NCBI RefSeq assembly: GCF_004210375.1
Contig: NC_134834.1
Span: 17,725,027 to 17,789,026, forward strand
Direction of reading: 5' to 3'
From: Tachypleus tridentatus
Lineage: Eukaryota > Arthropoda > Merostomata > Xiphosura > Limulidae
DNA length: 64,000 nt
Both the position numbers and the translations under genes were made by a program. Position 1 is the first letter of the stretch, and each line of letters starts with the position of its first letter. The notes under the pieces are model-generated. The model searched no databases. It saw only the letters and a list, made by a program, of their open reading frames with translations, and was not told the DNA's origin. Positions 1-64,000 of this stretch are shown piece after piece.

Positions 1-759
1 GGGAATAGTTTATTAGCTGAATATGATCAGTTATATCAACTGTCCAGTTCTCAAATCTCCAAACATTCCTTTTAGTTTTGTAAGGATATTTCAGGTATTT
101 CATTAGTGTATGTATCTGCAAGCTGACAGTGTTGAACAAAACAGGCTACTGTAAATGCCACCTTTGGTTTCTATGTGGTTGCTACATGAATTCAGACATT
201 TTTGTAGAATTATGTCCATTGTGTACTTTATTGAATACATAATGAGTGCAAATAAAAAAAATGAATTATAGCATCAAAAAGGTGTTTGTTAAATTTTGTA
301 ACAACTATGAGAAAAGTTTAATAGAAAAGAGAACACTTTTTAACCTAAGGAGATTAATGTTCAGCTGATCATAGAAATAATCTGAACGACTACTGTATGC
401 CATTGAACATGTTTAAAATATACTGGGGAGTTCCAAAACTTTCTCAGTGTAAGCCCACCTCTGGAAAATTCTCAACTGGTCCCCACCCTATGTATTTATT
501 ACAGCCTTCCATACCAACCTCTGCAGCTCCTATTGAATATGAAAAAGGTGGGGTCTAAACATTCTTGGTTAATTACTTACCCAGCAAGGGGTATTACAGA
601 AATAACACTTGTAAGTAAAAGAAACAGTTTGTGGGTTATAGATATAATGTTTTATTGAAAGGTAGTGTTCTTAATTTGTGATATAAAAAACCCCACATGC
701 TTAGCATTGTTCAACTTTGTAAATCTCTTCCTTGTTGAATCTTTGTCTTGTATTTTCAG

Positions 760-3700
760 CCTTGTCTGCCATTTATAAATACATCACTCATGGTTACGAA
801 GCTGCTGAGAAGGAATTTAGTGTTGAAGATGTCTCGTCTGATGTTAAGGAAATCCTAGCTTACCTGAAAGCAGTTCATGAACTGAAACACACCACTGATG
901 AACAGAAAGCTGTTCATTTGATAGAGATGCATGATCTCAGTTTTGAACACGTACCAACACAACTGCTGAAGTCTGAAGAGGTAAGTGAAGTTGTGTTTTG
1001 TTTTGTTTTTTACTTTTTACGTTATTTCACGTTTCTAAAACTGGTAATGGATCTCTCTTTTCTGTAGTCACTTTTAGTATAGTCGGTCCAAGTTGTTTCC
1101 AACCATTTGTATTTGTAAGCAATCCACAAAATTGCAACCACCCACCCAATAATATGCAGTGGTTTGTCTCCAAACTGAAACCCACCCAATATGCAGTGGT
1201 TTGTCTCCAAACTGAAACCAACTACTTGAAATTTAGAAAGTTAACCAATGTTTGGGTTTGAGAGATTCTAATGGAATGTTTAGAATACATCTTATTTCCT
1301 ACAGTTGGATTTTGGAATCTCTCTTGTATTTGTTTTTATCATATCTGGTCCTGATGGACTGTTTAATGATTGTTGTGATGTGCTTTAATAATATACAAGA
1401 AACATATCAGTATAAGAGATTCATTCCAATTTATATAACAAAAAATAGTTCATATTTTGGTCAAACTTATGTTTAAATAAAAACCAAGTGCTCTTTGATT
1501 TGAATGGTGAAATGAATCATTTCAAATCAGTCTGAAATTAGTCCCAGAATGAGTTATAGTTCAGATCATTGTTGAAATCTTTTACTTTTAGCTCAAATTA
1601 AAAGAAAAACACTACATTTAACTTTTTTTTTTATTTTAGATTATTCTATGGTGCAAATTTTAAATTGTAAAAGAAACCCTAAAAAGTCTAATGTTAGTAA
1701 AATGCAAGTTTTATTGTGGTGTACCCTGTATCTTAGGAAAACACTAACCGAATAGTCTTACCTTTGAATTAAAATATTTATTAATATCATACTGGTCAGA
1801 GTAATTTCTTTTCTTACTTTGACTTTTATTACCAAAATGTAGCATATTAAATGTTTTACAAAGAATGTTTTTCTTATGAAGTGTCATAAAATTAAGCTTG
1901 TAATCTGATAGTTTTAAATTAAAGGATTTGATCACCAGTTGCAGAAGAATCTGCCAATTCACATAAATGAAAACTTTGAAGTAAAACTTACTTTCATCAA
2001 ACATTTTAGTTTTAACGGTCAATAATTGTTACTTTGTCTTCTTAACATCTTAAACATGTTATTCAAAATTTAAAAAATATTAAACTAAAATTATAAAATA
2101 TTTAAGTTTTATAATTAAAAGCTAATTATTGAAGATTATCTTTTCTTTCTTTAATTCATCGTACGTGAACAAAATGCTCGTATTATGGTATTGTATTGAA
2201 CTGTGATATTACAGTAGTGCACATAGTTGCTAGAATTCTACACGAGTTCTTGATATAAAACGAAGCCAATTTCTACTTTTGAAAATTTAGATTTCTCATT
2301 TTGTCTTTGGTTTGTTGTATAATGAAAATTATTTTCTTTTAAAATTAAAATATATTTTAATTTCCGTAGTATATTTAATGGCAGAATCATGGTATTGTAG
2401 AAATTAATTATTTACAGATAGATATTCATGAAGTTGTATTAATATTTAAATGGTATCTCTTTCTGATTTTCATTCTTGTTTAGTTTTGATAGCTTCATTT
2501 AATGTATTAAAAGAGATGGCAGCTATTTAAAAATTGAAATTTTTTCCATTAGCTTAGTTTCATCTAAATACATGTTTCAATATGAAATTTCAAGCTAGTA
2601 AACTCCTAAAACTGAAGAGTGCAATACCATTTCTTTATGGTGGTATGGAATACCAAACTTGGTTAATATCACACTTTTTTCATGCTAAAGCAAAAGTTTT
2701 ATTGTGTGTTCCATACATTTACTCATGGCAGAGGAAAGAAAATACTTGTATAACTGGTGTCTCTTAGTCAAACTGTTATTTGATACTTGTATATGTGTCA
2801 ATATTTGTAGTGAATTTTATAATTTGACATGTTTTTGACCATTGTAGGTTTGGCTCTGCCTAATTTCAAGACTTCCAGTCCAAGTGCTTGTGGCACAACT
2901 TCCCAGACTCCATCGCTAGGTTTTCTTAAGCAAAAAAAGCCCTGTTCTTAAACCACTACTGGAGAGGTTAAACACCGAGATCACACTGACTGTAAATAAG
3001 CTTAATCCACTGCAGACATTTATCATCATTAGGCACTTAGAAATCTTACAGAAGGGTCCAGCTGATAAAACTGTTTTTCACATCCATAAATATTTTCAGC
3101 TGAATAACACCCTCCAGATGCTACAACGTTCCTCTTTCAAGGTATGAAATAAAATCCGTTTGAATACTGATAACTTAGGAGTTGATGTTAGAACAAGAAA
3201 CTATGTTTGATTCCATTTAACTGGGGCGGAGATTATTGGTTTGATTGTTGTGTATGCTGTGTTCATACTTAATGATCAAGGTTTTACTTAGAACCATGTA
3301 TGTCGTGAAAGTGTGTCGCACACGAGGGAGAGATTTGTTCACTCGCTGTGTAATATCTGTTACCACTAAAACTTCTGTTCAGGGAAGAATATTATAATGC
3401 CACATTAGTATAATTGATACTTGAAACTGTTGATACTTGGTGAATCTCCATTGTTGCAGAATTGAGGGGAATATATGGTGGTGAATAAATGACGTATTTA
3501 TGAAATTGTCTCGCTTTTCCTCAGTTTAGCTGCATCAATGTCGTGTAACTAAACTGTTCAAGCACTTAGCCATGTTAAAATGCAACAGTGTTATATAATT
3601 AAATTTTAAGTTATTTTAAAATTAAAAATTGTGTTATACAAGACAGCTAAAGAAAGAACAAAACAAACGTGAGTTTATATTATTGTTTTACAAATCCATA

Positions 3701-5858
3701 TCTCCTTCCAGATGGTTCGTCCAACAAATAAACGGTACCTCATGGCTGTTGATATCTGTGGATCTATGTTCCATGGTAGGAAGACCTCCGGATGTCGCTA
3801 CCTTTCCTCAGCTGATGCTTCATGTTTGGTTTTAATGGCATTAGCTCAAGCTGAGAGTGAAAAATTGACAGCTCTTGCATTCTCTAAAGATGGACTTGAG
3901 GAAATAGAAGTTTCTAAGGAGATGTCTCATGGAGAGGTTCTTAAAAAGTTGAGAGAGGTAGATATTAAATTGGGATGATAATATACAGATAGGAATGTTC
4001 AATATATTAAACCATCACATTAATATTTAAATTTGTTTTAATTTATGCAACCTAGAGGCTTTACCAGATTTTTGTCAATAGTGAACTGTTTTTAAAAGTA
4101 TATTAAAAATTACTAATTGGAATTGCAATAAGAACTTAAACCTAAAGTTAAAATTATCAAGCTCCATTTTTAATGTATATGCTAAAAGTTTCGTTCATCT
4201 TTTAATGCAATTCTCAAAAGACAAACCTTTAGATCTAAAGTCCATCTTACTTTTGTTACTGATAGCACGTTTGTAATGATTACTAAATTATTTTGCATTC
4301 GCTTTTCACCTAATGGTGTAACCAGTGACATTCTTTAAAAACAAAATATCATGATATAAGAAAATTGCAGGGTGAAAAAGCCTTTTGTTACATACCTGTT
4401 TCACAGATTCCAATGGGAACAGTCGACCAGGCCAGTCCTTTACTGTGGGCTAAAGAAAAGAAAAAATCATTTGATGTGATTTTAATATGCACTGATAACC
4501 AGACACAACCAGATACTCATCCTGTAGATGCTTTCAAAGATTATAGAAAAACCATGGATTTGCCACAAGCCAGGTGAATACTATTTGGTGTTTCTTGAAG
4601 TGAAGTTGAATATTAGCACTAACAGAAATAAATTCTAACGTGTCGGTGCCTGAAACAAATTGCTGGTTATTTTCCGTGACCACATTTTAACCCTTGTACA
4701 CAGTTTTATAAATTCTAGAAATGAATCAAAACGATGAATGACAACATTTTTTAAAGTGAGAACCTCATCTACTGTGAAGGTTCACCTCATGCAGGAAAGG
4801 GGATTAACTAATTACATCAATTTGTCTGGTATAACTTTTTAATATCTTATTTATAATAACACTGCACAACAATGTTTTTGAAACGTTTTGCTTCCTGAAA
4901 AGTTTTTGCTGATCGTGACAGGTACCTGGTGGGTATGTACAAATATAGTTTTGGTTTTGCTTCATCACGTTGGAACTCTGAGAAATAGACAGTTAACAGT
5001 TTACCGGCAATAACGTATTTAATTGCGTTTATGTTTCTAATACGCTATTAAGTTCAATATAATTAAAAGTCTTTTGCTTCTGATTTTCGTTTGTATTCAA
5101 TGTCCGATGCATCACGTTGCAGTGTCCAATGGTAGTCAGCAAGCATTGACGGATTCCAGTTGCCCTGATATCGTTTTTCCACTGTAACAATATCCTGGTG
5201 AAACTGAAGATTTCAATAAAACAGTACATGATGGGCAAATATGGATGTGATTTTTGTGATTAGCAGCCAAAAATCTATAAGGAACACCCAACAGTGTTCA
5301 AGAAGCAAAAACTTTGTTGTGCAATGTTATCAAAATATCCCCACTCAACTACACTCTGTGTTACTAACATGTTTTCTTGTTTAAGAATTGTCATTTTGGT
5401 GTTTATGTTAATGAGAAATATTGTATTTGTTTAACCCTAAAAGAGCAGGATGGTTGTAGTTAGCAACATTAGTTAATGATGGCTGTCATTAAAGGGTTAA
5501 TTGTTGAATTAGTGTAAGGATCTCAGTGTTTGTTCATCTTTGTATCCAAAGAAAACTTCCTAGTATTTATTGTCATTTACATGAAATTAAAAACTTTGTT
5601 TCCACCTAAAACATTTCATTTAAAAAGGAGACACCACTGTATCATTCCTATAAAACGCACTTCTATAACTAACAATTTCATAAGTTTACAAGAAGATAGT
5701 TTCGTGTGTGACTGATTTGGTTCTTTTACAGGCTTGTGATGTGTGCATTTTCAAGCAAAGATAATTTTCCTTCTGATGAGCCTGATGTGTTGCACATTGC
5801 TGGTTTTAATGATAAGGTACTCCATGTGATACAAAATTTTGCTTGTGGAATCTTTTGA
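760..5858 (+). CDS. RO60: Ro60 / TROVE2-like RNA-binding protein, 3' part of gene
   Basis: Exons 760-980, 2848-3141, 3712-3957, 4407-4573 and 5732-5858 join in consistent phase with GT-AG borders; stop TGA at 5856-5858. The first four or so exons lie upstream of the window. Ro60 is a ring-shaped protein that binds Y RNAs and misfolded small RNAs. Exon 1 carries the end of the HEAT-repeat ring (IYKYITHGYEAAEKEF, then LKAVHELKHTTDE). Exons 3-5 carry the von Willebrand A-like domain (PTNKRYLMAVDICGSM; DVILICTDNQTQPDTHPVDA; DYRKTMDLP) and the family ending VLHVIQNF. Two oddities: an in-frame TAG at 2917-2919 in exon 2, whose flanks both align in the same frame, and a metal-site DxSxS that reads D-I-C-G-S, with the usual T of GGTD replaced by V. 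It may be a decaying duplicate or carry a consensus error. A candidate poly(A) signal AATAAA lies at 6404-6409. Identity is firm; function is doubtful. Confidence 0.88.
1143..1219. repeat. Short tandem duplication, about 37 bp x 2
   Basis: ATGCAGTGGTTTGTCTCC and the following CAAACTGAAAC(CCACC) occur twice in direct order in a Ro60 intron. Confidence 0.8.
5063..5208 (-). pseudogene. C-terminal fragment of an unrecognised protein, possibly mobile-element derived
   Basis: Inside the last Ro60 intron, on the opposite strand, 46 open codons end in TAA: FHQDIVTVEKRYQGNWN, PSMLADYHWTLQRDA, then YKRKSEAKDF. The residue mix is clearly protein-like and resembles the end of a protein repeated in several invertebrate genomes, which I cannot name. 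No upstream coding continuation is clear. It looks like a truncated insertion. Confidence 0.4.
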
Positions 5859-8800
5859 ACTTGAAACAACTATGGAAACTTCATAAACAGATGAAGAAAA
5901 CGACTCACGTTTACACGCTGCAAATTTCACGATGCCAGAAGGTTATTCAAAGAAAGACTAGGCAAGAGAAACCACACATCTTTCATTTCATTGGTTCATG
6001 ATATCTTTTGTCAACTGTGCTTATACTTTTTTTAAAGAATGTCCATTTTTCTATCACAATTTCATTATTTGTTGTTGATAACTTCCTTGTAATTTTGAGT
6101 AAGTGTGCACAGTTAAGTGAAAACCTCCGTTATCTCTAATTTGTTTGATATGACCCTTAAACAGTTAATTCACATATTACCACCAAGTTCATGGTGTAGG
6201 ACTTCTTCCCAACTGCAGGTGTTTTTTTTGCAATAGTGCTAACTACTATAAATTCATAAATATGAAAGGTTAAAAGATATTTATGTTAACACTTGGAGTT
6301 TGGGTGCTGTAGAAATGTGGCAATTGTTGAATTAGTAATAAGGCTAAAGGTAATTTCTGAGAATTGGACAAACATCAGTTAAAATAATTCTGTTGTTAGG
6401 CCTAATAAATAATGCCATTGGAGAATGGGTGTTCTGATGTTGTCATTTCCAGGTGTTATGATAATTTTCTATACACTTCTTTAAACTTTTGCTATTCCCA
6501 AAGATTAGGTAACAAACCTACATTATGTAGGTGGACCTGATATTGTATATATACATTAAAAACAACTGGGCTAGCCCTTACCTTTCCTTGCTACAAAGAA
6601 CAATAAGGATTTTAATTAATGAATCGGTTAGAGTATTAAAAACATTTCACCTGAAACTAATATAATGGTGTGCACTGAGATCACTATAGCATCAAACTAA
6701 AGGCCAGTTTTAGTGGAAGATTGTGGTGTTTTTTTTGTCACTTCTTGCTTTTACTTAGGATGGAATTGTGTAGAAATATTTATATTTGATTTTCTTAATT
6801 CAGTTCTATGGAGAGTAATACATCTTTTAATTATCTGTTAACATTGTACAAATGTGCAGTTTTGGAATACAAGTATTTATATCTTTGAGAATCAATCTTT
6901 TGGTCACACGGTGTCGTCAAAAACTAGGCTTAAAGATCAGCTTGTGCTAATACATTCTAATGGATTTCTTCAGAACTTGTAGAAATTCCACTTGGTTATT
7001 GACACTTAGGTATGTCGTTAGAAGTTATTACTAGTTTTTTAATTTTATGATGAAAACATTTTACACCAAACTCTATTCATGTATTTTTCACTCTATGTTT
7101 GTAGCGTTATGTACTAAATGCTAGGGCAAATGTTTTGGTTTATTATTGTTTTACGAGATATTTTAGAATTTCCAGAAAATGGACACCTACATCTACCCTA
7201 AATCTTCATTGAAGACCTTTCATAACCCGAAAAAGTTTCAGTAACAGAACAGTCTTGAAGAAATGCAAGGTACAGCAAACAGTTATATTTTATAAATTAT
7301 GCTGCACTGATAAAATCCTAGTGTTCTTGAATAGAGAACTTGTAATATCCAAACTTTGCTTTACCACACATTACAGTGAAACATCAGAGATCATTTTCTA
7401 CTGTTAGATGAGGGCTACATGTCAGTAGTTTGATGTGTTAGTAATGTCTTAATGTGATAACATTTAAGAACCAGTGAAATTAACAAATAATGACACATAC
7501 TCCCAGATTGCCTCATCACAACTACGTGGTACTACTGTTATACCTTTTATGTGGGGAAACTGCTGGCCTGGAAGCTTTGAATAATACTGCCTTATAACAC
7601 CAGGAGAATGACTAAATTGTGGAAAACAATGTTGAATACGGAGATAACATTTTTGGGAAGTTCAGTTCTAATGGTAATCCCAGTGTCGCCTGTGCAAGTG
7701 AATAAAGTTTTCCATGGCTGTACGTATCATTTGTCAAGATAGATCCTCCTACTATTTATCCTTGTCAATGCTGTATAGAATTCTTAAATCCCATGGTGTT
7801 TGTAAAACTTCTCTGCCAACATGACACCACTGGGCTGTGTGGCCCGTTTCTTCAGTCTTTGTATGTTCTGTGGTCATAATTAACGAAGCTCAGCTCTTAT
7901 TGTGTAATTATCTGCTTAGTTTCCAACTAGATAAAGGTTCTAGAAAACGAACGTTATGAATAACTTACTGATTAGGAACTTTTAAAGACTTTGTCTAACT
8001 TAGAAGTTTAGAGCACGTATTTAACCCATGTGTAATTTAGGTAAAATTGATATATAACTTTAACTATTGCCGTTTGATTTCGCTACTGTTGTATTAAATT
8101 CTGTGTATTGACCGGATATCTTTTAATGGAATATGTAGTTTCAGGCAGTAGCAGAACTTACGATTAAAAATTTGCTTTGCCAACTTCTAGGCCACATTTT
8201 CTTTTGTTAAAGGATTGAACTGTTGTTTTTATCAGTGTATATCTAATCTTTTCACACAATTAGATATCACCTGACTAAAATGTTTTGATTACAAACCTAA
8301 ATGGTGTTGAATGTCCACTTTCATGAATGTTAGTTAACACCTAAAATTCATCCATTTACTGCTGTGATTCATTATTAAATTTCTGTAGGTTGATCAATAC
8401 TTTGAAGCTTAGATTGTTTTTATAATAAAGGTGTTGTGCTAAAGAGAAAGTTCTGACTTTTTTTTACATTAAATATCACTTTACCCTTTCTAGAGCAACA
8501 ATATTCTGATATAAATATGGGGTGAAATTGCTGACACTAAAAGTACCAAAGCACTTTTAATGAAACTTAAATATCCATCTGACAAAATGCTTGTGGTGTT
8601 CAGATTGAGAGAACTTGGGTGGTTTCTAACCCAAAATTACATTTTCCAGACATTGTGCTGTATTCTTAAATATTTTGTGTATTAAGAAAATTCAGGCCCT
8701 TTTTTAACTGTCCCAAGCAATGATATTTTTACCCTCTGAGGGCCTCATTGTGGAAACAAAAGGATCAGATGTTCAGATATCATGAACTTCCTCAGTCACA

Positions 8801-9774
8801 GGTATGATTCAGCCACTCCACTGTAATTGTAAAGTTATAACTATAACTCTTCCTGTATTTTTATTATCTATTTTGCCCCTTAACACGTTTGAAGAGTAAT
8901 AGTATTAGAGTCAAACTTTCTACTACACCAAACTTAGAATCATAACATTATTGGCTTACAACAAGTGAACTGTTATTTACACATGGTCTGTAGGAGATTT
9001 GATAGTGAATAAGAGGCTTAGTTTTTGGGTCAAGTGTTAACTTAATGTTAGAATTAGTTTTAAATGATACATGTCTTAAAACAAATTTCAGTTTAAGCAT
9101 TTTACTTCAAAGGCTTAAAGCTAGGTGTACCCAATTGCCATGTGCTCCAATACATAAAAGGTCACAACCTCTACAGCTAACTTCTAAACAAACATTACAG
9201 TTCCTGGGATCCAGTGTTAAAGTAACAAACTAACTTAATTCAAGTTTCTTACTGATGCTTTTCTATCCAACACTGACCAGCTGTAGTTTTGTTTGAAGAC
9301 AGCACAATCTTTCCCCACAAACTAATCCAATATACATTAATCTCTCCACTCATGGTAGTCTTTGATTAAAAAGTTAAAAGCTTCCTTTCAAAGCTTTATT
9401 TCCATTGATCTAGATGTTGACTTCCATCATTTTGTAAATTATGGTGACCTAACACGAGGTGATGCAGGCAACAAATTTCAGTGTTATCTGGTAGTGGAAT
9501 TTTAAAAATGGTTAGAACTTTACCCCTGAATTAATTCAGGGAGATAGATAATTACTAGGGCTGAAAGTGTACTTTTAAGAATTGTGAAACCATGGTTTTG
9601 TGATCAAAGTGTTTCCTCAGCATATAGTGGTTCTGACTCATAAGAACTGCTACTTTAAGTTTGATTTCACAATGTATCCAAACAAGTATCTTTTCCAATA
9701 AAAATGGACTCCTACCAATAAATGCTACTTTGGAATATTTTATTCAAGAAAACTTAGTTTTCTGCAGGTGTAGT
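5859..9774. other. Intergenic stretch and Ro60 3' flank, no gene seen
   Basis: Between the Ro60 stop and the RpL7A stop (genes converge). AT-rich with only short frames. The first 550 bp may be Ro60 3' UTR up to AATAAA at 6404. No SINE, transposon end or protein-like frame was recognised. Confidence 0.6.
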
Positions 9775-12700
9775 CTATCCAACTTTCTGCGTAATTTCCT
9801 TTGCCCGAGCCTTCTCGATTTTGGAAATACGGGCTGCAGATTTTGAGCCCACCATGCCACCACCCCAGTGTCTGCGAATCTATGAAGGAAAAACAAACAT
9901 TACACCAAACACTTACTACACTTTAAAGTTCTTCACTGTATGTTACTCCAACATGGATTTCAAACAAAAAAATTAAACAGGTTATTTATAACAATAGATT
10001 ACAGATACAAATTTATTACCAAAATTAGCTTACAAATCTCAGGTTTAAACACGTTAAATTATAAAAGTTTACTTCCATCCACTACCCCCCTTAAAACCAT
10101 AGGAGTGTAACACCCCTGTCAAGAAATTATAAAATATTCGTTACCTCATCATAACGATCGTTGAAATTAGTTTTAATGGCTTCCACCAGTTTACTTAATG
10201 AAGTCTTGTCCTCTCTGAAAATGTTAAAAAAAGCCAATTTTAATTTTTTCAGGCCATTAACCAGCACAAACAAAAAACATTTAGACTGTGCTCAGATTTA
10301 AAAAGCTCGTTTAAAATCAACATTGTGATTCAGGTGAAGAAATTCTAAACATCACAGCACCGTTGTATATTATAGAAACTTAAAGTTGCTTACAATCTTC
10401 AATTTTTTTTAATAAGAAATACAGGCCCTATGAGATTACTCAAGTTAAAAGTAATAATAAGGATGCACTGTTTTTTAAAAGTGAAAACAACAGACCCATA
10501 TCCAACTATAAAAATACACACATCAATTAAAAAATATATCTTAACAACTTGGAATTATGACCACTATATAACCCATTCTTACAACAGACTCATAACATCT
10601 GAAAACTTATTTTTAGCCTTAATACAAAAACACACCCTTAGCACTACTTGTTTTAAACAGTCTACAAGACAGGATGTTAAATTTGTGTTTTGGTTACAGC
10701 AACAGAACTTTTTAAACAAACATTAAAGTGACCAATATATCGAAGTTTTTTTACGTTTATGAACCAAAACGTACGATTTGACTTGAGTGAGGGCTAAACA
10801 GGAGCAAGTCTTCCTTCGGACCACACGACCCAGACGAGACTTGTTCTTCACAATGCAATATGGAACTTCCATTTTACGACACAGAGAGGGCATGAAGAGG
10901 ACCAACTACATTTAAAAACAACAACATTAATAGTGTTCTCACTTAATAATCTGATAAACTTGACAAATTATTACAAGCTCAGTTGATGTCACATTTCAGC
11001 ACAAAATCAGGTGAAGAAATTCCAGCATCACAGCTAAGTCATTTAAAAGGTGACCACTTTCTATAGAAACAAAAATCTCAAGTTGTTTTAGTCTGCTTGA
11101 AATTTTACTTTAAGACTTTGATACCAAGCATAAGTTACATTGGAAGTCTGTAGTATCAATATTTGTTATACTTCTGTGAATGATATAATGACTAAAAATT
11201 GTTTCTAATTCTTCACAAGCAAAGATTTAAAATGCTTACTAACAAAGTTCAAAGGTCCTAGCCAGAAGAGAAAATTGTTTGCCTTACTTTATGTAATATG
11301 TTAAACTTATTTTGAAATAGCAAATATTTACATATATAATGTATAATTAAAATGATTACATGTTACAAAATACTAGTACACTAAAAGTCAAGGTGGTCAC
11401 TTTGTAAAGACTAAAGGTGAGTTATATTATTGGATATGGTAACAGGCAAGCATAATGGAGACAAACCTACATTTGTATTTTTGTTGTTATTAAGTTGTAG
11501 TCCTACCACATAAAAACAGAAAAGGTAATTGATAATGATTTCTTAATTTTGATACAATGGTTACAAGGTCTGTCAAATTGACAGACCTCACAGTTAGGAA
11601 GAAAATAGCCTTACTGAAAAACTAACTTTTGAAATACATGTAGGTTTAAGAGATTACACACATGACACCAAGAACTTGGGGACAAAGAATATATGATGAA
11701 AACCATAGCACAAAAATAACTTTGCATGCTATGGCTACTAACAAGACTTTTCAAACAAATCTTCAGTAAAAATATTTAAAAGTCAGAATTTTCTACACAA
11801 AAACTTGTGTATTGTACTGAGACCATTGCAAAAGGCCTAATATTTACTTTTAAATGAAGAAACTAATATATATAGTTTGATACCAAACCCATTGAAATCT
11901 TTAAAATAGTGGTTAGATAACATTTTGACCTGTCACGAGAGGGTTAATGGCTACTAAGCAGAAGTCAAATAATTAGAAGTTACCACACATCCAAAACATG
12001 TCAACTCACCTCAATTGGATCAACATCATTAGCAATAACTACCAACTGGGCCTTTTTTTGTTCTATCAATGATGTAACCGTATTGCATCCCTGACGTACG
12101 ACCAACTGCCTTTTTGTTGGAACATCTTCCTTCCCTGCTGCTTTGTCTTCAGCCCTCTGACGCAGACGAGCTTTCTTGGCCTGCTTCGACTCGGGACGAT
12201 ATTTATCCAACAAACGAAACAACTGTGTGGCTGTTCAAATGTAAAGATAACTCAACTAAAATTTCAATGTAAAAAACAGTACAATAAAACCTAAACACTG
12301 TGCATAATATATTCATAACTATTTTAAATGAAGGTTACCCTTTGGCATTAGCAAAAACCAACTGAAAAGCACCACAAGTGAATCGTTTGGGACAAAACTT
12401 ACCAACTTGCCGATCCAACGCCTGGGTAAACTGGTTGATGGGAGGAGGCACCTTGAGTCTCTGATACAAAACAGCCTTTTGTCTCTGCAAGCGAACATAT
12501 TTAGGCCATCGCACAAAACGACTAAGATCACGTTTAGGCTGGATGTTTTGACCTAAAGAACAGAACTGGAGTTACGCACTTCCATAAAATACACAATCCG
12601 CCAGTTTTGTGTTTGGAAAGTGTTAACAACAAGAAATAATAAACAATACTCTTTACAATGTAAAAGTATTTCACCGAAAACATTAAAGCACAATCCCACC

Positions 12701-13911
12701 ATTAAACTCCACGCTTCATCAAAGAACCAAATCTACTGAACAAATTCGGTGGGACATCCTACCTGAAGATGAAACTGTTTATCAGCAGCTAGGGCCTAGC
12801 TGGTACAAAGAAAGAACCAAGCATCATTGGCCATTTGCCACTGGCATACTAGCTACTCACCAATCCCGAAGTTACGAGGTCGCTTCTCATAGAGTGGGTT
12901 CACAACCTTTTTCACTTCAGTCTTTTTAGTGGCCAAAGGTGCAGAAGCTACCTTCTTCTTACTTTTCTTCCCTTTTATCTGTAGAGATGAGATATATTAC
13001 AATTAAATGAATACTTCATCGAGCATTTCAAGTTCATTTGAGAATAAATTTCATCTACCAAGTTCCCTTTCACGAAGTACTGACGTACTACCAGTAGTAT
13101 CCAAAAGCTAAATTGTATTGATACTCATATATTTAATTACTTACGATTAGGTCTGCTAATTCTATAGCCTGGCAATTATTTAAAACATTCACAATATTTG
13201 TTCATGATAAAAATACACATTAAGTATTTTAAATTATACCTATAAATTAGATATCCGCTTGTCTTAATTCTACACTTTTAAGTAATTAATCAAAGTTTAC
13301 ATATTTTAATTTTTCACTAAACTAATTTTCCAGTACGTTCCATTTACACAGCTTTTAAGTTTTAAACAATGGCGTGTTTTGTAAGTTCATATAACTGTCC
13401 AATCATATGTCGATTATAAACCAATCACAACAGTTATGAACTAATCTCGTGGCGAAACCTATTCCACGGTACAACTACAATTAACACGTTGCCGGCCTAA
13501 CAATTTAAAACCATTTTATTTGAAAATAAAGTGAACGAAAACTTGAAGCTAAACTTTAATAATAAGCCATTGTGTATAGCTAACTCAAGTCTGTGAAATT
13601 GAAAAACTTCAGAGTAGGACAAAGAAACGTTGAACTACCACACACTTATTTTTTTTTTACTATTTACGACTTTTTGTTTCTTATTTCTTAATTTTAATTG
13701 AATATTAATTAAATGATTGTGGTATAATAACTATAAACATAGTTATAATAAACAGGAAATATTTACTGTTACAGTGATGGCGACATGCAGCAGATGGAAG
13801 TTAAGCATCTCATTGTAGAGAAAGACAAAATCGCAAATTATTAAATACATCTGTTATAATTTATATATGCTAACAAATACTCTCTTTAACACTTACCTTT
13901 TTCTGTACCAT
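9775..13911 (-). CDS. RpL7A: 60S ribosomal protein eL8 (RpL7A), complete gene
   Basis: Seven coding exons in transcript order: 13897-13911, 12861-12978, 12403-12552, 12010-12230, 10775-10905, 10145-10214, 9775-9879. They total 810 nt, 269 codons plus stop, against 266 residues in human RPL7A. All borders are GT-AG and all phases agree. Recognisable blocks are a lysine-rich N terminus ([11 protein letters not shown]), [33 protein letters not shown], the L7Ae/L30e RNA-binding fold with [15 protein letters not shown] and [19 protein letters not shown], and the C-terminal [14 protein letters not shown]. The protein binds rRNA in the large ribosomal subunit. Exon 1 holds only M-V-Q-K-K, the usual ribosomal-protein arrangement with an intron close after the ATG. 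Introns 4 and 5 each contain a C/D snoRNA. No breaks are visible. A likely poly(A) signal (AATAAA on the minus strand) is at 9739-9744, giving a very short 3' UTR. Confidence 0.97.
10288..10360 (-). ncRNA. SNORD36: C/D box snoRNA U36-like, copy 1 (RpL7A intron 5)
   Basis: Read on the minus strand: stem GUGC, box C GUGAUGU, guide AGAAUUUCUUCAC, box D' CUGA (10330-10333), box C' UUGAUUU, guide ACGAGCUUUUUAA, box D CUGA (10292-10295), stem GCAC. The guide before D' is a perfect antisense of the 28S segment GTGAAGAAATTC; that before D is a 13-nt perfect antisense of the 18S segment TTAAAAAGCTCGT. By the D+5 rule the targets are the second A of GUGAA in 28S and the first A after UU in 18S. These are the targets known for vertebrate U36 (18S A668, 28S A3703), also hosted in RPL7A introns. 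The 3' end lies about 73 nt from the intron's 3' splice site, the usual spacing. Confidence 0.9.
10976..11035 (-). ncRNA. SNORD36: C/D box snoRNA U36-like, copy 2 (RpL7A intron 4)
   Basis: Minus strand: short stem AGC, box C GUGAUGC, guide GGAAUUUCUUCAC, D' CUGA (11008-11011), a possible C' GUGCUGA, then box D CUGA (10979-10982) and stem GCU. The D' guide matches the same 28S GTGAAGAAATTC as copy 1. The segment before D (AUGUGACAUCAA) differs from copy 1, and I do not recognise an rRNA target for it. The 3' end is about 70 nt from the 3' splice site. It is a paralogue of copy 1 that keeps the 28S guide and has lost or replaced the 18S guide. Confidence 0.8.
11389..11970 (+). repeat. Dispersed repeat, copy 1 (RpL7A intron 4)
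   Basis: Begins near GGTCACTTTGTAAAGACTAA and ends near TGTCACGAGAGGGTTAA. Collinear with 44082-44740: shared blocks include the start, ACCTCACA..GAAAATA, GGGACAAAG, CAGTAAAAA, TACAAAAACTTG and the CACGARAGGGTTA end. The copies differ in length and in roughly a third of bases by eye. No coding frame; family unknown. Confidence 0.65.
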
Positions 13912-14012
13912 GTTCAACTATAATTTCTTTCGAAATTAAAAAGACAACAGTTATGGCGATTACAACCGATTTAAATATTATATCCAGAGAAGTCTTTCAA
14001 CCTTCGCCAATA

Positions 14013-14045
14013 GAGAAAGGTCGCAGTTTCAGTGATCCTTTTATA
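14013..14045 (-). promoter_or_regulatory. RpL7A core promoter: TATA box and TOP-type start site
   Basis: On the minus strand TATAAAAGG (14037-14045) is followed about 25 nt later by CCTTTCTC (14013-14020), a C followed by a pyrimidine run. That is the form of a 5' terminal oligopyrimidine start site, the signal by which ribosomal-protein mRNAs are translationally controlled through TOR/LARP1. The start site near 14020 would leave a 5' UTR of about 109 nt before the ATG at 13911. The motifs are seen directly; the start position is inferred. Confidence 0.7.
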
Positions 14046-14443
14046 GGTTCTAATAAAAAGTTTGACTTCTTTCACACTAGATGACGCTTCGCAAACTGTT
14101 TCAGAAAATGTAAATAAAATTGACTTAAAAGTATAACTTTAGTGTACATATTTTCTACGTTACAACTGTTTCATATAAAACTTACCTGGATGTGCTATAG
14201 TAAATTATCAATTTTATATAAATAATGTTTAAAACTTTTTGAAAATAATTTTAGTTTTTATTGTGTGCAAATACCTAGTCTAGAGTTTAACAATTCTTCA
14301 ACTCAGCAGATAAAGTTGATATACTGATAAATGTAACTCCGTGAATTTAAACAAAACAAAATACATTCCATCCATTTTCACAATATATCCTGCAATTCTA
14401 GCAGTATACTAATTTGCAGATTTCTCGGTTTTTATGAAACTTC

Positions 14444-14725
14444 TGTTTGTTTGTTTTTTGAATTTCGCGCAAAGCTACTCGAGGGCTACCTATGCTAGTC
14501 GTCCATAATTTAGCAGTGTAAGACCAAAAGGAAAAAAAAAAAACTAGTTATCACCACCCACCGCCAACGCTTGGACTACTTTTTTACCAACGAATAGTGG
14601 GTTTGACCGTCACATTATAACTCCCCGACGACTGATAGGGTAACATGTTTGGTGCGACGAGGATTCGAACTCACGACCCCCAGTTTACAAGTCGAACGCC
14701 TTAACCCACCTGGCCATGCCGGGTC
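14444..14725 (-). mobile_element. tRNA-derived SINE, family 1
   Basis: Head (right end) carries box B GGATTCGAACTC and the tRNA-like CCTGGCCATGCCGGG. The body reads ACCAACGAATAGTGGG and ATCACCACCCACCG; the left end is the (T)GTTTGTTT tail with GAATTTCGCGCAAAGC. Nearly full length, with an A-rich expansion inside. Confidence 0.9.
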
Positions 14726-14914
14726 TGTTACGAATCTTTATCTGCCATCACCATTTAGAATTCTAAACCTAAACTACCAGATCAGAGATCCTTTATATAT
14801 ACTCGCTGACCAGAGAAATGGCAACATTTGACACCTACATGGCTACTCTTGACCCAATAGCTGGAGTAATTTCCCCACCATCTGGGAATACCGGGTGATG
14901 ATGACATTTTTTAA

Positions 14915-15030
14915 CGCCCCCAGTGGCTCAGCGGTATGTCTGCGGACTTCCGACGCTAAAAACCGGTTGTCGATACCCATGGTGGGCAGAGCACAGATAG
15001 CCCATTGTGTAGCTTTGTGTTTATTTTTTT
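14915..15030 (+). mobile_element. tRNA-derived SINE, family 2
   Basis: A short SINE: head CAGTGGCTCAGCGGTATG (box A) and TGTCGATACCCATGG (box B), then AGCACAGATAGCCCATTGTG and a GCTTTGTGTTTA tail. A second copy is at 46.2 kb. Confidence 0.8.
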
Positions 15031-15210
15031 AAAAAAATCCCCATTCATAATACTTCCACAGTTGAAAATGAAGAAATAATTACATGAAGCAAAATGCTTT
15101 GTTTTCTTTATTCTTTTTTAAACTAAGCCGCATTTATTCTCAATGACGAGAAACCCACTTAAAATAAAAATTTATCTCAGAACGGCTGGTATGGGTATTA
15201 ACTCTTTTAC

Positions 15211-15476
15211 GGCCCAGCATGGCCAGGTGGATTAAGGCGTTCGACTCGTAATCCGAGGGTTCTAATCACCACCACACAAAACACGCTCGTCATTTTAGCC
15301 GTAGGAGCGTTATAATGTGACGGCCAACCCCACTATTCGTTAGTAAAAGAGTAGCCCAAGAGTTGACGGTGGGTGGTGAGGACTAGCTGCCCTCCTACTT
15401 GTCTTACACTGCTAAATTAGGGACGACTAGCGCAGATATTCCTTGAGTAACTTTGCGCGAAATTCAAAACAAAACA
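15211..15476 (+). mobile_element. tRNA-derived SINE, family 1
   Basis: Head CATGGCCAGGTGGATTAAGG with loop CTCGTAA; body CCCACTATTCGTTAG; tail GCGCGAAATTCAAAACAAAA. Full length and moderately diverged; box B is damaged. Confidence 0.9.
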
Positions 15477-15493
15477 CTTACTGAGAATCAGAG

Positions 15494-15530
15494 AACAACG
15501 TTTCGACCCTCCGAGCCATCTTCAGGTGAA
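15494..15530 (-). other. Degenerate hammerhead-ribozyme-like motif
   Basis: Minus strand CUGAAGA, stem II GGCUC/GGGUC with loop GGA, then GAAACGUU. The catalytic core matches, but the two strands of helix I pair at only two positions. It looks like a worn relative of the motif at 59.7 kb. Confidence 0.4.
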
Positions 15531-16169
15531 CAAAAATGCTGCATTTACCTACATGCTTTATCCACCATGGGGAATCGAACCTTATACTTTAGCGTTGTAA
15601 TTCAGTAAACTTACCATTGATTTACCGAAGAACCTAGTAGAATCTATGGTAAATAACTCGTTAACGATATCTGCGCATTAAAAGGTAAATTTACTAGATG
15701 TGCAAAATCTTTTACATCATTAGGAACATTTCAATACATGCTGAACCATAACATCAAGTGTCACTAAAATCCGTATTTAACATTCATTGTGAAAATGTTA
15801 AATAGCAATACATACGTTTACACTGTTTGATTTTACGTAATAAATTTAAAAATTCAATTGAGCTACAAGTTACGTTCAGAGTTAGTTTTATTCGAATAGA
15901 AGTTTCATTAATAATAAATTATATGGGGTTTCTTCTATTCCCACAACTTAGCAACACTTTTATGCATCATTTTGTAAATAGCGTTCTTCTAAAACTGACA
16001 CTTAAACCAAAAGTTTGAGATATGTGTCAGGTGTTCCAAGAACAAATTTTAAATATATTTTACACACTATCGTCTTGCCTGCTACAAACAAATGCAGTAG
16101 AAAAATGTAGCAAAACTATCATTTTGAAGTAATAAATAATTGTCATATAAAAATGTGTATAAATTACAA

Positions 16170-16430
16170 CGGCATGGACAGATGATTAACGCACTTGACT
16201 CATAATCCGAGGGTTCGAATCCCCGTCTCACCAAACATGCTCGCCCTTCCAGTCGTAGGAGCGTTATAATGTCACGATCAATCCCACTATTCGTTGGTAA
16301 AAGAAAAACCCAAGAGTTGGCGGTTGGTAGTGATGACTAGCTGTCTTCCCTCTAGTCTTACATTGCTAAATTAGGAATGGCTCCGCGCAGATAATCCTCG
16401 AGTAGCTTTGCGCGAAATTCAAAGAACAAA
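16170..16430 (+). mobile_element. tRNA-derived SINE, family 1
   Basis: Head with GGTTCGAATCCCCG (box B) and loop CTCATAA; body CCCACTATTCGTTGG; tail GCGCGAAATTCAAAGAACAA. Near full length. Confidence 0.88.
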
Positions 16431-17649
16431 TAATTAACTCCCACATTATGTTTACTTTCGAATAATTTAAACTTAAATGTATTATAAATTAAATACTGTT
16501 AAGCTATTTTTCAATCTAATAACATTAACAGTTTTAAACCACGAAATATCGTAAACATCTTTTAATTGCTCTATTCTTGTAATCATACGAAATAGAAAAA
16601 AAAATTATTTTCATTATAAGTTCCACAAGTGTTAAATAGTCAATACAACTGAATAATGCGATGACAACTAATAATAATAAAATCAACTACTTTTTAAGAA
16701 TGTCCACAGTCTATTGTGGCAATACAAAGATAAGTGCTTTGGTTTTGCAGCACCATTTCCAGTATTGAAGATGTTCTATGTATTGGCTCTGTTTACGAAC
16801 TGTTGCTCTACAATGCAATTTATATCGCAGGAAACTTCTGTGCAATATATTAAAATCACGCTGTTTATCTCTCCCCTTTTCTCGCATGCTTTACTAAATC
16901 CATCAAATATATAATGGCTTATGAGGACCTGTTTCAACAATCTAGTGGTCTGTGAAAGTTACAGCACGTATTGTCTTTTTTTTTTTTACTGGTAGAAAAA
17001 CTAGCATATTTACTTCAATGTTTCTCTTGATGAAACCGTAAGTTAGTAGAACCACGTCTATAAAGAAACAGTTTCCTGATGTATAGTGGTGTAAAAACTT
17101 TAGTCTGATTTGTCGAAAGTTACCTTAATATTTTTCTCCACCCAATGGGTGTCCAATTTACCAGAATGGCTGTAACCTGGAACTACCATTAATCCAAAAG
17201 GTAAACTTTTTTAAACATAAATTCTTACCCACTTTTTGAAATGTTGTATCATTAATAGGACGATATAAACAAGTACTGTCCAACGTAATGATATTCTTCC
17301 ATTTGTTACATGCTAAATATCACTCGTATAGCGTCCAATAGTGGATTTTTCACTTAGCTGTGAATATTATACATCTAAATTTGTGTGGATGAATTATCTT
17401 CTTTATAGTTCCAACTTTAGTTACAAAGGTCCACGATGCTCTTGGTTACTTCAAGTGACAGGGTATTTAACTTTCTTCACAGCTTCGGGTATTTGACTGC
17501 AAGTCATGCACTAACATGATTTTCCTCTGCTAGAATCATGCCTGGTAAAGATATTCCTTTTTTTTTTGTAGTTCCAAAATTACGTTGTTTTTTTAATTAC
17601 TACATAACTCATTCCTCCTAGAATTGGTATATACATACTTTTAACTTTA

Positions 17650-17887
17650 TTTGTCTGTTTTGAATTTCGCGTCCCTAATTTAGCAATGAAAGACTAGAGG
17701 GAAGGCAGCTAGTCATCACCACCCACTGCCAACTCTTGGGCTACTCTTTTACCAACGAATAGTGGAACTGACCGTCACATTATAACGCTCCCACGGCTGA
17801 AAGGGCATGTTTGGTGCGACGGGGATTCGAACCCACGATCCTCGGATTACGAGTCGAACGCCTCAACCCACCTGGCCATGCCGGGCC
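17650..17887 (-). mobile_element. tRNA-derived SINE, family 1, internally deleted
   Basis: Intact head (GGGGATTCGAACCCACG) and body. The stretch normally between GAATTTCGCG and TCCCTAATTTAGC is missing, a deletion of about 30 bp. Confidence 0.88.
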
Positions 17888-19600
17888 TTGTTCTTATAAG
17901 CCACAAAAATGGTTACAAATAAGATGATTGTATATGCAGATTGGCAGATATTGCCAAGTTAACCATAACTACAATCAACAGTTATGCAAAAATATTGATA
18001 CAAACTATACATTGTGGTATTCAGTTAAAGCGAGGTTTAGCTGGTATGTTAAACAGTATCTGAGAAATACAATTGCGGGAACGTCACACAGCGAGTCAAA
18101 CAAAGAAACAAACAAACAAAATCCTTTTTCTTTATTCGCTGTAATGTTTGCGAAGTTTTCAACTCGGTCGCCTTCCGAATTGCTGTTTAACTATATTAGA
18201 TCACGAGGCGGTGGTTTTCTTACACTTGGAATACGGAATAAGAGACAACAAGAATTCTTAATTTACCATTGAAATTTCACACAAAACGTGATACACCATC
18301 GTCTATTCCAAATAACACTTGTGGAAAAACAAAAACTCCATTCATTCCACTTTGTACAAGTACCCGTTTTACTCTTTAAAATAGACTCGCCTTTCCCATG
18401 CATTAGTGATAAAAGTTTCTAACTATTGGTATATGAAGTTTTAAACAGAGTAATAGGGTTAGTTCATGTTTACATTTTAATATTTAGTTTAAAAAAAAAT
18501 GTTATGACATGCAGTACAACTTCACGACAAGTTGTGTGAATAAACAGAAATTCTAAATTAGAGGTGTGAACCTTAAGAGTGTGTGACCTGGCTATTATTC
18601 CGAGTTTTGTCCAAGGTGTTATTCAAGTTGAAAATTCCATATGATTTAACAACAATTTAAAATCAATTACTTTTATATATACACAAGATACTGAACATAA
18701 CTCAGCACTACAACTGTCGAGTACACAAGCAGACGATACATTTCAACCATTTTATTTTAAAAATCAACATTTTTCTTGTATTACATTTTGAGCTGGATTT
18801 TTTTTTTTTTATTTCTTTTACTAATTGTACCTAGTTTAACACGACGTCATATCCGTATTTAACGTGAGAAGGCAGACATGCACTAAACAAGTTTGCTTTA
18901 AATAAATCACTTTATTTGAAGAGTTCAAAAGAAGTCATTTTTAAAACTTTCGAAAATATTGAAAGGAAGGACGAATTTCTGTTTAACTCAATGATTTAAA
19001 ACAGTTTATTTTGTATTGACCATGATATGTAAATAACATAATTTCTAAACATCTCAACCATTGAAAAATTCTAATGGAAAAATAAAGTTAACACTTTTTG
19101 TTTAGTCAGAGCTTTTTTTTAACATATCTTAGTTTTTTTTTAACACAATTCTCATTCAACGACTTTCTTTTTTTGCTTAAATACAATGTAAAATAAATTT
19201 GCAAGTATATCTCTACAGAAAGCATTCAACAAATTCCAAAAACAAGACTGCTAACCTGAAGAGATACCTTCCACATATAAACAAAACATGCTTATATAAA
19301 CGTTAAAATGTCAGGCCTGGCTGAGATCCATCCACGTGAAAAATAATAATACACCATAGAAAGAGATATGAATACAGTGATTAGGCTAAGCCACCATTTT
19401 GGTCTAACTAGTATATTCTCTTCATCCAGTTTGTAAAACATGGTCATAGTTATAAGTTATGTAAAAATTTAGATACTTCATTAGGTCATGTGACAAATGT
19501 CAGTTTATTTTATATCAATGTCCTTTCAATACCTTTAAACAACTACCTGAAAGATAACTACTTTATATCGACTTGTTTTAAAAGTTAAACACTAACAACC

Positions 19601-19873
19601 GGTTTGGTTTTTAAATTTCACGCAAAGCTACACGAGGGCTGTCCGTGCTAGCCGTCCCTAATTTTGCAATGTAAGACTAGAGGGAAGGCAGCTAGTCATC
19701 ACGACCCACCACCGACTCTTGGGGCTACTCTTTTACCAACGAATAGTGGGATTGACCGTCACATTATAACGCCCCCACGGCTGAAAGGGCGAGCATGTTT
19801 GGTGCGACTGGGATTCGAACCCGCAACCCTCGGATTACGAGTCGACGCCTTAACCACCAGATCATGTTGGGCC
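19601..19873 (-). mobile_element. tRNA-derived SINE, family 1
   Basis: All parts present: tail, GCAAAGCTACACGAGGGC, body, and a head with GGGATTCGAACCCGC. Chance open frames across it are not genes. Confidence 0.9.
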
Positions 19874-22609
19874 TACTAACAACTGATGTCGACATGAATC
19901 TCAAAATGTCTATTTCTATACAGCAGTCATTGTACTAGCCAAGAACTGAATTCAACTGCTGCATGCAAAATACAGCTGCCACAGCACAAGTCCTCAATAT
20001 TCAATTGTACACAGAGAGCCATCTGTTGGAGTAATTATTTTACTAGATCATAGTTTTTGTATATTTGTGATAACAGTGACTAATTTTAATCATTACATAT
20101 TATTAGTACTTTGACCCGACATGAATTCTTAATAATAAATAAATAACCTCTCCTTCCATTATTCCCAAAGCAACACTTTGTTTTGTTAATACTAAAGTAA
20201 ATTATTAACCCTAATGTTTAAAATCTTACAATTGCTTACAATTCCTATAATCTACACAAAATTAATATTTTTTTTACTACCTTGTAATAAAGGATATAAC
20301 ACAAGTAATATCTGTTTTAGATTCTTAAACCTTATGATATGTGTATATAATTAATCAAAAGTTGTAGTAAACATTACTTGTTTGGACATACCTTCAGACT
20401 ACTTGTACAATGTATACACAAGCAGGAAGAGGGGTTTAAATAAATTTAGGAAAAGGAAAATTATTTCCATCAAATATGTTTGATGGAAAATGAAGTAGCC
20501 TTTGGTTATTTTATCATAACAATTCATAATCTCTGTCTACATTATTTGTTTCAAACTAGGTGAATCAGCCCTTTCCAAATCTTCCAGCAAAGGAATCAAA
20601 AAGAAGTAATTAAAACAGTGAAAATCACATCAATGTCCATATTCCATCTTTTTTTTCTGAAACTCAATAAAAAATAAATAAAAAGCATACTCATAAAAAC
20701 ATGTTAACCAGAAATAAATACTTGTTCAATGGTAAATACATAAAATATTCTGAAAAGTTCAAGGTAGAATGATGCATCACAATAACCGAATCAACACTTT
20801 GAATCAAATACAAAAAAACGGGTGTAATTCATTAAATATTTTTACTTTAGTCGAGCGTACGCTAGAGATGGAGGTAATTATTTTACACCAATAAAAAGGG
20901 CCAAATTATTGAAATATGTAATTTATAGAGCATTAACAACTTGTTAATTCATAATTACCAATATAAATGCTTGATTTATTATCTGTACACAAAATAGCAA
21001 TCTTCACAGAATTTTCTAAATAGCTCACACTTATCTCGTACTTTTGTGGCTTTTAAAAAAAAACTACAAATTCTTGCAACTGAAAATAATTACATGAAGA
21101 TACTCAGTATTATTTGGAGTAATTATTAACCATTTGGAGGCCTTAATAAAAAAAAGCAGGTTTTACGTCAAAGCTTTCGTTTCAAACTTTGAACTTCTAT
21201 AAAACTTTGCAGAGACAAAGTTAAAACTAACTGCTCGAGCACTTTCTGCTAAGTTGTGATCCATCAGCATTCTTCATCACTTACTGAGATTACGTAATCA
21301 TTAACTACTTAGCAAGAGGCAACTTAGCTCTCTACCTTCTTCACAATCACTGAAAACTTTTCTTAGTCAAAAAATTACAAACAAAATAAATCACATCAGA
21401 ACAAACTTGAAAAACATTACAAAGACCACAGTCGTGTCTGATGGCACCAGGCGAAATCAGAAATATGGACTAGTCATACAATACGATGCTTCTTATAACA
21501 TTAACTAACACTGTTATTAATATTAAAAAAGATACATTTAAAATTCTGTTGAGGGTTTTAAGACAAGAAACAGAATCAAAGTTCCAAATCCTGAGTATGA
21601 TATTAATTTCCACTTCTAGCGCCATCTGCTGGTCAGAAAACTATACACTAAATAGATTAAAAATATTTGATTTTAAATGTTCTGACTGATTATATACAAA
21701 AGCGAAAGATATAGACATTACCTAAATTATCCTCGTGGACTATAGTTCAATTTAGGTTTCACACTATTTCTAAAGAAATCATGCATTTCATTCCATCAGA
21801 AACAACTTTGAACTGTTGTTTACATTCTTATTTCGTGTTTAACTTCAAAACCTACATTTATTTTAATTATGACAAGATTGATTTAAAAAGGAAAAAATGT
21901 TCCTGATAAAATATTTTGTATCTTATCAACTGTCTTCACCTTTATTGTTGAAAACTAGCTTTGTTATTAGGCTTTTTAATTTTTCTGTATAAAATAATTA
22001 CACCACGTTAAATGCAATACCTTGTGAGAAATTTAATTTTTTTTTTGTCAGTTATATACACAGAAAAAGAGGAGTACATGCAGTTGTCAACAGCAGTTGT
22101 CCACCCAGCTGAACTTAGTTGATTTGACTAAACTATACCGAAACAGTTTAAGGAAGGGTAACTTAAAAACGTCAGCATTTCCAGTAAGCAATATTTATCA
22201 CATGTTTTGACACTGACACATAGAAAAAACAAAACAATCACACTGAAATAACACTACAGGTTAGTTTTCTCAGTTCTGCTGAGAAATATTAATAACAGTG
22301 TTTGATTTTTGTTATTCTGTTGACAAATGTTAACAATCCTATGACCAATTTGGTATATTCCTAAAACATGTTAAACCACTCCAGTAACTGTTTTTATGTT
22401 CACACATAAGCTTCAGGCACTTAAGACAATACAAGTTTTATGTAGTTTGAATCTCTTTAATAGAAAATCCGACAAGACTTTTATTTCGCTAACTTGTGTG
22501 CAGTGTTTCCTAACCTTGCAACTTTGTATTGAAGTTGAAAATTATAACAGTATAATTACTTATCTGTGAGAATGGCAAAACACATTTCCAACACTTCTAG
22601 GTCATTGTA

Positions 22610-22832
22610 CAGGGTGTTCGGAAAGTCACTGTGGAGTTTTGTAATCGGCAATCATTCAGTATATTTCAAGCCAGTAAATGATAGCAGCGTTTAGAAACAA
22701 AATAAGAAGGATCCAACAGGGGTCGCTTTCAGCATTGTTTATAATTGTCATTCATATTTACCTCCTGTATTCTATATTGAAACATGTCTGTTAATAAATA
22801 TATAAGTGCACAGTGACTTTCCGAACACCCTG
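22610..22832. mobile_element. MITE (Tc1/mariner type) with perfect 24-bp terminal inverted repeats
   Basis: A 223-bp element beginning CAGGGTGTTCGGAAA and ending with its exact complement; 24 of 24 terminal bases pair. It is flanked by TA on both sides (22608-22609 and 22833-22834), the target duplication of Tc1/mariner elements. No coding capacity. The perfect ends suggest a fairly recent insertion. Confidence 0.9.
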
Positions 22833-24098
22833 TATAATATGTCTCAAACAACCCCATTCCTATCTGTAATACTTTGGTGATTCTTGAAAACATTAACAAA
22901 ATGCTTTTAGCTTAAATTACCAATAAAAATAACAGCTTTTATTCAAAATAATTCACAGAAACTTAGATTAAGTGATATAAAAGAAAAATCTTAAAAAAAC
23001 AAACTCAAGTCATTAAATATTTCATAAATAATTTACCCAAGATTCAGAGATTTTTGATCATGATGTGTTTTTGTTCTCATTTACTGATATGAATAGTTGT
23101 TTAATAAGGCCTTGCTTGTCTTAGTTTTTGTCCACTCGCATGTGGCAAAGAAATGAGAACCACTGTATGACTAACAAAGATCATTTATTTGGTAGATTTA
23201 CCTCCAAGCTACGTATGAACTCGATAAATAACATTCTCTTTTAACACATAACCATTTATCCTGCTTAACATACACACCTACAAGGCTTATTATGCACGTA
23301 AGATTTAACCTCGGCATGACAGACAGTAACATTAGATATAAATAGTTTACCTTACAAAAGCTTTGATGCAATAACTCAAATCTAGTACAAGTAAAAGAGA
23401 AAACATAAGTGTTAGAAGCAGGGCAGATACGAAAACGTTACTCCTATCACTCAGAAAGTAAAAAGAAAAATCAGATAGTTTGAAATTTGCACAAAAAGAT
23501 AATTTTTGTTTCACTCTCCCCTCTCATTTTGGTAATTCCTTACTAAACATTCTGTGATGGCACTTAAGAGGTGACTGATTTATTTATTTCACAGCTACAT
23601 GTTTAGTTTTAAATCTCTCCCTATAAAATCATGAACATTTTAAAAAGTCATTCAAGTAATTTTAGCTTGCTCCATTTATGTTTTCCATCAGTTGTTTTTT
23701 GATGAAAATCGTTCTACACACATATGCAAGCTCAACTAAAAAACAATAAAAAATAACCTAATGTTCAATTGATTATTATTCATTATCCTCTTTATAAATA
23801 TATTTAATTGAGGCTATCAGCCGAGGTAGTTCACACGGAGAAAACAGACCACTGGACTTTCTGTTTACCTGTTCAGCTTCGGTACACGATCACAAAGTTG
23901 GGACATACAAGAAGTAACGTACTGCTGTACTTCATCTGGGTTATCTACTTTTAAATAATCTCACTTAAATTATCATGTTTACATTAATATTTCTTTCTTT
24001 TTGGTTCCTAAATTCATATTAAACAACTCCCAAATACACCACCAGGTGTCAGCACCCTCTGTACATATTAAAAAGTAAATGTGTGAAATCCTTCACGT

Positions 24099-24102
<4 letters not shown>

Positions 24103-24136
<34 letters not shown>

Positions 24137-24149
24137 ATGTGTGTGTATA
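24103..24149. repeat. GT microsatellite
   Basis: (GT) repeated 14 times, then an imperfect GT/AT run. Confidence 0.95.
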
Positions 24150-24482
24150 TACAAAATATATCCTTAACACCTATCTAATGACACCCGTCAACAGTCACAT
24201 GTTTTCTTTAACAACTCCACCCAAAACGGTGTTTGTAACTTCTTCACTGCAAACAAGATGATTTTTACATACTTCAATAAGCCACATGGTTACTAAACTT
24301 TTTTTTTTTTGCTTTTTAAAGTGTTTTTGAATATATCTCTCTTTCTACTTCTAAGATGGCCAAAGGGTGTGGCTGTCTTCCCTCCCCCAGTCCAACAGGA
24401 ATGTCCAGCATGCCTGCTGCAGTGACACTACTTTTGGCAACTGAATAACACAAAGACATCGGATGGACTCCTTGGACTACTT

Positions 24483-27400
24483 TCATTTGTTCCAGTGATG
24501 ATGTAGATGGGAGGGTGCTGCAAGGTCCGTGGTTTTCATTACAAAAGCAAACCACGCAGCAACACCATCATGAGTGTTCTGCATTCGCTTAATGAAAGGA
24601 TGGTCCTGGAGTTCGATTTAAGAAACAGTGTTAGAACTTGTACCAAAACTTACAAACTAAAATTCTTACACACAGTCAAAAAGTAAACAGGTCATTACCT
24701 CACTAAATCCACTATGGTATATAAAATTCATAAAAAGATTCTGCTTCCAAAAACAGCATTTCAAAGTAGAAAACACGACACCAGTAAAGAACTGCATACA
24801 CTAATGTTTCCCGATTACTGGATATTGCAACTGAGGGTATAAATGAGGCTACTGGAATTTGTCTTTGAGATCACAGTTACTCACTGGGATAAGTGACAAA
24901 CCATAAAAGGTAACTTAAACCATTCATAACTTTGTAATGTGTTTACATAAAAAAATATTTTTAAAAATCGATTTGTCTTGCAGTGTTATTAATCAAATTA
25001 CTTCATCACACAAGACGTTCACATAAGATAGTCATTAGCCAATGTTTCAAACACACTAGTTCCTAGTACCACGGATGCTATGCAGGTACAATCCATCTCA
25101 TATGTAATAACTCAAAGTGAAAACAGAACTTTTATAACAATGCCTACCCGACTTGAGGAAGTCATGTTCAAAATAACAATTCTTAATATTCACATACAAG
25201 TCTTGCACCAACACAACGTAACATGACTTTTACTCTCTAGACAAGAATGAATTTTCATCCTAATTACACGTTTTGTAACAAATATTTTACTGAGAAACAA
25301 AATTAGAAAAAAGAATCAGAGAGAGAGAAAAGACGAAGCCACAGTGACAGATAGTGATGTCACTAATAGAGTACTTCAATGTATTTTCTGATTTAACAAA
25401 CAATATACACATGTAGTGCACTGAACAAAATAAAATTAGAAAAATATGTAATTTTAAAATTCATTAAGCCTAAAGTCTGATATAGGTGGTTCCAAATACT
25501 AAACGTTTTTACCCATTCTACACAAACAAGTTTATTCTTTTGTTAAATGCTATGCAATGCTATTAAAGATATTTGTGCTAGCTTTTCCTAAATCTGAAAT
25601 AAGTCCATTGGGGAAAGCATCACCCAACACCCATTCTTTGGCTACTTTTCTCAAAATGAATAGTTGTATCAGACTGTCACCCGTATGGAGCACCCATGGC
25701 CCAAAATTGTGGCATGCTTTTATTTTTGTCCATTGATAAGACATAAACCAAGGTTTGGAACATTCATTGAAGGGCCACACTCAGTGAAGTTTAAACTTTT
25801 AAAGGTTTTACAACAGTGGAAAACACAGAAGCTGATATGGTATCAATAATTTTACAATGGTAGCATTGACTTCATATTCTTTAAAGGCAAGACAAGCATG
25901 AAATTTGTTCTAAACAACATTAAAAAGCAATTCAAAATGATCTAACATAGATCAATAATTTTTAAAATGCTTTATAATGCATTTATTCTAATAAATACAC
26001 AAAATAGTTAAGCAGAAGTGGTTTACATCTTTGAGATTTTATGATCATGTAAACAGTAGGTAACAAATTTAAAATTAATTTTAATTAAACAAGTTACTTA
26101 AAAAACTGTGAACTGGTTTCATCACCTACTACATTCTAATTCGTGTTACACAGCTGTTATCTAATTACAGTTAACTTAAAATAAAGAGGAACAAATTTCA
26201 GACCTTACACCTTTTTAAATAATAAGTTGGTTTTGAAGGATATAAAACTACGTAAAACAAGAAGCTTACCAAAAGTTTACGGTACTTTGGCCTCTTTTCA
26301 TAGTCCTTGATTAAACTGGAAAACACATGATGTCATGAAAATAAAGAAATATCCCGTAACATTTAACAAATGTTTTTATAGAGAACTCACTGATTTTTAC
26401 CAATAAACAAAATATCACCAGACTAAAACTCAAAATCAAGAATAATCACAAGCAAAATGTTAAAAAATTACTAGATATTAAAAACTAACACCACGTTAAA
26501 AGGCACGGACAGCCTAGCTGCTTTGTGCCTAAAACGGCAAACCCCCACACACATCACATTAAAAAAACAGGTTTAGTACTGTTAGGATGTTATAAAGATT
26601 AATGAGGGACGGTGAGATAGGACATACAAGAATGAGGTTTTACTTCTTTCTTAATGTTGGTTTTATTTGTTCAATAAACTTGTATACTTGATGAAACTTT
26701 GTAGAATGGATGGCAACTGCCTGTTGTGGAGACACAAGTGTAGAGGATGGTATTTCGAAAGTCTTCCACCTTTTGTCTTCAAGTCTTCTACACTTGTGTC
26801 TCCACAACAGACAGTTGCCATCCATTCTACAAAGTTTCATCATGAATACTCTACCTAAACAATCTATCAAAGAACTTGTATACTTGTATGGTAAAATAAA
26901 TCATAACTGCAAAGAGCCAGGTACAGAGTTCCTTTTCAAACAAAAAACAAACTTACCAGTCATTAACAAAGCTACAAAAATCTAGAGAGAAATTTCCATC
27001 TGAGGGTAGATGGGGAGGGTCTTCTTGTAACACTTTACTGAGGACTTCAAAGTCATTATTACACCCTTGATAAGGAAACCTGTTTGTTGCTAGTTCCACC
27101 TATAAACAGTAAAACAGCTGATGCCTCAAAAAGGTAGATGTACAAATAAAAATCCATATAACCAAACCCGTATGTAAAATATTCTTAAATATAAGCTACA
27201 ATAAAATAACCAATCTCATGTCAGTATTATCCTTTTAAATAAAACTACCAAATCTAGTTTGTACAAAACAAAGTTTCATAAAGCTATAGCTCAATAAACA
27301 ATCCAAACTTAAATTTTTAAATTTAAAGAACTGTACTAACTCAGTGGGTGCCAATTTGTGGAAATAAGGACCAATCACATGTATAATTAACTCAGTGGGT

Positions 27401-30400
27401 GCCAATTTGTGGAAATAAGGACCAATCACATGCATAATTAACTCGGTGGGTGCCAATTTGTAGAAATAAGGACCAGTCCAATCACATGCATAATTAACTC
27501 GGTGGGTGCCAATTTGTAGAAATAAGGACCACCCCGATCACATGCATAATTAACTCGGTGGGTGCCAATTTGTAGAAATAAGGACCAGCCCGATCACATC
27601 CATAATTAACTCGGTGGGTACCAATTTGTAGAAATAAGGACCAGCCCAATCACATGCATAATTAACTCAGTGGGTGCTAATTTGTAGAAATAAGGACCAG
27701 CCCAATCACATGCATAATTAACTCAGTGGGTGCTAATTTGTAGAAATAAGGACCAGCCCAATCACATGTATAATTACTGCAAATCAACTTTTAATTTACA
27801 GTTTTATGGTAATTTATCAACCAATTATCTTAACACCATTTCAGTGGTCTGCTTTTAACTACAGAATGTAATAATAGGCATGTGATACAATGAAAGTTTT
27901 TAGTCTTCTACTGATTATACAGAAACTGACAACATACAGTACAACCATATCTATTATGTTTACAAACTGACAACATACAGTACAACCATATCTATTATGT
28001 TTACAAACTGTGCAACATACAGTACAACCATATCTATTATGTTTACAAACTGACAACATACAGTACAACCATATCTATTATGTTTACAAACTGACAACAT
28101 ACAGTACAACCATATCTATTATGTTTACAAACTGACAACATACAGTACAACCATATCTATTATGTTTACAAACTGACAACATACAGTACAACCATCTTTA
28201 TTATGTTTACAAACTGACAACATACAGTACAACCATCTTTATTATGTTTACAAACTGACAACATACAGTACAACCGTATTTATTACGTTTACAAACTGTG
28301 CAACATACAGTACAACCATATCTATTATGTTTACAAACTGTGCAACATACAGTACAACCATATCTATTATGTTTACAAACTGTGCAACATACAGTACAAC
28401 CATATCTATTATGTTTACAAACTGTGCAACATACAGTACAACCATATCTATTATGTTTACAAATTGTGCAACATACAGTACAACCATATCTATTATGTTT
28501 ACAAACTGTGCAACATACAGTACAACCATATTTATTATGTTTACAAACTGTGCAACATACAGTACAACCATATCTATTATGTTTTACAAACTGTGCAAAC
28601 ATACAGTACAACCATATCTATTATGTTTACAAACTGTGCAACATACAGTACAACCATATCTATTATGTTTACAAACTGTGCAACATACAGTACAACCATA
28701 TCTATTATGTTTACAAACTGTGCAACATACAGTACAACCATATTTATTATGTTTACAAACTGTGCAACATACAGTACAACCATATCTATTATGTTTACAA
28801 ACTGACAACATACAGTACAACCATATCTATTATGTTTACAAACTGACAACATACAGTACAACCATATCTATTATGTTTACAAACTGACAACATACAGTAC
28901 AACCATATCTATTATGTTTACAAACTGACAACATACAGTACAACCATATCTATTATGTTTACAAACTGTGCAACATACAGTACAACCATATCTATTATGT
29001 TTACAAACTGTGCAACATACAGTACAACCATATCTATTATGTTTACAAACTGTGCAACATACAGTACAACCATATCTATTATGTTTACAAATTGTGCAAC
29101 ATACAGTACAACCATATCTATTATGTTTACAAACTGTGCAACATACAGTACAACCATATTTATTATGTTTACAAACTGTGCAACATACAGTACAACCATA
29201 TCTATTATGTTTACAAACTGTGCAACATACAGTACAACCATATCTATTATGTTTACAAACTGTGCAACATTAAAGACGTTATTACTCATTTTTACAGACA
29301 ACCAAAGTTCCAGTTGTGCACCAACACTTATCCATAAGCTAAGGATTTAGAACCACTACTCTAACTGATGTTAACCCATAGCTTTACCACATAACTTCTA
29401 CAAAGACAGACATATACAACTGTAAGATATTAGTTTTAAAATTATTCTCCTAAAAAAAAATAACATTTACCTAACTTCTAAAGATTCTTTGAATAATGTA
29501 ACATCGGGTCATTCTCTGAAGTATAGGTTGTTACTGTAACAACTAATGGCAAAGCAAATGTTAAAAATCAGATAATTCCATTAACACTAAAAAACTCAAA
29601 TTAGCAGATACATTATACATATAATTACTAGAGTAAATGAAAACCCGTTACATAAAGTCAAGATAATTTAAAACTGCAGTTTTAAGGATATATATGGATA
29701 TAATTGTCATTTTAAACTGCCAATCTTATCTACAGTATTACAACCAAACACGAAAAACAGTATTTAAAATTATTTAAATGGAACAAAAAACTTGTTTTGA
29801 ACTTATGAGATAAATTAATGTTATGAAGAATGAATTACAAAATATTCTAGCTTACCAGAGATATACCAAGACTCCAGACATCAGCCCTAATATCGTAATC
29901 TGGCCTACTAGGGTTAGGAGGATCTATTCGTTCGGGCTGCAAAGGTAAAATAAACCACGATCATTAAGAATTATACTCCTAAGAATCATATGTATTGATA
30001 GAAATTAATAAATAAATAAAAATATATCAATCAATCTTTTATATTTAAAAGAGTGAGTTGAAGACCAAACTCAGTGATGTTTTATTTTCTTAAAAAACTT
30101 ATTATTTTAATGAACTAAACAAATGTTTAAGTACAGTTATTAATAATACATAAAGTAGTTATATATCTTACTTATTAACTGACTAACATGTAAACCCTTA
30201 AACTTGAAATATATAACCTGATATTAAGTAACAATATCTATATTATGATCAGCTGATGCTATGAGTAAGAGATTTCTTATCAGAAACCTGAACATCCTCC
30301 AAGTATGAAATAAATGCAACATAAAGAACTGTAAGAATGTACATGTGGAAATGACTGGTATAATGCTATTTAACTGAAAAGAAGTTATAGGTCATAAAAC

Positions 30401-33400
30401 TCGGTATAATGCTATTTAACTGAGAAGAAGTAATAGGTTATAAAACTCGGTATAATGCTATTTAACTGAGAAGAAGTAATAGGTTATAAAACTCGGTATA
30501 ATGCCATTTAACTGAGAAGAAGTAATAGGTTATAAAACTCGGTATAATGCTATTTAACTGAAAAGTAATAGGTTATAAAACTCGGTATAATGCTATTTAA
30601 CTGAAAAGAAGTTATAGGTTATAAAACTCGGTATAATGCCATTTAACTGAAAAGAAGTAATAGGTTATAAAACTCGGTATAATGCCATTTAACTGAGAAG
30701 AAGTAATAGGTTATAAAACTCGGTATAATGCTATTTAACTGAAAAGAAGTTATAGGTTATAAAACTCGGTATAATGCTATTTAACTGAAAAGAAGTTTTT
30801 GGTTATAAAACTCGGTATAATGCTATTTAAATGAGAAGTAATAGGTTATAAAACTCGGTATAATGCTATTTAAATGAGAAGTAATAGGTTATAAAACTCG
30901 GTATAATGCTATTTAACTGAGAAGAAGTAATAGGTTATAAAACTCGGTATAATGCTATTTAACTGAAAAGAAGTTATAGGTTATAAAACTCGGTATAATG
31001 CTATTTAACTGAAAAGAAGTTTTTGGTTATAAAACTCGGTATAATGCTATTTAACTGAAAAGAAGTTTTTGGTTATAAAACTCGGTATAATGCTATTTAA
31101 CTGACAAGAAGTAATAGGTTATAAAACTCGGTATAATGCTATTTAAATGAGAAGTAATAGGTTATAAAACTCGGTATAATGCTATTTAACTGAGAAGAAG
31201 TAATAGGTTATAAAACTCGGTATAATGCTATTTAACTGAGAAGAAGTAATAGGTTATAAAACTCGGTATAATGCTATTTAACTGAGAAGAAGTAATAGGT
31301 TATAAAACTCGGTATAATGCTATTTAACTGAAAAGAAGTAATAGGTTATAAAACTCGGAATAATGCTATTTAAATGAGAAGTAATAGGTTATAAAACTCG
31401 GAATAATGCTATTTAACTGAGAAGAAGTAATAGGTTATAAAACTCGGTATAATGCCATTTAACTGAGAAGAAGTAATAGGTTATAAAACTCGGTATAATG
31501 CTATTTAACTGAGAAGAAGTAATAGGTTATAAAACTCGGTATAATGCTATTTAAATGAGAAGTAATAGGTTATAAAACTCGGAATAATGCTATTTAACTG
31601 AGAAGAAGTAATAGGTTATAAAACTCGGTATAATGCCATTTAACTGAGAAGTAATAGGTTATAAAACTCGGTATAATGCCATTTAACTGAGAAGTAATAG
31701 GTTATAAAACTCGGTATAATGCCATTTAACTGAGAAGTAATAGGTTATAAAACTCGGTATAATGCTATTTAACTGAAAAGAAGTAGTAGGTTATAAAACT
31801 CGGTATAATGCTATTTAAATGAGAAGTAATAGGTTATAAAACTCGGTATAATGCTATTTAACTGAAAAGAAGTAATAGGTTATAAAACTCGGTTTTATGC
31901 TATTTAACTGAAAAGAAGTAATAGGTTATAAAACTCAGTATAATGCTATTTAAATGAGAAGTAATAGGTTATAAAACTCGGTATAATGCTATTTAACTGA
32001 AAAGAAGTAATAGGTTATAAAACTCGGTATAATGCTATTTAACTGAAAAGAAGTAATAGGTTATAAAACTCAGTATAATGCTATTTAAATGAGAAGTAAT
32101 AGGTTATAAAACTCGGTATAATGCTATTTAACTGAAAAGAAGTAACAGGTTATAAAACTCGGTATAATGCCATTTAACTGAAAAGAAGTAACAGGTTATA
32201 AAACTCGGTATAATGCCATTTAACTGAGAAGAAGTAATAGGTTATAAAACTCGGTATAATGCTATTTAACTGAGAAGAAGTAATAGGTTATAAAACTCGG
32301 TATAATAATATTTAACTGAGAAGAAGTAATAGGTTATAAAACTCGGTATAATGCCATTTAACTGAAAAGAAGTAATAGGTTATAAAACTCGGTATAATGC
32401 TATTTAACTGAAAAGAAGTAATAGGTTATAAAACTATGAATGTGATCTTCACTGCTGATTTATAAGACTTCCCCAAATGTTTTCGTTTGTTCTAAGTCCA
32501 ATCTGTACAAGTTTCAACATTGTAAACCCTCCTAAGCCACAGTAGTATTAATTCACTACGTAAATAAATCAGTATTCTAAAAACTGATATTATTGCCACG
32601 TGATAGAAACAAATGAGGCAATAGAAGGAAGTTCAACTCACAGCCATGTAGGCGGCACAACCAGCGGAACGGGTTTTGGCTTTTGAATCCACTAATCGTC
32701 CACTAATCCCAAAGTCGCACAACTTAATTACACCTCTTTCGTCAAGCAATATGTTGGAAGGCTTAACATCCCTATGAATAACGCCATGTTTTTCCTTCAG
32801 ATAATGAAGTGCATTCACAGTCTAGGAAAGAGTAGAAACTATGTGAAAAATACAGCTGAAGTTTTGCTTCTAAAGTCTATTGTTTTGTAACTTACAAACA
32901 AGAAGGTTGAAATACAGCACCAACAAATCATAAAAACCTTATCCAGAACAAAAATTACATTTGATACAACCTTCAAGCTTGTCTTTCTCCCTGTTAAAAA
33001 AAGAGGGAATCCTTAATACCCACAGCTTTTCAAATTATTTGAGACAGGATTAGAGTAAGTTAATCAACAAAACCAGTTTACTTTTTCAATTAACTTTATT
33101 TTTGTGCATCAGCAATACCAAGCGTGGAACGTGCACACATCAAATCCGAGTTTATTACACATCAAATAAAAATTATTTTATATAGAGTAAATTAAACTGT
33201 AAGACCATAATCATATACACAATCGAGGGTTTGACTCCTGAATTCAAAACTGTAATTAGATCTTCACTTGGTCAATAGATGGCAGTGCATAATAATAACT
33301 TATATTAATCCAATAATCTTTGGCTCTTGTAGTTCATACTCTGGTCATTTTGTAAATTAATAACCACAGGAATGTGGACAAAGCATTTAACAGTTAGGCC

Positions 33401-36400
33401 TAGAGCGGGATTCAAATACAATGCAAATAAATATTCAAGAGTTAAAACAACAACTATTCATTAAAATAATTAATGAAATTTCTTTTGTGAAGGGTTGGAC
33501 AAAATTGTGTTCATCTCAATTCTAAAGTTCACCAGTCTCCTTTTACAAAAAAAGACAAATACAGTGGTTTTATTAACACTGGACATTCTGTCCTGACTCT
33601 TTGCATGCCATGACCTTTCACAGCATCACAATTAAACTCATTCATGTACATCAGTAAATTTGGAACAAATTATTTTTATATTATTTAACTTTTAGTGTTT
33701 AATTTCAAAGAAAACATATTTACTTCTCTGTCACCATTTGTGTTTCACATTATGTGTCTGAGCACTAATTTCTTTACTTCATAATCTTCCAAACATACAA
33801 AAATGAGACCACTACAAATATAAACACAAACTGTATGTTATTACAAAAACGAACATAAGACCTAAACCCTTTAAATTCTTTACTTTACAAAATATCAATA
33901 GATTTTTCAAACCCACAAGAGATTGTTCGCTCATCAAATTTACATGGCTGGTGGACATAGTAACGGCAAACTGTCCTTTACATAAATCTTACAATATCTT
34001 GTTTAGTTTTTCCTAAATTATCAGTCCGAGTCACTCTTGAGGTCAAAGAAATTTCTTTTTGTTACCTTCTTAGTAGTCTATTTAGAAAGTTGAATAAAGT
34101 ACACAAGTTTAGGGACATTCTGTTCTGGTCACAGATATTTTATTGTGTTCCAAAATGCAGAATTATTTTTTGAATAATAAAATTTTGGCAGCATATAGAT
34201 GCTTACAGATGGGCAGCCAAATTTTCTTTCTAAAGTGCAAAAGAGCTTACATACACAGTATTACCAATCCTTGTCTTTATTTATATACCTTATTGTCGTA
34301 CATTTTTCAATAAATCTAAAATCTAAAAAAATGAGAAACCTCTCACTTTATTTAAACCAAACTTCACTAAAATAAAAAATTTAAAACTTCATGAGGTCAA
34401 GAGCAAATGTGACAGAAAAACATCATGTTTCGTATCCAACAAACTATGCTGAATGGAGTAGCTGAAATACATTTTTAAATGGACAGAGGTCACTCAGATC
34501 CTCATTGTTTGAAATAGGCTCAACAATAAAACAAGTTTAGGAACTGCTGCTCTATAGAAACAGCTAATGAATACCTTCTATGGTTTATTGTTTTTAACAC
34601 AGGAGTTAACACTCCAGTGGATACAAAAAACAGCAGTTATAAAAATAAAGGAAGCAGATGTGAAAGGTTAAATGTTGAAACTGTCAAGGTAAGTAATTGG
34701 AATTTTCTGGTCAATGCTCCAGTCAATACAGAGGGAAAAGTTGGCATCGTTAAGATTATTTCATATTTTCCAACTTTTCTTTTCACTGGGCATTAACAAT
34801 TTCTTTGCAGCTACAGTTAGGGTCTATGAAAAAAATATGTTCACTTGAGACTAACCCAGTAGAGCTTTTGGAAACTTAAGAGACAAATCTTTAATATTTA
34901 TATAGGTATATCAATAAACCTGTCATCAACCATGGTTTATAAGTCAAATTTTAATATCATACAAGGTTTAATTTCTTAATTTCAAAAGGATTTGTTTGTT
35001 TTGAATTTTGCACAAAGATACTCAAGGGCTATCTGCACTACCCATCCCTAATTTAGCAATGTAAGACTAGAGGGAAGGCAGCTAGTCATCACCACCCACC
35101 GCCAACTCTTGGGCTACTCTTTTACCAACGAATAGTGGGATTGGCAATCACATTATAACGCCTCCACAGCTGAAAGGGCGAGCATGTTTTGGTGCAACCA
35201 GGATTCGAACCCGTGACCCTCGGATTACGAGTTTAACACCTCAACACACTTGGCCATGCCGGGCAAATTTCAAAAGGAAATACTTAAATAAATTATTTTT
35301 TCTTCCCTGCACCATGAAACACTTCTTTGTTCCAAGTAGCCTGTTTTAGAATTTTGTTTTACCCCTTCATAATCTTCTGAGCTTGACACAGTTTATATAT
35401 ACGAATAACACAAAACGTAGATTTACAGCTTCCAACATTCTCGCATTGCTGAAATGCAGACTAGAAAGTCAAACCTGCACGTCATGTTCTTTTATCACAT
35501 CAAGTCTTTACACAAAACAAAGTTAGTAATGCTCTCCTACAGTTTCTGTTGGATTATTTATAACCAACAAAAATATAAGACTTTATTTATACTACTAAAA
35601 ATCCTGTTAAATCTAACTCATTCTAATGACACCTTTGAAATATCTGATCTCGTGTTTCAGTGTTAATCTGTGATTAATCCAATGATTGGACACATATTAA
35701 TGAAACCAATGGGATAAAACCTTAAAGCAGAATTTACAGATTTGATAACACATTAGATATAAAGTGACTAATTCTATTAATTACAGGCACTAACAGTGAT
35801 AACTTTAACCAGCAATAACAATCAAATGGCCTAGAGGAAAGAATTTGATAACAATGAAATTTTAAAAAAATTAAGTTTTTTTCATCCAATAATAAAGTTC
35901 AATCTTAGTTCTAAGGTACTAGACATTTCAATAAGTCTTAAGTTTCCTATAACACGTATCATAACGGATAAAATGTGTGTGTGTGTGTAAACATATAAAA
36001 ATACAAACACAATGTTTAAATGAGCTTTGATCATGAATTATGTGTTACTGATGAAGCAATTTGATACAAGTTTTCATAAACAATTACGCGACAGCCACTT
36101 TGCGAGGATCATTTCTGGAATTGATTTCTTCAGACGTTTCATCAACTTATCTAAACAAGTGGACATGAGCTCCATACAGATCCATACTTCCGAGTCAGTA
36201 ATGAAGTAACCAAAGCACTGCACAATGTGTGGACAGTCCTGACAGCTCAACACAACATCTAAGTCCATAGTGATCCGTTTGTTCTCTTCTTTATTTCCTG
36301 ATCTTCTCATTTGCTACAGAAAATTAAAACAAGGTAGAAACTGCTTTAATGTACAAAGCCATTAAATTACACAGAATTTACAAAAGTAAATCGACATGTC

Positions 36401-39400
36401 AATTTTTATTAAAACTGTACAATGCTTAACACAGAGAGATCATAAGATCGAACTTTGTCCTGACATTACTTGATTTGTTTGTAATTCTTTTATAAATAAA
36501 TACATTTTAACATTATAGGAAAGTTTTAAAAAACACTTTTCCAAATAAGATAAAAAAGCTCAAAATTAATTTTTAAAACTGGAATAAATTTTTAGAAATT
36601 TATAAACATAAATTAATTTTTTTTTCACGAATTTTACTAAATTTTTAATAACTTTGGGAGTACTACATTCTATTAATTTATAAAACCTCAGTATTCAATC
36701 CTACAAGAACTTGTGCATCTAATTTAAACAATTCTGACTGTTTAAATAATAGTTAACATCAAATACAGATCGTAAGGTGACTTTCTCACTTGTTTTTTAA
36801 CTTTTAATGGATCTTCATAAGCAAATAAGTACAAATCTGTTAAATTATTTGAAAAAAAACAAGAAGACTTCTCAGAGATTTTTCAGATAAAGCAGTGAAA
36901 TTCAGCTAAATGATCCATTAAACATTATGGTAATCAAACAACTGTCTGTGGGATTATAGTGTCACAGTGGTAGTTTATCTTGTAACTTCAATGTCATTGA
37001 ATTAACAATATCCTCACCAGCACCAAACTTTTCTCCAGAAGTTGACACAAATATTTAATAACAAAATAAAATTGACATTACCTGACATTAAAAAAGTTTT
37101 TGTTTTTTTGTCTTAGAGGATCTATTTGTCAAAAATACTCAAAAACTATGAAATGCAAACTCAAGATTTCCAGTATACACAGACTCACTTTGACAGCCAT
37201 AACTTTTCTCGAAGGTTTGTGTTCCATCCTAACAACATGGCCACAAGTCCCGTCCCGAGCTCTCCCAACTGAATCATGTCATCGACAGAAGAGTGGTGCG
37301 CCTGGAACCCAGTATACAATAATGAAAATTTCGCTAAATTTTTGTAGGAAAATTAAGACACAATATAGATTTATTTTGCATCAAATTCATTTTAAACACT
37401 TTTACTTGTCACTAATTTAACACAATTAGCTAAAATAATCAATGTCGTACAGTTGAAGAAGGTTATTTAGACTCGGGGATTATAAAATTTAGTTTCAAAG
37501 TTTCAACACAAAACTATATAAAAACGGTATCTGTACACAGCTGTCCCAAATTTTGAGTTAATACACCATACAAAAGACAGTTAACCAACAGTGTCACTTG
37601 CTCTTGTACCCCTAAGTGGGGAGTTTTTGTTGTTTTATTCAGCAACAGTCCACCAACAATGGCTCTTCAGATTCATGGTCCAGGCATGCTACCACTACTC
37701 TGCCGTGCCTGGCCCATGGAATTGAAAATACAATACCAATAAAATTTTAAACAGATTTGAAATGTCAGGTAAGCAAGTAAACAAATAAAATATAAAATTC
37801 TGTCACTTCACAAAAGCATAATATGGAAATACGTCAGTGGTCCTTTTTCAACTTGACAAAAGCATAATATGGAAACACGTCAGTGGTCCTTTTTCAACTT
37901 GACAAAAGCATAATATGGAAACACGTCAGTGGTCCTTTCTCAACTTGACAAAAGCATAATATGGAAACACGTCAGTGGCCCTTTCTCAACTTGACAAAAG
38001 CATAATATGGAAACACGTCAGTGGCCCTTTCTCAACTTGACAAAAGCATAATATGGAAACACGTCAGTGGTCCTTTCTCAACTTGACAAAAGCATAAATA
38101 TGGAAACACGTCAGTGGTCCTTTCTCAACTTGACAAAAGCATAAATATGGAAACACGTCAGTGGTCCTTTCTCAACTTGACAAAAGCATAAATATGGAAA
38201 CACGTCAGTGGTCCTTTCTCAACTTGACAAAAGCATAAATATGGAAACACGCCAGTGGTCCTTTCTCAACTTGACAAAAGCATAAATATGGAAACACGTC
38301 AGTGGTCCTTTCTCAACTTGACAAAAGCATAAATATGGAAACACTTCAGCGGTCCTTTCTCAACTTGACAAAAGCATAATATGGAAACACTTCAGCGGTC
38401 CTTTCTCAACTTGACAAAAGCATAATATGGAAACACTTCAGCGGTCCTTTCTAAACTTGACAAAAGCATAATATGGAAACACTTCAGCGGTCCTTTCTAA
38501 ACTTGACAAAAGCATAATATGGAAACACTTCAGCGGTCCTTTCTAAACTTGACAAAAGCATAATATAAAAACACTTCAGCGGTCCTTTCTCAACTTGACA
38601 AAAGCATAATATGGAAACACTTCAGCGGTCCTTTCTCAACTTGACAAAAGCATAATATGGAAACACTTCAGCGGTCCTTTCTCAACTTGACAAAAGCATA
38701 ATATGGAAACACTTCAGCGGTCCTTTCTCAACTTGACAAAAGCATAATATGGAAACACTTCAGCGGTCCTTTCTCAACTTGACAAAAGCATAATATGGAA
38801 ACACTTAAGCGGTCCTTTCTCAACTTGACAAAAGCATAATATGGAAACACTTCAGCGGTCCTTTCTCAACTTGACAAAAGCATAATATGGAAACACTTCA
38901 GCGGTCCTTTTTCAGCTTGACAAAAGCATAATATGGGAACACGTCAGTGGTCCTTTCTCATCTTGACAAAAGCATAATATGCGAACACGTCAGTGGTCCT
39001 TTTTCAGCTTGACAAAAGCATAATATGGGAACACGTCAGTGGTCCTTTTTCAGCTTGACAAAAGCATAATATGGGAACACGTCAGTGGTCCTTTTTCAGC
39101 TTGACAAAAGCATAATATGGGAACACGTCAGTGGTCCTTTTTCAGCTTGACAAAAGCATAATATGGGAACACGTCAGTGGTCCTTTCTCAACTTGACAAA
39201 AGCATAATATGCGAACACGTCAGTGGTCCTTTTTCAACTTCACAAAAGCATAATATGGAAACACGTCAGTGGTCCTTTTTCAGCTTGACAAAAGCATAAT
39301 ATGGAAACACGTCAGTGGTCCTTTTTCAGCTTGACAAAAGCATAATATGGAAACACGTCAGTGGTCCTTTCTCAACTTGACAAAAGCATAAATATGGAAA

Positions 39401-42400
39401 CACGTCAGTGGTCCTTTTTCACCTTGACAAAAGCATAATATGGAAACACGTCAGTGGCCCTTTCTCAACTTGACAAAAGCATATGGAAACACGTCAGTGG
39501 TCCTTTCTCAACTTGACAAAAGCATAAATATGGAAACACGTCAGTGGTCCTTTCTCAACTTGACAAAAGCATAAATATGGAAACACGTCAGTGGTCCTTT
39601 CTCAACTTGACAAAAGCATAAATATGGAAACACTTCAGCGGTCCTTTCTCAACTTGACAAAAGCATAATATGGAAACACTTCAGCGGTCCTTTCTAAACT
39701 CGACAAAAGCATAATATGGAAACACTTCAGCGGTCCTTTCTCAACTTGACAAAAGCATAATATGGAAACACTTCAGCGGTCCTTTCTCAACTTGACAAAA
39801 GCATAATATGGAAACACTTCAGCGGTCCTTTTTCAGCTTGACAAAAGCATAATATGGGAACACGTCAGTGGTCCTTTCTCACCTTGACAAAAGCATAATA
39901 TGCGAACACGTCAGTGGTCCTTTTTCAGCTTGACAAAAGCATAATATGGGAACACGTCAGTGGTCCTTTTTCAGCTTGACAAAAGCATAATATGGAAACA
40001 CGTCAGTGGTCCTTTCTCAACTTGACAAAAGCATAATATGGAAACACGTCAGTGGTCCTTTCTCAACTTGACAAAAGCATAATATGCGAACACGTCAGTG
40101 GTCCTTTCTCAACTTGACAAAAGCATAATATGGAAACACGTCAGTGGTCCTTTTTCAGCTTGACAAAAGCATAATATGGGAACACGTCAGTGGTCCTTTT
40201 CAACTTGACAAAAGCATAATATGGGAACACGTCAGTGGTCCTTTTTCAACTTCACAAAAGCATAATATGGGAACACGTCAGTGGTCCTTTTTCAACTTCA
40301 CAAAAGCATAATATGGGAACACGCCAGTCCTTTTTCAACTTCACAAAAGCATAATATGGGAACACGCCAGTCCTTTTTCTTTTAAGAACATTAAGCTTGA
40401 ATTTAATATTTTAAAGTGGACACAAAACTACTAAAAAACATGTTTTTATTTAACATAACCATTAACATGAAAAGAAATGTTTTTGCACTTATCATGAACT
40501 TATAATTATTAATAAGTGTTTCTAATGCAACCTCAGCATAACAACACATTCATGTTAACTGCACTTGTGTAATCACTATCACAAAAAACTGGTTGAGTTT
40601 GGTTTACTTAAACTTTATAAACTTAACTTACCATTCCATCAATAGTTAAGGTTCCAGCATGCTGGTAGATTTTCCTTAGCTTTGATTCCATTTGATAATT
40701 TGTACTAAAACAAGTTAAACAGACACACAGCTCATAATAAATTCAATGATCACATGTTAAAACTATCTCTAAGTAATGTTTGTTTTAAATAAAGGAAAAC
40801 TATTTTTAATTCATTTTAGATTTTGCATTACACTGACTGTTAAAAATTCTGAAATTTTTCTTACACCTACAGATAAATCTCATTACCTTAACTGACAACA
40901 TTAAATAGTCTTACATAAATTAATAAAAAATTATAATAAAATGAGTTAATCCAAATTACCATTAAATCAACTGTCATAAAAAACTAACCACAATTAGTGT
41001 TTTCAATTATTCCAACAACTGATTAAAGGAAATTGTAATTAAATTTAAATGACACAAAAACAAATCACCTAATCAAAATTAAAGATGGAGATAATTACTA
41101 TTTTTGATTATTCTAATTATTCGAGAAACCAAAACTTTGCTATTACGACTGTTTATTGTTAAGCTCAAAACTACATCATAAGGAGCTGCTGTGTTCTGCC
41201 CAGTTTTTACCCTTACATGTTTTTTGTTTTATCTTCAAGTTTAATTTACAATGCCATCAAACTTGCTTGGCTTATCTTTGTCGTGGCAAAGCTGCTATGG
41301 ATATCTGCCACAATCATTAATTTTCAACCAATGATTAGCGAGAAAACTGGTGGCAGCACTTTAACCTTCTCTTATCACTCATACGTATTGTGATTTTAAA
41401 AATACGACTAATCAATTATTCAAACACAGATAACTAATGTGATCTGTAAGTTAATTAATTATAAAAAGGTTATTTCAAAACTAAAGATACTCTTAATTTG
41501 TCAGTATATTTTATCAAAATTGAAAATAACATTTCAGAGAAACACAGACAATGTAGTTTCGCATTTAAATGTAAAGACTCCAAAGCACTTGTCTCTTTTT
41601 TTCAGTACATTTTCTGTTACTAACATATTACAAACACTTTGACAGAGCAATACAATTTAAGTTGTTTATGTACAAACATTTATTCAGTTTTTTTATGAGC
41701 TTTTATGGTTATTTTTTAAATAAATATAAAAATGTACACTACAAAAACAGTGATCAGTTTCAATTTTATATCAATAAACAAACTGGTGATGTTTTACTCT
41801 CCCACAGTCTTCTCAATGTCTATTCTGGATTCCAGTTCAGAGGTGTGTAAAATCAGCATCTCAGATCTATCTTTGTATTCAACATATCACTCACTGCCAA
41901 AGAGGCCTTTCATTCAGTACTGAAACTTATCAGTTACACTGGACAATAAGACATTTATATATACAGTATGAAACTTTACGTATCAGTTTAAATACTAAAA
42001 TATGGTAAAGCACTGGAAGTTAAAAAAAACCTAATATCTGTGAACAAACTCAATACACTGTATACGTTTAAAACATTTAAACAAATCAGTGGTTTACCTA
42101 GTTATCATAAATCTTAGGTATAGCCTGATTACAACATATTTTTTCTATTGGAAGAGACAAGTGTACTTACAGTTATAGTTACAAAACATTGGTATGCTAT
42201 CTTACATGTATTAATTTATTTTTCCCTAACAAAGAGAAATTTACTAACAGAAAATAATGACATTCAATGTTTTAATAATTCTCAGACTGAAAATATCTTC
42301 CAAGAAGCAAAACTGATTAAATCATAAGTACATAGGTTCTCACCTCTCTTGTGATCTGAGCGAATATTCGTGTGGCGGAAGAGATAAAGGTAGCATAGCA

Positions 42401-45400
42401 GTCCTCTGACTTGCAGGAAATATGGCAGGTCTGCTAAGAGATCCATGTCCTTGCCCAATTGGAACTGGATAAAGTATCTCTGATTATTAACAATTACTTT
42501 TAGTTCAGTGGCTGGTCTAAAAGACAAAGTTGGCGTAGAGTTAGAGCAGAGAAAAAAACAAAAAATATTATGATTTTTATCTAATGTTTGCTAAAGGCTT
42601 GCCAAATTTCATGAATATACACTTACTACATTAACAGCTGTAGCATTGTGAGATAGAGAACACTTAATTTTACTATGATTTTGTTTCACCATTCATTTAT
42701 TATTCCTTCTATTGTTCAGTTCAACTATGAATTTTTAATGATAGTAAAAACCTTGCCTTGAGCTTAACCCAATTAGTTCAGAAAACCTGGTTCTTTATCC
42801 TAACCTATTTATTTATTGCAATTAAAAACATTGATATTTAGGTTGTATTGTTCATTAACAATACTATCAAGTCATGGTTTGGTTAGGCACAGATTTATTA
42901 ACATTGTTTTTATTGTAAGTGATACAACTTGTACTCCAAATGTTTGAAAGCTTTGTTTGGGGTTTCTGTTGTCATTACAGTTTAATAAATTGTTTTTGTT
43001 CAATCCTGGTTGCAGCAGTGTTTTGATTTAGTTCCTTACAGTATATATACTTTCATGGATACATGGTGGTTACAAGGTTGGCTACAATGACCAAGCTCAT
43101 ACATAAAGGATGAAAATATTTCATCTTTTGTAATATACAACTCAAATCAAGTAACTTAAAAGGATTAACCTCACTGTGACAGGTCACGGGTCAAAGACCA
43201 TGTCATCACATTTGTTGACTTTCATTCAAAATTTTATTGACCTACTATTTTATGAATTTATGTCAATAAGTCTGATATCACATTGTGGATTATACTTTAT
43301 ATTGCAGTGTTATACATTAGTTAATTTCTTAAAAGTAAATATTAAAAGAACACACCTAAATATTGATTTTTGTGTGTCGAGTGGTATGTCAAATTCAGCA
43401 CTGGTCCAAATAAAATGTTTGTGATGTCAAAATACTAAGTCTATAGTTTAATATGAATCAGAAACATTGACAAGCTAGCATACAAAATAAGAACCTCATA
43501 TTTTATATTTGTTAAGGTGTAGCTTATGTACCGATCTCCCCACTCATCTTACATATAACAACTTCAATATATGTGAATAACAAATCTAAATCTTAGGGTG
43601 TCCCCCAAGTCACTTTCCCAACCATTTTAATGTGCTTGTAAAACACCTCATTCTTTCAAAGCAAGATTTCAAGCAGGTAGGTTGTGCTTTTAGTGTGCTC
43701 AAAATTACATTTATTTTTTTTTAAAGACAAAATACAGATTAATTACTAAGCTTGATAAATTATAATGGAATCCTAAGTTATCGATGTAGTTACTTATGAT
43801 TATTTAGCTATTTCAAATGTATAAACAAAATTATTATGCTCCACATTCTCCACATGCAAAACTTTAAAAGACTTAGCAACCTCAGAACAGCAGCAACCAA
43901 GTATGAAAGTTTTAGTTACAGAAGATACAAGTACTTGCTATAATTATTTACTGACTGTTCTGTTTTAAGAAAAATAGGTCTGAAAACTTATTTGGAAATA
44001 GTAATAGTATATATAATACATAATAAATGAAATGTGATTATTTTATAAAAATACCAGCCACTATTGTACATCCAAGACAGGTCACTTTGTAAAGACTAAA
44101 GGTCAGTTTCTATGTTATTAAATATGATAAACTGAGTGCAAGTGTTTCATGTCAATGAAAGTCCTGTAATATTAACAAGGCACCACTGGAAGATCAGTAC
44201 AATGAAAATAATAGACATATATGTAAATGGATCATGTTTTGAGGTTTAAACTTTCGAGACTAAACATTTGTGCTTTCGTGTTACAATTCGTAATCATTCC
44301 AGAATGAAAAATGTATAATTTCTATTTCCAAATTTTTTTATGGTGATCATGAAGTCAGTAAAACTGGCCAACCTCACACAGTCATGGTAAAGAAAATAAC
44401 AGACAAAATATAAAGATCCACTGAAAACAAACACTGAAGTGTAGTCAGGAGATTTTTAGAGATTACATAAACAATATTTGAGATTTCTGGGACAAAGGAT
44501 AGTTTTTTCAATTGTTACATGAAAATCACTTCACTCTGGGACTAATAACAAAAACAGGCTCGATATTTTCTCAAGTAAAATTTCAGTAAAAACAATTCAT
44601 TAAAAATCTTTTTTTTGTGTACAAAAACTTGCAACCTTTACTAAAAGTCTAGTGAATTTTGTGAAGGCACACACACTGCATCAAAAGTTATAATATCAAT
44701 ATTCACGTATATTATACCCAGCTCATCACGAAAGGGTTAGTGATTTATTTCTAGAAGCTACAGGAGTGGCATGTGTATGTTTTCTTACAGCAAAACCACA
44801 TTGATCCATCTGCTAAGCCCACCAAGGGGAATCGATTATAGCACTATAAATCCGTAAACATACCGCTGTACTAGCAGGGGTAATGTTAATGGCAAGTCGC
44901 TTATGTTACTGTTTGCAAATCATTTGTTATGAACTAACATCATGTTACTCAAGCCTTCTCAATTTTTCTTCTTACTGTAATTAATAATACATCATCTCAT
45001 AACATAGTGTTCATTCTATATTATTTGTACTGAACCAGTCTTAGATTAATTACTAGTGAATACATAATGCAAGTTTTAAATTTTCCATGAAAAATGCATG
45101 GTTAATTTAAAAAAAAAAATGTCTGAACTTGGTTAATCGGTGGATAATGCAGTGAATTTTGTATACACGAACTTTCAGAAAGCTTTTGATAAAGTGTCTC
45201 TTAACAGACTTTTTAGACAGATGAAAACTTAAATGAACTGAAAATTGGATGAATGGTAGAAAACTAATAAATAGGTCAAAATCCCAATATATTAATCTTA
45301 CAAGTTATTTAGCTTGAGGTTTTATACTATTTTGTATCTTTATTAACGATGTTCAGAAACATAGACAGCAAGGAAGCATTTCATTAAGGATGTCTCCACA

Positions 45401-47960
45401 CTAAAAACCCTCTTAAACTTCTCTCCTCAATAAAAAATAAGAGGTCGTGATGAATTCCCACAAAACAAACTTTCTATCCCCATAACCATCTTAGTGACCA
45501 TTCTCTGAAACATTTCCTATGATTCAGTATCCTTTCTTAGTTTTAGACCAAAACAGTGACCATACCAATCTGTGATAGTTGTATAAACGTTTGTACCTGT
45601 AGTCACCAATATTCCAGATGTAGGAAGTACTGAAGAGCTTGCTATATTAGTAACAGCTATATTTCTCTGACGAGTGTATCAGTCTTAAAATTTTATTGTT
45701 CCAAAAAGAATAGACGTATTCAAGGTTGTAGTTTTGAAGATTGAAAAAATATATGATGATAATGAAGAAAAATAAGGAATCTTGATGCAATTCTATTTTT
45801 CTGGGAACATTAACCTTCTGGAACAATACTTAGAATTAAAAGGTTGTCATATGAGGACAGGTTAAGTTCTCTCTCTTGAAAAAAAAGACAAGTTACAGGG
45901 GGTCTCATTGAAGTGTCTAAGAGTGTTAAGGGAATTGATACGTTCAATGTATCATCTTTTTTTTCATACTTAATGGTGAGAATTGTAGGACTAAAGGACA
46001 CAAATTTTTGAAATGTAGAAATCATCTAAGGCAGCTTTATTTTTCTAACAGTGCCAATGAAGTTTGAAATGGATTCCTTCTCATGTAGTGGATGTAGTTA
46101 TTTTATGGGGGATTTAAAGGAAGGCTTTATAAATAGAGATAAGCACTAGTTTCCAATATTTTCATTTTAAAGTTTAGTTTAGTGGATGGGATGACCTAGA
46201 TGGAGCAGCAGGTCTTTGTTGTTTTGAATTAAGCACAAAGCTACACAATGGGCTATTTGTACTCTGCCTACCACGGGTATCAAAACCCGGTTTTTAGTGT
46301 TGCAAGTCCACAGACATACCGCTGAGCCACTGGGGGGCTGGTCTCTTGTTTTCAAACTGTGTGTATCTGCTGGACATTGTCCAGTCTACTCTTCACTTGT
46401 CTGAAGATATTTATGGGTATCAACATTACATTATATTAATCTGCTAACAGAAATGATCAGATAAATGGCTTCCAAGACTCTGACAAATGTACACATTATA
46501 AATATTAAAAAACATATTCAGTTGAAAGTATACAAGGCTAACAACCTAAAACTGTCTAGATGAAAAAAATGTCAAACAACTCTTTAAGGGTCTGCTTGAA
46601 TGAAATACACCAACATTGCACCTAGTGGTAAGGATGAACAACAGTGCTCTGACAAACAAACTAGTTAGGAATAATTCATTATCACAGAACAAATAGAAAT
46701 AAACCTAAATTGTTGAAAGAAAGATAAAAAGTTAAATATACTAAAGTTTAGCTTCACTTATACTGAACGTACAAGATATCCTATCAGATTACGTAACTGA
46801 AGCCAAATCAACTCTTTTGAGGATTCTTAGATCCAATTTTTTTAGGAAAAAAATGAAAATCAAAGTTTATTGCAGTGAGGGATTGTCAACCAGAAGTGAC
46901 AGCCAGATTACTATACAATGTGAGGAATGTTAAAATAAGCTGTGTACAGTGGCAAATTTGTTTGCATATGGAGAAATTATGTAAATATATTTAAGCTGTA
47001 ACTAAAGCTAAATCATCAAATTAATTATTCCGCAAGTTAATAACCTAGCAAAGAAATAACTTTACCAAAGAAACATTCTGATCCATACTTTTAAAATTTG
47101 CACTTAGTACTTAACATGTTAAATATTAAAGATAATATTCTTACCCTTTTCAGTCTATCAATAAAACAGGCCATACATGTATATTTAAATCATAGTTTAG
47201 TCATTTAGACATTAGTTCGTATCTAAATGCTTAATATTATACTACTGGTATGACATTTTATGATGTCAAAAAAACATATAGATTCAAGAAGTCTTAATAT
47301 TAAGCGGAAAAATCTTATTAACCAAGTACTTTTGAAAGACACTTTCTTTTTTTCCTTCTGAAGTTAAGATGGATCACTCTTTGAAGTAAAATCACATCAT
47401 CAAATTATTATAATATTCTGGTTATGCGTTCTTTCTTGTATCTTCATATATGACAAAGTACAACAAAGAAACAAAACTGTACGTAAACAATAAAGCCAAC
47501 TAGATGTCCACCTTCTCAAGTTCCAAGGTTACGCTGACCTTCTTTAACCGAGTACTTTAACCTGCTTTTTGTATTATTTGAAAAACTATTTCTCTAACTT
47601 TGTTTATACTATCTTAACTTATAGGTACAGTTATGAGAAAACTACATATTATTATTAGTTAGTACTGTACTATTTCACTTGAGTAGGTCTTCTGACGATC
47701 CAAGGTAAAATAAGAATATCTCTTGCTAAGCCTAGGTTCACTAAAATAACTTTCTAAGTTCTACAAAGACTGAGACGAACCCATACTATTAAAGTAAACT
47801 TACGTCCTTTTACTTTTAGAGTAGTAGGCCTCGAACTAGCCATATCAGGTCTTAAATCTCTCGAAGATGTATTTCTAGATTCTTGTTCATGATCATTTTC
47901 TGCTTTTAATCGTGCTTCTAACTGAGTTAACCTATTACGGAAAGAAGTCATAGTAGCCAT
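24483..47960 (-). CDS. MAP2K7: MAP kinase kinase 7 (hemipterous), JNK-pathway kinase
   Basis: Coding exons in transcript order: 47804-47960, 42344-42479, 40632-40704, 37189-37301, 36088-36313, 32642-32821, 29856-29936, 26957-27099, 26270-26315, 24483-24605; about 426 residues (human 419). MKK7 phosphorylates and activates JNK. The N terminus is a helical segment ([18 protein letters not shown]), then a proline-rich linker ([14 protein letters not shown]). The kinase domain shows the glycine loop LGELGTG..CG, VMAVK with the catalytic lysine, [13 protein letters not shown] (alpha C), [22 protein letters not shown], the activation loop [10 protein letters not shown], and [26 protein letters not shown] separates it from MKK4. 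Two coding faults: exon 37189-37301 is one base short inside the glycine loop, and about five residues at the junction of exons 36088-36313 and 32642-32821 (expected K-M-x-V-A) cannot be read in frame. An in-frame ATG also exists at 48000; I chose 47960 for family fit. Other exons are clean. Confidence 0.94.
26689..26842. repeat. Foldback: 56-bp inverted arms with 42-bp loop (MKK7 intron)
   Basis: Left arm 26689-26744 starts TGATGAAACTTTGTAGAATG and ends AAGTGTAGA; right arm 26787-26842 is its near-exact reverse complement, with one or two differences. It lies in the intron between exons 26957-27099 and 26270-26315, so the pre-mRNA should fold into a long hairpin. The frame [18 protein letters not shown] reads from both strands for this reason and is not a gene. 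Confidence 0.92.
27338..27775. repeat. Tandem array A, 51/56-bp unit, 8 copies
   Basis: Units start at 27338, 27389, 27440, 27496, 27552, 27608, 27664 and 27720. The first two are 51 bp and the rest 56 bp, the difference being about 5 bp after GGACCA. Core GTGGGTGCCAATTTGT. In the MKK7 intron between exons 29856-29936 and 26957-27099. Confidence 0.95.
27922..29270. repeat. Tandem array B, 41/42-bp unit, about 32 copies
   Basis: Unit core CAACATACAGTACAACCATA and CTATTATGTTTACAAACTG. Units with TGTGCAAC are 42 bp; those with TGACAAC are 41 bp. Runs of the 42-bp form stay open in several frames on both strands, giving long repeated frames ([12 protein letters not shown] and others) without coding meaning. 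A marker pair (AAATTGTGC, then a CATATTTATT unit two units later) recurs, indicating block duplication inside the array. Same MKK7 intron as array A. Confidence 0.96.
30357..32435. repeat. Tandem array C, 46-bp unit, about 46 copies
   Basis: Unit: GGTATAATGCTATTTAACTG, AGAAGAAGTAATAGGTTATA, AAACTC. Variants lack part of GAAGAA (about 41 bp), or carry GCC for GCT, or TTTTTGG for AATAGG. In the MKK7 intron between exons 32642-32821 and 29856-29936; the array ends about 200 bp from exon 32642. Confidence 0.96.
34991..35264 (-). mobile_element. tRNA-derived SINE, family 1
   Basis: Full length within an MKK7 intron: GTTTTGAATTTTGCACAAAG tail side, body ACCAACGAATAGTGGG, head CAGGATTCGAACCCGTG. 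Confidence 0.9.
37807..40382. repeat. Tandem array D, 46/47-bp unit, about 56 copies
   Basis: Unit: GACAAAAGCATAATATGG, AAACACGTCAGTGGTCC, TTTCTCAACTT. Subtypes: CGTCAGTGG or CTTCAGCGG; ATAATATGG (46 bp) or ATAAATATGG (47 bp); GGAAAC, GGGAAC or GCGAAC. Subtypes run in blocks and the block order recurs, showing segmental duplication within the array. In the MKK7 intron between exons 40632-40704 and 37189-37301. Confidence 0.96.
44082..44740 (+). repeat. Dispersed repeat, copy 2 (MKK7 intron 1)
   Basis: Same orientation and block order as the copy in RpL7A intron 4. Both copies contain ACAGGTCA or its complement near the outer ends, a possible weak terminal inverted repeat. An old non-autonomous element is likely. 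Confidence 0.65.
44812..44882 (-). mobile_element. tRNA-like SINE head fragment
   Basis: CCACCAAGGGGAATCGATTA and ACATACCGCTGTACTAGCAG resemble the head of family 2 but lack its body. A similar piece is at 15545-15630. Confidence 0.45.
45140..46180 (+). mobile_element. LINE remnant (CR1-like), rearranged
   Basis: A reverse-transcriptase piece reads [20 protein letters not shown] at 45152 onward. The 3' coding end ([18 protein letters not shown], then SSFFSYL) lies at about 45900-45970. Between them 45375-45600 reads better on the minus strand, as a copy of the stretch just upstream of the C terminus, so the locus is nested or inverted. Stops in all frames show it is old. In MKK7 intron 1. 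Confidence 0.7.
46215..46337 (-). mobile_element. tRNA-derived SINE, family 2
   Basis: Inverted copy of the 14.9 kb element: CACAAAGCTACACAATGGGC, GGTATCAAAACCCGG (box B), CATACCGCTGAGCCACTGG (box A). It lies directly beside the LINE remnant. Confidence 0.82.
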
Positions 47961-48544
47961 CTTGTTTAAGAACAAGAGAATTCTTTCAATGCACACTCTC
48001 AAACGTATTCCTTACGATCTACTCTAAGCTGTTTTATTTATTTATTTATTTATCTTTTGCGTGGGCCGATGTCCGACATGTCGAGATAAATGTGGAGATA
48101 ATACCATCTACTTCAATTTATGTAATTCTAAACGATATGATATTGTTAAAATTAATAAAATTAACTTGGCTTACAGCTTTTGGTATCACAAGAGCTGTGT
48201 ATACTAAAATTCTACCTTAAAATATTCAATATATCAATATAAAAAAAAAGTCCAAAGTAATATGTTTTTCTCCTATTCCTACGCTTCCCTGTTTTATCTT
48301 TGTTTGCAAATATACGTAAGTATTTCCGGAAAATGGCTTTTCCTATTATCTAATAACTAATTGAAGTACACGAGGATGTAGAGTGCATAATACTAAGAGA
48401 TTAAGTGATAAGTAAGTTCCGGAACGACAGTTTTTAATTGTTTTATATTCAGAATTTTGATTACAACATAATATGAGGTATATATAACATTAAAAGTCAG
48501 AGGCTCCTTTGGTTAATTTAAGCAGTATTATAAATTAAATTAAA

Positions 48545-49140
48545 CACTGAAAAATCCAAAGCCAGTCCTTGTAATTCAAATATGTATCAGGAGTTCCCTT
48601 ACGCTCCCTTAAATTTGAATCTGCTACATCCCAATTCAACCCGTTCTAAAGACCAACCACCTTGTTAGAAAAATAAAGCTGTTTTAATTGAAGATGGATC
48701 TTTCCCTGATAAAATTTATATTTTTGTCCTTTAGTTTTACCATTCTCATCAATACTGTCAATTCCCTTAACAATTACAAACACCTCAATCAAATTCCCTC
48801 TAACCCTTCTTTTTCAAGATAAAATAAATTCAGAGATCTTAACTGATACTCAAGAACGACAACCTTTTTTTCCCAGTTATCATCCTAATAGCCCTCCTCT
48901 GATCACTTTCCATATCTTCAGTATCATTTCTAAGGTGTGAAGACCAACACTGAACACAATACTCTAAGATTTGTAATGAAATATATAATCTTTAGACTTA
49001 TATTCAGCATTTCTGTAGATACAACCTATAATCGTATTTGCCCTCCCACTAGCAACAACACATTGCTTGAATAGTTTAAAATACTGATCAACCAGAACTC
49101 CAAGATCTTTTTTCTTCCTATAACGCTGTTACATTTATTC
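48545..49140 (-). mobile_element. LINE remnant (CR1-like), 3' end
   Basis: On the minus strand: DTEDMESDQRRAIRM, RRVRGNLIEVFVIVKGIDS, YFSNKVVGL. These are the usual last blocks of CR1-like reverse-transcriptase proteins. Several stops; related in sequence to the copy at 45-46 kb. Confidence 0.72.
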
Positions 49141-49616
49141 CTGGAAAAAGTTTACTCGTAATTGGAATTGTGATAGTTCACATGCATTATAAGTTAGAAT
49201 AGACAAATACCGTTTCTTCAATCCATCTTTTCTGGTTAGAGACTCCTGACACACAGGAAGATCAACGACAACTCTAGAAGATCACCACAGAAACCTTATT
49301 TAAGATAAGATCTAAATATAAAACGGCTTTTCCTTTCATCAGTATTCAATTTTAATTCTGTCAAAACTTCTCAGAATGCCACGTGACTTACGTCATGAGA
49401 TCAAACCTCTTACTAAAACAAAGAAAACCGCGATTTCCATCATTTATTTCCTTCATATGTCTAGCATATTAAAAGTCAAATAAAAATAATTTTAAAAGAC
49501 AAGCTTAGCTGACTGGTCACATACAGGTATAGGCACATCTGCACTAGTCATGGACATCACTGGCCACGTAAGAGAAGGGTGTAATATAATTCAAAACAAA
49601 GATCTAACTAGAAATG

Positions 49617-49827
49617 TTTGTTTGTTTTGGAATTTCGCGCAAAGCTACACATGAGAGCTATCTGCGCTAGCCGTTCCTAATTTAGCAGTGTCAGACTAGA
49701 GGGAAGGCAGCTAGTCATCACCACCTACCACTAACTCTTAGACTACTCTTTTAAAAAACGAATAGTGGGATTGACCATCACATTATAACGCCCCGACGGC
49801 TGAAAGGGCGAGAATGTTTGGTGCGAA
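49617..49827 (-). mobile_element. tRNA-derived SINE, family 1, head truncated
   Basis: Tail and body are complete, but the sequence stops after TTTGGTGCGAA, so the tRNA-like head is missing. It forms the left arm of a large inverted repeat with 50042-50291. Confidence 0.85.
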
Positions 49828-50041
49828 TCACTGTATTATTGGAAGAAGAATCCCTATACAACATGTTATTTTTTTATTTTTTCCTAAGTGAATAATATAA
49901 TGAATAAGCATTTGTTAGACCTGTTATTAGGTTCGTGTAGATCTCCAACTACATTAGCTCAGGTACATACTTGTATTGGTACCCTCGCATATTTCACTGT
50001 GAATATTGTGTGATGATTGTAATATAGTTCTTTCTGCCATT

Positions 50042-50291
50042 ACGGCCCGGCAAATCTGAGAGTCGCGGGTTCGCATCCCGATCGCACCAAACTTGCTCGC
50101 CCTTTCAGTCATGAGGGAGTTATAATGTGACGGTCAATCCCACTATTCGTTGATAAAAGAGAAGCCCAAGAGTTGGCGGTGGGTGGTGATTACTAGCTGC
50201 CTTCCCTCTAGTCTTACACTGCTAAATGAGGAACGGCTAGCGCAAATATCTCTTGTGTGGCTTTGCGCGAAATTCCAAAACAAACAAACAT
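50042..50291 (+). mobile_element. tRNA-derived SINE, family 1, head partly deleted
   Basis: Begins GGCCCGGCAAATCTGAGAG, lacking box A and the anticodon stem; box B region GCGGGTTCGCATCCCG and the body are intact. Right arm of the inverted repeat; abuts the Tc1 element. Confidence 0.87.
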
Positions 50292-50300
50292 TTCTAGTTA

Positions 50301-51292
50301 GGTCTTTGTGCAAATTAATTGAAACAAACGGTCATTTTACAATATTTTCAGCATGGCGGCCGATGTAGGCTCGCTGGACCCGCTGATTTCCTTCAATAGT
50401 CATTTTTTCACACAGACGGCGTCATTAGCTGTGTTTTGCAGTATGGTCGATCTATTTTTGGGATATATAACGAAATTTTGAAGAATATCACGCCATTCGA
50501 AATTGCGTTGGAAGGGCAAGAAAACCAGTCAAAAACAACTTCTTACCAACTCAGTGAAGAAAAAACGGTATCAATGGGGTCTGAAATACAAGAACTGGAC
50601 GCAAGAACAATGGAGGAAGGTGTTATTCAGTGAAGAGACTCATTTCTTCGTACAGTGTTAAAGAAGTCTGCATGTTCGCAGATCTCCAGGTGAGAAACTT
50701 CGGGAATATCACATCAATCAGTTCGTAAAACATCCCTTGAAGAAGATGTTTTGGGGCTTTTTCAGCTACTATGGCGTCGGAGGCTTACATATCGTAGAAG
50801 GTATGATGCGAGGACCACAGTACATCGAAGTTTTGCAGAGAAGAGTCGTTCCAGAATTGAAAAAGAGATTTCCAGATGGATCTGGTATTTTTCAGCAAGA
50901 TCTGGCTCCGTGCCATACATCGAAACTTGTAAAGAATTTTATGACTACAACGCGAATAAAGGTGCTGGACTGGCCTGGAAACTCTCCGGACTTAAATCCT
51001 ATTGAAAATCTTTGGGCGATTTGTAAAGAAAGACATCGGGGAAAAGACTGTACTACGAAAGATATGCTAATTGAGGCCATAATTGAAGTGTGGTACCGCG
51101 ATCCAAACATTAGTAAAGATTGCAGTCAACTCGTGGACTCGATGCCAAAGCGGATTAATGATCTTCTGAAAAATAAAGGCGGTCATATCATGTATTAATT
51201 TGTAAGTAATTTTTGGATTCTCAAAAATAAAACGCAAAAAATTGAAGAAATCGTAATTTTCCGTCTTGTTTCAATTAATTTGCACAAGGGTG
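50301..51292 (+). mobile_element. Tc1-like DNA transposon, decayed copy
   Basis: Flanked by TA (50299-50300 and 51293-51294). Inverted ends share TTGTGCAAATTAATTGAAAC. The 153-codon frame 50737-51198 covers the transposase C terminus: IFQQDLAPCHTS (second Asp) and SPDLNPIENLW (Glu) with 34 residues between, the DD34E spacing of Tc1. Upstream the frame continues through YQWGLKYKNWTQEQWRKVLF but has a TAA near 50658, and the first catalytic site reads FSEETHF, so Asp is replaced by Glu. The N-terminal DNA-binding region is mostly missing: the element is 992 bp, against 1.3-1.6 kb for intact Tc1. It cannot move by itself. Confidence 0.9.
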
Positions 51293-51703
51293 TATTTAGA
51301 TGTTATATTTTTGATATTTGTACTTGTTACGCCGTTCTTCCGTGTTTTCTTTTGTTTTTGTTTTAGGTATTTAATATTAATTTTAACTTCGGTTTCAGTT
51401 ATAGATCTTATATTGTTATAATTGGGGATGCTTTTGTGATTTCTGAAATATTCAAGTTCTACTGAAAATCGTGACTGATATAAAGTTTGGATTTTTATCA
51501 GAGAATGTTCGAGTTAATTATATTGCATGTGAGAGCATCAAATGTGTTTCGGCTTAGGGTCGTGAATGCTAAGGATAGGTAATCCGTGAAAAGTTCAGCG
51601 TTTTCTTGATCTATAGTTGCTGTTTTATAGTCGAATCTTATATTTTGAGGGAATTATTGGTGTGAATCCCCACACACAATTTTACATTTTTATCCCTGAA
51701 GAC

Positions 51704-51954
51704 TTGGTTTGGTTTAAATTTTGCGCTAACGTATACTTTGCTAGCCATCCCTAATTTAACAGTGAAATATAAGAAAAAAAACAGCCAGTCATTTGTCATC
51801 ACCGCCAACTCTTGGGCTACTCTTTCACCAAAAAATAATGGGATGAACTGTATCATTACAACGCCTTACGCCTGAAAGGGCCAGCATGTTTGGTGTGACG
51901 AGGATTCGAACTCGCGACTCTCAGATTACGAATCGAGCATCTTAACCACTTGGT
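51704..51954 (-). mobile_element. tRNA-derived SINE, family 1
   Basis: Diverged copy: TTTGCGCTAACGTATAC tail side, body GGGCTACTCTTTCACC, head GAGGATTCGAACTCGCG. The head end runs directly into a plus-strand SINE tail. Confidence 0.82.
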
Positions 51955-52031
51955 CTTACACTACTAAATTATGGACGGCTAGCGCAGATAGCCCTCGAGT
52001 ACCTTTGCGCGAAATTCTAAACAAACAAACA
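51955..52031 (+). mobile_element. SINE family 1, 3' tail fragment
   Basis: Only the last 75 bp: CTTACACTACTAAATTATGG through GCGCGAAATTCTAAACAAAC. Joined without a gap to the head of the inverted copy before it. Confidence 0.82.
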
Positions 52032-52862
52032 GACTTTTTATTTATTGTAATTCTGTTCTATATAGTTCGCTTCTGTTTCATTATAATTTCTTTACGTTAC
52101 AGATGGTTATTTACGGTAATTATTGTCATTATTACACAAATAAATAATTTACACCACTGTAAAGCACATTCTTCATTATACAAGATAATGTTCTTAACTG
52201 TCAAGCTTGGGACAGCTTGGAAAGTGTCAGTGCAGGAATGTCCATGGAGACGGATTTAGCTTTTAACTTACTAAGAGAAATCAACATTAGTATTTCTTTA
52301 TGAGTTTCATAAACAAATGACGAAACTGCAAGTGATTGAATGCACTACCAGAATAGTACAAAATCTAGAAGTAAAGACAAATAAGAGGTTTAACCAACAG
52401 TTTAATCTTGATCGATTCTCTAAACTATTGTTTTGATTTTTTAATGCTTAAGACAAACGACTTAACCTTAGCATCAGTTGGATAAGTGGAATTTCTTTGT
52501 TGCTCATGTGAATGATGTTTAATTTTGCTAAAGTTGTCGTTAATGTAATTGTGAAGTCTGATTCAGGAATCATGTTTACCAAGTGAATAGTCTAAATGGA
52601 CCCATGCTTCTTACACTGGCGACTAAGACAGTGATGCATTGAAATTTTTAAGTCTTCGATAGGAGGTCCAACCTATCACCACTCTGTACCAGATAGGCTA
52701 TTAATTGAGCTGGCATCTAAAGCAAAGTTTAGTGCAAGTAGCACCAATGACTTCGATTGGAGATCTCTGTCTACGTCTTTTATGTTATTTCCAAGAAACA
52801 TGAGCAGCACTTACATTAGGATCATCCTGGACTTCATCAACATCATTGGGAACAAAAGATTT

Positions 52863-53125
52863 ATGGCCTAGCGCGCAAGTCGTGCGACTCGTAATCCGAG
52901 GGTCGCGGGTTCGCGCCCGCGTCGCGCCAAACATGCTCGCCCTCCCAGCCGTGGGGGCGTTATAATGTGACGGTCAATCGCACTATTCGTTGGTAAAAGA
53001 GTAGCCCAAGAGTTGGCGGTGGGTGGTGATGACTAGCTGCCTTCCCTCTAATCTTACACTGCTAAATTAGGGACGGCTAGCACAGATAGCCCTCTAGTGC
53101 AAAATTCCAAAACAAACAAACAAAC
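52863..53125 (+). mobile_element. tRNA-derived SINE, family 1, well preserved
   Basis: The head is unusually GC-rich (GGGTCGCGGGTTCGCGCCC); the body matches what looks like the family consensus, ending in repeated AAAC. The last part lacks GAGTAGCTTTGCGCG. Probably one of the younger copies here. Confidence 0.9.
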
Positions 53126-53692
53126 TGTCACTGGTCTATATAGTTGGCCAACGCATCCTTTTTTGACCAATACAACAAATGCTATCATGAGGTAGTTTTT
53201 GTTTTCACCTCCAAATATACGTTCCTGTGGCCTGTGACATGTGTATGTGTTAAAATAAATTGCAAATTAATAAGGGTTAATTTACGGGCTTAAAATGATA
53301 AGCAATGCAGATAATTCATTGTATAAATTTGTACGAAACACAACAAACAATTAAACAATAATAATTGTGTATGTCTTGCACAGAAAAATTTATCATTGAA
53401 CGAATTGACGTCACAAAACTTGATTTTCACCAAAAAATATTACGCGTTTTCTTTACCTGATACAATGATAAAACGCTGTAATCTTTATTATTTTCTTACT
53501 TAATTAAATATTGTTACTTAATTACATATTATATGAAGTGAAATATATAAAATTTTAAAATTAGCTATATTTGACTAATTTATCTAACGGATAACCGTCA
53601 CAATGTCGTCATTATGATCGAACGTCATTACCGGCTAAGAAAACTACGGGTTTTATTTAATATTATTGCTGCTGGTTTAGTTTGGTCGTTCC

Positions 53693-53700
53693 TATCGATA
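53693..53700 (+). promoter_or_regulatory. DRE-like motif upstream of RBM18
   Basis: TATCGATA lies about 88 bp before the proposed RBM18 ATG. It matches the core-promoter DRE bound by DREF in Drosophila housekeeping genes. Whether chelicerates use it is inference. It supports the choice of 53788 as the first coding exon. Confidence 0.4.
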
Positions 53701-53787
53701 TTATATATAGACGTTTTTTTCTGAAAAAAAAAAATACCATTGAGTTTAAATAGTAGAAAATTAAATTCTCTCTTTGAGACGTATGAG

Positions 53788-56700
53788 ATGAGCATTTTGG
53801 TTATGGTATGTGAAAACTTTAAATCTGAATTTGTTGAGAACTGTCTTATTTTTAATTTATATTAATTTTGTTCTAACACTTAATAGCTAACAACTCTAAA
53901 CAGTTAAACAATATACGCTGGTAGTTATAATACAACTACTGGTACTGTTAATAAAGTAATAGAATAATAAGTAATACTAAGTTGTTATGCATTATTAATT
54001 TTCTATAAGTACAAATCCTAAAACTTCACTACAAGAGGGTTTTATAATTACTTATAATTACAGAGCAGAAATGTAAGTTTTTGCTTTTACACCTTTGCCT
54101 TAAGTGTAATGTTTAATATTTACTCATAATATAAGTAATACTTAGACTAATATTAGTGTTAGTTATTCTATCCTGTTGATTAGTCCATCATGAATTTCAG
54201 ATAAGAAGTATACAAAAATAATATTTTATTTTAATATATTTCATCTACCACAAGGATTTGTTAAAGAACCATTATGTTTAATACCAGAACTCTTAAGCTG
54301 TGCTTGACAATGACAGAAGACAAATTATATCTATTTAATATGCTGTTTACAGGCAGTACAAAATATTTAATGTTACGGCCTAATATTTGTGAATAAAAAT
54401 CGTGCTAGACTGTGTTAATTTCTATGAAAAAGTTTCAGCATATTTACTCCATTTATGAAACACATAATTTATTAAAACTTAACTTTCCAGATGCCTTGTT
54501 GTTGAACAGTCAACATGGTAACAAGTGGCAAAAGAATCGTGCCTCATAAATCTTTTGACCTTCAAATATGTTATTGATTTTGCTGATGAGGGTAAAGGTA
54601 TGGGTTTGTTAAACGTGGATTTTTGGAAAGCTTTTTACAAGGTGCTACAATGAAGACCATAAAATAAAACGTCCTGTGTGGGTGGGGTGGGGGGAACTCA
54701 GCTCAGTGGATTAATAAGCGAGAAGAAAAGTGTCTTAAATAATTTTCATCAGATTAGACTGGAGTTGTAAGTAGATTACCTCAGGGTTCTGTGCTGGGAC
54801 GTCATTATTTATGGGGCACACATTAATGATAATGATAAGAAATCCTCACGTTTTCTAATGATATTAGGGTACAAGCCCACAGAAGGATATTTGGACAGTT
54901 AAGAGACGTTTCATTGCATCATGTCCTCTGTCACCTAAAGCCTATGTGCACGATAATAACCACCCTATTAAAAGAACACAAATTACGAGATATAACTTCA
55001 TGGCATTTATTGTTATGCCTCAAATGAAACATTTTTCTCCACTTAATGGTTGTCCCCTTTAAAGTTTTGGGTGTAGTCAGTTGTAAGGAAATAGTGATGT
55101 TTTATAAGGGATTTGGATAATTTGGGAAGTTGGCCAGATGAATGAGGTTTTATCTTCGTTAACTTCAAGGTAATGCATATGTGTTAAGTTAAACTATGAT
55201 TATCACTCTGATGGAAGTTAATTTGGTCTTTTCAAGAAAGAAGAGGATTCTAATGTTCTGGTCTATCAGCCTGTCTAGTGGGTTACTGCCAATGTGAAGC
55301 AAACAGGGGCTGTACATACAGGAATATTGAATTTTAGTTAAAAAGATTATGATACCTGTATACAGGTCTCTGGTTAGGCCTCATTTAGAATACTGTGTTC
55401 AGTCATGGGTTCTGTATCTTTAAAAAAGGACTTAGAGTTGTTAGAAGGTATTAAAAGCGTAGTTTAATGGTAATAACAGAACAGTATGTTTATTAATCTG
55501 TTACTTTATTTGACTTTAATTTTTCTAATTGATGTTGATTGGTAACTGTGTTAATTACCCAGCTCTGTTCACTGTATTTTTATTGGCATTCTGGTTGTCC
55601 ACATTGATTGGTTGGTTGATAACCATTCACAGCGTGTGAATGTATGTTGGTAATTTATTTTCCTGGAACAGGTTTCAGTTTTGTTTCTGCATAAAGCTGA
55701 TAAATCTGTTTAAAGAAACTACTGATGAACATTTGGACTATCAGGAGTTGATGACTGATCAGATGTCTATTTCATGAGATAGTTTAGTGTTGAAGATACT
55801 TCTGATGGGTCAGAATAGACCTTTGGTATCTTGTTATAACTAATATATATATATATATATACAGTATGCCTAAGTACATGTAAAAATATGTACATGCAAG
55901 TATATTTGAGATACAAGGCTAGTAAAGAAAATGGCATTTCAGATTTAAAACACAAAAGTTAGTAAATCAAAGGATCTAATAGGCCTAATATTTGTCATTG
56001 TACTCAGCCATATCAAAAATCTCCAGTAAGTTTGTAAAACATGCAAAATGTATTGTACTTTGAGTTCTAGTAAAAGTTGTTTAGAAGTAAGAAGATGGTA
56101 TTCCTTTGTTTTTTGTTAATTATTGTTATGTTCAGACTGGATTACCTCTTTCTTTGTTGTTGTATACATGGGCCTGGTATGGCTAGGTAGATAAGGCACT
56201 TGACTCGTAACCTGTGGGTTGCAGGTTCAAATCCCATCACAACAAACATGCTCACCTTTTCAGCCATGGGGGAATTATGATGTGATGGTCAATCCCACTA
56301 TTTGTTGGTAAAAGAGTAGCCCAAGAGTTGGCGGTGGGTGGTGATGACTAGCTGCCTTCCCTCTAGTCTTACACTGCTAAATTAGGGACGGCTAGAGCAG
56401 ATAACCCTCGAGTAGCTTTGTGTGAAATTCAAAAACAAAACAAAAAACTTGTTGCATAGGTAAACTTTCTCTTCAGTTTGATTGTACATAAATGCTAGTG
56501 CATATCCTAGCTACATACAATATGCTTGAAACTAGGGGTGAAATTCTCAAATATATAGGTGAGTAGCTGAGTGAAGTGGACCTGTTCTTGAAAAAGAAAT
56601 AAAAAATCTACATATGAGCACAAAAAAAAAACATCTTGAGTGTTGGTTAATAAATGTGTAATGTTTTCTGACAGAACTGTGTAATGCATGTGTATCTATA

Positions 56701-59700
56701 AAAATACCTCAAGTAGTATCACTTTAATACCTTAAGTTCTGGTACTTGGTATTGGTAAGTACCAGGAGAATTTCATTCCTACTGGAAACTCCATCAGAAG
56801 TGTTTGAGCTATAATTCAGAGAGTCTGGTAGTGTTGTATTATCAAACATATTTTTGTGATTAATTTTTAAATCTAGCGTTCTTTTTCTTGTTTTCTGTAA
56901 TTTCAGAGTTGCAGAAATATTCCAAAACATGCCACATTTTAACATACTATGTATTTCTTAAGCTGTTTCCAGAGGGCTTTAATAGAAATTTGTGTTAAAA
57001 AGGTTTAGAGATGTGTTTTTATGCCATCAGATAAGAGTGAATTTATGAAAACAAATGTATAAAGTTTTCAGTGTAGGCTTAAATGCCTTCAGTAAATAGT
57101 GTTAATGTAGTAACTTATTGTTTTCTATTTCTTTTTAATATACCATTAAAAAATTAATTTCTTTGTACCTGAAACATGAGTGCTAAGTTTTGTTTAAGAT
57201 GCAGAGAGATATTTAAGTTTTGTTCTTATTTGGTATTTTTTTATTTTAATCCAAGATGCACATCTGTTGTCATGAGTAGTTAGCAGCACATTTTACTTTC
57301 CAGACATGTAAATGTTTACATGTTTCAATCAGGATAAACATTTTTAAAGCATATATTGTGTAATCTTCAAAACACATGATACGTTTGCATACAGTGGATT
57401 TGAGTAAAAAAACAAATTTTGTTATAATGTAAGGAGGGAAGTCTACCCTTGCCTCTGGAACCTTCTCCTTCTACTGCCGATGACAATACAAGTAGGCTGT
57501 GGGTTGGAAATCTAGACAGCAGAATTTCTGAGTAAGCTTTTAATTAAAATGTTATTCATGAGGCTTAGAAATTTGAAAGGTTTTCTTATTAGGAATGCAA
57601 CTGATTATTTACTGTTTATTTATAGAAATGTTTCAGATGTTTCATGAAATATTGAGTATGTTTTGAAACAATGTGTCTTAATTCAGTTTAATTTCAGTAA
57701 AACACTTAACTGTGACTAATATAGTTCTGTTGTTAAATTTTTAATGGTACTTCTCAGAACAGTAGATGCAAACTTTAATTTTGGTGTTTCAAATACAAAA
57801 TTGTATATATAAATACACCTACACATTTGGACACGGGAATGGGATAGTGTGCGGATGCACTGCCGAGATGAGTATCAAACCCTCAATCAATGATTTTATG
57901 TGTTGAAATAACTTAATCTCGTTCAATGAGTGGTTCTGTGCCAAATGTACTCCCAGATTCCTTGTAGAAGATACAATATGGATACTCTATGGAACTTTCA
58001 CCTTTTATGATATTTAGCACCCATGTTTCAAAATCGTTTTCTCAATTATGTGAATATACATGTACACGTTTTCTTCAAATACACAGAAGAGTAGAATGAA
58101 AAGTTAACTTGGTTTTGGTAAGCCTCAGTTCAAACAAGTATAAGAAAAAAATTGGTTTACTTCTAAATGTGTCAATAACAAATAAAAATTATCTTTCATT
58201 TTAAAATACTCATCTGTAATATAAGAATACAGGGTCAGAATTGTAATTATAATTCTTTTTATTACAAAAGAGAAAATGTTAATGAAATCTGGTGTTAAAA
58301 TCTAATACAATGTTGGGTTAATAACATTTAAAATGTTAAGTTTTGTAATTCTGACAGTATTTCACTTATTCGAAAATAAAGCACAAGTTATTTGATTAGT
58401 GTGAAGTATACTTGATTTGTGTTGTGATAATTTAAATTTTTTATTATTGTTGTGAAAGAATGAATGGTTAGAAAAGTATTTGGCCAGTTTGATTTTGTTG
58501 TAAATGTATATATATATAGATGTGGAATGCTGTGGGCTTGAGAACCCACATCTCGCTCTTCTAATTTCTGAATTTCTTATGTGAGACTAGCAAACTGGAG
58601 GTTGAGACTGATAGACAGTGTATCCCCACTGCAATGTGGGTCCTATTTCTTCAGTCGCCTCCAAAACCTAGGATACATTTTATAGTCCCACATTGTAGCT
58701 TATTCTAGGGATCTTTTTTTCAAAAAAAATATGCACTGTATTTTGTTTAATTTTAATGTGTTTTGTTTATGGCTTAAATATTTATGGTTATGATATATAA
58801 AATGTTTTCTTTTTTGTTCTGGTTAGCTGTGATGTTATATTATTGCATATAATAAATATTATTTACTCTTTCCTACTCTCTTGTTTTATAGATATCACAT
58901 GATTAAAACTCTTCAGAAATATGGAAAAGTAAAAAAGTTTGATTTCCTTTTTCATAAATCTGGGCCTCAAAAAGGAATGCCACGAGGTTATTGCTTTGTT
59001 ACATATGAAAGAAAACAACAAGCTGAATGTGCTTTACAGGCCCTGGATGGGAAAATTGCCTTGTCCCAAAAACTCAGCGTGAAATGGGCTCACAATGCTC
59101 CAAATGTAAGCAATTTCTATCTATTATAACCTTGTAAAAGTTTCATGTAATATTTTTGTAAACACTTGTGAAGTTAATTTTTAATGTGAAAGGGTAGCCA
59201 AAACAAATACCTAGTTGTCTTGTATATTTAAGACATTAATGGCTTATACTTAAGTCTTGTGTGAGAAGTTTGTGATATAACATTAGTTGGTTGTTTTCAT
59301 ATTGTATAGGTATTTATTTTTAGTGAATGTCGCACTACATACAGGGTCAAGCTACTTTCTGATCATCTAACCAGTATCAACCGTGAAATTAAAATATTAA
59401 GAAATGAACAAAACAAGCCCTTATTATTCAGCTTTCTCTTAAACTTACTATTTCCACTGCATCTGAAGGCAATCCATTCCAAAGGACATCTACCTTGTTA
59501 AAAAAACACAACAGAAAACTGTCTTATGTGAAGATTAGTGCACTACTCTGTAAAAAACATCACAAAGCTGAAATTGATCCAAATTTTTAATAAAATGGTC
59601 ATTAAAACAAATAAAATGGAAATGTCAGTGATGTTGAGAAAACCCACTTGTAGAGAAAAATATTTATGTAAAAACGGCTCGTTTGGGTTGAGAAAATATT

Positions 59701-62478
59701 TTATGTAGAGGAGCGAACAACGTTTCGACCTTCTACGGTCATCGTCAGGTTCACAAAGAAAGAAAGAGGTAACTGACCGGAAGCTGACCACACGTTTGGG
59801 TGGGGTTGTGTAACTGAGTATCGGAATGTAACCGGTCAGTTACTTACACTGAAAAACTTTTAGGAATGCAAGTACTAGTGAATGTGAAATGTAAGTCATA
59901 ATTTCTTAAGCACCTGGGAATTTGACACAAAATCCAAAACCTAAATAAAATGTCAGTATTTTTGATAGCTTACGTAAAATAAACCAAAATATTCTGTCTT
60001 GTAGATGTGTAATGGTATTATATTTTTTGTTATTTTCATCAGCTTAGCAATAATTACCTGAAGAAGCATAACGTCTGTATGTAACATAACCATGTTTAAC
60101 CTTTCTTTACAGCACTATGAAGTTTCTACTCATCCAAAACCACCTGTCCACCTTCCTGGTACTTTGAAAGAAGAGGTGAAAAAAACTAAAAGGTGAATTT
60201 TGCAAAAATTCATAATCAGTAGAAACCATTGTTTGTAGCATGTTGTCGGTGGTTTTTCATCAACATTTTAGAATGAGAAGTTTAACTTCTAAGAAACAGA
60301 GTGACTTTAATTTAGAAGGAAATTTCTATTGTTAGAGTAAGAGAAGAAACTTAAAATAAAACTACTGGTTAATAATTTATTAAAGATGATTCTATATTTG
60401 TAAATATTTTTTTTTACTTAAAAGATTAAATTTTTTTTAAAAATCTTTGGTTATATATTTCTCTCATTAGACCCAACATCAGTTAAAAATATGACTAATG
60501 AATAAGATATCTAATTTAGGAATTGGAAAACAATTATATTTGTTGAAGTTTCTTGCTTTTCTTTAAGAAAATGCTAGACACAGTAGGATTTCTTAAATAG
60601 ACCTTTTAATTTTCTTATTTCCTGCTTAGGTGTATCTGTTTAAGGAATGTATGTTCTATGTTATGTATGAAGTCAAAGATCTTCATTCACATAAAATATT
60701 AGGATTATCTTGGTATGTAACATATAATTTTGTAATCAGAAACATACTTGGTTTTTCATGAGCTTGTGAAGAGTTTTTCTTAAACTTTTGAATATTCTTA
60801 CCGTTGTATTTCTAAAGTTTTGTCTTTTAAATGAGAAATAAGTTTATTGTACGTATTAATACTGTAAGATTCAAATAGTTGTTTTGTAGTATAAGGTCTT
60901 ACACTGCCACGGCTGTGTGTGTGTTCTCTTCTAGAGCACTGCTGTGGTAGTTTAGAACTTTGTATTGCTACGAAAAGTGTGTTTACGTTTATATTTCCTA
61001 AAGTCCACCAGTTTCAGTAATATTCAAATGTTTTACTGTGTTTTTTATTGTGTGTATATAAAAATAAATAAAAACTTTACCAGAAGACAAAAGTTATTCC
61101 AGAGGAAGTTAGGCTACACAAGGATGTATATTTGTTAAACTGAAGAACCAAACAGTGTTTACGAATGTTTCATGGGCGTTGATACAAGCTGTCGACAGTA
61201 TTGACCACGAAAAGTTAACACAGATCTTGCAGTAGACTGAGGTAGATCAATCAGATATTTAAAATCTGAAGTCAGGAAGTAACAGCTGAAACTGATGAAC
61301 TGAGTAGTTGGTTTTAGGTAAGAGAGGTGTATGACATGGATTTCTATTGTCTCAATATTATGTCATTTGTTTGCAGAGTTTGTAATGGAAAAGGTAATCG
61401 GTAATCAGTTTCTTGGATCTAGGTTATGGTCAACAGTACATGTAACATAAAAAAAATTAGTTACTTCAGAAGCTTTGTTGATAAATTGAGGAATAACAAT
61501 AAATGTCAACATTACCAATATAGTGGTGAGTTTATGATCTGAGGAATCTCCTAGAATATTCATCAAAGTTGGAAGGTAAACAGTAGAAGAGCTTACTTCA
61601 GGATAAAGGTGATGGCAAGTGTGTAAGAAATGACTAAATGATAGATAGTTTTGTTTTTATATCAAGAATAACTCGGTAAGGATTTTTTTAACCAGAACTA
61701 AATAAAAAGCTACTGAAATGTTACATTTGGTCATTACTACTTTCTGGGATTGGAAAGTGGTGCCATCTGCAGAAATAAAATGAAAGTTGGAAGAATTTAA
61801 ATGTGGTGACATAGAATGAACGGTGAAGTATCAGCTACATAGAAAGAAAATTATTGAGGTCTTGAAATATGCATGTGTATGTACACACACACACACACAC
61901 AGGCAACAGAAAATGCACTACTTTGGGCATGTGATTACATCTGAGGATATTGGCTCAATATTGGAGAACGGACTGTAGATGAGAACCTTGAATTATGAAA
62001 GTTAGTTTAGTGTAGACAGTATAGAATGCAGAACCATGGTTGTAATTGGGGGGAACATTACAACCAACTGAAAAGTAAACATTAATCTAACTTTGAGCGA
62101 ATTGTTTATCCGTAAACCTAGGGGTGAAAGAGTTAACTTGTAAAATGCAGTCGTTATTTTATGTGTATAAATAATTTTTATCACTTAAGACCGAAGTAAA
62201 TTATTTTAGCTGTGGAAACATAACTTCCACTACATCAGCATATGGATTTTTAATACATGCTTTGATCTTTCAGCATTAAAAATCAAATCAGTGCCATAGA
62301 AGCCAAATTAAAATCCATGGAGAAGGAGAAAGAACTGGAGTTGGAGAGCTGTTTAATCCGAAACTCGGTTATTGGTTCTTCAACTAGAACTCTTCGAGAA
62401 AATAGTGTTCCAGATAAACAACGTAAGCCTTACACAAGGTCAACTTCGCACAGAAATTCTTCTTTCAAGAGGAGGTGA
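53788..62478 (+). CDS. RBM18: RNA-binding protein 18 (single RRM)
   Basis: Exons 53788-53805 (inferred), 57434-57531, 58892-59105, 60113-60192, 62274-62478; 204 codons plus stop (human RBM18 190 residues). The RRM spans the end of exon 2 and exon 3: RNP2 is [12 protein letters not shown]1 is GYCFVTY, with FDFLFHKSG between and LSVKWAH after. Exon 4 is a proline-rich linker. Exon 5 has a charged helix ([18 protein letters not shown]) and a basic end ([17 protein letters not shown]), as in the vertebrate protein. Phases agree at every junction. Exon 1 (ATG AGC ATT TTG GTT ATG before GTATGT) was chosen because it joins in phase; the acceptor before 57434 has a weak pyrimidine tract, so the N terminus is less certain than the rest. 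The role is poorly known; the family is a conserved nuclear RNA-binding protein. Confidence 0.92.
54555..55470 (+). mobile_element. LINE remnant (CR1-like), RBM18 intron 1
   Basis: In order on the plus strand: [16 protein letters not shown] (RT palm), [15 protein letters not shown] (PQGSVLGP motif), and [17 protein letters not shown]-like residues near 55350-55410. Many stops and frame changes; an old copy. Confidence 0.75.
56170..56448 (+). mobile_element. tRNA-derived SINE, family 1
   Basis: Full length in RBM18 intron 1: head GGTATGGCTAGGTAGATAAG with box B GGTTCAAATCCCA; body CCCACTATTTGTTGG; tail TGTGTGAAATTCAAAAACAA. Many C-to-T type changes. Confidence 0.9.
59400..59570 (-). mobile_element. 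LINE 3' end fragment (CR1-like)
   Basis: CAATCCATTCCAAAGGACAT and ACCTTGTTAAAAAAACACAA match the equivalent stretch of the 48.6 kb copy (CCACCTTGTTAGAAAAATAA). In RBM18 intron 3. Confidence 0.5.
59713..59754 (-). ncRNA. Hammerhead ribozyme motif (Penelope-element type)
   Basis: Minus strand in order: helix I strand GUGAAC, core CUGACGA, U, stem II GACC-loop GUAGAA-GGUC, core GAA, a two-pair palindromic stem III ACGU, U at the cleavage position, helix I return strand GUUCGC. Helix I pairs at all six positions (one G-U). All core residues of the hammerhead fold are present. The tiny palindromic stem III, which needs a dimer to be stable, is the form reported for Penelope-like elements. No reverse transcriptase of that class is seen beside it, so this is an isolated end of such an element. 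Confidence 0.75.
61080..61990 (+). mobile_element. Non-LTR retrotransposon remnant
   Basis: [14 protein letters not shown] at about 61180-61225 (RT domain A) and [16 protein letters not shown] at about 61918-61965 (C-terminal block) are in the order and spacing of a non-LTR protein of the RTE/Jockey-like kind. No continuous frame joins them. In RBM18 intron 4. Confidence 0.6.
61882..61900. repeat. AC microsatellite
   Basis: (AC) repeated about nine times in an RBM18 intron. Confidence 0.9.
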
Positions 62479-62764
62479 AATAATATACATAAAATAACTC
62501 CCACTTGTATATAAAGCTCATTGTCTGCTTAATTGGAAATATTCTGTCTCCTAAATGGGTGGTTCTATGTGGAACGTTACTGAAATTAAGGTTAAATATG
62601 TTCGGTACCACATTTTAACAAGAAAGAATCATTATGTAAGTACCACATTTTTCAGTGTATGATACTAGCAATACCTTACAGTGTCTAGATTGTTCTCTCT
62701 CTACTGGAAGTGAATATTTTGTGGGTGTTAGTGTGTTAGAAGGTTTGTTTGCTAGTTTTGCTGA

Positions 62765-63515
62765 TACAATAGCTATATAGTTTTTAACCTTGAGTAAGTT
62801 GTAAGTGTGCATTATTTAACTTCTACATGCTGAACCACTTAGTAGAATAGCTATACAGCTGTTTTTTAACCATGGTTAATTTGTGTGTATTGTGTAACTT
62901 CGTGTTGACACACCTAGAATAGCTGTACGGTTACTTTTTAACCATGGTTAATTTGTAAGTGTGTATTAATTAACTTCTACATGCTGAACCACTTAGTAGA
63001 ATAGCTATACAGCTGTTTTTTAACCATGGTTAATTTGTGTGTATTGTGTAACCGTGTTGACACACCTAGAATAGCTGTACGGTTACTTTTTAACCATGGT
63101 TAATTTGTAAGTGTGTATTAATTAACTTCTACATGCTGAACCACTTAGTAGAATAGCTATACAGCTGTTTTTTAACCATGGTTAATTTGTGTGTATTGTG
63201 TAACTTCGTGTTGACACACCTAAAATAGCTGTACGGTTACTTTTTAACCATGGTTAATTTGTAAGTGTGTATTAATTAACTTCTACATGCTGAACCACTT
63301 AGTAGAATAGCTATACAGCTGTTTTTTAACCATGGTTAATTTGTGTGTATTGTGTAACTTCGTGTTGACACACCTAGAATAGCTATACAGCTGGTTTTTA
63401 ACCATGGTTAATTTGTAAGTGTGTATTAAGTAACTTCTACATGCTGAACCACTTAGTAGAATAGCTATACAGCTGTTTTTTAACCATGGTTAATTTGTGT
63501 GTATTGTGTAACTTA
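62765..63515. repeat. Higher-order satellite, 154-bp dimer (82 + 72 bp)
   Basis: The 14-bp palindrome TTAACCATGGTTAA recurs at about 62867, 62939, 63021, 63091, 63173, 63245, 63327, 63399 and 63481. The spacings alternate between about 72 and 82 bp. One monomer has GTAAGTGTGTATTAATTAAC, the other GTGTGTATTGTGTAACTTCG. A partial unit in reverse orientation follows at 63588-63630 (GAAGTTACACAATACA then the palindrome). Confidence 0.93.
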
Positions 63516-63774
63516 TTGATAAATCAAGTATGTAATAATGTTTTAATGGTCTTACCTAATTCACCACAAAAACAGACATTACATACATCAAGAAGTTACA
63601 CAATACAGTTATTGATTAACCATGGTTAAAAAGACTTAAAACATAAATCCAGCTATCTGAAAAAGTTGATTAAAGCAACAGAGAAATTGGTTTGACCTCA
63701 GTAAACTTGCAGACTGTAAAAAATAATACATGAATCTTGCAGAGTACGTGTATGTTCACAGAGAAAAATAGAAG

Positions 63775-63889
63775 TCACCTGGGAAAGTAAGTCTAACTCT
63801 GTCTTATGTTTTTTCTCTATCATTTCATTTATGTAATATTTTCTGGTTCTAATATCTTCATGTATTCTGTGAACTAAATCTTCTGACAT
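63775..63889 (-). CDS. Possible coding exon of an unidentified gene
   Basis: On the minus strand an ATG at 63887-63889 opens 38 codons (MSEDLVHRIHEDIRTRKYYI, then NEMIEKKHKTELDLLSQ) that stop at a CAG|GTGACT donor-like site at 63775. The composition is protein-like: charged, helical, without low-complexity repeats, unlike nearby chance frames. A candidate acceptor (TCAG) lies within the first codons, so it may be an internal exon. I do not recognise the family; the rest would lie beyond 64000 or in the array region. Confidence 0.35.
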
Positions 63890-64000
63890 TGTATGTTAAA
63901 ATGTTTTTAACCAACTTTGAAGAGACTGCACTAGAAAATACTGAAGGGTTTACTGTGTCATAATTCGGTGTTGTGTCAATAGGTTTTCTTATACTCAACA

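Follow-up and report, generated by a model that had tools for sequence, protein, structure and literature searches.

U36-type box C/D snoRNA sequences in two neighbouring RpL7A introns of Tachypleus tridentatus: a predicted dual guide and an apparent 28S-only paralogue

Do the introns of a chelicerate RpL7A gene carry guide RNAs of the family found in vertebrate RPL7A, with the same rRNA targets, and has this family stayed with its host gene since the common ancestor of both groups? The question arose from a sequence-only reading of a 64-kb stretch of the genome of Tachypleus tridentatus (the window, to which the positions in Table 1 refer), in which two U36-type snoRNAs had been noticed in neighbouring introns of RpL7A. 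Both were recovered in the present analysis, one with a high-scoring match to the Rfam family and one just below its threshold, in a host gene with an open eL8 frame. As a whole, and including the guide action predicted below, the locus can be interpreted with high confidence as a pair of box C/D snoRNAs that are encoded in introns and belong to the U36 (SNORD36/snR47) family.

The host gene was recognised from its protein. Six coding exons with GT..AG borders can be spliced to give a 264-aa open frame, and a comparison of the RpL7A query with the PDB gave as top matches the eL8/L7a chains of solved ribosomes (E 3.1e-126, residues 4–266 of 266). RpL7A is a single-copy gene in the T. tridentatus genome, within the reach of the protein search, since all six matches (11 of 11 candidates were scored) fall in exons of one gene. 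The first exon, which carries the start codon, was looked for and not located; six exons were found from 12978 downwards, and the intron numbers used here presuppose one exon upstream of that position. On the eL8 protein, the intron which houses copy 2 lies at DPIE|LVLF (phase 0), and the intron which houses copy 1 interrupts the S codon of VKS-EDK (phase 2).

Table 1. Positions in the window of the RpL7A gene, its two snoRNA-bearing introns, the snoRNA sequences and their predicted guide elements.
Feature	Position	Strand	Basis
RpL7A (eL8) coding exons 2–7: 12978-12861, 12552-12403, 12230-12010, 10905-10775, 10214-10145, 9879-9775	9775..12978	-	spliced open frame
RpL7A intron 4 (GT..AG), houses copy 2	10906..12009	-	exon boundaries keeping the eL8 frame open
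snoRNA copy 2, SNORD36-like, predicted guide for 28S only	10974..11036	-	Rfam RF00049, below gathering
copy 2, predicted 28S guide GAATTTCTTCAC 11011-11022, then D' box CTGA 11007-11010	11007..11022	-	complement of own 28S
RpL7A intron 5 (GT..AG), houses copy 1	10215..10774	-	exon boundaries keeping the eL8 frame open
snoRNA copy 1, SNORD36 (U36), predicted dual guide: 28S via D', 18S via D	10287..10360	-	Rfam RF00049
copy 1, predicted 28S guide GAATTTCTTCAC 10334-10345, then D' box CTGA 10330-10333	10330..10345	-	complement of own 28S
copy 1, predicted 18S guide ACGAGCTTTTTAA 10298-10310, 2-nt spacer, D box CTGA 10292-10295	10292..10310	-	complement of own 18S

Copy 1 matches the Rfam model SNORD36 (RF00049; gathering threshold 30 bits) over its full length, model positions 1–77, with 70.1 bits and an E-value of 8.2e-10 in the 64-kb window. 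With zero gap to D', it carries 12 nt of perfect antisense to GTGAAGAAATTC of its own 28S rRNA. A second stretch, ACGAGCTTTTTAA, is a perfect 13-nt antisense to TTAAAAAGCTCGT of its own 18S rRNA and is separated from D by 2 nt; of the two copies, only copy 1 possesses it before D. The C box is GUGAUGU, D' and D are both CUGA, and the terminal stem is GUGC/GCAC.

Copy 2 scored 27.1 bits against RF00049 (E 0.28) in a permissive search of the 4 kb between positions 9600 and 13600. It thus missed the gathering threshold, and is therefore named SNORD36-like; it is also absent from the seven matches obtained when the SNORD36 model was run on the whole genome. Its boxes are GUGAUGC (C) and CUGA (D' and D), with a terminal stem of about 3 bp. 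Directly ahead of D' it has the same 12 nt, GAATTTCTTCAC, perfectly antisense to the same 28S sequence, and in its predicted action copy 2 resembles U36 through this D' guide. The elements GCTGTGATG and GAATTTCTTCACCTGA are common to both copies (4 nt apart in copy 1, 3 nt apart in copy 2).

Targets were sought in rRNA genes of the same genome. The references consisted of one complete 18S (L017, 6971-8775), in a stretch half of which reads N, and two overlapping partial 28S copies, L036 (model positions 1–2445) and L027 (1889–3399); a full rDNA unit was not obtained. The 18S target lies at position 622 of the L017 copy. The 28S target lies at position 2496 of the LSU match in L036 and at position 167 of that in L027, the flanking sequence being different between these copies. 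The complementarities to both subunits, as claimed in the sequence-only reading, thus hold against the rRNA of the animal itself. The methylated base is the one which pairs with the fifth nucleotide ahead of D or D'. By this rule, the predicted 28S site of both copies would be the second A of GTGAA, and the predicted 18S site of copy 1 would be the first A of TTAAAAAGC (TT-A-AAAAGC).

Both copies have the features of box C/D RNAs, i.e., a C box of the type RUGAUGA, a D box CUGA and a short terminal stem, with the final base of the C box off consensus in each. Both are sense to RpL7A and lie within introns, as is expected of intron-encoded snoRNAs, at about 70 nt from the 3' splice site; this spacing had also been proposed from the letters, and the measured distances from the 3' end to the last intron base are 72 nt for copy 1 and 68 nt for copy 2. 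In mammals, a spacing of about 70 nt to the 3' splice site favours snoRNA processing. Folding energy gave no signal for either copy when compared with 200 shuffles each: z was -0.60 and -1.22 for copies 1 and 2, respectively, and 53/200 and 23/200 shuffles were equal or better. Strong folding is not expected of C/D RNAs.

The course of events in T. tridentatus would probably be as follows. RNA polymerase II would transcribe both snoRNAs within the RpL7A pre-mRNA; the host introns would be spliced out and debranched, and exonucleases would trim them to the C/D core, which would join fibrillarin, Nop56/58 and 15.5K. For intron-encoded C/D snoRNAs, this sequence of splicing, debranching, exonuclease trimming and core protein assembly is established knowledge. 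Both copies could then guide 2'-O-methylation of the 28S adenosine opposite the fifth nucleotide ahead of D' (GTGA-A), and copy 1 could additionally guide that of the 18S adenosine opposite the fifth nucleotide ahead of D. As to the order of duplication, copy 2 would be the product, its 18S guide having been lost or never having been present.

Human SNORD36A, SNORD36B and SNORD36C have RPL7A as host gene. They address the same two rRNA sites, which are divided between RNAs: 18S-A668 is reported to be guided by U36A and 28S-A3703 by U36C (PMC2653536), and 18S-A668 is assigned to SNORD36A/B in PMC8817022. Tachypleus copy 1, in contrast, is predicted to guide both; copy 2 is similar to human U36C in its predicted function as a 28S guide. 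In chicken, RPL7A introns are described as containing two U36 copies (GGgCD18a/b), both of them predicted dual guides for these sites (PMC2653536), and the claim that vertebrate RPL7A introns host U36 with the same two targets agrees with this report. The likeness consists of two paralogues in two introns of RPL7A and, for copy 1, of a 28S guide on the 5' side and an 18S guide on the 3' side of one RNA. Unlike chicken, where both copies are predicted to be dual, Tachypleus has a copy without the 18S guide. Beyond animals, a table of C/D snoRNA targets of the LECA has entries for yeast snR47 and plant U36 at the corresponding LSU and SSU adenosines (PMC3511168), and U36, snR47 and AtU36a share the Rfam clan CL00051; U36 with these two targets is old. 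Since the targets are old and chicken RPL7A contains two dual guides, the Tachypleus pair represents a further member of a known family.

Whether the host gene is equally old for this family is a different matter. Slightly favoured is the notion that U36 has been a continuous resident of RPL7A introns ever since chelicerates and vertebrates shared an ancestor, and that it was duplicated and sub-functionalised independently in each lineage; both Tachypleus copies would then descend from a bilaterian RPL7A-hosted U36. The other explanation, that the shared host is a coincidence and U36 entered RpL7A introns independently in the two groups, appears somewhat improbable, and has substantial arguments on its side. 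SnoRNAs are mobile, and those in equivalent conserved introns are reported not to be orthologous across eukaryotes (PMC3511168); SNORD24 resides in RPL5 of a sponge and in RPL7A of man (PMC3412847). SNORD24 is also hosted by chicken RPL7A (PMC2653536), and in the T. tridentatus genome it was not found above threshold, the best of 59 scored candidates reaching 29.7 bits versus the required 41; a search of positions 9600-13600 yielded no match at E ≤ 10. It may have been lost, may be too diverged, or may have been missed by the first-look search. Against independent entry stands that in Tachypleus as in chicken, according to the report on the latter (PMC2653536), U36 occupies two RPL7A introns, and that copy 1, like the chicken copies, combines the same two targets in a single RNA. 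Among the papers listed from the open-licence literature, neither a printed report of a chelicerate RpL7A with U36 nor a comparison of RpL7A introns was found, and the main text of a preprint on snoRNAs of Drosophila S2 cells (PMC13228274) mentions neither RpL7A nor U36.

The locus adds chelicerates to the range of a known guide-RNA family, together with both rRNA targets and the host gene. If residence in RPL7A has been continuous, the association would be among the oldest fixed associations between a snoRNA and its host; it would counter the picture of pure mobility, in which only the expression pattern is conserved, and would provide a dated case of a snoRNA that has kept its place throughout Bilateria, so that mobility models could be tested on it. 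If it has not been continuous, the result would be routine annotation.

Another question concerns the state of copy 2, which could perhaps be a decaying pseudogene of copy 1, with a degenerated D half and only the D' half still of functional appearance. In addition to the score of 27.1 bits, below the Rfam threshold, the D side would fit such a decay: ahead of D, no complement to 18S reaches 9 nt, the antisense to 18S TTAAAAAGCTCGT is absent, and the best pairing with the animal's own 18S and 28S stretches comprises 9 nt with one G-U pair and lies 7 nt off D. This explanation is considered unlikely, however, as nothing is missing from the box C core, the 12-nt 28S guide, D' or D (CTGA), copy 2 lies about as far from the 3' splice site as copy 1 (68 versus 72 nt), and human U36C, too, is described as a guide for the 28S site (PMC2653536). 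Because no convincing 18S or 28S target is present ahead of D, copy 2 gives the impression of a paralogue restricted to 28S, as human U36C is reported to be.

That the antisense matches arose by chance in an AT-rich intron, with no RNA gene present, is exceedingly improbable, although a lone 11-nt rRNA antisense beside CTGA is not rare (a mean of 2.45 per 64 kb in the control), since the requirement of TGATG upstream lowers the control to 0.2 per 64 kb versus 3 observed, the pattern of box C, 28S guide and D' occurs nowhere else in the genome, and copy 1 has an Rfam E-value of 8.2e-10. These figures come from the following counts. On both strands of the 64-kb window, five CTGA sites are accompanied, at 0–3 nt, by an 11-nt rRNA antisense; three of the five have TGATG at most 75 nt upstream, and these are the guide sites of copies 1 and 2. 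The control consisted of 20 first-order Markov resamples of the window. TGATG-N1-5-GAATTTCTTCACCTGA, i.e., box C, 28S guide and D', occurs twice in 2.17 Gb, both times in RpL7A introns, and the reversed pattern has 0 occurrences in the same 2.17 Gb. For copy 1, a chance origin is refuted by the Rfam match together with the genome-wide pattern count. Two snoRNAs of the U36 family are the preferred interpretation.

Further U36 copies were considered and rejected. With the SNORD36 model, scoring 70 out of 663,167 first-look candidates gave at least seven matches at E ≤ 10 in the whole genome; copy 1 alone among them is strong. The others, at least six, have 29.9–31.7 bits (E 3.3–8.7); five of those six are above the cut-off of RF00049, with 30.3–31.7 bits and E-values of 3.3–6.9. 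In control genomes, the model had matches at E ≤ 10 in 10 of 14, and above the cut-off in none. The six weak places are taken as chance because perfect guides are absent from the four whose alignments were inspected (L003-L006, out of L003-L008) and because none of the six shows the pattern of box C, guide and D'.

Several other observations were made in the genome. Two U2 snRNA-like sequences, each with 47.1 bits (L004:1159-1262 and L005:1824-1927), are located about 240–250 bp from identical weak SNORD36-like matches, on one contig and 0.3 Mb apart; the two places resemble duplicates of a single repeat that includes a U2-derived piece. A 28S probe of 129 nt had 44 matches on 13 contigs, most with 86–98% identity. 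At L019:5124-5253 there is an isolated 28S slice of about 130 bp (positions 2195–2324 of the Rfam LSU model), which suggests a dispersed element that includes a 28S fragment; at least one other match of the probe (C19:64105801) is part of a longer 28S copy, in L036. For an 18S probe, 40 matches were scored, spread over 8 contigs. In L027, partial 18S and partial 28S are only about 0.3 kb apart, and in L015 the 5' and middle motifs of 18S are present while an exact match of the 3' motif is absent. Hemocyanin_M had 25 matches in the genome, and hemocyanin exons on four contigs (C2, C7, C10 and C13) suggest dispersed or duplicated hemocyanin clusters. When two of the hemocyanin exons were compared with solved structures, the closest chains were those named "hemocyanin subunit type II" (including metcyanin II) and "hemocyanin AA6", with about 158–169 bits; chains of these two kinds derive from a horseshoe crab and a scorpion, in support of a chelicerate animal. 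The next chains for the two exons had 83 bits (with 1hc1, a crustacean chain named arthropodan hemocyanin, at 80 bits) and 88 bits.
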